A DNA stretch of 49,721 nucleotides from Candidatus Lutacidiplasma silvani (GTDB lineage Archaea > Thermoplasmatota > Thermoplasmata > Lutacidiplasmatales > UBA184): contig JAKIVZ010000018.1 of NCBI GenBank assembly GCA_022750295.1, forward strand, positions 1-49,721. Reading direction: 5' to 3'. The stretch's first letter is position 1, and every line of letters starts with the position of its first letter. The position numbers were made by a program, and so were the translations under genes. Under the pieces are notes generated by a model, which did not search any database, was not told the origin of the DNA, and was given only the letters and a program-made list of their open reading frames with translations. This document shows, in pieces, positions 1 through 49,721 of this stretch.

Positions 1-1197
1 GGGCCCTGCATGACTGGAGCCTCCGTCAGTGAAACCGTTGCCAAGTACTGGAATCCCTGAGCCGGCGTGCTCGGCCGCTCCAGTGAGCACGAACATCGTC
101 TGAAGTGTTCGATTCCGACAGTCGCTCGTCCCGCCTTCCAAGACAGTTCTAATCGGGAGACGGAGGCCCCCCGGGTTGCGGAAGACGAACATGCCCTCTC
201 GCCGAGTTATCAAGACTGGCGTCCTGCAACTGTAATCCGCATGGATCATCGTGTTGACGAGCGCCTCGCTCAGTGCCTCCCTGAGCTGCTGCGCCGCCGC
301 GCTCTTCCCCTTTGAACCGCCTTTGACCGGAATCTTGACGTCCGCGACGAGGCGAGGGAGGGTCCGAAGATAGAAGTCGTAGAGGTTGCCAGACCAACTT
401 CCGTCGGTTGCATTTCGGAAGACGATGTCCGCTGGACCACCTTCGCCGGCCCGTTCCTGGTAATCTAGGAAGTAGAACTGAAAGTATTCGCGAATTGACC
501 TAAGACGACCGAACATCAGCAGGCCGGCCAAAGTCACCCCTTGGACGCCCGCTTCCCGATCCCTTCCGAGGACTCCCAATTCGAGAAGAAATTCGTCCCC
601 CTCCTTCTCTAAGAACGGGTGGGTTGGCTTGGCGTGTTGAAGATCAGCTCGAAACCGAGCAACGGTATCGAGATCAAGGTCTGCGGTAGAAAATTTGGGG
701 AGCACTTTTGTGTCGCGCGACTCTTCGAGCGCCTCGGCCAGCATCCGCTTGACTGCAAGGTCATCGCAGTGGTAGTCCCCGCGGAACCCTCGTCGAAACG
801 TCCCGCGCATCATGTCCTCTCCGACGAAGATAGGCCGATCAGAGCGGCCGGCCCGGGGGATGCTAACGACTAGGACAGAATGTCCCTCCAAGGGCTCAAT
901 ATGGGCGGACTCAGAAGAGAGTAAATTCCGACTAACGATCTGTCGGTTGTTCGCACCGTCGAAGACTTCGACTTGAACTCGATCGGGATTTTCCAACCCG
1001 GCTACCACGAAGCCCACGTCGGTCTCACGAACTCCGAGAACGATAGCCCCCCCTTCGGCATTGGCCATTGCCGAGTACGATTCCCAAAAGCTTGCGGGAA
1101 GCTTCCCTTTTCCATCCGGCCCATGGGCGAGTTTGAACTCAATATCTGACTCCTCCCCCAGCGAAAGGGCTTCTCTGATTCGGTCGATATCGGTCAT
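1..1197 (-). CDS. Schlafen AlbA_2 / HATPase-domain ATP-binding protein (3' end beyond window)
   Basis: An uninterrupted minus-strand frame runs from ATG at 1197 to the window edge, giving 399 visible residues without a stop. The N-terminal part matches the AlbA_2 (Schlafen-type, COG2865) domain: SDIEFK at residues 17-22 and MANAEGGAIVLGV near 44-56. The C-terminal part has a HATPase_c_4-like signature, EALVNTMIHADYS from about residue 311, then FRNPGGLR and GAAEHAGSGI. Proteins of this family are putative DNA/RNA-binding ATPases, often called regulators or defence-linked; the exact role is unknown. It is the last visible gene of a minus-strand set, 44 bases after the SAP-like gene. Base composition is noticeably lower in G+C than downstream genes (the 60 bases from 661 are 50% G+C), suggesting transfer. 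Family assignment is firm; function is open. Confidence 0.85.
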   Translation of the reverse strand, partial: MTDIDRIREALSLGEESDIEFKLAHGPDGKGKLPASFWESYSAMANAEGGAIVLGVRETDVGFVVAGLENPDRVQVEVFDGANNRQIVSRNLLSSESAHIEPLEGHSVLVVSIPRAGRSDRPIFVGEDMMRGTFRRGFRGDYHCDDLAVKRMLAEALEESRDTKVLPKFSTADLDLDTVARFRADLQHAKPTHPFLEKEGDEFLLELGVLGRDREAGVQGVTLAGLLMFGRLRSIREYFQFYFLDYQERAGEGGPADIVFRNATDGSWSGNLYDFYLRTLPRLVADVKIPVKGGSKGKSAAAQQLREALSEALVNTMIHADYSCRTPVLITRREGMFVFRNPGGLRLPIRTVLEGGTSDCRNRTLQTMFVLTGAAEHAGSGIPVLGNGFTDGGSSHAGP

Positions 1198-1241
1198 GCT
1201 TCTGCGGCCTCCCCACCCCCATCAGTTCCGAGGCGGGCACC

Positions 1242-1556
1242 TCAGACGTTCAGAGCCTCCTCAACTCGGCTAACTAGCTCGGGTCGGGAGCCGGAGACCG
1301 GGAGACCGAACTCCTCACAAAGATCTGCCAACTCCTCCTTGCGAAGGAACGATAATGCCTCAGACGGGTCGAATTCAGGGGAGCGCGCCAGCCTATTGAC
1401 GAGCTCCGGCTTCGATCCCGTTACCGGGAGTCCGAGCTCTTCGAGGAGATCCTGAACATCCTCCTTGTAGAGATACCTGGAGAGTATGAATCGGAGAAGG
1501 CCGGTGTCTACCATGCTTCCGGGCCCCCTGTCCGGGGGCAATGAAGGTCCCTGCAT
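1242..1556 (-). CDS. Small protein with two SAP-like helix-extension-helix repeats
   Basis: The product is about 104 residues from ATG 1556, or 90 from ATG 1514. It contains two tandem copies of a SAP-like unit: LLEELGLPVTGSKPELVNRL and, about 40 residues later, LCEEFGLPVSGSRPELVSRV. SAP motifs are about 35 residues long and usually bind A/T-rich DNA or mediate nucleic-acid contacts; the G-x-P-V-x-G-(S)-(K/R)-x-E-L core is plain here. The ATG at 1556 overlaps the TGA of the upstream HTH-tailed gene by one base (TGATG), which suggests translational coupling, though MVDTG at 1514 is a more SAP-proximal start. It lies directly upstream of the AlbA_2/HATPase gene and may provide its DNA-binding partner (inference). 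Confidence 0.75.
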   Translation of the reverse strand: MQGPSLPPDRGPGSMVDTGLLRFILSRYLYKEDVQDLLEELGLPVTGSKPELVNRLARSPEFDPSEALSFLRKEELADLCEEFGLPVSGSRPELVSRVEEALNV

Positions 1557-2059
1557 CAAGAACCCTTCGAGTCCAGCCGGGATCGCCTGTTAAACACCGT
1601 CCGCCGACTCACTCCCAACCTCCTCGCGACCTCCGTCGCGCTCCCCTTGAACGGGTCCGGATCGACGTACCGCTTCGCGCGCCCTCCGACCGCACGGATT
1701 CCGAGGACCCGAGCGTCCTCGATCCGGTTGGCCTCCTTGCCGAGCCGGACGAAGTTCTTCTTTCGGACCAAGACGTGCCGTCGGACCGCTCGACCTTGCG
1801 AGTCGAAGATGTACTTCCGTTCCGGGTGCCGGACAAAGTCCTCGACCACCGAGCCCCAGGATCGCTGCCGCGGTAGCTCCATGAGCCGCGCGCTCCCCGC
1901 CGCGTCCTTCGGGCCGACGAACGCCACCAGCTCCGACCTCATTTCGTCGGTATCTCGGGACGGCTCAAGGAGGCGGGCGGTCAGGAACGTGAACGGGCGA
2001 AGGTCTCCGAGGCGACACACTCGTGGGAGGAGGTTCGGGGTTGACAAGGATAAGTCCAC
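1556..2059 (-). CDS. Unknown protein with C-terminal helix-turn-helix
   Basis: The frame encodes 167 residues from GTG 2059; an internal GTG at 2020 is also possible, about 31 bases after a TTATCC island. I do not recognise the family. The last 30 residues, EVARRLGVSRRTVFNRRSRL, look like a helix-turn-helix. The middle is basic and charged (RKKNFVRLGKEANRIEDA). The gene is the first of a tight minus-strand set, ending in TGATG overlap with the SAP-like gene. A decayed second copy of the same coding sequence lies at 2890-3123 in the same orientation, which shows that the reading frame has evolutionary history and is not a chance ORF. Likely a sequence-specific DNA-binding regulator of the island (inference). 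Confidence 0.65.
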   Translation of the reverse strand: MDLSLSTPNLLPRVCRLGDLRPFTFLTARLLEPSRDTDEMRSELVAFVGPKDAAGSARLMELPRQRSWGSVVEDFVRHPERKYIFDSQGRAVRRHVLVRKKNFVRLGKEANRIEDARVLGIRAVGGRAKRYVDPDPFKGSATEVARRLGVSRRTVFNRRSRLDSKGS

Positions 2060-2203
2060 GGTCGCGGGGCCTTACGAGAAGTTCTCGGACGCGCCATCGG
2101 CTCGCTCGATGATTTGCTCCCAGAGCTCCGCAACCCGCTCCTCCCGATGTCCACTGAGCCGGGGTGATATCCGACTCCCGCCTTCCTGTGCCGGGGGCGA
2201 GGA

Positions 2204-2503
2204 ATGGTAGATCGAGTCTATCGGGCAGACCTGCCGGAGTTGCGGAAGAGCCTCTTGGACCTGAGGAGGGATTTCTCTGATCTCGACACCTCGACGGACT
2301 GGGTTCGACTCCGGATCAACCCGCTGCTCGCGCACATCGATCAGCTCCGGACCGTGATCCGGATTTGGGACTCATCTCGTCTAAGGGGTGCCGTCCCCCT
2401 GCTCCACGCGGACCTGGTCTATTTCCGCAACAACGTCCGCGGGCTCCGACGAATTCTTGCTTCGGAGCAACGGATGTCTCGAAAGCAGCGGGGGATTCGA
2501 TAG
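2204..2503 (+). CDS. Small hypothetical protein (99 aa)
   Basis: This ORF starts at ATG 2204 and has protein-like alternation of charged and hydrophobic residues (LRKSLLDLRRDFSDL, LLAHIDQLRTVIRIW), consistent with an all-helical protein. A GGTGATATCC island at about 2162-2171 lies 36 bases upstream and could be its promoter. I recognise no family. It is followed 150 bases later by another small ORF on the same strand that also begins MVDR. It diverges from the HTH-tailed/SAP/AlbA_2 operon. Being short and in an accessory island, it might be an antitoxin-like or regulatory partner, but nothing in the sequence proves this. Confidence 0.5.
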   Translation: MVDRVYRADLPELRKSLLDLRRDFSDLDTSTDWVRLRINPLLAHIDQLRTVIRIWDSSRLRGAVPLLHADLVYFRNNVRGLRRILASEQRMSRKQRGIR

Positions 2504-2656
2504 GTCACTGCGGCCACGACGTCGGTCGCCCAGCGAAATCCGGCGAGCCGCTTGACCCGATCCGCCAGAGGCGCTTGATTGACCGTGTCTCAGGGCTGGC
2601 GGAGGGCTCGAAATCGGGATGCGATGAGTTGATACCCGGGGGGTGGGTCCCCCCCC

Positions 2657-2878
2657 ATGGTCGACCGTCAGAAGGCAATCGTCGAGTTCGTCACGGCTTG
2701 GGCCGAGTACCAAATGCGACTGAGCGGGATCGGCTCGGAAGCGAAGAAGCTCGCCGTCCACAACACTCCTCTCGAACAGATGATTGGCCGCATCATGGAT
2801 GACCTCGCGAGCTCACCTGACGATCAGCGGACTCTGTCCATGCGACTCGCTATCGCCGAGTTCTCGAAGTCGGGCTGA
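2657..2878 (+). CDS. Small hypothetical protein (73 aa)
   Basis: A 73-residue ORF starts at ATG 2657. Its residue pattern (IVEFVTAWAEYQMRL, LEQMIGRIMDDLASS) suggests amphipathic helices. A weak GTTGATACC island about 26 bases upstream would fit a leaderless start. No family is recognised. It follows the 99-residue ORF on the same strand, and both begin with MVDR. It ends just before the decayed HTH-tailed gene copy on the other strand. Confidence 0.5.
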   Translation: MVDRQKAIVEFVTAWAEYQMRLSGIGSEAKKLAVHNTPLEQMIGRIMDDLASSPDDQRTLSMRLAIAEFSKSG

Positions 2879-2889
2879 GGCGGGAGACC

Positions 2890-3123
2890 AGCGAATCGAG
2901 GCGGCCCCGCCGCCCTCCGATCCGCCACGGGCGGGTCCGTCTCCCCCGACGCACCCCGGACCCACTCGTGACTCCCGCGGCGCTTCCGTGGAACGGGGCC
3001 CGGTCGAGCCACCGCTTCGACCCGCCTTCCACCCCTCGGAAACCAGGCCTTCAGGCACGCTCAATCCGGTCGGCCTCGTTCCCAAGTCGGACCAACACCC
3101 CCCACCGAACGCAGCACCCCCCC
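2890..3123 (-). pseudogene. Decayed second copy of the HTH-tailed gene at 1556-2059
   Basis: The minus strand here aligns with the 3' half of the gene at 1556-2059. From base 3092 downward the two sequences align without gaps for more than 120 bases: VRLGNEADRIERA here against VRLGKEANRIEDA there, then KRWLDRAPFHGSA against KRYVDPDPFKGSA, and both end near RLDS. A TGA at 3051-3053 interrupts the frame. Upstream, GVLVR matches HVLVR, followed by an 18-base deletion. No intact start exists. This is a degraded paralog fragment, so the region once carried two copies of the gene. It accounts for most of the otherwise gene-free stretch 2879-3273. Confidence 0.8.
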
Positions 3124-3273
3124 TAGATTCGTCCTCGTCGGCGTTTGACGACGTGACGGAGGGGTCGACGGGAAACCCTCCGGGGGGCCCGGTCGTCGGC
3201 GATGACCCTCCGTACGCGATGGGGACCTCGGGAGCCGCTCTTACGTCAATGGCAAGGGGTGCACGACAGGCGC

Positions 3274-3888
3274 CTACTTCCTCTTGGATGCGGTCTTCTC
3301 TCGAACGGCTTCGTAGTGCAGGACCAGCTCCCCGTACGGCATATGGCTCGCCGAGAGAAGCTTCAGGGTGGTTTGCGACTTCATCGGGTACCAGTACCGG
3401 GGCCCCCGACCGAAAACGACGGGCATGACGAGGAACCAGTAATCGTCTGCGAGGTTGAGACGGAGGACCTCGGCGATGAGCCGTGGCCCCCCTTCGATGA
3501 TGATGTTCCCACCCTTCTCGTTCTTGAGTTTCTTGACGATCTTCGAAAGGTCGCCCTTCAGGAGCCGCGAGTTCTCCCAGTCGAGCTTCTTCAGCCGATG
3601 CGACAGGCAGACCTTCTCGACCCGTTCGAGGAATCGAGAGTAATCGAACATGAACTTGGGGGCGTCGGGCTTCCGTGCCTTCAGCGAGTGAACCCGAAGG
3701 TGGCCGGTGAACGATCGACGCCCCATCACGACCGTCGTGACGTCCGAATACCGGTCGGTCCACATCTTCCGGAAGAACTCGTCCGGTTCGTCGGGATCTC
3801 CGGAGGGAAGATCGGAGCCCGGGTACTTGGGGAACTCTCCGCGTCCGTCGAGGGTCATGTACAGATTGGCGGTCACCTTTCGCGTCAT
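3274..3888 (-). CDS. RibD C-terminal / dihydrofolate-reductase-like protein
   Basis: The 204-residue product begins MTRKVTANLYMTLDGRGE, typical of the RibD_C (DHFR-fold) family, which includes riboflavin-pathway reductases and many uncharacterised NADPH-dependent reductases. Further marks are TVVMGRRSF near residue 60 and NIIIEGGPRLIAEVLR near 135, the latter the usual glycine-containing cofactor loop. ATG 3888 is chosen because the family motif starts there and GGGGAG lies 7 bases upstream. Longer upstream frame lacks homology-like sequence. Stand-alone single-domain members such as this are usually not the riboflavin enzyme itself; the substrate is unknown. Confidence 0.85.
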   Translation of the reverse strand: MTRKVTANLYMTLDGRGEFPKYPGSDLPSGDPDEPDEFFRKMWTDRYSDVTTVVMGRRSFTGHLRVHSLKARKPDAPKFMFDYSRFLERVEKVCLSHRLKKLDWENSRLLKGDLSKIVKKLKNEKGGNIIIEGGPRLIAEVLRLNLADDYWFLVMPVVFGRGPRYWYPMKSQTTLKLLSASHMPYGELVLHYEAVREKTASKRK

Positions 3889-4085
3889 GTTGGTTCTCCC
3901 CAGATTTGCGGAATTCCAAGCCCCGCCCCGGCACGGGCTCCATGGTCCGTTCGACGGCGCCCGAGGGCGACGGGAGCACGGTTCGATGCCGCGCGGCACC
4001 TCCAGGGCCCTCCGTCCTTGACGGGGTTGGCGAATCCCTCGGGGTCCCTCGGCCCAGTCGTCTCGAGCAACGTGCCCTGGTTCAT
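3885..4085 (-). CDS. Doubtful 66-aa upstream ORF before the RibD-like gene
   Basis: A short ORF from ATG 4085 ends in TGA that overlaps the RibD-like ATG (ATGA). A GAGG sequence lies 5 bases upstream and a TTTAAG box about 42 bases upstream. The composition is rich in Arg, Gly and Ala and does not look strongly protein-like, so it may be a leader ORF or simply the untranslated leader of the reductase gene. Confidence 0.25.
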   Translation of the reverse strand: MNQGTLLETTGPRDPEGFANPVKDGGPWRCRAASNRAPVALGRRRTDHGARAGAGLGIPQIWGEPT

Positions 4086-4123
4086 TCCGCCTCGGAGGCG
4101 ACCAGCAATGACGCCGTGCTTCT

Positions 4124-4130
4124 CTTAAAC
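4124..4130 (-). promoter_or_regulatory. TATA-like box upstream of the RibD-like gene
   Basis: GTTTAAG on the minus strand is the only clear A/T island in the 444-base gap 3889-4332. It would place a transcription start near 4100, before the 66-residue ORF and the RibD-like gene. The rest of the gap (4131-4332) shows no convincing gene or structured RNA. Confidence 0.4.
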
Positions 4131-4332
4131 TTGGTAGAACCGCATCGCGCCGGACCCGACACGCCCTGCCGGCTCCTGCGTCGGTCCCGCCCCCGAGCGG
4201 GTTGTGGGGCCCTATCCGATTCCGCCACCAACGCCTGACGCTCGGATCAGCTTCTCGACTCGGACCAGCTTGCCCCCGCGGGATTGTTCGGGGGACTCGC
4301 CGGCGAGTTGCGGCGCCGGCACGTCGCCCGGC

Positions 4333-5121
4333 CTAGGGCGCCTTCGGTCCCGTGCCGGCCCCGCACTCGGAGCAGAACTTCGCCCCGACGGGAATCGCGG
4401 CCGCGCAGGCGGCGCACTTCGTGGTGGCCACTGACGCTCCGGCGGTCCCCCGCTTCGGAAGCCGCCGGACGAGCGTGATGGCGATAATCCAGATGCCGAC
4501 GATCAGGAGAATCCAGCTGACGAACCCGACGACCCCGAAGACCAGCAACAGCGGGAGGAGCCCCGAGAATCCCGAAAACAGACTCGAGAGGGGATTGCTC
4601 GTGTTGTTCCCGCCCCCGTTGCCGTTTCCGTTCCCGTTTCCGCTGCTGGAAGAGGTGACGTCGACGCTCGCGCTGTTGCTCGGGCCCGACGTATTGCCGA
4701 GGGAGTCGGTCACCGTGACTTGGACGCTGAACGAGCCCGTGGACGATGGGGTGCAGGAGAACGACGCCTGATCTTGGCTCGAACAGCCGGGGGGGAGACC
4801 GTCGTAGGAGTACGAGTACGGGGGCGTACCTCCCGTCGCTGTCGCCGAAATGGAAATCGAGTCGCCCTGCTGGATCTGACCCGGACTGATCGAGAGGCTC
4901 GCCGCGATCGTGTTGGTGGCCGGGCTGGCGCTCGCATCCAGGTGCGCTTCCGCGAACGCGGGGGATGCCGACCGGATCCCCGCTCCGGAGACGGCGTTCA
5001 GGGTAACCGCGCCGGCGGCGAGAAGGAGAATGGCGAGCGCGGCCACCGCGCCGGTGGTCGGATTGAGGGCGAGGTGAAACCGGCGTCGGCTTGCGTGCGT
5101 TTCAGTCAGCTCCGACCCCAT
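4333..5121 (-). CDS. Surface protein: Ig/PKD-like domain, C-terminal TM and cytoplasmic zinc ribbon
   Basis: The 262-residue product has a hydrophobic N-terminal segment (about 24-47) serving as signal or anchor, then a PKD/Ig-like beta domain (about 75-155) with the typical GGTPPYSYSY strand pair and a possible Cys-Cys bridge (GCSS, SCTP). A Ser/Gly/Asn linker with repeated GN dipeptides follows, then a strongly hydrophobic segment near 190-220 (LLPLLLVFGVVGFVSWILLIVGIW). The C-terminus carries a CxxC...CxxC zinc ribbon (CAAC and CSEC). By topology the beta domain should be outside and the zinc ribbon inside. The start is supported by an A/T island 26 bases upstream. It is divergent from the GT4 gene. 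Role unknown; perhaps a sensor or envelope scaffold. Confidence 0.8.
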   Translation of the reverse strand: MGSELTETHASRRRFHLALNPTTGAVAALAILLLAAGAVTLNAVSGAGIRSASPAFAEAHLDASASPATNTIAASLSISPGQIQQGDSISISATATGGTPPYSYSYDGLPPGCSSQDQASFSCTPSSTGSFSVQVTVTDSLGNTSGPSNSASVDVTSSSSGNGNGNGNGGGNNTSNPLSSLFSGFSGLLPLLLVFGVVGFVSWILLIVGIWIIAITLVRRLPKRGTAGASVATTKCAACAAAIPVGAKFCSECGAGTGPKAP

Positions 5122-5143
5122 GTCGGCGAAGACCGTGGTTTCA

Positions 5144-5151
5144 ACCTATCG
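5144..5151 (-). promoter_or_regulatory. TATA-like box for the zinc-ribbon surface protein
   Basis: CGATAGGT on the minus strand is centred about 26 bases before ATG 5121, the spacing expected for a leaderless archaeal transcript. Confidence 0.5.
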
Positions 5152-5317
5152 CCGGACCCGCAGCCGAGGACCGGCGGGCCCCGGCCGATTCCGCGCGGAC
5201 ACGAACCTCGGAACGCCCGTTCGACCGGGGAGACGACCCCGCTTCCGAGTCGAGGGCCGGGAGGAGCCGACCCTCCGCGGGGAGGGTGCCCCCAGGGCGT
5301 TAGGGCCGAAGGACCAA

Positions 5318-5325
5318 GGTTATCC
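5318..5325 (+). promoter_or_regulatory. TATA-like box for the GT4/MscS pair
   Basis: GGTTATCC lies about 40 bases before ATG 5362, giving a short leader of roughly 14 bases. It is the best A/T island in the 240-base divergent spacer 5122-5361. Confidence 0.4.
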
Positions 5326-5361
5326 CACGGACCGCGAACGGCTCGCCACTGCGGACGGGGC

Positions 5362-6738
5362 ATGGAACCGCTCACCATCTGCGTCAACAGCCAGACGCCC
5401 CTCCTCCAATTCCTCCCCCCACCGGAGGATACTCCGGGAGCGGCCTGGCCTGGGAGCGCCCGGCTGGACGAGTTCGACGAAGGGGTGGAGTACCGGTTCT
5501 CCCCCGGTGGGGTGACCCGAATGGTCTACCCACTCCTCCGTCGCCTGCTGGCGAACGGTGTGCTCGCCGGGGCCAGCTGGGTCGCGCTGAACTCGGTCGG
5601 CCCTCGGCAGGTCCGCGCGGACGGGCTCACACTGGAGAACGTGGCGCTCGACCCGCTCCGGATGGGGGGCTATGCCAAGACGAAGGAGGCGATCTGGTCG
5701 ACCGTCCACGGATTGGAGCCTCCCCCGGCGGTCGACGACCTGTTCTGGAGCGAGGAGTTCACCGAGTACGCGTTCTACAATCGGGTGACCGCCGAGCGGA
5801 TCCGGAAGCTGGACGCCGATCTCGACTTCGACGCGTTCTACATCCACGACTTCCAGCAGATGCCCGTCGGGCAGATGCTGGGCTCGCTCAAGCCGAAGAT
5901 CTTCCGCTGGCACATCCCCTTCGAGGCGGAGCGGATCCCGGAGAGCTGGCGGGAGCTGTTCGTCTCCTACCTCGCCGAGTACGACGTGGTGGTCGTCAGC
6001 ACCGAGCGGTACCGGGCCGCCCTCACGACCCTCGGGTACGAAGGCAAGTCGCTCCGGATGTACCCCTACGTCGACCCCCGGGAGTACCGAAGGCCCACCA
6101 AGAAGGTCGTCGAAGCGACGTGCGCCCGCTGGGGCGTCCGCCCCGACGACCTCGTGATCTTGGTCGTGGCCCGGATGGACCCGACGAAAGCCCACGACCG
6201 GGCGATCCAAGCGGTCGCGAAGCTCGTCCCCGCCTATCCGACCGTGCGGCTCGTCCTGGTGGGGAACGGAAGCTTCTCCGCGGCCTCCGGGGGGCTCGGG
6301 CTGTCGAAGGCGGCCCGTTGGAGGGCGCACCTCGAGGCGATGGCCCACCGGCTGGGCGTCGGCGAGCGGGTGATCTTCACCGGTCACGTCGGCCAGGAGG
6401 CGTTGGACTGTTTCTACGAGCGCGCGCAGTTCACCGTGCTCCCCTCGGTGAACGAGGGGTTCGGCCTCGTCGTGGTCGAGAGCTGGCTCCACCGCCGGCC
6501 GGCGCTCGTGACGGAGCGGGCCGGGATCGCCGAGCTCATCCAGGACGGGGAGAACGGCATCCTCTTCGACCCGGACGACATCGGCTCCCTCGCCCAGAAG
6601 ATGCGCGAATTGCTCGACGACGACGGAACGGTCTCCGCTCGATTGGCCCAGAACGCTCTCGTCACCTCCAAACTCTGCACCCTCGCCCGGGCGGCCCGGG
6701 GCGAGGCCGAGCTGCTCGCCATGGCGATCGAGGCGTAG
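5362..6738 (+). CDS. GT4-family glycosyltransferase, TreT-like
   Basis: The 458-residue cytosolic protein has a two-Rossmann GT-B layout. The N-terminal half contains YIHDFQQMP and FRWHIPFEAERIPESW, which resemble the acceptor-side motifs of trehalose glycosyltransferring synthase (TreT). The C-terminal half has VARMDPTKAHDRAI, VLVGNG and the GT4 donor-site signature ending in PSVNEGFGLVVVESW, with the ExxxxxxxE pair. The frame is open upstream but ATG 5362 is the first plausible start after the promoter box. The MscS gene starts one base after its TAG, so both are probably co-transcribed. A link between compatible-solute synthesis (trehalose) and osmotic pressure release is attractive but inferred; other GT4 sugar acceptors are possible. 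Confidence 0.85.
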   Translation: MEPLTICVNSQTPLLQFLPPPEDTPGAAWPGSARLDEFDEGVEYRFSPGGVTRMVYPLLRRLLANGVLAGASWVALNSVGPRQVRADGLTLENVALDPLRMGGYAKTKEAIWSTVHGLEPPPAVDDLFWSEEFTEYAFYNRVTAERIRKLDADLDFDAFYIHDFQQMPVGQMLGSLKPKIFRWHIPFEAERIPESWRELFVSYLAEYDVVVVSTERYRAALTTLGYEGKSLRMYPYVDPREYRRPTKKVVEATCARWGVRPDDLVILVVARMDPTKAHDRAIQAVAKLVPAYPTVRLVLVGNGSFSAASGGLGLSKAARWRAHLEAMAHRLGVGERVIFTGHVGQEALDCFYERAQFTVLPSVNEGFGLVVVESWLHRRPALVTERAGIAELIQDGENGILFDPDDIGSLAQKMRELLDDDGTVSARLAQNALVTSKLCTLARAARGEAELLAMAIEA

Positions 6739-6739
6739 G

Positions 6740-7567
6740 ATGTTCGGGCTCCCAAGTTGGGTTCTCCCGTACCTCGGCGTCCTCGTCATCCTGGGCGTCA
6801 CGTGGGTCGTGGCCACGCTCGCCGGGCTCCTCCTCGGCAGCCTCATGCGGCACTCGGCGCCCCAGGTGGCGGCGGCGGCCCGCCGGATCGGGCCGCTGAT
6901 CGTCTGGACCGTCGGCCTCCTCCTCGCCGTCCAGGAGGCGGGGCTGAGCATCGAGATCCTGGCGGTCGTGGTCATCCTGTTCGGGATCGCGGCGATCCTC
7001 GCCCTCCGGCAGCCCCTCGAGAACCTCGGGGCGAAGTACTTCTCGGACGTCTACACGCCGTTCCGGGTCGGGGACTCGATCACCGTGGCCGCCTACTCCG
7101 GGAAGGTGATCGAGATCAACGCGATGAGCACGGTCCTTCTCGCCGAGGACGACCGGCTGATCGCGCTGCCGAACTCGCTCCTGATGCGGGAGGCCGTCAT
7201 CAACTCGTCTCCGAAGGCGTGGAAGAAGCTCACCGTACCGATCTCGGTGCCCGCGAGCGCCGACCTGGCCCGGTTGGAGAATGAGATCCTGAAGAGCCTC
7301 GGCAAGCTCCGGGTTCGACTCGACAAGCGGTTCCCCCCGACCGTGGTCGTCAAGTCGCGGACCGACCAGTCGATCGACCTCATCCTCACGTTGATGATCC
7401 GGACGCCGGAGGAGCGCGAATCGATCTTGGCCGAGGTGAATCGACGGGTCCACGGCGCGCTCCAGGCGAGCCGGGCCCGGTCGAACGCACCCCCGGGCCC
7501 GCCCCCGGGGGCCACCGCCCCGGCTTCCCCTCCCAGCTCGACGCCGGGGGCCGGGCCGCCCGGGTAG
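6740..7567 (+). CDS. Small-conductance mechanosensitive channel (MscS family)
   Basis: The 275-residue product has three predicted membrane segments near residues 7-34, 49-68 and 72-92. The third continues into ALRQPLENLGAKYFSD and YTPFRVGDSI, the pore-to-beta-domain signature of MscS channels. A cytoplasmic mixed alpha/beta region follows, and the last 35 residues are Pro/Ala/Gly-rich and probably disordered. MscS proteins open under membrane tension to release solutes during hypo-osmotic shock. The ATG starts one base after the TAG of the glycosyltransferase, which indicates a shared transcript. Start and family are well supported. Confidence 0.9.
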   Translation: MFGLPSWVLPYLGVLVILGVTWVVATLAGLLLGSLMRHSAPQVAAAARRIGPLIVWTVGLLLAVQEAGLSIEILAVVVILFGIAAILALRQPLENLGAKYFSDVYTPFRVGDSITVAAYSGKVIEINAMSTVLLAEDDRLIALPNSLLMREAVINSSPKAWKKLTVPISVPASADLARLENEILKSLGKLRVRLDKRFPPTVVVKSRTDQSIDLILTLMIRTPEERESILAEVNRRVHGALQASRARSNAPPGPPPGATAPASPPSSTPGAGPPG

Positions 7568-7614
7568 GCTCCGGCGCCTGTTCGACGAGCGCCCCTTGGG
7601 GGGACCCCCTCGCA

Positions 7615-10600
7615 CTAGGTGCGACGGACCCGTCTACGATTGAGGAGGCGCTCCACGGCGACGAGCGCAACGACGACGGCCGCGAGACCCCCCAGCACCC
7701 AGAGGCTTGGCGTGGCGGGGAACGGATTCCCCTGGGTCAGGGTCGTGAGCCCGGGCGTCTGGTCTGAGACACTCGTGCCCGACACGGTGGTGCCGTCCCC
7801 GAAGAACGCCGTGACGGAGAAGCAGTACTCAGTCGCGGGGAGGAGACCGGTCACGGTCGTGGGGCTCCCGTGGACGACCGGAGAGAACGCGGGGGTCGCG
7901 CAACTCGACCCGACGAACACCACGAAATAGCTCGCGTTCTCGCCGCCCTCCGCCGCGGGGGATGGCTCGTACGTCCATCCCAGCGTCGCCGAGGACGGGG
8001 CGATCGCGACGAGGGTCAGATTCGTGATCGTGCCGTGCGGAACGCCGTTCGAGTCGGCCAGGGTCGTGGCCGAGACGCACTCGGAGAGGCTCCCCTCGCC
8101 CGACCCGTTCCAGACGGCGACCGCCCAGACGTACGTCGAGAACGGGGCGAGACCGCCCACTCGCCACGAGTTGACGACGCCCCCCAAGCTCGTGACGGTC
8201 GTCCATTGGTCGCACTGCGCGCCCCGGTAGAGCGAGACGTTCTGGAACCCCGAATCGGCGGTCTCCGCCGGCAGGACCCACATCAGGGTGACGGCCGTCG
8301 AATTGACCGCGGCGATCGTCAGGTTCGTCGCCTCGGAGGGGACGAGCGGGACCGTGTGGAGCGGGATGGGAAGGGTGCGTGTCCCTTCGCCGGAGTCGTT
8401 CCAGGCCCCCACGGTGGTGCAGTACACCGTGTTGGGGTGGAGGCCCGCGAGGAAATACTGCGTCACGGCGCCCGCGGAGATCTCGCTCGACCAGTTCCCG
8501 CACGAGAGGCCGAGATAGATCGTGACGTTCACGACGCCGCCCGGAGGGTTCACCCAGAGGAGGAGGGCACTCGTGGTCGTCTCGGGCAGGACCCGGAGAC
8601 CCGTCGGGGCCTGCGGGAACCCGCTGGTCGTCGCGACCGCGGGCGTCGAGAGGGACGTTTCGCCGCTCGAATTCCAGGCGGCCACCGCGAAGCAGTAGTG
8701 GGTCAGCGGGGAGAGGTTCGCGACGAGGAACCGGGTCGTGACGCCGATCGAATCGACCGAGGTCCACGGCCCGCAGGTCGAACCGACGTAGACCGTGTCG
8801 TTCAGGAGGGTCTCGTACGGGTTCGTCCAGACGAGGGTGACGTTCGTGGCGTTGACCGCGGCCGTGCGGAGGTCCGTGGGAAGGGCGGGGTTCGGGGCGA
8901 GGGTCCCGTGGATCGAGGCGCCCGCGTCCTCGGAGTGCAGGTTCAGGGCGGAGACGCGGAAGTAGTACGTGTGGCCCGGGAGGAGCCCCGTCTCGTTCAT
9001 CGACGAGTTCTGAGCGAACACGCTCTCCGAGTGCGAGAGGTTCGTCGCGTTCGTCCCCCAGAGGACCGTGAAGTTCACGATCGGCGACTCCGACTCGTTC
9101 CAGGAGACGTTGATCCAGTCGGCCCCCTTGGCGAGCGAGAGGACGGGCTCGGGCGGCGCCGACGTCTCCGCCTGGCCGTTCGTCGTGGGGGTCGGGAACT
9201 CCGACTGGCCGGTTCGCCAGACGTAGTAGAGGGTGCCGGGGACGGTCCCCGGCGACGAGCCTGCCACGGGGCAGGTGGTGTTCTTGTTGAAATTGCTCGC
9301 GCAGTCGTAGCTGTAGTAGGTGACCAGCCGCGAGGTGTTGAAGAACTGGCCGTCGAGGGAATAGGAGTGGGCGTACGCCTGGGTCGGGTAGTACGTCGCG
9401 TTGTCGAGGTGGTCGACCGAGACGTTCGAGCTGTAGAACGCGATCTGGCCCGGCACCGGGTCGACGACGAACGAATCGTTTCCCCCGTACGGCCACCACG
9501 CGGTCTGGAACGCGGGCCCGCTGCTGACGACGGTGAACCGGTGCTCGTCGGAACTGATCTGCGGGATGAGGACCGGGTTCGGGTATTTCGAGTCGTTCGC
9601 CGGGGACTGGTAGAAGTAGACCTCGTCGTCGAGGGTCCCGTTGCTCGACCAGTTGTAGGCGAACGTCTGGATCCCGCCGTGGTAGTCGACGCCCGTCCAC
9701 AGCAGGTGGGACGTCACGTTGAGGTAGAGGCCGTTGACACCATTCGCGTCGAACGCCCCCGTGTACCACTGTCCCGAGAACGTTTGGACGAACGACCCAT
9801 CGAGCGTCAGCCGCCACTGCTCGAGGTGGTCGCCCCGGGACCCCTCGGCCTGGAAGTTGATGAACGAGTTGAGGTAGGGAACCCAGTACACGTTGTTCGC
9901 CTCGAAGTAGGTGAGGCGGCCGCCGACCCACTCCGTGTCGTTCCACACGTTCCACATGTGGAGCCCCCCGGTATCGGTGATCAGGACGGCCGTGCTCGCG
10001 TTGCCGTCGACGCCGACCATGTTCACCTGGGCGTTCGAGACGGTGTACGTCACGTTGAACGTCTCGAACGTGTGCTCGAACGACTGGTCCGTCGTGAGAT
10101 TCACTGCGAAGAACGTCACGAGCGCCGACGAAGAGCACCGGCCGAGGCAACCGGCGCCGTAGGCGTACTGGCCATCCTGGGTGAGGAAGAATTCGTTCTG
10201 CCACCCGGCGTAGCTCATCAGGTTCGTGTAGAGCATCAGCCAGCTGTGGAGGAACGTGACCGTCCGGTTCGCGAACGAGTAGAACACGAGGTCGTCGGAC
10301 GCGTTGATGTAGTACACGCCGTCCTGGACCCACGAAAGGACCGGTTGCTGGATGTACGTCGCCGAGGTGTTCCCGTTCCCGTTGTCGAGGTACGTGGAGA
10401 GGTTGTTCCACCCGGGCAGGTCGAACGTCGCGTTGTCGTACGAGATCCTCGGGTAGGCGAACAGGTTGACGGACACCTGGCCGAAGGTCGCGAAGTCCGT
10501 CGGCGAGAGCGCCGCCGGGCTCGCGGGCCAGCCGCCCCCCCACGGGCCGGTCGGGGCGCTGTTCACGTAGAATTCGCCGGTCCGTCCGATCGAGACCGAG

Positions 10601-11268
10601 TACGCGCCCGAGGCGTTCGTCAGCGTCGAGGCGAGAACCGTGGTCCGGTCGATGTCGAGGATGGTCACGGTATCGTTCGCAATGGGCGTGGGAGGGCCCC
10701 CGGCGTACGGGATCCCGAACAGTTGGCCGAGGAACGTGCTGTTTCCGGTCAACGGCAACGGGACTCCCGGTTCCGGAGCATAGGGGAGTCGTCCGGTGGT
10801 CGACGCGTCCTCCCGGTCGAGAAGGCTTCGGTCGGCGGGGGCGCCGACCCCCGAGTGGGGGGGCACCCCGCTCCGGGGCAGCGGAGCGAACCCGGCCCGC
10901 CCGGACTCCACCGCGGGGGCCCAAATCGTGGGGAGGAGCACGGCCACGAGCACGATGGCGCCGACCGCCACCCATCCCGCACCACCCGGTCGCCTCCATC
11001 GGTGCGAGCCAACACGGCGAGGGGAATCCGGCGGAGGATGCTCTGGGGGCACGAGCGGCCTACGGTCCGGCGGACGCGGGAGGGAAGATGAGCTGTCGGG
11101 ACCACGTCCCGCCGTCGCACCCGGAACGGACCTCTCCCGAAATCGACCGTTTCGCCCCTGCCGGGGCTTGACCCGGGTAGGAGCGGATACCCTTCGGACG
11201 CTGGGCCCGCTCACCCCGAGAGCGCCAGCCCTGCGGTCGGCGGCCAGGGCCGAGGGTCGACGTCGCAT
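7615..11268 (-). CDS. Giant membrane-anchored FnIII-repeat surface glycoprotein
   Basis: About 1,217 residues. The N-terminus is a basic, Pro/Arg-rich stretch of roughly 90 residues, followed by a hydrophobic anchor (GWVAVGAIVLVAVLLP). A large extracellular region of about 500 residues follows, beginning with a carboxypeptidase-like beta segment (TILDIDRTTV) and rich in Trp/Tyr/Asn. Then come five consecutive fibronectin type III-like repeats with the W-x-x-P and Y-x-(F/V)-x-V patterns (for example YYFRVSALN, YCFAVAAWN, YVWAVAVWN). NxS/T sequons are very frequent. The C-terminus is a membrane helix with an RRR tail (LNRRRVRRT). ATG 11268 is preferred over longer starts because a TATA box lies 28 bases upstream. 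It is convergent with the MscS gene. Probably an envelope or adhesion protein. Confidence 0.85.
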   Translation of the reverse strand: MRRRPSALAADRRAGALGVSGPSVRRVSAPTRVKPRQGRNGRFRERSVPGATAGRGPDSSSSLPRPPDRRPLVPPEHPPPDSPRRVGSHRWRRPGGAGWVAVGAIVLVAVLLPTIWAPAVESGRAGFAPLPRSGVPPHSGVGAPADRSLLDREDASTTGRLPYAPEPGVPLPLTGNSTFLGQLFGIPYAGGPPTPIANDTVTILDIDRTTVLASTLTNASGAYSVSIGRTGEFYVNSAPTGPWGGGWPASPAALSPTDFATFGQVSVNLFAYPRISYDNATFDLPGWNNLSTYLDNGNGNTSATYIQQPVLSWVQDGVYYINASDDLVFYSFANRTVTFLHSWLMLYTNLMSYAGWQNEFFLTQDGQYAYGAGCLGRCSSSALVTFFAVNLTTDQSFEHTFETFNVTYTVSNAQVNMVGVDGNASTAVLITDTGGLHMWNVWNDTEWVGGRLTYFEANNVYWVPYLNSFINFQAEGSRGDHLEQWRLTLDGSFVQTFSGQWYTGAFDANGVNGLYLNVTSHLLWTGVDYHGGIQTFAYNWSSNGTLDDEVYFYQSPANDSKYPNPVLIPQISSDEHRFTVVSSGPAFQTAWWPYGGNDSFVVDPVPGQIAFYSSNVSVDHLDNATYYPTQAYAHSYSLDGQFFNTSRLVTYYSYDCASNFNKNTTCPVAGSSPGTVPGTLYYVWRTGQSEFPTPTTNGQAETSAPPEPVLSLAKGADWINVSWNESESPIVNFTVLWGTNATNLSHSESVFAQNSSMNETGLLPGHTYYFRVSALNLHSEDAGASIHGTLAPNPALPTDLRTAAVNATNVTLVWTNPYETLLNDTVYVGSTCGPWTSVDSIGVTTRFLVANLSPLTHYCFAVAAWNSSGETSLSTPAVATTSGFPQAPTGLRVLPETTTSALLLWVNPPGGVVNVTIYLGLSCGNWSSEISAGAVTQYFLAGLHPNTVYCTTVGAWNDSGEGTRTLPIPLHTVPLVPSEATNLTIAAVNSTAVTLMWVLPAETADSGFQNVSLYRGAQCDQWTTVTSLGGVVNSWRVGGLAPFSTYVWAVAVWNGSGEGSLSECVSATTLADSNGVPHGTITNLTLVAIAPSSATLGWTYEPSPAAEGGENASYFVVFVGSSCATPAFSPVVHGSPTTVTGLLPATEYCFSVTAFFGDGTTVSGTSVSDQTPGLTTLTQGNPFPATPSLWVLGGLAAVVVALVAVERLLNRRRVRRT

Positions 11269-11290
11269 TCGACCCGCCGAGCGATGGGGC

Positions 11291-11300
11291 GAGTATAATC
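11291..11300 (-). promoter_or_regulatory. TATA box fixing the start of the FnIII surface protein
   Basis: GATTATACTC on the minus strand centres 28 bases before ATG 11268. This fits a leaderless start and argues against the upstream in-frame ATG at 11418. Confidence 0.65.
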
Positions 11301-11659
11301 CTCGGGCGCAGATATTCCGCCCGCGGATCCCCACGCCGACGGAACTCGGGGGCGTAGAATCGGGCGGGGGTGCTCCGGTCCCCCCGCGACGCGAGGACGT
11401 CGGTGCCCCTCCTTCCAAGGGAACCGCATCCGGGGTGATCCGACCGTGGGAGGACTTCGCCAGCGGGATCGTCGATGCCGGCGCCGTCCCCGGGTTAGGA
11501 TGGCTCGGGAACGACCGGGGGCGGTTCGCCTGGAGAGCGACGTTCGGAACCCAAGGGTAGGGGCGTGACGCGGATCGGCGGACCGCATCGAAGGGTATCC
11601 TGGGATGGCCCGGAGATGTTCAAGAGGGGTGCAGGTCCCCCGGGGACCGGAGACATTCG
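11301..11659 (+). other. Gene-free spacer upstream of the FnIII gene
   Basis: Apart from the TATA box at its left edge, this stretch holds several G/C-rich inverted segments but no ORF with protein-like composition on either strand, no tRNA-like T-arm and no repeats that I can see. Confidence 0.5.
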
Positions 11660-11758
11660 ATGCCGGCGGTCTCAGACAACGTCGGAACCCCCCGGGGACA
11701 AGGAGACTGCCTCCCCGCCGCGATTCCCTGGGAGACCACGTTTGGCCCTTCCCAGAGC

Positions 11759-12004
11759 ATGAGACTGCCCCTCGAGACGGTGGTCGGCGCGTTGTTCGCC
11801 GCGTGGGGCGTCGCGCTCATGTTCGTGCTCCTGGCGGGGCTCGTTTGCGGGCTCTTCATCGTCCCCTTCGTGCCGTACCTCCGGATTTGGTGGGGCGCCG
11901 CGATCGGGCTTTCGGCCTCGGGTTCCTGGCTGGCGTTCGAACTTTCCAACGGGGAAGGATTCGACGTGGGGGAGGAACACGGCCCCGACGACGGCTCGGA
12001 TTGA
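11759..12004 (+). CDS. Small membrane protein with two TM segments
   Basis: From ATG 11759 the product is 81 residues: a hydrophobic helix at about 6-30 (VVGALFAAWGVALMFVLLAG), a second at about 30-50 (FIVPFVPYLRIWWGAAIGL), and an acidic tail ending GEEHGPDDGSD. The frame extends up to ATG 11660, but the additional 33 residues look unlike a protein. No clear TATA box is seen at either start. No family is recognised. It sits alone between the divergent FnIII gene and the DUF1801 gene. Confidence 0.6.
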   Translation: MRLPLETVVGALFAAWGVALMFVLLAGLVCGLFIVPFVPYLRIWWGAAIGLSASGSWLAFELSNGEGFDVGEEHGPDDGSD

Positions 12005-12228
12005 CTCGGGCTCGGGCGGCCCCCGGACCGCTTGGCGCGGGCCATCGGCACGCTTCCAGACGCAATCGGCCGACCCACCCGATGGGTCCACTCCGGGGAC
12101 GGCGTGTGCGTGCCTTGCGCCAGCGAATCGCCCGCGCCCAGATCCGGATTCCCGCCGAATGAACGGACTCTGCGGCGACGAGACGAGAATCCGAAAGCTT
12201 TCCAAGTCTGTCCGACCGTGGAACGTCG

Positions 12229-12840
12229 ATGCCCGCAGCGAAGAGCGTGGACCAATACATCCGAGAGGCCCCGGTCGAGTCGCGAGCCGCGCTGGAAAAG
12301 GTCCGAAGGGCCATCCGGGAGGCGGCGCCCGGTGCCGAGGAGACGGTCAGCTACGGGATGCCATTTTACGGGTACCCGGGAGAGGTGGGAATCGAGGGAA
12401 GACTCTGTTATTTCGGGCTCAAACGGTCCACCCTCGGTCTTTTCCTACGGCCCAAGGACCTTGACCCCCACGCCGAGCAAATTGCTCCGTACCGGAGCGC
12501 GAAGTCCGCCCTCCATTTCCCGCTGGACCGGCCGATTCCGATCTCCCTGATCCAGCGGCTCGTTCGGGACGCCGACCGAAGGCATCGGGCCGGGAAGTCG
12601 CACTCGCCTCGGGAGGGGCCGCCGCGACGCCGCCCGAGCGGGGGTCCTCGCCCCCCGTACTTCGCAGAGGCACGGACCGGCGGATTCCCGGGAACCGGGA
12701 CGAACCGACCCCTCCGATCCGAGGGCTCGATCGAGTCCGAACGGCCGCGGGACCGGGCGACGGGCAGGATGGCCATCTCCCAACCGCAAACGCTTAACCG
12801 TTGTGGGATTCCAACACATCGATGGCCTCGAAGGTCGTGA
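12229..12840 (+). CDS. DUF1801 / YdhG-like protein with unusual tail
   Basis: The first 120 residues match the DUF1801/YdhG fold (frataxin-like): VDQYIREAPVESRAALEKV, then ETVSYGMPFYGY, GLKRSTLGLFLRP and SALHFPLDRPIP. The frame continues for about 80 basic, Pro-rich residues lacking family similarity, crosses the promoter of the next gene and ends 18 bases inside it. That tail may be an artefact of a lost stop codon. An AAAGCTTT island at 12194-12201 lies about 31 bases before the start. A second DUF1801 member is at 31594-32037. The family has been proposed as iron chaperones in bacteria; the role in this organism is unknown. Confidence 0.75.
   Translation: MPAAKSVDQYIREAPVESRAALEKVRRAIREAAPGAEETVSYGMPFYGYPGEVGIEGRLCYFGLKRSTLGLFLRPKDLDPHAEQIAPYRSAKSALHFPLDRPIPISLIQRLVRDADRRHRAGKSHSPREGPPRRRPSGGPRPPYFAEARTGGFPGTGTNRPLRSEGSIESERPRDRATGRMAISQPQTLNRCGIPTHRWPRRS
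12793..12798 (+). promoter_or_regulatory. TATA-like box of the wtpABC-like operon
   Basis: CTTAAC, within CGCTTAACCG, is centred about 27 bases before ATG 12822, the spacing of a leaderless transcript. It lies inside the tail of the DUF1801 ORF. Confidence 0.6.
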
Positions 12841-13913
12841 TCGTGGTCGTCGTCATTCTCGTCGCACTTGGCGGGATCGGCCTCGGATTCGTGGTCGGAT
12901 ACGAGTACAAGACATCCCCCGCGTCGAGCCCGTCCACGACGACGAATTCGACGTTGAGTGTACTTGGGGCGGGGACCCTCGACACCCTCTTCCCGCAGCT
13001 CGCGAACCAGCTCGTCAACGAGACCCCCAACATCACCGCCCCGGCGGCGGCCCAGACGTACGAGGGCTCGCTCGACGTCACCACCGCGATCACCACCACC
13101 GGCGCCCTCGCCGATGTCGCGGCCGTGGCCGATTTCCGGCTCATTCCCCAGCTCCTCGAACCCACGTACGCCCACTACGAGGTCGTGTTCGGGTCGACCC
13201 CTGAGGTCCTCGCCTACAACCCGTCGATCGCCGCGTTCAACGGCATCAACGAGACGAACTGGGCCGAGAAGCTGGTCACCGACGTGACGACCTCCGGCAA
13301 CGCCAAGATGGCGGTGTGGAACGCCTCGACCGACCCGAACGGCTACAACGAGATCTTCAGCCTCGAGCTCCAGGGGATGCTCTACAATGGGAGCACGACC
13401 CAGTTCTACAACTCCCTCTACAGCGGGGGCTCGGGAACTCCCGCGGTCCCCAACCCGTCGACCACAGTCATCGAACACGAGTCGCAGGCGGCGACGTTGC
13501 TGAACACGGGCGTCGTCTCGGCCATGATCACGTACCGGTCGTACGCGGTCGTGAACCACCTGACGTTCGTCTCGTTCAACCCGATCGTGGGGCTTCAGGC
13601 GAACAACACAACCGCCCTCTCCGATTACGCGAAGCTATCCACCACCATTGTATCGTCGAGCGGTAGCCTTGCCTCGGTCGAAGCGGCGCCCATCCTGTTC
13701 TCGGTCACCGTCCCCGCGAACGCGCCGAACCCCGCCCTCGGCGCGGCGTTCCTCCACCTCCTCCTGTCTCCCCAGGGGAGCGCCATCCTCTCCGCGGGCG
13801 GCGCGTTCACGCCGATCTTCCCTGGGTGGTCGAATGACCCGGGCGCCGTACCCTCGGTGCTCGCCCCGGACGTGACGACTCTTCCGGCATGGGCGAGTCC
13901 GTACCTGTCGTAG
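12822..13913 (+). CDS. wtpA: Tungstate/molybdate ABC transporter substrate-binding protein
   Basis: The 363-residue protein starts with an uncleaved-looking membrane anchor (VVIVVVVILVALGGIGLGFVVG), then a Ser/Thr-rich linker and the binding domain. The domain begins VLGAGTLDTLFPQLANQL, the equivalent of the AGSL oxyanion-binding motif in WtpA/ModA proteins, and continues with TTGALADVAAVADFRLIP and YNPSIAAFNGINETNW. No lipobox Cys is present, so anchoring is by the N-terminal helix, as in many archaea. It is the first gene of a three-gene importer operon and overlaps the permease gene by 25 bases. Choice between tungstate and molybdate, and less likely sulfate, cannot be made from the sequence. 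Confidence 0.85.
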   Translation: MASKVVIVVVVILVALGGIGLGFVVGYEYKTSPASSPSTTTNSTLSVLGAGTLDTLFPQLANQLVNETPNITAPAAAQTYEGSLDVTTAITTTGALADVAAVADFRLIPQLLEPTYAHYEVVFGSTPEVLAYNPSIAAFNGINETNWAEKLVTDVTTSGNAKMAVWNASTDPNGYNEIFSLELQGMLYNGSTTQFYNSLYSGGSGTPAVPNPSTTVIEHESQAATLLNTGVVSAMITYRSYAVVNHLTFVSFNPIVGLQANNTTALSDYAKLSTTIVSSSGSLASVEAAPILFSVTVPANAPNPALGAAFLHLLLSPQGSAILSAGGAFTPIFPGWSNDPGAVPSVLAPDVTTLPAWASPYLS

Positions 13914-14791
13914 GAACCAGTGGCGCGGGCGCCCCGCCCCCGCGTCGGCATTGGCGGACCGGCCCGCTCTGGCTCGCCCTGCAGGTTGTCCTCTCGGGCT
14001 CGCTGCTGCTGCTCTTCGTCGTCCCGATCGTGGCCCTCTTCGCCTACGCCCCGTTCCACGACGTCGTCTCGTCGTGGAACAGCGAGGACGTCCGCGCGGC
14101 GCTCTGGCTGACGTTCTTCTCCTCGGGGATCGCGGTCCTGGCCGCGGTCGTCTTCGGGATCCCGATGGGGTACCTCCTCGCCCGCCGGAAATTCCCGGGT
14201 CGTGCGATCGTCGAATCCCTCGTGGCGCTCCCCGTCGTCGTCCCGCACCTCCTCGTCGGGCTCGGGCTCTTCTTCCTCGTGATCCCGGGAACTCCGCTCT
14301 ACCGATTCACCCAGTCGATCGGGTTCCCGGTGTACGACACCATCTGGGGCGTCGTCCTCGTGATGGTGTTCGTGAGCGCCCCGTATACGGTCCTCGCGAG
14401 CGAACTCTCCTTCCGGGCGGTCGATGGCCGCGTCTTGGAAGCGGCCCGGTCGCTCGGCGCCGGGGCCGCGACGGCGTTCCTCACCGTCACCCTGCCTCTT
14501 GCCCTCCGGGGCATTGTCGCCGGCCTCCTCCTCTCCTGGGCCCGGGCGGTCAGCGAGATCGGGGGCCTCCTCGTTCTCGCGTACGCCGTCTATCCGGGAG
14601 GGCCGTACGATGGGCCGGTCACGTCGACGATCTCTGTGTACGTCTACAACCTGTTCCAGAATGGCAACCTTCACGACGCGGCGGCGGTCAGCTCGCTCTT
14701 CCTGCTCATCGCCTTCGCCCTCTTCCTCCTCGTCCGAATCGGCGAACGATCGGGGTGGGTTCCCTGGCGCCGGGGGGAGCTTGGCCCATGA
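13889..14791 (+). CDS. wtpB: Tungstate/molybdate ABC transporter permease
   Basis: A 300-residue integral membrane protein with about six hydrophobic segments. It carries the BPD_transp_1 coupling helix motif in the form EAARSLGAGAATAFLTVTLP near residue 190, where the EAA loop docks onto the ATPase. The sequence PMGYLLARRKFPGRAIVESL is typical of ModB/WtpB. It starts within the last 25 bases of wtpA and its TGA overlaps the ATG of the ATPase gene (ATGA), so translation of the three genes is probably coupled. The N-terminal 25 residues are Gly/Pro/Arg-rich and cytoplasmic. Confidence 0.9.
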   Translation: MGESVPVVGTSGAGAPPPRRHWRTGPLWLALQVVLSGSLLLLFVVPIVALFAYAPFHDVVSSWNSEDVRAALWLTFFSSGIAVLAAVVFGIPMGYLLARRKFPGRAIVESLVALPVVVPHLLVGLGLFFLVIPGTPLYRFTQSIGFPVYDTIWGVVLVMVFVSAPYTVLASELSFRAVDGRVLEAARSLGAGAATAFLTVTLPLALRGIVAGLLLSWARAVSEIGGLLVLAYAVYPGGPYDGPVTSTISVYVYNLFQNGNLHDAAAVSSLFLLIAFALFLLVRIGERSGWVPWRRGELGP

Positions 14792-15831
14792 GCCACCAGT
14801 GGGTCGTCGAGGGGGTCGAGACCGACCTCGACCGGTTCCACCTCGGGCCCGTCGATTTGACCGTCGCGCCCGGAAACGCCGTCGCGATCCTCGGGGCCTC
14901 GGGTGCCGGGAAGACGACCCTCTTGCGCACCCTCGCCGGGTTCCTCCCGGTCCGGAAGGGTCGGATCCTCCGTGACGGGGTCGACATCACCACCTGGCTT
15001 CCGGAGGAGCGGTCGCTCGGGTACGTTCCGCAGGGTCTCGGGCTGTTCCCCCACCGGACCGCGGCTGGCAACATCCGGTATCCGCTGGAGATCCGGGACC
15101 GGCCGGATGCCGATGGGCGGACCCGGGAGCTCCTTGAGCAATTCCACCTGGGCTCGCTCGCAAACCGCTACCCCTCCCGGCTGAGCGGGGGGGAGCAGCA
15201 GCGGGTGGCCCTCGCCCGGGCGCTCGCCGCCGACCCGCGGCTCATCGTCTGGGACGAACCGTGGCAGGGGCTCGACGTCCTGGCCCGCTACGAACTCGGG
15301 CTCGTCCTGCACGAACTGCGGGAGTCGGAGCGGGTGCCGATGGTGATCGTCACGCACGACCCGGCGCTCGCCTTCTCGGTCGCCGATTCGTTCGTCGTGC
15401 TCCGGCGGGGCGAGGTCCGAGAACAGTGCGACGCCGCCACCTTGCTCCGAGCCCCGGCCGACCCGTTCGCCGCCCGGTTCGTGGGCTTCGAGAACGTCTA
15501 CGACCGCGCCGTCCTGCAGCCGGGCGCCGCCGGATCGCTTCGCGCATGGCTCGGCGCGCGGGCCGGGTCGGAGGGCGTGGCATTCGCCAGCCCCAGCTAT
15601 CCGACCAGCTTGGAGACCGCACCCGGTTGGGTCGGAAAGGTCCGGAGCGTCCGACCGAGTCCGTCGGGGGTCACGGTCGAGGTTGTGGCGGACGAGTTGA
15701 TGGTCACGCTTCGCGCACCCCCCCCGAGGGCCGGGCCCCTCCCGGGACTCGGGGCCTCCCTCCGGTTCTCCATCGAGCCGGGAAGCCTTCAACCCCTGGG
15801 GAAAGCCGCGGCGCCTCCTTCCGGGTCCTGA
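14788..15831 (+). CDS. wtpC: Tungstate/molybdate ABC transporter ATP-binding protein
   Basis: A 347-residue ATPase. Walker A is GASGAGKTT (about residue 37), the signature is LSGGEQQRVALARAL, Walker B is RLIVWDEPWQGLD, and the H-loop is VIVTHDPALAF. The usual Leu before the catalytic Asp is replaced by Trp (VWDEP). A C-terminal regulatory domain of about 110 residues contains ENVYDRAVL and a TOBE-like beta region (GVTVEVVADELMVTL), which in ModC/WtpC homologs can sense oxyanion. It is the last gene of the operon. Energises import of molybdate or tungstate for cofactor synthesis. Confidence 0.9.
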   Translation: MSHQWVVEGVETDLDRFHLGPVDLTVAPGNAVAILGASGAGKTTLLRTLAGFLPVRKGRILRDGVDITTWLPEERSLGYVPQGLGLFPHRTAAGNIRYPLEIRDRPDADGRTRELLEQFHLGSLANRYPSRLSGGEQQRVALARALAADPRLIVWDEPWQGLDVLARYELGLVLHELRESERVPMVIVTHDPALAFSVADSFVVLRRGEVREQCDAATLLRAPADPFAARFVGFENVYDRAVLQPGAAGSLRAWLGARAGSEGVAFASPSYPTSLETAPGWVGKVRSVRPSPSGVTVEVVADELMVTLRAPPPRAGPLPGLGASLRFSIEPGSLQPLGKAAAPPSGS

Positions 15832-15920
15832 CCGGCTCGGGCGCGTGCCGACGGCCAAGGAGGCTTCATGAACCCGAAGCTCGTAGCGCGGCTGCCTCCC
15901 GAGGGTGGCGAAGGAAACCT

Positions 15921-16718
15921 ATGCGAAGCAATCTCCTGGGGCTCGGGCTGGTCCTTGTGGTCCTCGTGTTCCCCGCGACCGCGGCGGCGACCCTCGGGGT
16001 GACTCCGGCGGCCGCCCCGTCGAACGCGCTCTTCCTCTCCGGCCCGCATGCGAGCCCCGTGTCCAGCACGAACTGGGCCGGCTACGCCGTGACCGGAGCG
16101 AACGGATCGGTGAGCTTCGTGTCGGGTTCGTGGATCCAGCCGACCGTGAAGTGCACCGCGGCGTCCCGGTACGCCGCCTTCTGGGTCGGCATCGACGGCT
16201 ACAACTCTCGCACGGTCGAGCAGACCGGGACCGAGAGCGACTGCATCGGCGGCGTGGCGTACTACTCGGCCTGGTACGAGTTCTACCCCGCGTACCCGGT
16301 GACCGTGTCGATGGTCATCCACCCCGGCGACACGATGAAGGCGTCGGTCACCTACGTGAGCTCGACCGTCGGGTTCCGGGTCTCGATCACCGACGTGACC
16401 ACGGCCGTGACGGTCACCCATGCGAAGACGGTCCCGACCGCGAAGCGCAGCTCGGCGGAGTGGATCGCCGAGGCCCCGTACTCGAGCGGCGTCCTCCCGC
16501 TCACCAACTTCGGGACGGTCCACTTCGGGACCGACGCGACCGGCGTTGCGCACACCAACGAGGCGACGGTCTCCGGGACGACGGCCGCCATTGGGGGATT
16601 CCTCGCCCCATCGATCCACCGCATCACCATGGCGACCAGCGTACACGTGAAGGCCGCCACGTCGTTTCTGACCCCGGACGGCACGAGCTTCAACGTCACC
16701 TGGAAGCACGCGGCCTGA
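15921..16718 (+). CDS. Secreted G1-family (eqolisin, glutamic) peptidase
   Basis: 265 residues with a signal peptide (LLGLGLVLVVLVFPATAAA). The mature part has the peptidase A4/G1 hallmarks: STNWAGYAV near 49, YAAFWVGIDGYNS near 84, VEQTGTES with the catalytic-type Gln at 101, and SSAEWIAEAP with the catalytic-type Glu at about 180. Cys78 and Cys108 may pair. Eqolisins are acid endopeptidases using a Gln/Glu dyad, best known from fungi and also present in bacteria and some archaea. ATG 15921 is chosen because an AAGGA sequence is 5 bases upstream and the signal peptide follows directly. It lies 89 bases after wtpC and may be independent. Activity at low pH outside the cell is inferred from the family. 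Confidence 0.88.
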   Translation: MRSNLLGLGLVLVVLVFPATAAATLGVTPAAAPSNALFLSGPHASPVSSTNWAGYAVTGANGSVSFVSGSWIQPTVKCTAASRYAAFWVGIDGYNSRTVEQTGTESDCIGGVAYYSAWYEFYPAYPVTVSMVIHPGDTMKASVTYVSSTVGFRVSITDVTTAVTVTHAKTVPTAKRSSAEWIAEAPYSSGVLPLTNFGTVHFGTDATGVAHTNEATVSGTTAAIGGFLAPSIHRITMATSVHVKAATSFLTPDGTSFNVTWKHAA

Positions 16719-16807
16719 GAGCGCCCGTCCGCCGAGGGCAGACGCGATCGTCGGCCGCATCGAACCGACCCCGTCGCCGCTATGGGCCCGTCCGCTCTTC
16801 CGGCCGC

Positions 16808-17314
16808 GTGGCGCGCTGGCCCCCACCGGTCTACCGCATCCGCACCGAACTCGACGCTCCAATGGAGTTCGTGTTCCGTTGGTGCACCGACTACGCGACC
16901 AACGACGGGAAACTCTCCGGGGAGCCGTTCGAGCGGCGGATCATCGCGCGAACCCCGGAACGCGTGATCCTCGAGGACCTTTGGTGGACTCCGGACGGGT
17001 GGAAGTGGCGCCGGTCCGACGTCCGCCTGTCCCCCCCCGACCGGTGGCATTCCGACTCGGTGAGCAACATTCGAGATGCGTCCATCGATTACCAACTGAC
17101 GAGCCTCCCGGAGGGACGGACCCGCCTCCTCATCGTCATGCACCGTCGGCCCGGATCCATCCAGCCCATCCAGCCGCCGCGGGCGGTTCTGGAAGCGGAG
17201 ATCGGGCGATTGTGGGATCGGATCGGAGCGTCCCTGGCCCGGGAGTATCGCGGCTCCGGCCCGCGGAGGAAATCGCCCCGCTCGGTCTCACGGCCCGCCC
17301 GCAGTCGGATCTGA
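16808..17314 (+). CDS. SRPBCC-family protein (START-like fold)
   Basis: About 168 residues from GTG 16808. It contains APMEFVFRWCTDYATND near residue 20 and a TPDGWKWRRSDV strand, and ends with a basic tail. A paralog is on the minus strand at 41191-41658, sharing FVFRWCTDY, a DLxxTPxGWxW segment and PxRWHxD. Together they define a small SRPBCC group; the fold makes a hydrophobic ligand pocket, but the ligand is unknown. ATG 16862 is an alternative start but would cut off the first strand (VYRIRTEL), so the GTG is preferred. Confidence 0.75.
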   Translation: MARWPPPVYRIRTELDAPMEFVFRWCTDYATNDGKLSGEPFERRIIARTPERVILEDLWWTPDGWKWRRSDVRLSPPDRWHSDSVSNIRDASIDYQLTSLPEGRTRLLIVMHRRPGSIQPIQPPRAVLEAEIGRLWDRIGASLAREYRGSGPRRKSPRSVSRPARSRI

Positions 17315-17394
17315 CGCGCCCGACGGGGTACGCTTCGCGGCCCGGCGGGAGGGAGGCGCGCGTCCGGACGCCCTCTCTCCAACGGGAAAGGAAC

Positions 17395-17402
17395 GCCTAT
17401 CC
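17395..17402 (+). promoter_or_regulatory. TATA-like box for the OB-fold gene
   Basis: GCCTATCC is centred 26 bases before ATG 17425, the leaderless spacing; the box itself is weak. Confidence 0.4.
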
Positions 17403-17424
17403 GCGTCGGGGGCTCTGCGGACGC

Positions 17425-17751
17425 ATGCCCGAGAGTCGACCTCCCGCGACGTTCATCACCGACCTCCGCCCGTCCCGGATGGCCACCCTCGAGGGCACGG
17501 TCGTCGGTCTCGAGGCGACGCGGGAGATCGCCACCCGGGACGGCGGGACGAAGAAGGTCCGGAACGCCCGGCTGAAGGACGCGACGGGCGAGATCTCGCT
17601 GGTCCTCTGGGGAACCGAGGTCGACCTCGTGAGCGAGGGCGACCGGGTCCGAATGATCGAGGCGTGGGTGTCCGACTACCGGGGCCGGCCCCAGATCTCG
17701 CTGGGTCGGACCGGGAAGCTCGAGAAGCTCGGTTCCGGCACCTCGCCCTAG
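17425..17751 (+). CDS. Single OB-fold nucleic-acid-binding protein (SSB/RPA-like)
   Basis: 108 residues forming one OB fold: RMATLEGTVVGLEATREI, then VRNARLKDATGEISLVLWG, EGDRVRMIEAWVSDYRGRPQ and a conserved end of strand five. The ARLKDATGEISLVLWG pattern is typical of archaeal SSB/RPA-like and SOSS-B-like OB domains. Unlike the SSB at 38071-38616 it has no glycine-rich tail. It may be a second ssDNA-binding protein or an RNA-binding OB protein. It stands between the SRPBCC gene and the FMN reductase gene on the same strand, each apparently with its own promoter. Confidence 0.8.
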   Translation: MPESRPPATFITDLRPSRMATLEGTVVGLEATREIATRDGGTKKVRNARLKDATGEISLVLWGTEVDLVSEGDRVRMIEAWVSDYRGRPQISLGRTGKLEKLGSGTSP

Positions 17752-17816
17752 CCGGGGGCCGGTCCTGGGGGGCCCCCTAGAGCTCGCGTGGCCTGCTTGC
17801 CTTCGCGTAACTGGGG

Positions 17817-17824
17817 GATTATCC
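17817..17824 (+). promoter_or_regulatory. TATA-like box for the FMN reductase gene
   Basis: GATTATCC is centred 35 bases before ATG 17856, leaving a leader of about 9 bases that includes a GGAG sequence. Confidence 0.5.
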
Positions 17825-17855
17825 CTCGCGAGTCGTCCGGGGGGCTGGAGCATCC

Positions 17856-18449
17856 ATGTCGAACCACGTCGCCTCCGACCACTCGGCCCCGCTGAAGGTC
17901 GCCATCATCCTCGGGAGCACCCGCCCCGGCCGCCGCGGCGAGCCGGTCGCGAAATGGGTCCTCGAGCACGCCCAGAAGCGGACCGACGCGAAGTTCGAGC
18001 TCCTCGACCTCCAGGACTACCCTCTCCCCCACCTCGACGAGCCGATCCCGCCGTCGGCCGGGAAGTACGCGGGGGAGCACACGAAGAAGTGGGCCGCGAA
18101 GATCGGCTCGTTCGACGCGTTCGTCTTCGTGACCCCGGAATACAACCATGGCACCTCGGGGGTCCTCAAGAACGCGATCGATTTCGTCTACCAGGAATGG
18201 AACAACAAATCCGCCGGGTTCGTCGGCTACGGCGCCATGGGCGGGATCCTGGCGGTCGAAAGCCTCCGCCTGGTCATGGGCGAACTCCAGGTCGCGGACG
18301 TGCGGGCCCAGGTGCCGATCTCGCTCTTCACCGACTTCGTGGACTTCCAAGAGTTCAAACCCGCCGCGATGAAGGAGGCGCTCCTCACGACGATGCTCGA
18401 CCAGGTCATCGCCTGGGGTCGCGCGCTTCGCGCGCTCCGAGTCCCGTAG
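17856..18449 (+). CDS. NADPH-dependent FMN reductase family protein
   Basis: 197 residues with a flavodoxin-like fold. The phosphate-binding loop is GSTRPGRRGEPVAKW near residue 22, and the flavin-contacting loop is TPEYNHGTSGVLKNAIDF near 95. A further glycine loop, GYGAMGGILAVESLR, is the usual family landmark. Members reduce FMN, quinones, azo dyes or metals with NAD(P)H; the physiological substrate cannot be read from sequence. Soluble, cytoplasmic. It converges with the DUF420-like gene 28 bases downstream. Confidence 0.9.
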   Translation: MSNHVASDHSAPLKVAIILGSTRPGRRGEPVAKWVLEHAQKRTDAKFELLDLQDYPLPHLDEPIPPSAGKYAGEHTKKWAAKIGSFDAFVFVTPEYNHGTSGVLKNAIDFVYQEWNNKSAGFVGYGAMGGILAVESLRLVMGELQVADVRAQVPISLFTDFVDFQEFKPAAMKEALLTTMLDQVIAWGRALRALRVP

Positions 18450-18477
18450 CAACGCGGAGCGACCCCCGCGGGCGGGG

Positions 18478-18948
18478 TCAGATCGACCCCGTGGCCGAGA
18501 CGTACCAGACGTAGTACGTTGCGATCCCGGCCAGCAGGACGGTCCACCAGAGGACGACGACCGTCCGCATCCAAAGCTTGTACCGGCGGAACCGGAGCCG
18601 CTCGGGGACGAGGTTCGTCCCGGCGACCAGGAGGACGTAGATGCCGAGCGCCTCCACCAGCGCCCCGACGATCAGCATGAGGGTCGGAAACAGGTAGAAG
18701 GGTTGGGCGAGCTCGCCCGGCAGGCTCGGCCACACGTTGGTGAGGTACGCCGGCAGCATCCAGAGGGCCACGATCGGCAGGTTGGCCAGCACGATCGTGC
18801 TCTGGAGGTAGGCGTGGACCCGGACGTGGCCCCGCCGGACGAGGAGCTGCCCGACGAGGAGCGCGAGGGCCAACCCGATCTCCACCGCGAGGACCGCCGT
18901 CGAGACCGCCGCGGCACCGAACGGGCCAATGCCGCTGGCCACCGTCAT
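18478..18948 (-). CDS. DUF420-like four-helix membrane protein
   Basis: 156 residues with four hydrophobic helices, the last followed by YYVWY and a short tail. The end of the protein (RFRRYKLWMRTVVVLWW) is reminiscent of DUF420 membrane proteins, some of which are linked to cytochrome oxidase assembly in bacteria. The usual His of that region is replaced here by Tyr-Lys, so haem-related function is doubtful. It lies between the convergent FMN reductase gene and the PPOX gene on its own strand, 40 bases after the latter; the two may share a transcript. Confidence 0.6.
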   Translation of the reverse strand: MTVASGIGPFGAAAVSTAVLAVEIGLALALLVGQLLVRRGHVRVHAYLQSTIVLANLPIVALWMLPAYLTNVWPSLPGELAQPFYLFPTLMLIVGALVEALGIYVLLVAGTNLVPERLRFRRYKLWMRTVVVLWWTVLLAGIATYYVWYVSATGSI

Positions 18949-18988
18949 CCCCCCCGAGCGGAGGCGCGGGTCACCGTCGGCCGTCCCC

Positions 18989-19480
18989 CTAGAAGTCGCT
19001 GGGCGGCGTCAGGTCGACGACGGTCTTGTTAGGCGACCGCGAGTAGTACTCCTCCCAAAGCCGTCGGACCTCTTCCTCGGAGAACCCTCCGGTGTACGCG
19101 GGCGAGACCAGCGGGGCGGCGTGGAGGACCTCGATGAGGACGACGGCCCGGATCCGACGGACGTCGGCCCCCTCCCGCTTGTACCGGTCGAGCGCCTGGA
19201 AGTAGAGCGCCCCGGCGTGGAACACCGTCGCCTTGCCGGCGAACCGGTACCCCCTGCGGGAGAACGGGTCGACGACGTTGATCTCGGTGCGCGGGTTCGT
19301 CTTCAGATTCCGGACCGTGTGCGGCGAATCGATGTCGGCGAACAACAGGTGCTGATCGTCCCAGACCGTCAGCGACCCCTTGGGCGAAACGTTCGGGGAG
19401 CCGTCCGGTGCGACCGAGGCCACGAAGCCGAGCCGTTGCTGGCGCACGAGCGCCATCATCGACTCACTGAGAACGGCCAC
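18989..19480 (-). CDS. Pyridoxamine 5'-phosphate oxidase-family protein
   Basis: 163 residues from GTG 19480; ATG 19459 is an alternative. The split-barrel FMN-binding region begins ESMMALVRQQRLGFVASV and continues with DGSPNVSPKGSLTV, FADIDSPHTVRNLK and NPRTEINVVDPFSRRGYRF, all standard for PPOX-family proteins. The C-terminal part, SEEEVRRLWEEYY, is an extension seen in many of the small actinobacterial-type members. The long frame upstream to 19567 is not protein-like. These proteins bind FMN, F420 or haem; which one is used here is unknown. Confidence 0.82.
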   Translation of the reverse strand: MAVLSESMMALVRQQRLGFVASVAPDGSPNVSPKGSLTVWDDQHLLFADIDSPHTVRNLKTNPRTEINVVDPFSRRGYRFAGKATVFHAGALYFQALDRYKREGADVRRIRAVVLIEVLHAAPLVSPAYTGGFSEEEVRRLWEEYYSRSPNKTVVDLTPPSDF

Positions 19481-19627
19481 GAGGACACTGGGGGTCCGCC
19501 CATTCTTGTGGCTTTCGACTGTTCTGAAAGGAAGAATCCGCGGTTCGAAGCGGAAACTCGCTGGCACCGGACCGCCCGCCGAGCCGGCCGAACCCGCTCA
19601 CCGGAGGAGTGCACGCGCGGCGCGTTC

Positions 19628-19635
19628 GCTAAATC
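19628..19635 (+). promoter_or_regulatory. TATA-like box for the DrrAB-type exporter
   Basis: GCTAAATC is centred about 31 bases before ATG 19663, suggesting a very short leader. Confidence 0.5.
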
Positions 19636-19662
19636 CCCCCCAAGGCGGATGGGGTTCCCTCC

Positions 19663-20739
19663 ATGACCGACCCCGCGCGCTCCATCCCCGCTCCGACCCT
19701 CGCCGAACGGACCTCGGTCATCGAGGCGAAGGACCTTCGGATGGCGTATCCCCCCGCCCGCCGGGGGGACCCGGTCCGGCCCGCCGTCGACGGTGTGTCG
19801 TTCCAGGTCCGGGCCGGGGAGATCTTCGGCTTCCTCGGCCCGAACGGGGCGGGAAAGACCACCACCGTCTCCCTGCTCACGACCCTGCTGAGCCCGTCCC
19901 CGGGGTCGGCGTTCATCGAGGGGGTCGACGTGACGTCCGACCCGTCCGAGATCCGCCGACGGATCGGACTCGTCTTCCAGATCTCCACCGCCGATGGCGA
20001 GCTCACCGGCCGCGAAAACCTGGTGTTCGAGGCGGGGCTCTACGGACGGTCGCCCGCGACCGTCCGGCCGTACATCGATTCGCTGCTCGCCCGGATGGAA
20101 TTGACGCACGTGGCGGACCGGTTGGTCAAGACGTACTCCGGTGGGATGCGGCGGCGGCTCGAACTCGCTGCCGGGATGGTGCACGAGCCGAAGATCCTGT
20201 TCCTCGACGAGCCCACCCTCGGCCTCGACCCGCAGGGACGCGCGGGGTTCTGGAAGTACATCCGCTACCTCCGCGACACCCAGGGGGTCACGATCTTCCT
20301 GACGACCCACTACCTCGACGAGGCCGACCAGCTGTGCGACCGGATCGCGATCATCGACCACGGCAAGATCATCGCCTCGGGGACCCCGAACGAGCTGAAG
20401 GACCGGATGGGCGGGGACACGGTCGAGGTCGTCGTCGCCGCCGGCGCCTCCGACGTGACGAGCGTGCTCGCGGGCCTTCCCGGCGTCCTCGAACTTCACC
20501 GGTCGGGCGACCAGTACCGGTTCAAGTGCGTCCGCGGGGAGTCGCTCGTCCCGAAGGTCGTCCTCGCCTGCGAGCGGGTCGGGGTGGAGATCGCCGGCGT
20601 GGCCACCCGCAAGCCCAGCCTCGACGAGGTATTCCTGAACCTGACCGGTCACTCTTACCGGGAAGAGGGGGAGGTCCGTTCGGAATCGAACGGGTCGGAC
20701 TCCGCTCCGGCCGAACTCCCGGCCATGGGAGGAGCCTGA
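19663..20739 (+). CDS. ABC-2 exporter ATP-binding protein (DrrA-like)
   Basis: 358 residues. Walker A GPNGAGKTTT at about residue 62, Q-loop FQISTADGELTGREN, signature YSGGMRRRLELA, Walker B ILFLDEPTLGLDP and H-loop THYLDEADQL are complete. A C-terminal DUF4162-like domain (VEVVVAAGASDV onward) is typical of daunorubicin-resistance-type (DrrA) ATPases. The last 25 residues are Ser/Glu-rich. The gene overlaps the permease gene by one base (TGATG). It would power export of a lipid, drug or polymer; the substrate is not evident. Confidence 0.92.
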   Translation: MTDPARSIPAPTLAERTSVIEAKDLRMAYPPARRGDPVRPAVDGVSFQVRAGEIFGFLGPNGAGKTTTVSLLTTLLSPSPGSAFIEGVDVTSDPSEIRRRIGLVFQISTADGELTGRENLVFEAGLYGRSPATVRPYIDSLLARMELTHVADRLVKTYSGGMRRRLELAAGMVHEPKILFLDEPTLGLDPQGRAGFWKYIRYLRDTQGVTIFLTTHYLDEADQLCDRIAIIDHGKIIASGTPNELKDRMGGDTVEVVVAAGASDVTSVLAGLPGVLELHRSGDQYRFKCVRGESLVPKVVLACERVGVEIAGVATRKPSLDEVFLNLTGHSYREEGEVRSESNGSDSAPAELPAMGGA

Positions 20740-21605
20740 TGTACCGCGAGACGGTCTCCCTGCTCCGCCGGGAGTATCTTCGCTGGATCCGCGCGCCGTT
20801 CTGGCTCATCTCGGGCCTCCTGACCCCGATCCTCTACCTGGTGCTGTTCGGGCAGGCGTTCGACCTGTCGAAGCTGATCCCGCCGGGGTTCGGCGGCGCG
20901 TTCCTCACCAACGCGCTCGCCGGGGCTCCGAACTACTTCTCCTACTTTGCCATCGGGATGGTCGCGTTCGCCGCCGTCACCGCGAGCCTCTTTTCCGGGA
21001 CCGGCGTCATCTTCGACAAGCAGCTCGGGATCCAGCAGCGGATCGTCTCGACGCCATCCCCCCGCCTCGCGATCTTCCTGGCCGCGCTCCTCTTCCGAGG
21101 CGTCCTGACTCTGATCCCGGCGTTCCTCGTCGTCGGACTCGCGCTGCTCCTCACCCACATCCCGGGCGTCGCCGGGCTCACGATCCCCGCCGGCGTGACC
21201 GCGCTCGGCGTCGGGGAGGTGATCGCGGCGATCCTGATCCTGTCGATCACGTTCACCGCGCTGTTCCTCGCGTTCGGGTTCGCCGCCCAGCGCGTCGAGA
21301 ACTATTTCGCGATCGTCACGCTCCTCCAACTGCCGGTCCTCCTGACCTCGAACGCCCTCTACCCCGTCGGAACCATGCCCCCCTGGCTCCAGTCGGTCGT
21401 CGCCGTCAACCCGATCTCGCTCGCCGTGAACGTCATGCGAGCGGATCTGTTCGGCGCGGGAGGGTACCCGTACTCCCCGGCGGTCTACCTCGGGGGACTC
21501 GTCGTCTGGGGGGTCGTCATCGGCGCCCTGGCGATGGTGATCGCGTCCCGGTCGTTCCGCGGGACCGGGTCGATCGACCGCGAGGGTTGGTCGCCCACGA
21601 CCTGA
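20739..21605 (+). CDS. ABC-2 type permease (DrrB-like)
   Basis: 288 residues with about six membrane segments. It starts MYRETVSLLRREYLRWIRAP, the cytoplasmic amphipathic N-terminus of ABC-2 permeases, and contains the conserved LYPVGTMPPWLQSVVAVNPI segment preceding the last helices. DKQLGIQQRIVSTPSPR is the coupling region. Partner of the DrrA-like ATPase encoded immediately upstream. An inverted repeat at 21669-21689 may terminate the transcript. Confidence 0.9.
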   Translation: MYRETVSLLRREYLRWIRAPFWLISGLLTPILYLVLFGQAFDLSKLIPPGFGGAFLTNALAGAPNYFSYFAIGMVAFAAVTASLFSGTGVIFDKQLGIQQRIVSTPSPRLAIFLAALLFRGVLTLIPAFLVVGLALLLTHIPGVAGLTIPAGVTALGVGEVIAAILILSITFTALFLAFGFAAQRVENYFAIVTLLQLPVLLTSNALYPVGTMPPWLQSVVAVNPISLAVNVMRADLFGAGGYPYSPAVYLGGLVVWGVVIGALAMVIASRSFRGTGSIDREGWSPTT

Positions 21606-21668
21606 AGGGCGGGAGGACAGCCTTCCCCGTCTCTCGACGGGCCGGGGAACTGAGGTCGCATCGGGGGG

Positions 21669-21689
21669 GCCGGCCCGGTGAGGGCCGGC
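21669..21689 (+). terminator. Hairpin after the ABC-2 exporter operon
   Basis: GCCGGCCC and GGGCCGGC form an 8-base-pair perfect stem with a 5-base loop, 63 bases beyond the permease stop. No T-run follows, so its role as terminator or mRNA 3' stabiliser is inferred from position. Confidence 0.4.
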
Positions 21690-21715
21690 TCCGGGCGCAC
21701 CGCGGTCCCGCTCGA

Positions 21716-21721
21716 CTTATT
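21716..21721 (+). promoter_or_regulatory. TATA-like box for the PH-like/zinc-ribbon gene
   Basis: CTTATT is centred about 30 bases before ATG 21749, close to leaderless spacing. Confidence 0.5.
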
Positions 21722-21748
21722 CCCCGGGCGCCTCACCACGGAGCGCGG

Positions 21749-22249
21749 ATGGTCGAGCTGAATCCGGGGGAAACCGTCGTCCACTCCGGCCCCGTCGTCT
21801 GGGTCGGTACCGGAGTCCCCCGACCCGGCACCCTGACGCTGACCAACCACGCGATTCTCTTTGAGGGTCCGATCCCGGTCGGGCCCCCCCGACCACCCGG
21901 AAGCGGCCCCCCGGTCCTCCAGCCGGGCGTTCGTCGGATCCCGCTGTGGCGGTGTCGGGACGCCAAGGTCAGCCAAGGACCCGCGGGCCCCCGGCTCGAA
22001 CTCGACCTCCTCGAGCATTCGATCTTCTTCCGCACGCCCGAGCACCAGCAGTGGGCCGCGGCCATCAACCAGGCCCGGGCGACGGCTCCGCCACCTCCCC
22101 CGGGAATGGCCGGGGGCGGGGCGGCGGCGAATCCCGCGGCCGCCATCGCGGCCCGTCGCGCGGCGCTCCCGAAATGCACCTACTGCGGGAACATCAACGG
22201 CGCCATGGCCACGAAGTGCCAGAGCTGTGGCGCGCCCCTCTCGGCGTAG
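21749..22249 (+). CDS. PH/GRAM-like domain protein with C-terminal zinc ribbon
   Basis: 166 residues. The first 110 residues (ELNPGETVVHSGPVVWVG, GTLTLTNHAILFEG, VRRIPLWRCRDAKVSQ, SIFFRTPEHQQWAAAINQA) follow the strand pattern of a PH/GRAM-like domain ending in a helix. An Ala/Gly/Pro linker leads to a zinc ribbon with CTYCGNING and CQSCGAPLSA. No membrane segment is present. Such PH-like plus zinc-ribbon proteins are common but uncharacterised in archaea. It has its own promoter and precedes the HAD gene by 79 bases. Confidence 0.75.
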   Translation: MVELNPGETVVHSGPVVWVGTGVPRPGTLTLTNHAILFEGPIPVGPPRPPGSGPPVLQPGVRRIPLWRCRDAKVSQGPAGPRLELDLLEHSIFFRTPEHQQWAAAINQARATAPPPPPGMAGGGAAANPAAAIAARRAALPKCTYCGNINGAMATKCQSCGAPLSA

Positions 22250-22328
22250 GGCCCGCGGGCCGACCCGGGGCTTCGGGTCGACGCAAACCCTTACGAACGG
22301 TCCGGGGCGTGGACGGTCCGGAGAGCCC

Positions 22329-23063
22329 ATGGACGCCCCGGAAGGCCAACCCCCACCGTTCCTCGAGCCGCTGCTCGGCATCGTCTTCGACCTCGACGGA
22401 ACGCTCGTGCTCTCCGACCACGACTTCCGTCGGATGCGCCGGGAGGTGATCCGGCTGGCCGAGACCGCCGGAGTGGCTCCGGGCCGACTGAACCCGGATC
22501 AGACGATCGTCGAGATCGTATCGTCCGCGCTCACCGAGCTCGAGGGCCAGGGGGTCCCGGAGGGGACCCGGTTCCGGTTCGAGGCGGATGTGAATCGGAC
22601 GATCGACGCGATCGAGCTCGAAGCGCTGCCGAAGACCACGGCGCGAGAAGGGGCGGCCGAACTCCTCGGAGCGCTCACCCGACGCGGATTCCGCCTCGGG
22701 GTCCTCACGCGAAGCTCGTCCGAATTCTGCCGGACCGCGCTCCAGAAGACGGGTCTCCTCGACTTCTTCCCGTATCTGAGGACCCGGAGCGCCCCCGGGC
22801 CGGCGAAGCCCGACCCGGAGGCGCTCCGCCTCCTGCTCCGGGAGATGGGGATCCCGGTCGACCGGTCCCTCCTCGTCGGCGACCATCGGTTCGACGCCGA
22901 GTGCGCCGTGCGCGCCAGCGTCCGATTCTACGGGATCCTTCCCCCCGACGGGGGGGAGCCGGACGCCGCCGAACGGTTCCGGGCGAACGGGGCGTCCGCG
23001 GTCGCCCGCGACCTCCCCGAGCTCGGCCGGTTCCTGGACGTCGCCGTCGTCCCCGCCGGGTGA
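22329..23063 (+). CDS. HAD-superfamily phosphatase
   Basis: 244 residues. All HAD motifs are visible: motif I VFDLDGTLV at about residue 19, motif II Thr/Ser in GVLTRSSSEF, motif III Lys in GPAKPDPEAL, and motif IV LLVGDHRFDAECA. The helical cap between motifs I and II is about 85 residues long, as in the phosphoglycolate phosphatase / beta-phosphoglucomutase group. The substrate is not predictable; phosphoglycolate phosphatase is one option. It is convergent with the flavoprotein gene, with a 13-base gap. Confidence 0.9.
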   Translation: MDAPEGQPPPFLEPLLGIVFDLDGTLVLSDHDFRRMRREVIRLAETAGVAPGRLNPDQTIVEIVSSALTELEGQGVPEGTRFRFEADVNRTIDAIELEALPKTTAREGAAELLGALTRRGFRLGVLTRSSSEFCRTALQKTGLLDFFPYLRTRSAPGPAKPDPEALRLLLREMGIPVDRSLLVGDHRFDAECAVRASVRFYGILPPDGGEPDAAERFRANGASAVARDLPELGRFLDVAVVPAG

Positions 23064-23076
23064 GCCGCCGGGCCCC

Positions 23077-24063
23077 TCAGAGGAACTTCGCGTACGCGTG
23101 GATCACCGCGCGCTCGGCCGACGCCCACGCTTCGGGGATCTGGTTCCACCCGGTCTTCTGGTCCCCGGCGCAGTACAGCCCGGGGATCGGCGACCCCGCG
23201 GCGTCGAGGATCCGGGAGTCGTCGTCGACGTTCACGAACCCATCGAAACTGACGGCGGCCCCGAGCGATTGCGGGATCTCCAGATGGAGGTCCCACCAAC
23301 CGAGGGCGGAGAACCCCTTGTCGTAGGTCCGGCTCGTTCCGTCGGCGAGCTTCACGACGAATTTCTTCTCCCGGATCCCGTCGAAGTTAACGATGGGGCT
23401 CTCGACCCTCCCGATCGAGTGCTCCGAGAGGGTCGCCTCGAGCGTCCCGCGGGCCCCCGGCTCGACGTCGCCGAGGAACGGGGAGCCGTGCGTGAGGATC
23501 TCGACCGATTTCGGCTCGAACTCGAGGAGGTCGAGCGCGGTGAGCGCCGCGAATCGGTCGTGCCCGAGGACCCCGACCGACTTTCCCTCCATCACGTGCC
23601 CGTCGCACAGGATGCAGAAGTCGACGATCCCAAAATTCGCCCACGGGAAGATCGGCTTGATGTCGCCCTGGAGCTGGAGCATCCGGTCGACGACCCCCAT
23701 CGCGAAGACGACGCCGCGACCCCGCACGGTGTGGCGCTGCCTCAGCCAGTCGAACTCCACGTCGAATCCTCCGCCCTCGACCTTCCGGACCGAGTGGACC
23801 TGGGCCGGGGTGAAGTAGCCGACCCGGTCCTCGACCGCCCGCACCTGGGCGACCTGCTTGTCGAGGAGCGCGTGGCCCGAGACGCCGTCGGGAAACCCGG
23901 GGATGTTGTCCATCCGCGGGGCGTAGAACGACCGGGCGTACTTCGGGCCCCGGTCGAGGACCGCGGCGGTGTGGTGGAGGAGCGCCGCCTTCAGACCGGC
24001 CTGCAGCCCGGCATGGCCGCCCCCGACCACGACGAGGTCGTACGACTCTTTCAGCCGTGGCAT
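23077..24063 (-). CDS. Thioredoxin-reductase-like flavoprotein
   Basis: 328 residues. FAD loop VVVGGGHAGLQAG starts near residue 11 and a redox CxxC (Cys150 and Cys153, in CILCDGHV) sits where thioredoxin reductases carry theirs. The C-terminal GLYCAGDQKTGWNQIPEAWASAE is the second FAD motif. The expected NADPH-binding GxGxxA/G loop is changed to GVLGHDRFAAL, so the electron donor may not be NADPH. It is divergent from carA. Probably a disulfide reductase or related flavin-dependent thiol enzyme. ATG 24063 is the first start that leaves the FAD motif intact. Confidence 0.85.
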   Translation of the reverse strand: MPRLKESYDLVVVGGGHAGLQAGLKAALLHHTAAVLDRGPKYARSFYAPRMDNIPGFPDGVSGHALLDKQVAQVRAVEDRVGYFTPAQVHSVRKVEGGGFDVEFDWLRQRHTVRGRGVVFAMGVVDRMLQLQGDIKPIFPWANFGIVDFCILCDGHVMEGKSVGVLGHDRFAALTALDLLEFEPKSVEILTHGSPFLGDVEPGARGTLEATLSEHSIGRVESPIVNFDGIREKKFVVKLADGTSRTYDKGFSALGWWDLHLEIPQSLGAAVSFDGFVNVDDDSRILDAAGSPIPGLYCAGDQKTGWNQIPEAWASAERAVIHAYAKFL

Positions 24064-24156
24064 CCCGGGCACGGGCCGACGTAGGCGCCCACGGATTTGA
24101 CGGCACCCGGGCCGCGGCCGACGGAAAACCGCGCGCGCGCCCGCGGCGAAACGCAA

Positions 24157-24166
24157 CGCTTAAGCG
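24157..24166 (+). promoter_or_regulatory. Palindromic TATA-like box in the carA / flavoprotein spacer
   Basis: CGCTTAAGCG is a perfect 10-base palindrome. For carA it lies about 42 bases before GTG 24204, giving a leader of roughly 16 bases; being symmetrical it could also serve the flavoprotein gene, with a leader of about 70 bases. Confidence 0.5.
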
Positions 24167-24203
24167 CGAACTCCCTCCTCGGAAACTTTGGGTTATCGCA
24201 CCC

Positions 24204-25352
24204 GTGGGCCACGACGACCGTTCCGCGCTTGCGGGGACGTTATTTCTCGAAGACGGCACCCGGTTTGACGCCCGCGGCTTCGGCGCCACCGGTCGCCGCG
24301 TCGGCGAGGTCGTCTTCACGACCGGCATGGTCGGGTACCCCGAATCGCTCTCCGACCCGTCGTTCCGCGGCCAGATCCTGACGTTCACGTACCCGCTCCT
24401 CGGGAACTACGGGGTTCCCGCCCCCGACGCCCGCGACGAGCACGGTCTCCCGAAGTTCCTCGAATCGACCGGGATTCAGGTCCGCGCCGCGATCGTCCGG
24501 GGGCTGACGCGCGCGAACCACTGGCAGAGCGACCGGTCGCTCGACTCCTGGCTCCGGGACGAAGGGGTCCCCGGACTCGTCGGCGTCGACACGCGCCGGC
24601 TCACCGAGCACCTCCGCTCCCACGGGGTCCTCCGGGGGGTCGTGGACGTCCGCGAGGGCGACACCCGACCCTCGGACGACGAACTCCAGAAGGCGCTCGC
24701 CGCCGCGCCACGGTACGAAGACGAGGCGTTCGTTCCCGAGGTCGCCGTTCCGAAGCCGGTCGTGTACGGTCCGAGCTCGGCCCCGCTCGTCGGAGTCCTC
24801 GACTGCGGTATCAAAACGAGCATCCTCAAGAATCTCCTCGACCGCCACCTCGGCGTCCTCCGACTCCCGTACGACCACGAGGTGCCGGATCGCTGGGACG
24901 GTCGCCGGGTTCGCGGCATTCTCATCGGAAACGGGCCGGGGGACCCCGACCAGCTCGCGGCGACGATCGAGTCGTTGCGCCCCGCGGCGATCGACGGGAG
25001 GCCGACCCTCGGCATCTGCCTCGGTCACCAGCTCGTCGCGCTCGCCCGCGGCGCCACGACATACAAGCTCAAGTTCGGGCACCGGGGCCAGAACAAGACC
25101 GTCTGCTTCCCGGACGGGCGGTCGTACATCGTCAGCGAGAACCACGGGTACGCGGTCGACGTCGCCTCCCTCGCGAAGACCGACCTCGCCCCGTGGGCCA
25201 CGAACCCGGACGACGGGACGCTCGAGGGGCTGAAGGACCGCCGCGGACGCGTCCTCGCGCTCCAGGGTCACCCGGAGGGCCATCCGGGGCCGCAGGAGGC
25301 CGGATTCGTGTTCGACCGGTTCGCCGAACTGGTCCGGAAGGAGGCCGCCTGA
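24204..25352 (+). CDS. carA: Carbamoyl phosphate synthase small (glutaminase) subunit
   Basis: 382 residues from GTG 24204. The N-terminal CPSase_sm_chain domain has GEVVFTTGMVGYPESLSDPS near residue 34. The C-terminal class I amidotransferase has NGPGDP, the nucleophile Cys272 in GICLGHQ, and the His/Glu pair in GHPEGHPGP. It hydrolyses glutamine and passes ammonia to the large subunit. GTG is chosen because the family N-terminus begins right after it and there is no other start between the promoter box and the conserved region. Its TGA overlaps the carB ATG (TGATG), implying coupled translation. Confidence 0.95.
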   Translation: MGHDDRSALAGTLFLEDGTRFDARGFGATGRRVGEVVFTTGMVGYPESLSDPSFRGQILTFTYPLLGNYGVPAPDARDEHGLPKFLESTGIQVRAAIVRGLTRANHWQSDRSLDSWLRDEGVPGLVGVDTRRLTEHLRSHGVLRGVVDVREGDTRPSDDELQKALAAAPRYEDEAFVPEVAVPKPVVYGPSSAPLVGVLDCGIKTSILKNLLDRHLGVLRLPYDHEVPDRWDGRRVRGILIGNGPGDPDQLAATIESLRPAAIDGRPTLGICLGHQLVALARGATTYKLKFGHRGQNKTVCFPDGRSYIVSENHGYAVDVASLAKTDLAPWATNPDDGTLEGLKDRRGRVLALQGHPEGHPGPQEAGFVFDRFAELVRKEAA

Positions 25353-28300
25353 TGCACCATTACGACAAGATCGTCGTCCTGGGATCGGGCGCCCTGAAGA
25401 TCGGGGAGGCCGGGGAGTTCGACTACTCCGGAAGCCAGTGCCTGAAGGCGCTCGAGGAGGAGGGGATCTACGCGGTCGTCGTCAACCCGAACATCGCCAC
25501 GCTCCAGACCGACCCCCCGAAGCACGGGCGCGTCTACTTCCAACCGCTCCAGCCCGAGTTCGTCGAGCCGATCCTCGAGGCGGAGGCCCCGGACGGGATC
25601 CTCCTGAGCTTCGGGGGCCAAACCGCCCTGAACTGCGGCATCGAGCTCGCCGACCGCGGGGCGCTCCGCCGCCACAAGACCGAGGTCCTCGGCACCCCGC
25701 TCGCGGGGATCCGCGCCACCGAGGACCGCGCGAAATTCGTCCGGGCGATGGAGCGGGCGAAGGTCCCGACCCTCCCGAGCAAGGCGGTCTACTCGGTCGA
25801 GGAGGCGGTGGCGGCCGCCGGAGAGTTCGGCTACCCGGTGATGATCCGGGTCGCCTTCACCCTCGGCGGGAAGGGGGGCGGGGTCGCGCGCACCCCGGAC
25901 GAGCTCCGCGAGGTCGCGGGGCGCGGGCTCCGGATCAGCCCGGTCGGCCAGATCCTCCTCGAGCGGTACGTCGGGGAGTTCAAGCAGCTCGAGTACGAGG
26001 TCGTCCGGGACCGGGCGGGGAACGCGCTCACCGTCTGCAACATGGAGAACGTCCTCTCCATGCGGGTCCACACCGGCGACAACGTCGTCATCGCCCCGTC
26101 GCAGACCCTCGACGACCACGAGTACCAGATGCTCCGCCAGGCCGCGCTCCGGGCCGTCGAGGAGTGCGGCATCGTCGGCGAGTGCAACATCCAGTTCTGC
26201 CTCGACCCGGTGAAGGACGAGTACTTCGCAATCGAGGTGAACGCCCGGCTGAGCCGGTCGAGCGCCCTCGCGAGCAAGGCGACGGGCTATCCGCTCGCGT
26301 ACGTCGCGACGAAGCTCGCGCTCGGCTACACGCTCCCCGAGCTGAAGAACCGGGTGACGGGCGTGACGAGCGCCTGCTTCGAGCCGGCGCTCGACTACGT
26401 CGTCGTCAAGCTTCCGCGCTGGGACCTCGACAAGTTCCCCCGCGCCGAGCGACGGCTCGGTCCGTCGATGAAGAGCGTCGGCGAGGTCATGGGGATCGGC
26501 GCCTCGTTCCCCGAAGCGCTCCTGAAGGCGGTCCGGATGAGCGACCCCCGGGCCGACCTCGTCCCCCCCGAGACCGCTCGACCGAAGGACGACGTCCTGC
26601 GCGACCTCGCCGAGCCGAAGCCGGACATTCTCGAGCGGGTCCTGGAAGGGCTCCGGGCCGGCATCGACCCGGCGACGATCGCCCGCACGAGCTGGATCGA
26701 CCGGTGGTTCGTCGACGAACTCGCGGAGGTCGAACGGGCCGACGCCGCGCTCCGCCGCTACAAGGGGATCACGGAGGTCCCGTTCGAGACGCTGCGGGCC
26801 GCGAAGGAGCTCGGCTTCTCCGACCGGGCGATCGCCCGGGCGACGAAGGACGATGAGGAGCGGGTCCGCCAGAGCCGGATCTCCCTCGGGCTCCGGCCGC
26901 GGATTCGGATGGTCGACACGCTGGCCGGCGAATGGCCGTCGGCGACGAACTACCTCTACGTGACGTACCGGGCCGACGCCGACGACGTCGGACCGGTCCC
27001 GACCGGGAGCGTCCTCGTACTGGGGGCCGGACCGTACCGGATCGGCTCGAGCGTCGAGTTCGACTGGTCGACGATGAACCTCGTCGACGGATTGAAGGCG
27101 GAAGGGATCCCGGCGGTGGCCCTTCTCAACAGCAACCCCGAGACGGTCTCGACCGACTACGACCGGTCCGACCGCCTGTACTTCGAGGAGATCACCCTCG
27201 AACGGGTCCGCGACCTCGTCGAGTTCGAGTCGTTCGGCGGCGTCGTGACCTGCGTCGGGAGCCAGTTGGCGCAGAACCTGACCCCGCTCCTCCACGCCTG
27301 CGGCGTCCCCATCCTCGGGACGGCGCCGGAGTCGATCGACACGGCGGAGGACCGGGCCCAGTTCGCCCGACTCCTCGAGCGTCTCGGGATCCCCCAGCCG
27401 GCGTGGCGCGCGTTCACGACCGTCGAGGAGGCGGCGACGTTCGCCGACGAGGTCGGGTATCCGGTCCTCGTCCGCCCGTCGTACGTCTTGTCCGGTCAGG
27501 CGATGCGCGTCATCTTCGGGAGCCACGACCTCGCCCGGTTCCTGGCCGAGGCGGTCCGCCTCTCCCCCCAGCACCCCGTCGTGATCACGAAGTTCGTCGA
27601 GGGGGCCGACGAGGTCGAGCTCGACGCGATCTCCGACGGGACGGACGTTCTCGTCGGCGGGATCCTCGAGCACGTCGAGCAGGCGGGCGTCCACTCCGGG
27701 GACGCGATCTTCTGCCTCCCTCCCCGGCACACGTCGGCCGAGATGCAGGCCCGCCTCATCGAGGCGGCCGGCAAGATGGCCCGCGCGCTCGCCATCCGCG
27801 GCCCGTTCAACGTCCAGTTCCTCGTCAAGGGGAACGAGTTTCAGATCATCGAGCTCAACCTTCGGGCGAGCCGGTCGCTCCCCTTCCTCACGAAGGCGAC
27901 GGGCGTTCCCCTTCTCCGGGAGGCCGCGCGAGCGATGGTGGGCCGCCCCCTCTCGCAGACCGGCGTCGCGCCGCTCCCGCCGGGCCGATGGGGCGTCAAG
28001 GTCCCGCAGTTCTCGTTCCTCCAACTCGCCGGCTCCGACCCGCTCCTCGGGGTCGAGATGCAGTCGACCGGGGAGGTCGCCTGCTTCGGGCCGACGTTCG
28101 CGGACGCGCTGGTCAAGGCGCTCGTCGCGACCGGCGTGAAACTCGTCCCCTCCGGTGGCACCGCGTTCCTCTCGGTCGGCGGAGTCGAGCTGAAGGAGCA
28201 GCTCCTTCCGATCGCCCTCGGGATGCGGTCCCTCGGCTACAAGCTCGCGGCGACCGAGGACACCGCGGCGTTCCTCTCCGCCCGCGGCGCGAAGCCGGTC

Positions 28301-28693
28301 CAGGTCCTCCACAAGGTCAGCGAACCCGACCGGAAGCCGAACGTCGTCGAGGCGCTCGATTCCGGCAAGATCGACCTGATGCTCAATCTCCCGTCGTCGC
28401 TCACCCAGGCGAAGCTGGAGCAGATGCTCGAGGACGAGTACGTTCTCCGTCGACGCGCCGTCGAGCTCGGGATCCCGCTCTTCACGAGTCTCGAGGGATT
28501 CGCGGCGTACGTCGAAGGGCTCGCCTGGCTGAAGGACCACCCGGCCACCGTGGACGCCCTCTACGGCGCCCCCGAGCCCGGCCGGACCGATGGGAGCGTG
28601 CCGATGCCGCGCGGGGTCCCGCTGATCCAGCCCAAGGTACGACGTCCCCGGGCCGTCCGGCCGGCGGCGCGGGCCTCCCCGCTCGACCCGTAA
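25352..28693 (+). CDS. carB: Carbamoyl phosphate synthase large subunit
   Basis: 1,113 residues, near the usual length of about 1,070. Two homologous ATP-grasp halves are evident: GSGALKIGEAGEFDYSGSQ near residue 12 and GAGPYRIGSSVEFDWSTMN near 555, with MIRVAFTLGGKGGGV and VLVRPSYVLSGQAMR as their ATP-binding loops. The C-terminal methylglyoxal-synthase-like allosteric domain runs from about 960. The last 40 residues (VRRPRAVRPAARASPLDP) are a basic tail beyond the usual end. It makes carbamoyl phosphate from bicarbonate, ATP and ammonia for pyrimidine and arginine synthesis. Confidence 0.97.
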   Translation: MHHYDKIVVLGSGALKIGEAGEFDYSGSQCLKALEEEGIYAVVVNPNIATLQTDPPKHGRVYFQPLQPEFVEPILEAEAPDGILLSFGGQTALNCGIELADRGALRRHKTEVLGTPLAGIRATEDRAKFVRAMERAKVPTLPSKAVYSVEEAVAAAGEFGYPVMIRVAFTLGGKGGGVARTPDELREVAGRGLRISPVGQILLERYVGEFKQLEYEVVRDRAGNALTVCNMENVLSMRVHTGDNVVIAPSQTLDDHEYQMLRQAALRAVEECGIVGECNIQFCLDPVKDEYFAIEVNARLSRSSALASKATGYPLAYVATKLALGYTLPELKNRVTGVTSACFEPALDYVVVKLPRWDLDKFPRAERRLGPSMKSVGEVMGIGASFPEALLKAVRMSDPRADLVPPETARPKDDVLRDLAEPKPDILERVLEGLRAGIDPATIARTSWIDRWFVDELAEVERADAALRRYKGITEVPFETLRAAKELGFSDRAIARATKDDEERVRQSRISLGLRPRIRMVDTLAGEWPSATNYLYVTYRADADDVGPVPTGSVLVLGAGPYRIGSSVEFDWSTMNLVDGLKAEGIPAVALLNSNPETVSTDYDRSDRLYFEEITLERVRDLVEFESFGGVVTCVGSQLAQNLTPLLHACGVPILGTAPESIDTAEDRAQFARLLERLGIPQPAWRAFTTVEEAATFADEVGYPVLVRPSYVLSGQAMRVIFGSHDLARFLAEAVRLSPQHPVVITKFVEGADEVELDAISDGTDVLVGGILEHVEQAGVHSGDAIFCLPPRHTSAEMQARLIEAAGKMARALAIRGPFNVQFLVKGNEFQIIELNLRASRSLPFLTKATGVPLLREAARAMVGRPLSQTGVAPLPPGRWGVKVPQFSFLQLAGSDPLLGVEMQSTGEVACFGPTFADALVKALVATGVKLVPSGGTAFLSVGGVELKEQLLPIALGMRSLGYKLAATEDTAAFLSARGAKPVQVLHKVSEPDRKPNVVEALDSGKIDLMLNLPSSLTQAKLEQMLEDEYVLRRRAVELGIPLFTSLEGFAAYVEGLAWLKDHPATVDALYGAPEPGRTDGSVPMPRGVPLIQPKVRRPRAVRPAARASPLDP

Positions 28694-28716
28694 GTCGTCC
28701 GCGGGCGCCGACGCGC

Positions 28717-29574
28717 TCACTCGGTGAGGGTGAGCACGATCGAGACGTTCCCCGTGTACGCCTGCGAGGGGACGGCGAGGACGAACGACACTCCACCGAA
28801 CGAGTCGATCGGCAAGAACACGGGTGTGCTCGCCGAGACGACCGAGAACCCCGGGGTCGTGGTGGCGACCGCCGTGAGGGTCCAGCTGACCTCGGGGGAG
28901 ATGACGAAGAACCCGGCGGAGTCGTCGTATTGCGACCCGGCGAACGTCTGGAACGCGACCCCCGACGCCGCGTCGACCCCGCACGGACCGCTGTCGGAGC
29001 TCGGGGAGTAGGAGAAGTTCTGGGCCGTGACGTCCACGTTCGGGCGCTGGAACGTCACGTTCGCCGTCATGCTCAGGTTCCCCTGGTAGGCGGAGTCCGG
29101 GACCTCGACGCTGACGTGGAGCTCGGCCGGGACGCCGAGGGCTACGAACAGGGGCACGTTCGACGATTCCACCGTGAACCCGGGCGTCGAGACATTGACG
29201 CTGACGACCGTGCACGCGCGGACCGAACCGTCGGACTGGTCGGTCAGGTTGATCGTGAAGTCGATGACGCCCCCCGTCGCGAGGGTGTGGGCCCGACCTC
29301 CACCGTACTCCGAGGGAAAGCAGGGGTTCGACGCGGGCTCGAATGTGAGCGTCGCCGAATGTACGGTCACCGTCGGTTGGGCTCCCAAGGCGTTGATCCC
29401 GAGCGGAAGGACGCCCGCGAGTCCGAGGAGTACGACGGCGACGATGGCCGCCACGACGGCTCCGATTCCCGCGTACCGGGCGGTCCGTCGCGGCGAGGAA
29501 GGCGGGGCGGGGATTCCGGGGTTCGAAGGGGGAGCCGTCGGAACGGCCGGCTGGATTCCTTCGCCCGCGGCCAC
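28717..29574 (-). CDS. Membrane-anchored secreted beta-rich protein
   Basis: 285 residues from GTG 29574. A Pro/Ser cytoplasmic stretch of 30 residues is followed by an anchor helix (IGAVVAAIVAVVLLGLAGVLP) and an extracellular part with two probable beta-sandwich domains: the first contains VTVHSATLTFEP and SVNVSTPGFTV, the second SWTLTAVATTTPGFSVVSA. The shared phrase TPGF in both suggests an internal duplication. Sequons and a few Cys residues are present. No enzymatic motif is seen. A CCTTACTT island on the plus strand at 29606-29613 lies about 35 bases before the start. Confidence 0.7.
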   Translation of the reverse strand: MAAGEGIQPAVPTAPPSNPGIPAPPSSPRRTARYAGIGAVVAAIVAVVLLGLAGVLPLGINALGAQPTVTVHSATLTFEPASNPCFPSEYGGGRAHTLATGGVIDFTINLTDQSDGSVRACTVVSVNVSTPGFTVESSNVPLFVALGVPAELHVSVEVPDSAYQGNLSMTANVTFQRPNVDVTAQNFSYSPSSDSGPCGVDAASGVAFQTFAGSQYDDSAGFFVISPEVSWTLTAVATTTPGFSVVSASTPVFLPIDSFGGVSFVLAVPSQAYTGNVSIVLTLTE

Positions 29575-29630
29575 TCCGGGGGACGAAGAGCTGGACGGAA
29601 AGAGACCTTACTTCGGGGCGCTACGACCCG

Positions 29631-30167
29631 TTATCTCGCGCCCACGACCCGAGGAGTTCGCCGGCGCGCCTTGGGCCGCGCGGACCGAGTGGACGAACGC
29701 CGGCCACGTACGCGCGCCTCGGCCCGACGGAGCGCCGAGATCTGACGAGTCGTTCCCGTGAACTTGGTTCGCGCGGAAACGAAGCAGAGGGAGTTCCCGG
29801 TGGGGTCGTGAGCGTAGAAGGAGAGCTCCCCCCACGGCCGAACGACGATTTCGCCCGCCGGATTGTCGGGATCGCCGTGGAGGAGCCCAGTGTCCAAGCA
29901 CGCCAGCTTGGCCGCCCGTCGGTGGAGCTCCGTCAAGTCGTTCGTGGCGAGGTAGATTGCCTCGGGGAAGTGCGGGCGACGCTCCTCGACCACCGACGAG
30001 GAGTCGAGGAGCCCCAAAATCACCGGACCGCAGTCGAAGTAGATCCGTCCGCCGGCGACGTTCCTCCCCCGGCTCCCGAGGAGGAACTCGTAGAACCTCT
30101 TCGCAACGGCAAGGTCCTTCGCCGGTAGTAAAACTCGAAAGATCTGTGCGGTCGCGTTTCGCTTCAT
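29631..30167 (-). CDS. VOC (glyoxalase/bleomycin-resistance-like) family protein
   Basis: 178 residues. The first 130 form a VOC module: FRVLLPAKDLAVAKRFYEFL, GGRIYFDCGPVILGL, AIYLATNDLTELHRRA and GELSFYAHDPTGNSLCFV. The final 40 residues are Arg/Ser-rich and unlike the family. VOC proteins use a metal-bound paired beta-alpha-beta fold for isomerase, dioxygenase or binding roles. Two other VOC genes occur at 32830 and 36419. ATG 30167 is supported by an A/T box 34 bases upstream. Confidence 0.82.
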   Translation of the reverse strand: MKRNATAQIFRVLLPAKDLAVAKRFYEFLLGSRGRNVAGGRIYFDCGPVILGLLDSSSVVEERRPHFPEAIYLATNDLTELHRRAAKLACLDTGLLHGDPDNPAGEIVVRPWGELSFYAHDPTGNSLCFVSARTKFTGTTRQISALRRAEARVRGRRSSTRSARPKARRRTPRVVGAR

Positions 30168-30197
30168 CCGAGACGACGAGCCGGAAGGAACCCGTCT

Positions 30198-30205
30198 GTT
30201 TAGCG
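30198..30205 (-). promoter_or_regulatory. TATA-like box for the VOC gene at 30167
   Basis: CGCTAAAC on the minus strand is centred about 34 bases before ATG 30167. Confidence 0.45.
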
Positions 30206-30261
30206 CCAGCGAACGACGCCAGGGTCCGGCCCCGCTCCCCTCGGGGAGGAAAGCCGTACGG

Positions 30262-30840
30262 TTAGGGGAGTGGGCTCCAGGCTCGGACCTGCCCGACGCC
30301 ATTCGGGCCCAAGCGGGTCTCGGGGGAGCGCGGCGGCCCGCCCGCCGACATCGCCTTCAAGATCGCCTCGAATGCAGCGAGCGGAACCGGTACCTCGCGG
30401 GCGAAACCGGACGCTCGCCGGTACACGACCGCGAACCGAGTCGCCTCCGATTGGCCCGGAATCGAAGTACGGTCGACGACCCCGATCAATCGGGCGCTCG
30501 AAGAGTTTCGCGCGGCCCGCTCGCTATAGGGAACGACCTCGACCGATCCGGCGGCGTCCCGAATCTGGAGTGCGTCCGAGTCGACCCCCAGCTCGACGAC
30601 GTGGAACTCGACCCGGCGCGCCGTCGCGACGACAAAGGCGAGAACCAGCGCCCCGACGGGAAGCGCGAGTCCGAGAAGGAGGATCCGAGCCTGGAACGTT
30701 CCCGAAAGCGTCGGCACATGTCCCAGCGCGGCGGCGATCACGAACTCGAGGAGGACGACCATCGCACCGGCGCAGGCCCACATTTGGCGGGCCGGACCGT
30801 TCAACTGGTGGCGGAAACTCCGCAGGTCGAACGTCTCCAC
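30262..30840 (-). CDS. Two-TM membrane protein with PH-like cytoplasmic domain
   Basis: 192 residues. Two hydrophobic helices (WACAGAMVVLLEFVIAAALG and ILLLGLALPVGALVLAFVVA) lie near residues 21-41 and 53-71, followed by a soluble part of about 115 residues starting EFHVVELGVDSDALQIRD. That part has the strand spacing of a bacterial PH-like (bPH) domain. No family is identified with certainty. The stop lies inside the upstream region of the VOC gene, so the two genes may be read from one transcript or the VOC promoter may sit within this gene's end. Confidence 0.6.
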   Translation of the reverse strand: METFDLRSFRHQLNGPARQMWACAGAMVVLLEFVIAAALGHVPTLSGTFQARILLLGLALPVGALVLAFVVATARRVEFHVVELGVDSDALQIRDAAGSVEVVPYSERAARNSSSARLIGVVDRTSIPGQSEATRFAVVYRRASGFAREVPVPLAAFEAILKAMSAGGPPRSPETRLGPNGVGQVRAWSPLP

Positions 30841-31091
30841 GAGCTCGTTCTCTCACTCTCGTCCTTCCCACCCCGCGCGGCCATATCAGCGCGCTCGGGC
30901 TGACCCCCCCGCCCGAACCGGGGGGCAGTCCGATCGAGCAACTCTGGGGGTCCGTCTTCGACGTCCCATCCCTCGTCATCCGGTTGCGGGGAGTCTCGCG
31001 GGACCCTGAGCGACGCTTTCGCCTGGTTGCGACCGGACTTGTGGACCACAGAGGTAGGGTGGGTTTCGATCGCTCCGAGCCAGCAACGTAG

Positions 31092-31382
31092 CTATGGGCC
31101 GATCCGGGGTGGCGGACCGTGTCGAAGCGTGCCCAAAGCAACCCGAACTCCCCCGAAGAAGGCAAGGATCGCCCCTAAGGCGACCAGAAATTCCCCCAAG
31201 AGGTACGGGCCCTGGTCGGACGCTGGCGCGAAGAGCGCGCAGGGAACTCTGTTCGCGGAGCACCCGTTCTCGAATTGGGACTTTTGGGCCGGATAGACTG
31301 TTGTCGCGTAGTACCATGCCAGGCCGGCCCCTACGAGGAGGAGGGCGACCCCCAGAATCAACGGGAGGCTGCCCCTCCGCAT
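31092..31382 (-). CDS. Small two-TM membrane protein
   Basis: 96 residues: helix one LPLILGVALLLVGAGLAWYY, an extracellular-looking loop with two Cys (GCSANRVPC), helix two LLGEFLVALGAILAFFGGV and a basic tail. No family is recognised. The hairpin-like topology with a Cys-pair loop is common in archaeal envelope proteins. It sits alone on the minus strand, 251 bases upstream of the PH-like membrane gene; the gap 30841-31091 contains no convincing gene. Confidence 0.6.
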   Translation of the reverse strand: MRRGSLPLILGVALLLVGAGLAWYYATTVYPAQKSQFENGCSANRVPCALFAPASDQGPYLLGEFLVALGAILAFFGGVRVALGTLRHGPPPRIGP

Positions 31383-31593
31383 CGGCGGGAGGGACGGCTG
31401 CGGGGCTTATCACCGAAAGGTCCTCGATGCCGACGGTACCGCCGGTCGGTCCCGCCCGCGCCGAGTCCTTCCGCGCCGGCGCCGAATGCGGAGGCCCGTG
31501 GCGGGGTCGGGTGCCCTGAGGTTTGCGGCCCACGCGTGGGGGCCCGCTGGCCCCCTTGCCGCACAGAAGCCATGAAGGTGAGAGCTCCCGTTG

Positions 31594-32037
31594 ATGCGTC
31601 AGATGCCCGGCCCCAACCGCGACGTCGACGCCATCATCGATGCCACCCCCGACGAGCGCGGGGTCCTCCTGGTCAGGCTCCGTGAGATCATTCACGCGGG
31701 CGACCCCGAGATCGTGGAGACCGTCAAGTGGAGGAAGCCGAGCAGTCCACTCGGCGCGGCCGTGTTCGAGCACGACGGCATCGTTTGCATCCTCATCCCC
31801 CTGAAGGGGCGGGTCCGCATCAGCTTCGTCGACGGCTCGAGCCTACCCGACCCCAGGAAGCTCTTCAATGCGCAGCTCAACGGCAAGTCAAGGGCCATCG
31901 ACGTTCCGGTGGGGGGTGTGATCGACGCGGCCGGGGTGAAGGCGCTCGTTCGCGCCGCGGTGGAGCACCGCGGGTATGGCGAGCCCCGCCCTGCAATGGC
32001 CCCCAAGCGGGGCGCGAGGCACACAACTCCGCGCTGA
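31594..32037 (+). CDS. DUF1801 family protein
   Basis: 147 residues from ATG 31594. It carries the DUF1801 pattern: REIIHAGDPEIVETVKWRKP, GAAVFEHDGIVCILIPLK and RVRISFVDGSS, and it ends with a basic tail. This is the second DUF1801 protein in the window (the other starts at 12229) but the two are clearly divergent. No obvious promoter is seen. DinB follows on the same strand with its own strong TATA box. Confidence 0.75.
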   Translation: MRQMPGPNRDVDAIIDATPDERGVLLVRLREIIHAGDPEIVETVKWRKPSSPLGAAVFEHDGIVCILIPLKGRVRISFVDGSSLPDPRKLFNAQLNGKSRAIDVPVGGVIDAAGVKALVRAAVEHRGYGEPRPAMAPKRGARHTTPR

Positions 32038-32067
32038 CGAGGCTCGCACCCAACTCTGTTCGGGTTC

Positions 32068-32076
32068 GTTTTAAAC
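32068..32076 (+). promoter_or_regulatory. Strong TATA box for the DinB-like gene
   Basis: GTTTTAAAC, within a palindromic CGTTTTAAACG, is centred 24 bases before ATG 32096, implying a leaderless transcript. It is one of the clearest promoters in the window. Confidence 0.7.
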
Positions 32077-32095
32077 GGCAGACTCCTCCCGCGCC

Positions 32096-32650
32096 ATGCC
32101 TCCCCACGACGCTTGCAAGGACGCCGCCGAACTCGCGGTGCTCGGGAATCTGTATCGGTACAATTCCTACGTGCGCAAGAAGTACCTCGCGACGCTGAAG
32201 GGTATCCCGAGCTCCGAACTCCTCCGGGACCGAGAGGCGTCTCACCCCTCGCTCCTCGACATCTATCTTCACGTCCTCGACGCCTACCGCGCGTGGTTCG
32301 TCGTCCGGTACGAGGGCAAGGAATGGGTTCCTTCGGAGAGTCTCAGCGGACGGGTCACTTCGACTTCCGTCGCCGGACGGGAAGCGGGCCGGCTCGACGC
32401 CTACGTCCTTGGGCTGGTCGAGCGATTGCGCCCCGAAGACCTTCGGCGCACCGTTCGGTTTCCGGACGGGGGCCGGATCCTCGGGGATACGGTGAGGGAC
32501 ATTCTGTGGCACATGACCGAAGAAGAACTTCAGCACCGGGGCGAACTCAACGCCCTTCTCTGGCAGGCGGGCGTCGAGCCGCCGGTGACCGATTGGATGG
32601 TTTGGAAGCTGGAGACCGGCCAGCCGGGACCCACCGTCTTCGACCCGTGA
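32096..32650 (+). CDS. DinB-family metal-binding four-helix protein
   Basis: 184 residues. It has the DinB/YfiT-like four-helix pattern with three spaced His/metal-ligand sites: DIYLHVLDAYRAWF near residue 58 and DILWHMTEEELQHRGELNAL near 137. The N-terminal helix (LGNLYRYNSYVRKKYLATL) is typical. DinB-like proteins are metal-dependent thiol transferases or hydrolases, often using bacillithiol or mycothiol in bacteria; the archaeal cofactor is unknown. A leaderless promoter fixes the start. Confidence 0.82.
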   Translation: MPPHDACKDAAELAVLGNLYRYNSYVRKKYLATLKGIPSSELLRDREASHPSLLDIYLHVLDAYRAWFVVRYEGKEWVPSESLSGRVTSTSVAGREAGRLDAYVLGLVERLRPEDLRRTVRFPDGGRILGDTVRDILWHMTEEELQHRGELNALLWQAGVEPPVTDWMVWKLETGQPGPTVFDP

Positions 32651-32829
32651 GCCCACTCCCCCGAATCGTGGGAATCCCGTAAGAATGCACACGAGGACGT
32701 CCAGGGCCATCCTTCCCAACCAGACTCGGACCGGGGGGAGGGTCTTCGGGCTCGCCATGGCACTCCCGCCGGAGGGAGGGGTGCTCTCTCTCCGAGGCTT
32801 GATGAGGCAAGAGGGGCTGAACGAACTCG

Positions 32830-33243
32830 GTGGCAGTCGTGTCTCCAAAACGACCGGCTTCTCGGCTCCCGAAAGCGAAGTTCGTGAGCGTCGCCGTCGT
32901 CGTCTCGAACCGAAGGAAGTCGGTCGAATGGGATACCCGGACGTTCGGATTGGACGTGCGGGAGCAGTCCGACGATCAGGGGGGCCACTGGGTGGTCGTC
33001 GGTCGAAAGGGGCAGAGCGGCGGCGTCCACATCTGCCAGATCTCCGAGATTGACTCGTCATTTCCTCCGGAGGAGGGACCCACCGGAATTCTCTTCCGGC
33101 TCCCGGGGGACTTTCGACGTTCGTGTGCCGCCCTCAAAGCGAATGGAGTCCGCTTCACTCCGCCTCCGAGAACGGAGACTTGGGGTCAATGGGCGATGAT
33201 CGCCGACCCGGACGCGAACGAGATCATGCTGGTCCCAGCGTAG
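32830..33243 (+). CDS. VOC family protein
   Basis: 137 residues from GTG 32830. VOC features: FVSVAVVVSNRRKSVEWDT (first beta-alpha), HWVVVGRKGQSGGVHICQI, PTGILFRLPGD and WAMIADPDANEIMLV (metal-ligand strand). The start is uncertain: the frame has no ATG upstream of the domain, and GTG 32830 is the first usable codon; a GTG three codons later is possible. No clear TATA box. It converges with the ferredoxin gene 82 bases downstream. Confidence 0.75.
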   Translation: MAVVSPKRPASRLPKAKFVSVAVVVSNRRKSVEWDTRTFGLDVREQSDDQGGHWVVVGRKGQSGGVHICQISEIDSSFPPEEGPTGILFRLPGDFRRSCAALKANGVRFTPPPRTETWGQWAMIADPDANEIMLVPA

Positions 33244-33325
33244 TCGACCTCGGCGGTCCACGCGTGGCTCGCCGTCGACGTGTCTCCCTCGGCGGGCTGT
33301 CGGCACCGCCCGATCGAGCGCTCGT

Positions 33326-33574
33326 TCACTTCGACAACTGGAGCGTAATGGCCTCCTCGGGGCAGGACACCACACAAAGTCCGCACGCTCGGCACGCCTC
33401 GGCGCGGGGCGTCCGAGCGGTCCGGCGCTCGTGGTTACGGGCCTTCAACCTTCCCCAAAAACCCAGCTCGTGGTACTCGGGGTCGGTGAGGGTCCCGAGC
33501 TCGAATACCGAGTACGGGCAAACGGCTACGCAGTCCTCCTTGCCTTCGCATTTCTCACGATCGATAGTTGGCAT
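33326..33574 (-). CDS. Seven-Cys ferredoxin (probable 3Fe-4S + 4Fe-4S)
   Basis: 82 residues from ATG 33574. The second cluster motif is complete, CRACGLCVVSCP (Cys61, 64, 67, 71). The first motif is CEGKEDCVAVCP, that is Cys9-x5-Cys15-x3-Cys19-Pro, with Lys12 at the usual second Cys position; Sulfolobus/Thermoplasma-type 7Fe ferredoxins have Asp there. So the first cluster is probably 3Fe-4S. A 30-residue insert separates the motifs. ATG 33574 is preferred; the open frame upstream to 33919 is not protein-like. The best upstream A/T island (AAAATAGG, at about 33942-33949) is over 360 bases away. Confidence 0.88.
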   Translation of the reverse strand: MPTIDREKCEGKEDCVAVCPYSVFELGTLTDPEYHELGFWGRLKARNHERRTARTPRAEACRACGLCVVSCPEEAITLQLSK

Positions 33575-33941
33575 CCAGACCCCGGGGACGGCCCGACACC
33601 CCTCGCCCGGTCGTTCGGGGTCGGATGCGGCTCGACGGGCTTTGATCGGGTCCCGGGACCCGGGGGGCAGGCCGGCGAGGCTCTCCGACGCGACCATCCC
33701 GGGCAGTTGCAGCCCGGCCCTCGCATCACCGTTTCTTGCCAGTGCCCGATCGATCGACGGTGGGTGGGCAAGCCGCGGGCCCTTCAATTCGCCTTCCGGC
33801 CGCGAAGCTTGGCGATTTCCGTTCGCGTCATCGTGAACTGGATCGAGCCGACTTCGCCATCGGCCCTCGAGGATCGGTACTCCGCACCCCCGGGTCGCGG
33901 AACCGCCGACCGTCGGCAAGGGATTCGACTCGCCCTGATCC
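33575..33941 (-). other. Gene-free stretch between the beta-propeller gene and ferredoxin
   Basis: This 367-base spacer is open in the ferredoxin frame from TTG 33919 but its translation looks random. A short peptide frame ending 33784, MTRTEIAKLRGRKAN, looks like a protein tail without a body. An AAAATAGG island overlaps the end of the propeller gene and would give a start near 33920. It may be a long leader of the ferredoxin mRNA or hold decayed sequence. Confidence 0.35.
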
Positions 33942-36338
33942 CTATTTTGAGGGCCGTCGGAATCGCCACACGATCAGACGCACCGCGACTGCACTCGTCG
34001 CTCCGCCAATTCCGGCCTCCGCTACGAGCGCCGCCGAGGGAACTGCCGGGCTGGACGGAGCGACGTCGGCTTGGAACGTGATGGATAGGTTCACCATGCC
34101 CGCGACCTGGATGGTGCCCCCGCTGGGAGAAGCGCTGTAGCCGGGAACCGGCCCTACCGAGAACGAGAACGTCCCAATCGGGACGGCCCGGAAGACGATT
34201 GACCCAGGTCCCTTCTCCGTCTCGTTCTGGAAAGTGACCGACCAGAGGCTGTCAAGGGGAAGGCCGGACTCCCCAAACTCGACCGCGGCCGAGCCCGTCG
34301 CGACGACGCTCACGGACCCCGAGAGCCAGTTCGACACGTAGAGGGAACCCAGCGAGCCGTCGGGTGCGAGTCCACCAAATTCCCCGGGGGCCAACCCTAC
34401 TGCGGGGGTTCCTAGCACCATGTCGCTCGAAGGGTCGATGGCGCTCAAGTTGTTGTCGCCAGAGTTCGCCACGTAGACGAGCCCGTTGGCGGGGTCGTAC
34501 GAGATGGCACCCGGGTCGTCCCCGACGGATACGGTCGTGACGTAGTGCAGCGTGGTGGCGGAGCTGACGTGCACGCCGTCGCCCGAGCTGCTGAGGACGT
34601 ACAGCTGCTGGTTGTTGGGATCCAAGGTGATCCCGACCGGGTCGGCTCCCACGGAGAACGAGCCCAGGAGCGATCCGTTCGTCGGGTCATATTCGCTGAC
34701 GTTGGCGAAGTCGTCGTTCACCACGAACAGACGGGAGGTCGCCGCGTCAAACGCCAACGCGTCCGGGCCGGAGTCCGGCTCCACCGGGAAACTCCGCACC
34801 ACCGAATCGCCCGAGAGGACGGAGATCGTCGAATTGCCGGAGTTCGCGACGTAGACGTCCCCCGACCCCGGGTCCGCGACGACCGCCGTCGGAGAGACGC
34901 CGACCGTGAGCGTGTCCACGACCCCCGTGGCGTTCAGGATGGAGACGTTGTCCGACTGAAGGTTCGCGACGTAGACGTCCCCGTCGGCCGGATCGAACGC
35001 GAGGGAGGCCGGGGCGGCTCCGACCGAAATCGCGCTCTCCACCCTGCCCGTGGAAACGTTGACCAGGAGCACTTGGCCCGTGTCCGTCAGGGCCACCGCC
35101 ATGCAGCCCGTGTTCGGGTCGTAAACTTCGGCACCCGGGGTGGTGCCCAGTTGGATGGGAGCGATGGGTGCCAGGGTCGAGGCGTTGAACCGTGTGATCC
35201 GGTCGCTCTCCGTCGGCCCGTACGCGCCGGCCGCCACATACACTTCGGCCGGCGCGCCCGCGACCAGGATCCCGGTCGCGCTCCCATCGGCCGGCAGCAC
35301 GCCGGCCACCGTGGGGGTAACGGTGGCGTTGATGACGGTCAGGTTGCTCCCGCCCCATTCGGTCGCGAGCATCGCTCCGCCGTGGAGGTAGGGGTCGAAC
35401 GCGAATCCCCAGTACCCCCCCGGAGCATAGGTCTGCGGGATCGTCCCGATCACCGTGTTCGTGGCCCCCGAAACGACGGCGGCTCCGGCGTCTACGACGG
35501 GAACAAACAGGTCCCCGTCGGAAGGGGCAAAGCCGATCGGTCCCCCGCCCCCCGCGGCCGCGACGGTCGACACCTGGATGGAGGTGACGGTTGCCCCGGT
35601 CGACGCGTTGAACACCGAGACGTTGTTGCCGTCAGCGTTCTCAACGTACAGCTCCCCATTTTCCGGATCGTAGAGGTCCCACCACGGGGCGGTCCCCGCC
35701 GCCAGCTGGCCGATGAGGGTGTTGTTGCTCCCGTCGATGACCCCCACCTCGTCGGACGCCGAAACGGTCACGAACAGATGGTCGTTGACCGGGTCTAAGG
35801 CGATCGCCACCGGGTCGCTGGTCTCCCCGGTGTCGATCGTGGTGACCACCGTGTCGTTGGTCGGGTCGATCACCAAGACCTGGGACGAACGCCAATCCAC
35901 CGCGTACACGTACCCATTGTCCGGGTCATACAGCACGTCATCGGGCTGGATCCCGTCGACAATGTTCCCCGTCACCTTGCCGGTCGCGCTCTGGATCACC
36001 GCCACTCCCCCGGCGTCGCCCGGGCCGAACGCCGAATCCGGGGAGGGGTCGTAGCTGACGAAGATTTTCCCTGCCGACGGGTCATACGTGAGGAAGTTCG
36101 GTCCGAGCTGGTTGAGCGTGCCCGGATCGTTCCCAGCAGTCAATTCGCCGGAGGTCGTGCTGATCGTGTCCACGACACTCCCAACGGGCGCGGCCGGCCT
36201 GGAGGGAGGGGGGGCCGCGGCATCCCGGAGGGCCAAGTCATGGGGTGGCGGGAGAAAGGAGGAGGGCGCAGCGGAAACCACGCTGAGGCCGACCGTGCCG
36301 AGGAGAAACCCCGCGAATAGAATCGCGGCAGTACGCAT
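33942..36338 (-). CDS. Secreted YVTN-type beta-propeller surface protein
   Basis: 798 residues with a signal peptide (ILFAGFLLGTVGLSVVSAA). Residues about 75-660 are made of many repeats of the YVTN/NHL-like type, each near 42 residues, such as GDVYVANLQSDNVSI, GDVYVANSGNSTISV and GLVYVANSGDNNLSA, which build beta-propellers. The C-terminal part from about 690 (VEFGESGLPLDSLWSVTF, then FSFSVGPVPGYSASPSGGT) matches the small domain repeated in thermopsin-like and other Thermoplasmata surface proteins. A final weak hydrophobic stretch and basic tail may anchor it. NxS/T sequons are frequent. TATA box 30 bases upstream. Confidence 0.88.
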   Translation of the reverse strand: MRTAAILFAGFLLGTVGLSVVSAAPSSFLPPPHDLALRDAAAPPPSRPAAPVGSVVDTISTTSGELTAGNDPGTLNQLGPNFLTYDPSAGKIFVSYDPSPDSAFGPGDAGGVAVIQSATGKVTGNIVDGIQPDDVLYDPDNGYVYAVDWRSSQVLVIDPTNDTVVTTIDTGETSDPVAIALDPVNDHLFVTVSASDEVGVIDGSNNTLIGQLAAGTAPWWDLYDPENGELYVENADGNNVSVFNASTGATVTSIQVSTVAAAGGGGPIGFAPSDGDLFVPVVDAGAAVVSGATNTVIGTIPQTYAPGGYWGFAFDPYLHGGAMLATEWGGSNLTVINATVTPTVAGVLPADGSATGILVAGAPAEVYVAAGAYGPTESDRITRFNASTLAPIAPIQLGTTPGAEVYDPNTGCMAVALTDTGQVLLVNVSTGRVESAISVGAAPASLAFDPADGDVYVANLQSDNVSILNATGVVDTLTVGVSPTAVVADPGSGDVYVANSGNSTISVLSGDSVVRSFPVEPDSGPDALAFDAATSRLFVVNDDFANVSEYDPTNGSLLGSFSVGADPVGITLDPNNQQLYVLSSSGDGVHVSSATTLHYVTTVSVGDDPGAISYDPANGLVYVANSGDNNLSAIDPSSDMVLGTPAVGLAPGEFGGLAPDGSLGSLYVSNWLSGSVSVVATGSAAVEFGESGLPLDSLWSVTFQNETEKGPGSIVFRAVPIGTFSFSVGPVPGYSASPSGGTIQVAGMVNLSITFQADVAPSSPAVPSAALVAEAGIGGATSAVAVRLIVWRFRRPSK

Positions 36339-36364
36339 CGTTCGCTCCGGAGGAGCAAGTTTCT

Positions 36365-36372
36365 GATAACCC
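36365..36372 (-). promoter_or_regulatory. TATA-like box for the beta-propeller gene
   Basis: GGGTTATC on the minus strand is centred about 30 bases before ATG 36338. Confidence 0.5.
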
Positions 36373-36418
36373 GTACCTTGCCAGGTCCCCCCTGAGCCGC
36401 GGCACCCCGTCGGTCGAT

Positions 36419-36829
36419 CTACGACCGGCCGGGCTGCAGTCCCTGCTCGATGTGACGGATCACGAATTGGTTTCCGTCCGGGTCGGCGAACACACCGCGA
36501 GTTTGCCTCCCGAGGGGGGAATCGAAGGTCGTCGGCTCATCGACAATCAACCCGCCACGCTTGCGAATCTCCTCGCACGCTGCCTTCGGGTCGCGATGCG
36601 AGAAGACCACCCCGGAGACGGTTCCCGGGTCGCGGCCCCCCTCGTTCTCCCCCATGATGTGCATGGTCAGCAACGTGGTCGTCCCGGGAATCGCGAACGC
36701 GGCCCGAGAGGCCGCGGCTACGAAGGAGATCTCCTTCAGCCCCAACACCTGGGAGTAGAACTTCCGGGCCTGCTCGATATCTCGAATGTGGACCGACACG
36801 GCCTCCATCCCCTCGATTGGTTCCGTCAT
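36419..36829 (-). CDS. VOC family protein
   Basis: 136 residues, full-length for a single VOC module: AVSVHIRDIEQARKFYSQVL, FAIPGTTTLLTMHI, SGVVFSHRDPKAACEEI and GVFADPDGNQFVIRHIEQG. The His/Glu ligand pattern of VOC enzymes (HIR, TMHIM, DGNQ) is plausible. Third VOC protein of the window. No TATA box is evident in the 140 bases upstream to the DUF4242-like gene, which is divergent. Confidence 0.85.
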   Translation of the reverse strand: MTEPIEGMEAVSVHIRDIEQARKFYSQVLGLKEISFVAAASRAAFAIPGTTTLLTMHIMGENEGGRDPGTVSGVVFSHRDPKAACEEIRKRGGLIVDEPTTFDSPLGRQTRGVFADPDGNQFVIRHIEQGLQPGRS

Positions 36830-36945
36830 GGATCGCTCGGTTCTGGCCCACGAGTCGTCCGCTCAAGAGGTCGCCGGGGCACGCGCTCGCTCCTCCCCGC
36901 CGGGGACGGGCCCCTCCCGGGCTCAGGCTCGTACGGGGGTTCTAT

Positions 36946-36951
36946 GAAATA
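36946..36951 (+). promoter_or_regulatory. TATA-like box for the DUF4242-like gene
   Basis: GAAATA is centred about 26 bases before ATG 36975, fitting a leaderless start and arguing against GTG 36963. Confidence 0.5.
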
Positions 36952-36974
36952 GGGAAACTCCGGTGGGGGAGTCG

Positions 36975-37214
36975 ATGCCGAAGTTCATCGACACGCATCC
37001 GATGGGAAAGCTGACTCCGGCCCAACTCAAGCACCTCCAGAGCGCTGCGCCGGACGAGTTCGGCGTCTCGCATCACGACATCCTGTTCAACGCCCAAGAG
37101 GACCGGGTGTACTGCGTTCTCGACGCCCCGACGCAGGACGCCGTCCACCAGCACCACCGGAAGGCTGGGATCGAGTGCGAGTGGGTGCATTCGGTCGAGT
37201 CCACGCGGACGTAG
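36975..37214 (+). CDS. DUF4242 / SCO4226-like small (nickel-binding-type) protein
   Basis: 79 residues: MPKFIDTHPMGKLTPAQLK, then FGVSHHDILFNAQEDRVYCV and DAVHQHHRKAGIE. This is the DUF4242 pattern; the Streptomyces member SCO4226 binds nickel through His residues. His-rich positions here (THP, SHHD, HQHH) fit metal binding. ATG 36975 is preferred to GTG 36963 from promoter spacing. It converges with the RAM-domain gene. Confidence 0.75.
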   Translation: MPKFIDTHPMGKLTPAQLKHLQSAAPDEFGVSHHDILFNAQEDRVYCVLDAPTQDAVHQHHRKAGIECEWVHSVESTRT

Positions 37215-37275
37215 TCCAGAATCGAGTTCGCCCGGGGGCTCGTTCCGGGATTGACCTCCGGCGGGGCCCCGGGCC

Positions 37276-37968
37276 TTAGAACGGGAATTTCGTGACCGAG
37301 TACTCGGGCACGAGGGTGCTCGTGTCGAGGACCTCGGGGATCCCGCGGATCCGCTCGGTGACGAAGTCGAGGACCTGGCGCTTGTTGTTCCGCTGGCCGT
37401 CGAACTCGAGGACGACGAAGACGTCCCAGTCGCCGGTGAGCAGGTGCATCTCGCGGACCTCGCGGAAGCTGAGGAGGATGTCGCGGATCCGGTCGATGTC
37501 GCCCCCGCGGACCTTCAGGTACGTGAACGCTCGCAGCTCGCTCATCTCGGCGGGCATGAGCTCGCAGAGGTGCTCCTCGCTGAACGCCTCGCATCCCTCG
37601 AGCCGCTGGTCGGCCGGGCCGATCAGGACCGGGAACGTCTGGACCCCGCGGAGCCGCTCGGTGACGAGCCGCTCGACGCGACCGACCTTCGCCACGTCGA
37701 CGACCTTGACCGTGTACCCCCGCTTGAGGGCGAGCTCCTCCGTCAGGGCGACGCATCGGGCCTGGTCGTCGGAGAGGAAGAACGCCTCTTCGCCCGCGCG
37801 GGACGAATCGGTCCCGGCCACGTGGGCCGGGTGGGACATGTCGGTCCGTAGCCCGCTCTCCGGGCCGTAGCGGACGTCCGACGCCATCGGGGCCGGCCGG
37901 TAGAAGCTCGTGACGACCTTCTTGCTTTGAACGTAGAGGCTGAGCTCGCGGGATTTCTCGTCGGCCAT
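37276..37968 (-). CDS. Thioredoxin-fold-like + Lrp/AsnC RAM-domain protein
   Basis: 230 residues. Residues 1-60 have no recognisable domain. Residues 64-128 look like a thioredoxin/glutaredoxin fold without CxxC: FLSDDQARCVALTEELA, YTVKVVDVAK, and the cis-Pro-like VQTFPVLIG. Residues 146-225 form an Lrp/AsnC ligand-binding (RAM) domain: FTYLKVRGGDIDRIRDILL, VREMHLLTGDWDVFVVLEF, VLDFVTERIRGIPEVLDT. There is no HTH, so it cannot be a classical Lrp regulator; stand-alone RAM proteins oligomerise and bind amino acids. A strong leaderless promoter lies upstream. The combination is unusual; role unknown. Confidence 0.8.
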   Translation of the reverse strand: MADEKSRELSLYVQSKKVVTSFYRPAPMASDVRYGPESGLRTDMSHPAHVAGTDSSRAGEEAFFLSDDQARCVALTEELALKRGYTVKVVDVAKVGRVERLVTERLRGVQTFPVLIGPADQRLEGCEAFSEEHLCELMPAEMSELRAFTYLKVRGGDIDRIRDILLSFREVREMHLLTGDWDVFVVLEFDGQRNNKRQVLDFVTERIRGIPEVLDTSTLVPEYSVTKFPF

Positions 37969-37993
37969 GCCGGCCGTCCGAGGGGGAGGGCGA

Positions 37994-38001
37994 TATTTAA
38001 A
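37994..38001 (-). promoter_or_regulatory. Strong TATA box for the RAM-domain gene
   Basis: TTTAAATA on the minus strand is centred about 29 bases before ATG 37968, a near-consensus archaeal TATA at leaderless spacing. Confidence 0.7.
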
Positions 38002-38022
38002 CGGAATTATGGGCGAGAATCG

Positions 38023-38042
38023 ACGGGGGCTTTCGCCCCCGT
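38023..38042 (-). terminator. GNRA-capped hairpin after the SSB gene
   Basis: On the minus strand, ACGGGGGC and GCCCCCGT form a perfect 8-base-pair stem with a GAAA tetraloop, 29 bases beyond the SSB stop codon and just before the RAM-gene promoter. It probably ends or stabilises the SSB transcript; no T-run follows directly. Confidence 0.55.
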
Positions 38043-38070
38043 CTGGGTTGGTCGTGAGTCGTTCGGGGCG

Positions 38071-38616
38071 CTAGTAGCGCTTGTACGACTCGGAGCGCTC
38101 GCGGCCACCGCCGCCACCGCCCCCGCCGCCGCCGCCACCGCCACCACTGCCGCCGCCACTGCCGCCGCCGTAGCGGCCACCGCCGCCACCGCCGCTGCCG
38201 TAGCCGCCGCCCTGGCGGTCCCGGTATCCGCCGCCGCCCCCGTAGGAGCGGCGCTCGGACTCGAACTCTTGCTGGCTCATGTCGAGGGTGCTGTTGACCT
38301 CCCCGATCGGGTCGGTCGACTTCGTCAGGTTGCCGTACCGCCCGACGTTGAGCCGCATGTGCCCGCGCACGAGGGAGACGTAGCCGTTGTCGATCAGGAC
38401 CACGTCGTCCTTCGCGATCGAGCCGATCTGCTCGTTCCAGAGCGAGAGCGTAATCGTCGCTGTGTCGTCGCCGATGACGGCCTCCGCCACCTTGCGGGGG
38501 TCGCCGTACTTGCCCATGACCTCCTTCGCGTCGCCGACGTTCACGACTTTCGCGTGGACGTTCACTTGCTTCGAGCTCGGGGTCAGGTCGCGCACCTTTG
38601 TCAGGGTCTTCTCCAT
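38071..38616 (-). CDS. ssb: Single-stranded DNA-binding protein, OB fold with glycine-rich tail
   Basis: 181 residues from ATG 38616. Residues 1-110 form one OB fold: TLTKVRDLTPSSKQVNVHAK, DDTATITLSLWNEQIGSI and VSLVRGHMRLNVGRYG, close in layout to the crenarchaeal SSB/RPA-like protein. A flexible linker is followed by a tail of almost pure Gly with Arg/Tyr/Ser (about 130-170), ending SESYKRY. The tail differs from the acidic tail of bacterial SSB. The Gly tract is coded by GGN repeats and may be length-variable. The longer frame to 38682 is less likely. A TATA box 150 bases upstream suggests a long leader. Confidence 0.9.
   Translation of the reverse strand: MEKTLTKVRDLTPSSKQVNVHAKVVNVGDAKEVMGKYGDPRKVAEAVIGDDTATITLSLWNEQIGSIAKDDVVLIDNGYVSLVRGHMRLNVGRYGNLTKSTDPIGEVNSTLDMSQQEFESERRSYGGGGGYRDRQGGGYGSGGGGGGRYGGGSGGGSGGGGGGGGGGGGGGRERSESYKRY
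38105..38215 (+). repeat. GGN/CCN microsatellite in the SSB coding region
   Basis: A nearly uninterrupted run of CCN triplets (plus strand) codes the poly-Gly tail of the SSB. Such tracts can slip in replication and vary in length between strains. Confidence 0.6.
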
Positions 38617-38741
38617 GGCGTTCCTCTCTTTCGCGTTCTGCGTTGAGTAAGTCCCCTCTGCCTTCGGCCCAATCAAGTTCAACTCGGCTGAAAAATCAGA
38701 CGGGGCGAGCTCGACGAAGTCGAGGGCTTTGGGTTCCTACA
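38617..38741 (-). promoter_or_regulatory. Long structured leader of the SSB mRNA
   Basis: If transcription starts about 26 bases after the TATA box at 38763-38771, the leader is about 125 bases. It holds a 6-base-pair hairpin (CTCGAC/GTCGAG, plus-strand 38710-38724) and a small CTGA/TCAG hairpin (38688-38699). Most genes in this window have almost no leader, so this one stands out and may control SSB translation. Confidence 0.4.
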
Positions 38742-38762
38742 TTTTCTCGGAGCGGGGACCCC

Positions 38763-38771
38763 TATTTAAAT
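38763..38771 (-). promoter_or_regulatory. TATA box, probably for SSB, possibly bidirectional
   Basis: ATTTAAATA on the minus strand is near-consensus. The preceding CGAG on the minus strand is a fair BRE, whereas the plus-strand side (ACCCC) is not. The core is nearly symmetrical, so it could also serve the TPR gene starting at 38813 or 38879. Confidence 0.6.
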
Positions 38772-38878
38772 CTCGTTAGACCGGGCTACGACGGCGCACT
38801 CTGAGGGTCCCGGTGCGTTTCCGAGCCAAGAGAGGCTTTTTCCCCCCCGGCCGCGTCCCGCCTCGTGCCGGGTTCGCC

Positions 38879-39649
38879 GTGAGCCAGCGATTCGATCTGG
38901 GGGTGCACTACCTCCTCCAGAAGGAGCATGAGAGGGCCGTCAAGGCCTTCCAGGAGGTCCTTCGCGACGAGCCTTTGAACGCCCGGGCGTGGTCGTACCT
39001 CGGGATGGCCCAGGCGCACCTGGGCCGCGCGTCCGACGCCGAATCGTCCCTCTCCCGCGCCATCGCCCTCGCCCCCCAGAACGCGGAGGCGTGGTTCCAC
39101 CTGGGCGTCGCCCGCTCGCTCCGTTCCGAATGGCCCGAGGCGGCGAGCGCCTACCGGCACGCCGTCGCTCTGGTTCCCGAGGATCTGGTCGCGTGGCACC
39201 GGCTCGGCGTCGCCCTCGCCGAGAACGGCGAGGAGGACGCCGCTTCGGCGGCGTTCGAGCGGGCCCTCGTCCTGTCCCGCGAGACCGGGGAGCGACCCCT
39301 CGAGGAGGCGGTCCGCTCGACGGAGACCGGGGACGTCCACCTGACCGAGGTCGGCGAGAAGGAGACCGGGCGCGAGGCCCGCAGCTGGATCGACCTCGCC
39401 CTTTCGCTCCTCAGCCTCGGCGAGGAGGACGAAGCGGTCGCCGCGTACGAGCGGGCGTACACGCTCGACCCCGAACGGGCCGCGAAGTCGCTGTTCCGAC
39501 CGATGTTGCAACTCGTCGTCGCCGCGGCCACCCCCGAGTCCCCCGACGCGGAAGGACTCCCCGGCCCGATGGTCGCGGGTCCCGTGCTCCCGCCGACGAA
39601 CCGGCGACCCACCCCCCCGCATCCGGAGAACCGGCCCGAGGTCAGCTAG
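38879..39649 (+). CDS. TPR-repeat protein
   Basis: 256 residues from GTG 38879; the frame opens to GTG 38813. Four consecutive TPR units are clear, for example YLLQKEHERAVKAFQEVL, YLGMAQAHLGRASDAESSL, HLGVARSLRSEWPEAASAY and RLGVALAENGEEDAASAAF, and a fifth follows after an insert (LALSLLSLGEEDEAVAAYE). The C-terminus is Pro-rich. TPR proteins mediate protein-protein contacts; the partner is unknown. It precedes the S66 peptidase gene by 5 bases on the same strand, so the two are likely co-transcribed. Confidence 0.88.
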   Translation: MSQRFDLGVHYLLQKEHERAVKAFQEVLRDEPLNARAWSYLGMAQAHLGRASDAESSLSRAIALAPQNAEAWFHLGVARSLRSEWPEAASAYRHAVALVPEDLVAWHRLGVALAENGEEDAASAAFERALVLSRETGERPLEEAVRSTETGDVHLTEVGEKETGREARSWIDLALSLLSLGEEDEAVAAYERAYTLDPERAAKSLFRPMLQLVVAAATPESPDAEGLPGPMVAGPVLPPTNRRPTPPHPENRPEVS

Positions 39650-39654
39650 CGCCG

Positions 39655-40698
39655 ATGGGGCCGGTGACCCCCGGCCGGCTCCGCCCCGGCGACACCGTCG
39701 CGATCGTCCGTCCCTCGTGGGGCGGTCCGTCCCGGTTCCCCGGGATCTACGAGCAAGGGCTCGCGGTCCTCCGCGACGAGCTCGGCCTCCAGGTCCGGGA
39801 GATGCCGCACGCCCGGTCCGACGCCGACTGGCTCGCGGCGCACCCGGAGGCCCGGGCCGCCGACCTCGAAGCGGCACTTCGGGACCCGGAGGTCCGGGCG
39901 ATCTGGTGCTCGATTGGCGGGGACGACTCGATCCGACTCCTGCCCCGCCTCGACGCCTCCGTTCCTGCCGCCCACCCGAAGGTCCTCGTCGGGTACTCGG
40001 AGTCGACGACCCTGCTCGTGTGGATGCGGCGGAACGGGGTCGTCGCCTACCACGGACCGAGCGTCATGGCGGGAATCGCCCAGTGGCGCGCGCTGCCGCC
40101 CGAGTTCGGGCAGCAGCTTCGGGCCGTGCTCTTCGGCGGCGGGTCCCCTCCCGGGCTACGCCCGTTCCGGTCGTACTCGGAGGGGTACCCTGACTGGGCC
40201 AAGTCGGAGTCGCTCGGCGCGACCCACCCGACGCAACCGGGCCGACCCTGGGCGTGGCTGAACGGGCCACCGGGACCGTTCGAGGGGGAGCTCTTCGGCG
40301 GCTGTCACGAGGTCCTTCATTCGATGCACGGGACCCCGTACTTCCCTCCGCCCGAGTTCTTCGAGGGGAAGCTGCTCGTCCTCGAAACCTCCGAGGAGGT
40401 TCCGCCGCCGCGGACCGTCGCCCGGACGTTGCGGACCTACGGCGTGGCGGGGATCCTCGATCGGATTTCGGGGATCCTCCTCGGCCGCCCCCGAGGGTAC
40501 TCCGACGAGGCCCGCGCTGACCTTGCGACCCGGGACCACTCCGCCGTGACCGACGAGTTCGGGCGGAGCGAGCTCCCGGTCGTGTCCGAGCTCGACTTTG
40601 GCCACACCGACCCCCAGTGGGTCCTGCCGATCGGCGTCCGGGCCCGGGTCGACCCGGTCGGCCCGACCCTGACGTTCCTCGAACCGACCGTCGCCTAA
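39655..40698 (+). CDS. S66-family peptidase (LD-carboxypeptidase / MccF-like)
   Basis: 347 residues. The nucleophile Ser115 is in LVGYSESTTLLVW, the expected elbow. The last part, LDFGHTDPQWVLPIGVRARVD, carries the conserved His. SIGGDDSIRLLPRLD near 87 is another family mark. Lacking peptidoglycan in archaea, this is more likely an MccF-like amidase that acts on peptide-nucleotide antibiotics or a peptidase of small peptides. It lies 5 bases after the TPR gene. Confidence 0.88.
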   Translation: MGPVTPGRLRPGDTVAIVRPSWGGPSRFPGIYEQGLAVLRDELGLQVREMPHARSDADWLAAHPEARAADLEAALRDPEVRAIWCSIGGDDSIRLLPRLDASVPAAHPKVLVGYSESTTLLVWMRRNGVVAYHGPSVMAGIAQWRALPPEFGQQLRAVLFGGGSPPGLRPFRSYSEGYPDWAKSESLGATHPTQPGRPWAWLNGPPGPFEGELFGGCHEVLHSMHGTPYFPPPEFFEGKLLVLETSEEVPPPRTVARTLRTYGVAGILDRISGILLGRPRGYSDEARADLATRDHSAVTDEFGRSELPVVSELDFGHTDPQWVLPIGVRARVDPVGPTLTFLEPTVA

Positions 40699-40727
40699 TT
40701 GGGGCGGGACCGTCCGTAGGAGAGGCG

Positions 40728-41147
40728 ATGGTCGAGGGGGAGCGGGCGATCCGGGCGCTCGTCGCGGAGTTCCGGGCCGGCTGGAACGCCCACGACGCCG
40801 CGCGGCTCTCGGCCGTGTTCGCCGAGGACGCGGATTTCACGAACTACCGGGGCGACCAGGCCCACGGCCGGGTGGGCGTGCGGGCGTTCCACGCCTCGGT
40901 GTTCGAGGGGATCTTCCGGGAGACCGTGCTCGCCATCGACGGTCTCCGGATCCGACCGGTCCGCGAGGGGATCGCCTCGGTGGACGTCTGGTGCTCGATG
41001 AGCGGGGCCTCGAGCCGGGAAGGCGGCCTCCGACCCCCGTACCGGGAGCTCGTTTCGCTCCTCGTGACGCGGAACGAGAGCGGGCCCTGGCAGATCCTGG
41101 TCTTCCACAGCCAGGACCTCCCTCGGAGCGCCCCCGGACCGGCGTGA
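40728..41147 (+). CDS. SnoaL/NTF2-like (SgcJ/EcaC-type) protein
   Basis: 139 residues. The opening helix is VAEFRAGWNAHDAARLSAVFAEDADFTNYRG in part (the WNAHD...FAEDADF pattern is diagnostic of SgcJ/EcaC-type NTF2 folds), followed by VGVRAFHASVFEGIF and four long strands ending WQILVFHSQD. The fold forms a cone-shaped pocket that hosts ligands or catalysis; role unknown. It starts 29 bases after the S66 gene and is probably in the same transcript. Confidence 0.82.
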   Translation: MVEGERAIRALVAEFRAGWNAHDAARLSAVFAEDADFTNYRGDQAHGRVGVRAFHASVFEGIFRETVLAIDGLRIRPVREGIASVDVWCSMSGASSREGGLRPPYRELVSLLVTRNESGPWQILVFHSQDLPRSAPGPA

Positions 41148-41190
41148 GCGGCCGCGCGCGCCGACGGGGCCGTTCGGGTCGCTCCGCGAC

Positions 41191-41658
41191 TCAGTCCCGG
41201 GTCCGGCTCGCCCGGTAGTCCCGCTCGAGCGCCCGTCCGTAGTTGGACCACGACGTCCGCAACTCGCGTTCCAGGCGGGCCCTCGGGGGGTTCTTCCCGC
41301 CGAGGGGCGTCGCTCGCCGCTCGCCCCGAAGGTACAGTTCGGTCCCTCCTTCGGGCAGCGCCATCAGCTCGTAGTCGAGGCTCCAGAACCGATGGCTCCC
41401 GGAGGCATCGGCGTGCCAGCGGTTCGGAGGGCGGAGGGTGACGACTTGGTGGCTCCACATCCACCCCTTGGGCGTGTCGAAGAGGTCCTCGTAGACGGCG
41501 GTCCGCCCGCCCTTCCGAAGGACCCGTCGCGTGAACTTCTCCTTCTCGAGCTTCGGGTCGCTCGGCGTGTAGTCGGTGCACCACCGGAACACGAAGGGAA
41601 GAGGGGCTCGGAATTGCGACCGAATCTCGTAGACGGTGGGTTCTCCGGAATCGTTCAT
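41191..41658 (-). CDS. SRPBCC-family protein, paralog of the gene at 16808
   Basis: 155 residues from ATG 41658. It shares FVFRWCTDY, then DLFDTPKGWMW and NRWHAD, with the SRPBCC protein at 16808-17314, at equivalent positions. Ends in a helix with basic residues (SWSNYGRALERDYRAS). ATG 41658 is preferred over 41727 because the first strand (VYEIRSQF) follows it and an A/T box lies about 41 bases upstream. Ligand unknown. Confidence 0.78.
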   Translation of the reverse strand: MNDSGEPTVYEIRSQFRAPLPFVFRWCTDYTPSDPKLEKEKFTRRVLRKGGRTAVYEDLFDTPKGWMWSHQVVTLRPPNRWHADASGSHRFWSLDYELMALPEGGTELYLRGERRATPLGGKNPPRARLERELRTSWSNYGRALERDYRASRTRD

Positions 41659-41695
41659 CGGCTCAGACTCCGCGGAGCGAATGTCGAGGGCCGTG

Positions 41696-41703
41696 GATAT
41701 AGC
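41696..41703 (-). promoter_or_regulatory. TATA-like box for the SRPBCC gene at 41658
   Basis: GCTATATC on the minus strand lies about 41 bases before ATG 41658, giving a leader of about 15 bases. Confidence 0.5.
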
Positions 41704-41790
41704 TGCGGACGTCGGGCACGTCGCCAACCTCGGACGCAGGAGCTCAACCGGGTCGACCAGCGCGGCCGCGGCGGATCGCGCCGCGTCACC

Positions 41791-42357
41791 TTACGGGAGG
41801 GGCTCTCCGATCGTTCCCCGTGGCGGCTCGCAGGTTCCGTGGAGGACCAGAACTTCGGTGACCCCTTGCCCCGCGAGGTTCGTAGAGCCGAGTTCCAAGA
41901 CGATGCGATCCACACTGATCACGGGTACGTCGCCTCCGAACGTCCAAGTCGCGTTCGCAAGCGAGTACGAGGCGAGCGGGACGGACCCCGGAGCGACGCC
42001 CCGGAATACTTGGAACGTCCAATCGGGCTGGGGGGTGAGGTTGACTCCGTTGGGGCCGACGAGGGAGATGGTGACCGTGCCCCACGTGCCGGGCCATCCG
42101 GTCACCGACTCGATGTACGAATGGTTGGTCGGGCCGCCCTCCGCTTGGGCATATCCGAGCGCGGGAGCCGACCCGAGGGGGGTATTCCCGCTGGTGGGGG
42201 GCGGCGGAGGGCAGCCGGGTCCGAATCCGGCGAGTCGCCCCCAATCGCTGGCGATCCCGTTCCCGGCCAACCCCGCACCGACCGCCGCAAGGGCGACCGC
42301 GACGACGAGGATCGGGAGGAGAGCGAATCGTGTGATTCTTGGAGGTGTTCCGTGCAT
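41791..42357 (-). CDS. Anchored secreted protein, paralog 1 of a three-gene array
   Basis: 188 residues from ATG 42357. An anchor helix (LLPILVVAVALAAVGAGLAG) is followed by a Cys/Pro patch and a beta-rich domain: TNHSYIESVTG, QPDWTFQVFRG, LASYSLANATWTFGGD, DRIVLELGSTNLAGQG and the C-terminal GTIGEPLP. It aligns with 43118-43702 and with the interrupted middle gene over its whole length. No known family is recognised; the fold is probably a membrane-tethered beta-sandwich outside the cell. It is the promoter-distal member of the array; no clear box of its own was found. Confidence 0.7.
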   Translation of the reverse strand: MHGTPPRITRFALLPILVVAVALAAVGAGLAGNGIASDWGRLAGFGPGCPPPPPTSGNTPLGSAPALGYAQAEGGPTNHSYIESVTGWPGTWGTVTISLVGPNGVNLTPQPDWTFQVFRGVAPGSVPLASYSLANATWTFGGDVPVISVDRIVLELGSTNLAGQGVTEVLVLHGTCEPPRGTIGEPLP

Positions 42358-42469
42358 TCGCGCTTCGAACGGGAACCCCTCTCGGCTCGTCACTCTTGCC
42401 CTCGAGTCCGGCGGTTGGTGCGGCCTCTCTGGGCGGAGTCGGCCGGCCCCCGGGGACGGCGACCGTTGG

Positions 42470-43042
42470 TCAGGGGACCGGATCGGCGACCGGCCCGGAC
42501 ACCCCGCACACCCCCGTCGCGCCGAGAACGACGAACCGGTCGCGTTGTCCGGTCCGATTCGTGCTCCCAAGGTGGAGCGAGAGGATCTGCCCGGCGGTCC
42601 GCCCCATGGATCCCCCCGAGGTCCACTGGGACGAGGAGAAGTCCTACCGCGCGAGGGTGGATTCGTTTCCGGGCGGCGTGTCGAGGACCGTCACGTTCCA
42701 GTCCGGGCCCGGCGCGACGGCCGAGCCCGTCCAATTCTGGACCTGGAAGTGGGGGTCGTTCCACGGGATCCCCGGCTCCGGCGGGATCGACATTTGGTAG
42801 GAATGGTTCGTGGCTCCGCCGGTGGCCACGGGGGTGCTCAGCGCGAGCGGCGTCCCCAGCGGAGCTCCGCCATCCGCGCATCCGCCGCACGGCGAGCATG
42901 CCGGCGCGGTCCGGAAGGCGAACGTCCCGACGATCCCGGCCGAGACGGCGAGGAGGGCGAGGGGCACCACCAGCCATCGGCGCGATCGAGGGCGGGCCGC
43001 CGGTCCGTCCACGACCTCGGTCGGCCCGGCCCCGGCCGACAT
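42470..43042 (-). pseudogene. Paralog 2 of the array, interrupted by an in-frame TAG
   Basis: The ORF from ATG 43042 stops at TAG 42644-42646 after 132 residues (...PPGNESTLAR). Reading on in the same frame gives 57 further codons to TGA 42470-42472 that match the paralogs: DFSSSQWTSGGS against EFGTGTWTKGGS, ILSLHLGSTN against LVLEFGTTD, and the end VSGPVADPVP against GTVSEPLP. The TAG sits exactly at the Tyr of ATYEF/ASYSL in the two intact copies. So it is a nonsense mutant of an otherwise intact gene, or a gene that reads through UAG. Anchor helix (WLVVPLALLAVSAGIVGTFAF) and Cys patch are intact. A TATA-like AGTAGTT lies about 32 bases upstream. Confidence 0.8.
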
Positions 43043-43117
43043 CGGGCGTACTGGGGACCGCCGGACGAACTACTCTCCGATGGACGCGGAGTTCGTCCGG
43101 GGGGCCGACGAGAGGCC

Positions 43118-43702
43118 CTACGGGAGCGGCTCGGAGACCGTACCCGGTCCGAGGCACGCCGTGGAATAGGTGGCGACGACCTGGTCGCCCTGCCCCACCA
43201 GATCGGTGGTCCCAAATTCGAGGACAAGGTCCTGCGCACTGGTCATCAGAACGGAACCCCCCTTCGTCCAGGTTCCGGTCCCGAACTCGTAGGTCGCGAA
43301 GGGGGCCGTGGACCCCGCGGACATGTTCTTGGCGAATAGGCTCCAGTCCGGTTGGGGAGCGAGGGCGCCTCCCGTGGAGCCTTCCACCTCGAAACTGAGC
43401 TCGCCCCATCGGAGGCCCGAGCCCGGTGCGACCTCGATCGTGTAGGAGCGGTTGTCCGGTCCCCCCCCCGGGGAGGGGGATCCCAGGGCGAGGGGAGGCG
43501 CTCCCCCGATCGGCTGCGGGCCCTCGGTGGTCGAACCACAACCGGTGCAGGCGCCGCACGACTGGGGCTGAACGAAGAGGAGGACCCCGACCGCTCCGGC
43601 CGAGACGAAGAGCACCACCACCGCCAGGACGACCCATCGACGCGGTTTCGTTCGGGGGACCGGATCGTCCCAATCGTCTTCGTGGGGCGCCGAGGCGGGC
43701 AT
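43118..43702 (-). CDS. Anchored secreted protein, paralog 3 of a three-gene array
   Basis: 194 residues. A 22-residue acidic/basic cytoplasmic start is followed by an anchor helix (WVVLAVVVLFVSAGAVGVLLF), then a CGACTGCG patch that could bind a metal or form disulfides. The beta-rich domain has LRWGELSFEVEGSTGG, PDWSLFAKNMSAGS, ATYEFGTGTWTKGGSV and TACLGPGTVSEPLP. It is the first and longest gene of the array and the best preserved template for the other two. Its promoter box (AGTAAT) overlaps the trpS stop. Envelope role suspected. Confidence 0.72.
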   Translation of the reverse strand: MPASAPHEDDWDDPVPRTKPRRWVVLAVVVLFVSAGAVGVLLFVQPQSCGACTGCGSTTEGPQPIGGAPPLALGSPSPGGGPDNRSYTIEVAPGSGLRWGELSFEVEGSTGGALAPQPDWSLFAKNMSAGSTAPFATYEFGTGTWTKGGSVLMTSAQDLVLEFGTTDLVGQGDQVVATYSTACLGPGTVSEPLP

Positions 43703-43730
43703 CGTGAGTACTGTTGGCGCTCGGGGGAGA

Positions 43731-43736
43731 ATTACT
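43731..43736 (-). promoter_or_regulatory. TATA-like box for paralog 3
   Basis: AGTAAT on the minus strand is centred about 31 bases before ATG 43702 and overlaps the trpS stop codon. Confidence 0.4.
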
Positions 43737-44928
43737 CTGCGGTCGGATCGTCGCGGGCGGGGCCGGTATGGCGGGGGTCCACTCCCTCGGGAATTCGCTC
43801 CACGATCGTCGACTCCACCCAGTCCCGGACTTTTTCCCGGGCCTCGCGATGACGGATGAACTCGGTGTTGACCCGGCCGATCAGATTCACCTTGCAGTCT
43901 CCGCAGAGGAGCGCCCCCGACTTGCAGTCCTGGGTGATCTGGGCAAACTCCGCGTTGTCCGGGGCGAACTTCGCCCGCCAGAGCGCCCAGACCGAGCAGA
44001 CCTCAGGGGTCGCCCCGAGCCGCCGCTGCTCCTCGACGCTCGCCCGGCCGCCGGTGAACGCCTTCTTCAGCTTCCGTTCGACCTCCTTCGGCGGGTCGGA
44101 GAGGAACAGCGCGTTGTCGCGCTGGTCCCCGGTCGTGGACATGACCCGGTCCTGCCCGAGCAGCCCCGGCGTCATCTGGCTGTGGAGGAGCGCCGGCTTC
44201 GGGTACCCGAGCCGCTCGGCGAGGTCCCGAGTGACCCGGAAGTGCGGGTCCTGGTCGATCCCGCACGGGATGAGACAGGGGACGTCCCGGCCCGCGACCC
44301 ACGACGGGTAGAAGCACGGGACCGTCTGGAGCGCGGTGTAGAACACCAGCCCGACGTTGGTGGACGGAGGGAACCCGAACACGGCCTTGACGGTCGAATA
44401 CGGGATCTTCCGCGCGATGTCGACGGCAAGCGGGTACATCGCCCCGATCGACCGGGTGTCGAAGAACACGTGCGTCTTGTTCGGGTCGAACCCGACCGCG
44501 AGCAGGTCGGTCAAGTTCTCCATCCCCCACCGGTACGTCTCGGACCTCGGAAGGTCGGTCTTCGCCCAGACCTTCTCGTCGTCGGTGATCTCGATCCACA
44601 TCTCGGCCCCGAAGCTCTGCTGGAACCAGAGCGCGAGCTCGAAGGCGAGGAGGTGGGACGTGTGGAGCGGTCCGGACGGGCCCCGGCCGGAGTAGAGGAA
44701 GAACGGCCGTCCCTTCGCGTGGGCGTCGAGGATCGCCCCCAGGTCCCGGTGCGAGTAGTAGATCCCGCGCTCGAGCGCCGGGGGGAGGGGCCGGCCCGCG
44801 GCGGCCCGAAGGCGATCGAGGAGGGCGGGGGTGAGGTCCTCGGTCCCGAACAGCTCGCGGAGCCGCGCGTAGTCGATGCGGCCCTTGACCTCGTACGGCG
44901 TGACGGTGAACTCGTCCTTCGCCGGCAC
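43732..44928 (-). CDS. trpS: Tryptophanyl-tRNA synthetase, archaeal/eukaryal type
   Basis: 398 residues. The HIGH-like class I motif is GPSGPLHTSHL near residue 83, and the KMSKS-like loop is QDRVMSTTGD near 265. PCGIDQDPHFRVTRDLAERL and the C-terminal anticodon region around KVNLIGRVNTEFIRHR fit the archaeal/eukaryal TrpRS clade and length. It charges tRNA-Trp with tryptophan. It follows the Cys-rich small gene by 10 bases, so the two form an operon whose leaderless promoter is in front of the small gene. Confidence 0.95.
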   Translation of the reverse strand: MPAKDEFTVTPYEVKGRIDYARLRELFGTEDLTPALLDRLRAAAGRPLPPALERGIYYSHRDLGAILDAHAKGRPFFLYSGRGPSGPLHTSHLLAFELALWFQQSFGAEMWIEITDDEKVWAKTDLPRSETYRWGMENLTDLLAVGFDPNKTHVFFDTRSIGAMYPLAVDIARKIPYSTVKAVFGFPPSTNVGLVFYTALQTVPCFYPSWVAGRDVPCLIPCGIDQDPHFRVTRDLAERLGYPKPALLHSQMTPGLLGQDRVMSTTGDQRDNALFLSDPPKEVERKLKKAFTGGRASVEEQRRLGATPEVCSVWALWRAKFAPDNAEFAQITQDCKSGALLCGDCKVNLIGRVNTEFIRHREAREKVRDWVESTIVERIPEGVDPRHTGPARDDPTAE

Positions 44929-44938
44929 GGGAAGTCCG

Positions 44939-45247
44939 CTACCCTTCCGGGAAGGTGATCTTCGCGAGGATCGCCTCGCGCTCCTGCGACGGGACCCCGG
45001 CCGACGCGAGGGCGTTCGCGACGCAGGAGCGGCTGTGGTTGTGATAGACCGTGTTGCCGCACCCCGGACACGGGCAGTGGCCCTGCATCAGTCGGTAGAG
45101 CGTGTCGCGGCTCGTCGCCGAGTCCCGCCGGGCGAACCGGTCGACGATGAGCGCCCCGCCGGTGGCGCTCTCGAGGTTGGTGAGCGGGACGCGCACCGGG
45201 GTATTGCACACCGGGCACCGGGCGGGCGACCGGCAGGTGCAGGTCAT
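44939..45247 (-). CDS. Small Cys-rich (zinc-ribbon-like) protein in operon with trpS
   Basis: 102 residues. The N-terminus has CTCRSPARCPVCNTPV and the middle HCPCPGCGNTVYHNHSRSC, together at least nine Cys and several His, likely two zinc sites. The C-terminus is helical (SQEREAILAKITFPEG). No known family is recognised. It is the first gene of the trpS operon with a strong leaderless promoter. It could be a nucleic-acid-binding zinc protein or a tRNA-linked factor; this is inferred only from context. Confidence 0.72.
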   Translation of the reverse strand: MTCTCRSPARCPVCNTPVRVPLTNLESATGGALIVDRFARRDSATSRDTLYRLMQGHCPCPGCGNTVYHNHSRSCVANALASAGVPSQEREAILAKITFPEG

Positions 45248-45270
45248 CCCGGGTCGGACGATGGGAGGGG

Positions 45271-45278
45271 ATTATAGC
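45271..45278 (-). promoter_or_regulatory. Strong TATA box of the small Cys-rich / trpS operon
   Basis: GCTATAAT on the minus strand is centred 27 bases before ATG 45247, leaderless spacing. Confidence 0.7.
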
Positions 45279-45322
45279 CCTCGCCCCCGCCGTCCGAAGT
45301 CCCGTTTCTTCGCCGTGGGCAG

Positions 45323-45328
45323 GCTTTT
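45323..45328 (+). promoter_or_regulatory. TATA-like box for wHTH 1
   Basis: GCTTTT is centred about 29 bases before ATG 45355. Confidence 0.4.
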
Positions 45329-45354
45329 GGCTCGCCCCTCCCTACGCCCGTTGG

Positions 45355-45705
45355 ATGCCACCGGAGAGCGCCGAGGAGATCGCCTACCGATTCCACGAGA
45401 CCCTCCTCGAGGTGCTGAAGCGGCTCAATCAGGCCGCCGAGGAGCGGGAGCCGGCCGTCCAGGGGCTCGAGCTCGTCGAGCTCGAGCGGATCATGCGACC
45501 GTTCTGGACGCAGCGGTACGGCGAGGACGAGGATTCGGCGTCCCGCGCCGTCCGCCTCCTGCTGGAGAACGGCCTCATCCGGGAACGGGACGACCCCCAG
45601 TACGCCTGGGACCGTCGACGGACCCTCGGGACCCGGTACACGATCACCACGCTCGGCAAGTCGTACCTCGTCCGCCAACTGGTCGAAACCGAACGGATCC
45701 GGTGA
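45355..45705 (+). CDS. Winged-helix-like protein, tandem paralog 1
   Basis: 116 residues, mainly helical, with wing-like beta pairs at YAWDRRRTLGTRYTITTLGK. Pattern: LLEVLKRLNQAAEE, LVELERIMRPFW, ASRAVRLLLENGLI, then the wing and a final helix. It shares LLxxLKxLNQAxE, LxxLLxNGL, YxWxRxRT and RYxIT with the next gene, 87 bases downstream. Both are small archaeal wHTH proteins, possibly transcription regulators, of unknown target. Confidence 0.72.
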   Translation: MPPESAEEIAYRFHETLLEVLKRLNQAAEEREPAVQGLELVELERIMRPFWTQRYGEDEDSASRAVRLLLENGLIRERDDPQYAWDRRRTLGTRYTITTLGKSYLVRQLVETERIR

Positions 45706-45792
45706 GACCGCCGGCAATCTGCCCGGGACCCGCGCGCGCCCCGGCAGAGCCGAGGGGTCTATGTACCCCCTCCGAGCGTAATTTCGGTCGGG

Positions 45793-46134
45793 ATGTCCGG
45801 CGCTCCGAAGTCCGACCCGGTCCGCGCCACGCTCCTCGCGATCCTGAAGCAGCTCAACCAGGCCGAGACGGTCCACGAGGGTGCGGCGAACGACCAGGCG
45901 CTCGAGCTTCCCGAGATCGAACGTCGGCTCTCCGACTTCTGGGCGATCGACAACGGCTCGGTGAAGGTCGGTCTGGCCCTCGGCCTCCTGCTCCGGAACG
46001 GCCTCGTCGCGGCCGCCGCGGGGGCCGACTACTCCTGGCAGCGCCAGCGGACGGTCGCCCAGCGGTACCAGATCACCCCCGAGGGGAAGAAGTTCCTCGT
46101 GGACTCGATCCACACCTCGGACCGGATCGGCTGA
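45793..46134 (+). CDS. Winged-helix-like protein, tandem paralog 2
   Basis: 113 residues with the same layout as paralog 1: LLAILKQLNQAE, LPEIERRLSDFW, VGLALGLLLRNGLV, YSWQRQRTVAQRYQITPEGK. The wing and the final helix are clear. A TCTATGTA box at 45758-45765 lies about 31 bases upstream, so it may be transcribed on its own. It sits just before rpsO, but the strong rpsO promoter lies between them. Divergence between the two copies suggests an old duplication. Confidence 0.72.
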   Translation: MSGAPKSDPVRATLLAILKQLNQAETVHEGAANDQALELPEIERRLSDFWAIDNGSVKVGLALGLLLRNGLVAAAAGADYSWQRQRTVAQRYQITPEGKKFLVDSIHTSDRIG

Positions 46135-46176
46135 ACGCCCCACGGGGACCCTCCAAATTCCCCCGACCGGCGAATC

Positions 46177-46183
46177 TTAAGTA
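46177..46183 (+). promoter_or_regulatory. TATA box of the rpsO-recJ-gyrA operon
   Basis: TTAAGTA, within ATCTTAAGTAGGG, is centred about 26 bases before GTG 46206 and only 14 before GTG 46194; it therefore favours the later start and a leaderless mRNA. Confidence 0.65.
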
Positions 46184-46205
46184 GGGCACCCGGGTGGTCG
46201 CGCCC

Positions 46206-46661
46206 GTGTCCCGAATCCACTCCGGACGGAAGGGTCGCGCCGGGTCCCACCGGCCGTACCCGGTCCGGCCCCCGACCTTCGAGACCCTCGAGAAGGCGGA
46301 GGTCATCGAGGAAGCGACTCGCCTTGCCAAGACGGGCGTCTCCCCGGCCCAGGTCGGGACGATCCTCCGCGACTCCCACGGCGTCCCGTCGGTCCGCGCG
46401 ATCACCGGGCAGCGGATGGTCCCCCTCCTCGCCGCGAACGGCGTCAAGCCGGACCTCCCCGACGACCTCCAGGCGCTCCTGAAGCGGGTCGTCCACCTCC
46501 AGCGACACCTTTCCACCCATCCGAAGGACCTCTCGAACGGCCGCGGACTCAGCCTGATGGAGTCGCGGATCCGGCGTCTCGCGCTCTACTACAAGCGCCA
46601 CAAGATCCTCCCGGAGGACTGGCGGTACACCTCCGCCACCGCGGTGCTCCAGGTGGAGTGA
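46206..46661 (+). CDS. rpsO: Small-subunit ribosomal protein uS15
   Basis: 151 residues, the archaeal length (bacterial S15 is about 89). It begins SRIHSGRKGRAGSHRPYPVR and has the archaeal N-terminal extension; the S15 core includes VVHLQRHLSTHPKDLSNGRG and LALYYKRHKILPEDW. It binds 16S rRNA in the platform of the small subunit. GTG 46206 is supported by TATA spacing. Its TGA overlaps the ATG of the next gene (TGATG). Confidence 0.95.
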   Translation: MSRIHSGRKGRAGSHRPYPVRPPTFETLEKAEVIEEATRLAKTGVSPAQVGTILRDSHGVPSVRAITGQRMVPLLAANGVKPDLPDDLQALLKRVVHLQRHLSTHPKDLSNGRGLSLMESRIRRLALYYKRHKILPEDWRYTSATAVLQVE

Positions 46662-48052
46662 TGCCCTCGGGGCCCGACGGTTTCGTCACGAACCCGGCGT
46701 ACGGCCGGGAGTTCACGAAGGCGCGCGAACTGCTCCTCGCCCACCCCGGGCGGTGGCGCGTCATCTACCACTACGACGGTGACGGGATCGCGAGCGCCTC
46801 GTCGCTGCTCCGGATGTTCGAGCGGCTCGGCTACCCTCCCTACGCGACTCCCCTTCAGGGGGTCGAGCGGGAGCGGATGCGGACGCTCCTCGACGGGACC
46901 CACGGCCCGGTCCTCGTCGTCGATACCGGCGCGAGCTGGCTCGACCTCTACCCTGCCCACCACCACCCGGTGATCGTCCTCGACCACCACCAGTACGTCG
47001 GCTCGCCGACCCCTCCGAACCTCCCGGACCACGTCGCGTTCGTCAACCCGGTCGATTGGGGGGTCGACGGGATGCGGGAGATGTGCGCCGCGACCCTCAG
47101 CTGGCTGTTCTCGGTGTTCGTCGACCCCGTCAACTGGGACAACGCCCCCTGGGGGCTCTCCGGAGCGATCGCCGACCGCCAGCACGTCGGCGGGTTCTCC
47201 GGCCTCAACTCCACACTGGTCGACGAAGCGGTCCGGCGCTCGCTCGTCACCCGGCACACCGGGCTCGCCCTCTTCGGCCCGACGATCGGGGAGGCGGTCA
47301 CCCGCTCGATCGACCCGTACGTCAAGGGGCTCTCCGGACGGCCGGACGCGGTGCGGACGTTCCTCGAGCGGCTCGGGATCGACCCGAAGCACGCGACCGG
47401 CTCGCTCGACGCGGCCGGCGAACGGACCGTCCACCAGGCGCTCCTCGCGAAACTCGTCCAGCAGGGTGTCCGCGCCGAGTTCTGCGAGACCCTGAAGCGG
47501 GAGCGGTACCAGCTCCCCTCGCTCGGCGTCGACGCGGAGGAGCTCTCCAACTGGCAGAACGCGCTCGGACGCGCGAGCACCCCCGGGGTCGGGGTCACCC
47601 TCGCCCTCGGGGACCGGAGCGCCTGGGACGCCGGTCGGATCGCCGAGGAGACATGGCGGTCGACGATCCTCGCCGGGATGCGCCGCGTCGAGGACGGCGG
47701 GGTGAACTCCCTCTCGGCGCTCCAGTGGTTCGAGAGCGCCGAGACGACGTACGCCGGCACGCAGGCGGGTCTCGCGATGAACTATCTCGTCGACGCGAAC
47801 CGGCCGCTCCTCGTCTTCTCCCAGGGAGAGGGCGTCTACAAGGTCTCGGGCCGCGGCACGACGTGGCTCGTGAGCCAGGGGCTCGACCTCGCCCTCGCGC
47901 TGCGCGCCGCCGCCTCCGCCGCGGGCGGCGAGGGCGGCGGCCACAAGGTCGCGAGCGGGGCGACGATCCCGATGGGCGGCCGCGAAACGTTCCTCGGAGA
48001 AGCGAACCGGATCGTCGGCGAGCAGCTGCACCGGACGGAGGCGCCGGCATGA
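46661..48052 (+). CDS. RecJ/GAN-like DHH-family single-strand exonuclease
   Basis: 463 residues. DHH motifs: [12 protein letters not shown] near residue 33, [19 protein letters not shown], and [12 protein letters not shown]. The DHHA1 C-terminal signature [16 protein letters not shown] near 425 is present, so the enzyme is complete. Archaeal homologs (GAN, RecJ1/2) degrade ssDNA or RNA 5' to 3' or 3' to 5' and associate with the CMG replicative helicase. Position directly behind rpsO is a recurring archaeal arrangement. ATG 46661 overlaps the rpsO stop, and its TGA overlaps the gyrA ATG (ATGA). Confidence 0.9.
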
Positions 48053-49721
48053 GCCCGCCCGCGGAAAGCGCGCCGCCGCCGACCCCGCCGGTCGAGCGGG
48101 TCCGCGACCACCCCGTGGAGCGGGAGATGCACCGTTCGTACATCGATTACGCGATGAGCGTGATCATCGGACGGGCGCTGCCGTACAGCCAGGACGGGCT
48201 GAAGCCGGTCCATCGTCGGATCCTCTGGTCGATGTGGGAGTCCGGCGCCACCCACGACAAGGCGTTCCGCAAGTCGGCGCGCACGGTCGGCGACGTCCTC
48301 GGGAAGTATCACCCGCACGGCGACCTCTCCGTCTACGACGCGCTCGTCCGGATGGCCCAGACGTTCTCGCTCCGCTACCCGCTCATCGATGGGCAGGGGA
48401 ACTTCGGCTCGATCGACGGCGACTCCCCCGCCGCGATGCGGTACACCGAGGCGCGCCTCTCCGCGCTCGCCGAGGAGATGCTGCAGGACCTCGAGAAGGA
48501 GACCGTCGAGTGGGGCGACAACTTCGACGGGTCGTTGAAGGAGCCGCTCCTCCTCCCCTCGAAGGTCCCGAACCTGATGATCAACGGCTCGTCCGGGATC
48601 GCCGTCGGCATGGCGACGAACATGCCGCCCCACCACCTCGGCGAGGTCGTCGACGCCCTCACGATCCTCCTTTGGAACCCCCAGGCGACCCTCGACGAAC
48701 TGATGGCGGTCCTGCCGGGACCGGATTTCCCGACCGGGGGCCTCCTCGCGGCGTCGAGTGGGATCCGGGAGGCGTACGAGACCGGCCGGGGGACGCTCCG
48801 GCTCCGCGGGCGGGCCGAGATCCGGGAGCGGGACGGCCGCAACGAGATCGTCATCACCGAGATCCCGTACGAGGTCAACAAGGCGTCGCTCCTCCTCCAG
48901 ATCGCCGACCTCGTCAAGGCGAAGCGGCTCGACGGCATCACCGACCTCCGCGACGAATCGGACCGGCACGGCACCTCGGTCGTCCTCGAACTGCGCCGCG
49001 ACGCCCCAGCCGAGATCGTCCTCAACCGGGTCTACGAGCACACGCCGCTCGAGACGTCGTTCGGCGTGATCAATCTCTGCATCGTCGACGGCCACCCGCG
49101 GGTCCTCCCGCTGAAGGGGCTCCTCGAGGCGCATCTCACGCACCGTCGCAAGATGATCACCAAGCGGACCGAGTTCGACCTGCGCAAGGCGACCGAGCGG
49201 CTCCACCTCCTCGAGGGGTTCCTCACCGCGATCGACCACATCGACGAGGTGATCAAGATCATCCGAAGGTCGAAGGACGTCCCCGCCGCCGAGCAGTCGC
49301 TGATGGGGAAGTTCCTCCTCTCGATCGAGCAGGCGAAGGCGATCCTCGACATGCGGCTCGCCCGGCTCACCGCCCTCGAGCGGGAGACGGTCGAGAAGGA
49401 GGCGGCCGAGAAGGAGGCGCTCATCCGGCGCCTGAAGGAGATCCTCGCGTCGCCGAAGGAGCTCGACCTTCTCATCGGCGAGGAGCTGAAGGATCTGAAG
49501 GAGCGGTTCGGCGACGCCCGGCGGACGCAGATCGTCCCGGAGTTCACCGAGCGGACGCTCGAGGACCTGATCCCCGACACCGACGTCGTCGTCCTCGTCA
49601 CCCGGGACGGGTACATCAAGCGACTCCCGCTCGACCAGTACCGGCGCCAGCGGCGCGGTGGCCGGGGCCTCGTCCAGATGGAGACGAAGGAGGAGGACTA
49701 CGTCATCCAGACGTTCGCGAC
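48049..49721 (+). CDS. gyrA: DNA gyrase subunit A (partial, 3' end beyond window)
   Basis: 557 residues visible. The N-terminus is [18 protein letters not shown], the catalytic Tyr132 is in [11 protein letters not shown], and the tower/coiled-coil and exit gate are recognisable up to [15 protein letters not shown], the start of the C-terminal pinwheel. The quinolone-determining stretch reads [12 protein letters not shown]: Leu93 replaces the Ser equivalent of E. coli Ser83, while the Asp87 equivalent (Asp97) is kept. The gene overlaps recJ by 4 bases. Gyrase subunit A with GyrB supercoils DNA; gyrB is not in the window. Confidence 0.96.

Follow-up and report, generated by a model that had tools for sequence, protein, structure and literature searches.

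Contig C27 of the 2.1-Mb, 29-contig genome bin of Candidatus Lutacidiplasma silvani (G000) probably carries at its end the remnant of a dead family 2-like casposon in a Thermoplasmata genome, with a tandem-SAP gene and an AlbA_2/ATPase gene most likely as its passengers. This contig, 49,721 nt in length, is the window analysed here; its base 1 is a contig end. An earlier note on this DNA had described the 167-aa ORF beside the two genes as a new HTH protein; we found it to be what is left, at the 3′ end, of a gene for a family B DNA polymerase. The locus most likely has no transposon function now. Its features are listed in Table 1.

Table 1. Features at the left end of the window and the evidence or remarks belonging to them.
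Feature	Position (nt)	Strand	Remarks
AlbA_2 + GHKL-type ATPase gene	1-1197	-	3′ end past contig edge; Pfam, alignment
Tandem-SAP gene	1242-1514	-	ATG start, 90 aa; in-frame upstream starts give 104-105 aa; Pfam
167-aa ORF	1556-2059	-	Within polymerase remnant 1556-2158
Casposon-type family B DNA polymerase, 3′ remnant	1556-2158	-	Profile positions 674-879
In-frame TGA	2072-2074	-	Parts the 167-aa ORF from the remaining polymerase remnant
Second polymerase 3′ remnant, more decayed	2892-3170	-	39-47% identity, internal stops
Stretch shared with contig C13	1-55		Bases 2-55 identical to C13:1-54 (L003 1-54)

The layout given in the earlier note, three tightly packed minus-strand ORFs with a TGATG overlap (which holds for the 104-aa SAP start) and a gap of 44 bases, was borne out. 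So were two of its domain calls, the double SAP (Pfam SAP, 1.8e-17, two copies) and the AlbA_2 domain (SLFN_AlbA_2, 8.5e-10, 39.6 bits vs a cut-off of 25.3). Two others stood in part. An HTH is present in the 167-aa ORF (HTH_23, 1.1e-4), but its 22.3 bits fall short of the cut-off of 24.6, and HATPase_c_4 reached 22.7 bits with a cut-off of 26, whereas its N-box and GSG residues are invariant with the homologs. The AlbA_2 gene is indeed low in G+C, with 57.8% vs 68.4% for the window; values for the tandem-SAP gene and the HTH ORF are 57.1% and 65.5%, and the first 1.2 kb of the window belong to the lowest-G+C stretches of such size.

The polymerase origin of the 167-aa ORF was shown by several comparisons. 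Its best homolog is 79% identical, and relatives from the same genus (two loci filed as Thermoplasmata archaeon, one as Euryarchaeota archaeon) carry a polymerase of 829-894 aa. At full size this gene has about 890 codons; here, approximately the first three quarters are missing and the last ~200 codons are left. Window positions 2146-1577 align with residues 638-827 of the 829-aa polymerase (PolB) of G055 at 74% identity over 190 residues, and upstream of this stump there is no match to earlier residues of the G055 protein. A profile of three PolB sequences matched the window with 275 bits and one of 28 sequences with 96 bits (positions 676-895 of the latter); the profile match extends over window positions 1541-2158. 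The frame of the intact copies extends well upstream of the region matching the 167-aa ORF, giving 829 residues in G055 (open at the contig start) and 894 residues in G062. The G062 protein contains the motifs DTETTT, GFNLPFDL, DFTSQFPSLY, K..SN...YG, YCDTDS and KRY, of which we take DFTSQFPSLY, K..SN...YG and YCDTDS to be the polymerase motifs A, B and C, respectively. The exonuclease and polymerase motifs are absent from the stump, where homology begins past motif C and KRY, and the HTH-like match at residues 140-163 of the ORF, which is under the Pfam cut-off, lies at the C terminus of PolB.

Pfam detected no polymerase domain in the intact PolBs, the sole match being a sub-threshold exonuclease, and PHROGs and NCBIfam gave weak polymerase matches. 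Therefore, profiles and a structure model were used. Searched against the PDB, the 28-sequence profile recovered family B polymerases at 4e-8. For the 894-aa relative, an AlphaFold model (pLDDT 87, pTM 0.86) matched the structures of KOD, 9N, phi29 and Pol alpha (E ~1e-12; TM-scores 0.29-0.40 by query length), and the solved structures among the 50 matches listed are, by our reading, all family B polymerases. Of 150 relatives, 25 have a homolog of the 167-aa ORF (this genome counted), and 14 of the 25 have two to three matches; several of these copies are fragments or have stops, at differing points. Neither PolB nor AlbA_2 had a relative in the viral contigs searched with them.

A scan of named genomes yielded 51 PolB loci, in Thermoplasmata, Methanosarcina, Methanolobus, Nitrosarchaeum, Nitrosomonas, Ca. 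Forterrea and others. A Cas1 ORF lies within 10 kb of the polymerase at 43 of the 51, in a few cases as a fragment match only (E <= 1e-5 on the fetched DNA, with a model grown from the Cas1 of locus L048, itself a Pfam Cas_Cas1 match at 5e-48). No Cas1 was found at the other eight, some of them on short contigs (L097, L115, L123, L124, L127, L128, L131 and L141). The threshold for inverted repeats was passed by 19 loci, from which L119, L122 and L134 were dropped as having long inverted repeats and no target duplication. The remaining 16 combine inverted repeats with direct duplications that measure 10-17 bp and, at ten of these loci, 14 bp (counted without a shuffled control). Given the Cas1 genes near 43 of the 51 loci and the repeats and duplications at 16, this PolB is a casposon polymerase.

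An excerpt of Krupovic et al. 2014 (PMC4046053) describes the core of family 2 casposons as Cas1, PolB, HNH and two HTH proteins, with an HTH domain at the C terminus of both Cas1 and PolB. The polymerase of the window belongs to the same family and has the C-terminal HTH. Same-genus loci with a whole polymerase have Cas1, HNH-like and HTH proteins, and some of them a repeat end. L048 and L049 show PolB, an HNH-like ORF and an HTH ORF in the family 2 layout, with Cas1 present in L048 and, in contig C10 of G062, ~3 kb further on; the HNH-like ORF was recognized by eye, Pfam giving for L048 only DUF968 under the cut-off. Elsewhere, complete elements are flanked by two repeats and by target duplications. 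The 9.9-kb casposon of L096 (3512-13368), for example, has inverted repeats of 39 nt, a target duplication of 14 bp and a polymerase 66% identical to that of G062. This locus is filed under "bacterium isolate DX1.bin10", yet its polymerase is close to the Thermoplasmata ones. The casposon inverted repeat of the genus begins GGGGGTAGTACC...; its consensus was read from L094, L095 and L056, so the full repeat scores of these three are circular. In L056 (3214-3351), two genus-type repeat ends lie in opposite orientation ~65 bases apart, beside another polymerase remnant.

In contrast to these elements, the window holds polymerase 3′ remnants only. No Cas1 was matched in its six frames, and the best inverted repeat (21/33) lies within background, the left end being past the contig edge. 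In tblastn searches with the L048 and L049 proteins, HNH matches in the window were of low complexity and at chance level (best 1e-4), and the HTH proteins likewise gave low-complexity or weak matches only. The contig edge cuts off the left end, so that a position of the SAP and AlbA_2 genes inside an element is at most probable. Casposon decay extends beyond this locus, as contig C16 of the same genome holds a casposase 3′ remnant covering positions 292-452 of the Cas1 model; this C-terminal piece corresponds to L187 5554-6099 (near 73.6 kb of C16). On contig C11 (L186 5155-5943), a Cas1 coding sequence, of either CRISPR or casposon type, was matched as two pieces. The second polymerase remnant of the window, 0.7 kb from the first, suggests repeated casposon insertion at this site. 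A RibD_C-type reductase and a PKD/zinc-ribbon protein (window 3274-5121, minus strand) adjoin the polymerase remnants. Around the glycosyltransferase ortholog of the relatives fetched, there was no RibD homolog, and PKD matches were scattered and not consistently placed, so that the left 5 kb of the window look variable.

The AlbA_2 gene resembles proteins that join SLFN_AlbA_2 with HATPase_c_4 and a winged HTH, and ~381 of its residues align with them. Homology is secure to residue ~381-384, and the invariant positions of the family are kept (E20, W38, N46, GG49-50, E311, N315, DY321-322 and G379). Among the 19 distinct homologs aligned to residue 381, 18 run on for 99-129 residues and the nineteenth lies in a short frame; the window contig ends 18 residues after this point. 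From the alignment, we read the C-terminal ~100 residues of the relatives as a winged HTH; in the window gene this part, if present, falls past the contig.

The stretch shared with C13, where it stands in the same orientation, encodes the final 18 residues of the AlbA_2 frame, which is open at the contig end. As C27 and C13 begin with the same 54 bases, the gene ends at an assembly fork. Its 18-residue tail adds 5.1 bits to the match with a profile of 14 homologs, which was equalled by 1 of 200 shuffled tails; with the tail, the profile match reaches residue 393, and a few pairwise alignments reach 390-395. On the C13 side, the shared stretch is joined to a gene of the genus that we take to be hemerythrin-like. 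The match to the family of this gene begins only at the end of the stretch, three residues inside it, and gains 5.0 bits, equalled by 5 of 200 shuffled heads. The stretch thus hardly fits this family, and it fits the AlbA_2 family weakly. Pfam gave no match for the C13 gene, and its N-terminal half was not found in this bin. An initial reading of the shared stretch as the end of a foreign insertion element cutting AlbA_2 was withdrawn after the tail and shuffle test. Judging by both comparisons, the stretch more probably belongs to AlbA_2, with C13 as the odd join. The fork may stem from a strain branch, a rearrangement or an assembly error. In the 101 genomes searched, C27 and C13 alone carry the core of the shared stretch. 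Overlaps of ~55 nt are present at other contig ends as well (50 of the 58 ends compared), which fits a k-mer boundary.

AlbA_2 was detected in 8 of the 150 relatives including this genome, and the other seven are all outside the genus and family. Across the phylum, 22 of 388 other genomes (23 of 389 with this one) have a relative, 16 of them in a single family (f8), and again none is another genome of the same genus or family. The "accessory" label and the defense or regulatory island proposed in the earlier note agree with this absence and with the cargo position behind a casposon polymerase. SAP relatives are weak and occur in 7 of the 150 genomes (best E 5e-8 outside this genome). SAP and AlbA_2 are found together only here and in G104, where they are on different contigs.

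It is unlikely that the two genes came independently from another island or element and adjoin the polymerase stump by chance. Their G+C content of 57-58% vs 65.5% for the stump would agree with such an origin, as would the left boundary of the locus past the contig edge and the variable look of the whole left 5 kb. Furthermore, AlbA_2 genes elsewhere do not adjoin casposon genes, which counts against the cargo reading: 35 AlbA_2 loci, each searched with up to 1.5 kb on both sides (five places are listed twice), contain no SAP, PolB or Cas1. Set against this, the TGATG would let one of the possible SAP starts overlap with the stop codon of PolB; the two genes share a strand, and SAP sits where casposon loci of the same genus carry cargo.

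Still less probable is that the 167-aa ORF has been domesticated as a working DNA-binding protein regulating the SAP and AlbA_2 genes. The ORF has no internal stop, and a comparison of 156 codons with the G055 PolB gives a dN/dS of 0.09, which implies constraint for most of the time since the two diverged. However, such constraint is expected from the shared history as PolB, and other pairs of copies give 0.14-0.21; several other PolB copies are fragmentary or bear stops, including the decayed second copy close to the ORF. The stump thus bears the mark of polymerase selection, and therefore either the front of the gene was lost recently or the stump is still used. As for a new three-component system of HTH protein, tandem SAP and AlbA_2 ATPase, the tight packing and common strand speak for it, but the reading is extremely improbable, given that the HTH part is a polymerase fragment and that, among the genomes searched, homologs of the three genes co-occur nowhere but in this genome (within the 150 relatives, the 25 genomes with a PolB-type ORF and the eight with AlbA_2 share only this one).

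Under the casposon reading, an intact element would bring a family B polymerase of its own, together with Cas1 as integrase, small HTH proteins and an HNH protein, and would replicate and insert between short target duplications, 14 bp long in most. The surviving part of the polymerase would comprise the thumb region and the terminal HTH, probably touching element or template DNA. Position and patchy distribution suggest that the tandem-SAP and AlbA_2/ATPase genes are passengers. If made, both proteins would bind nucleic acid: by family, SAP is predicted to bind DNA and AlbA_2 to bind or cleave nucleic acid, and the GHKL module together with a C-terminal winged HTH (past the contig, if present) may switch AlbA_2. 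From family and context, the two could form a defense or regulatory pair, a prediction we hold tentatively. The novelty is modest, i.e., a decayed casposon remnant plus a lead on casposons as defense carriers. The locus illustrates how the remains of a transposon polymerase gene may be mistaken for a small DNA-binding protein of a new kind. It also links an orphan AlbA_2 gene with a mobile element of the sort connected to how CRISPR adaptation arose.

Variable and often defense-like cargo, in most cases on both sides of the core, was seen in the 16 repeat-bounded casposons and in two same-genus loci for which the sequence fixes one end. L095, which covers the same place as L048, has a SIR2 gene (SIR2_2, 1.6e-9), presumably STAND-like, between the PolB stop and the right-hand inverted repeat at 13707; a repeat search of L095 gave no clear pair, and probably only one end is on that contig. 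The G055 locus L047 (2363-4635) is similar to the window in that a smaller gene and then an AlbA_2-type gene directly follow a casposon PolB of the same genus. It differs in the partner, which is HEPN_AbiV (5.4e-14) and not SAP, and in the AlbA_2-like gene, which has 21.8 bits (cut-off 25.3), lacks an ATPase match and was not matched by a profile made from the AlbA_2 family of the window. The interval from PolB to a tentative repeat at 5928 holds these two genes and a third ORF (FokI-domain match only, sub-threshold). This repeat agrees at 22/33 positions, no better than some background matches, and exactly in its first 13 bases.

Pfam was run on 20 of the 48 ORFs listed behind PolB and gave no match at E <= 0.001 for seven of the 20; which families count as defense-like follows general knowledge. 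In other elements the genes behind PolB included HSDR_N (with a sub-threshold NACHT), KAP with DUF4238, PIN-TPR-GreABC, Beta protein, a CAP12-type TIR (under the cut-off), helicase/MTES_1575, OLD-type genes and a glycosyltransferase. PADLOC was applied to 51 ORFs (45 from the 16 repeat-bounded elements, four from the two same-genus loci and the two window genes). The cargo matches included GajA at 5e-282, probably the OLD-type AAA/TOPRIM gene in the slot at 11950-17556 of a Brevundimonas casposon (L138); the window genes gave only weak matches to pAgo-related models, best 2e-6. As a control, 34 ORFs were taken from the opposite, Cas1 side, where 13 of the 16 elements have such ORFs and three have none; they matched type IIG restriction (3e-246), PtuA and SIR2. 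Defense cargo is therefore not confined to the PolB side, and the idea that the slot behind PolB is special for defense genes was rejected. Altogether, the cargo matches comprise models of Gabija GajA, type IIG restriction, Septu PtuA, SIR2 and AbiV.

Sir2-like, methyltransferase, restriction and KAP genes are given as casposon cargo in the excerpt of Krupovic et al. (PMC4046053), in which the SAP and AlbA_2 pair does not appear, and an excerpt of a thaumarchaeal study reports a HEPN nuclease inside a casposon (PMC6563490). Among the publications searched, none names both "casposon" and "Schlafen". It is somewhat doubtful that both parts of a wider reading hold, i.e., that casposons are general carriers of defense genes in archaea and bacteria and that the SAP/AlbA_2-ATPase pair is an undescribed defense or regulatory module that reached this Thermoplasmata genus on one of them and stayed when the element had died. 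The survey of 16 bounded elements makes the idea of the casposon as defense carrier directly testable and may matter more than the locus itself. Two further loci of the survey stand out by their structure. L098 (2053-15590), filed as Nanoarchaeota archaeon, is a casposon with perfect inverted repeats of 224 nt, a 14-bp duplication and cargo including a glycosyltransferase. L103 (836-3529 and 9899-12556), from Methanolobus bombayensis, has the casposon polymerase and the Cas1 ORF twice each within 22 kb.
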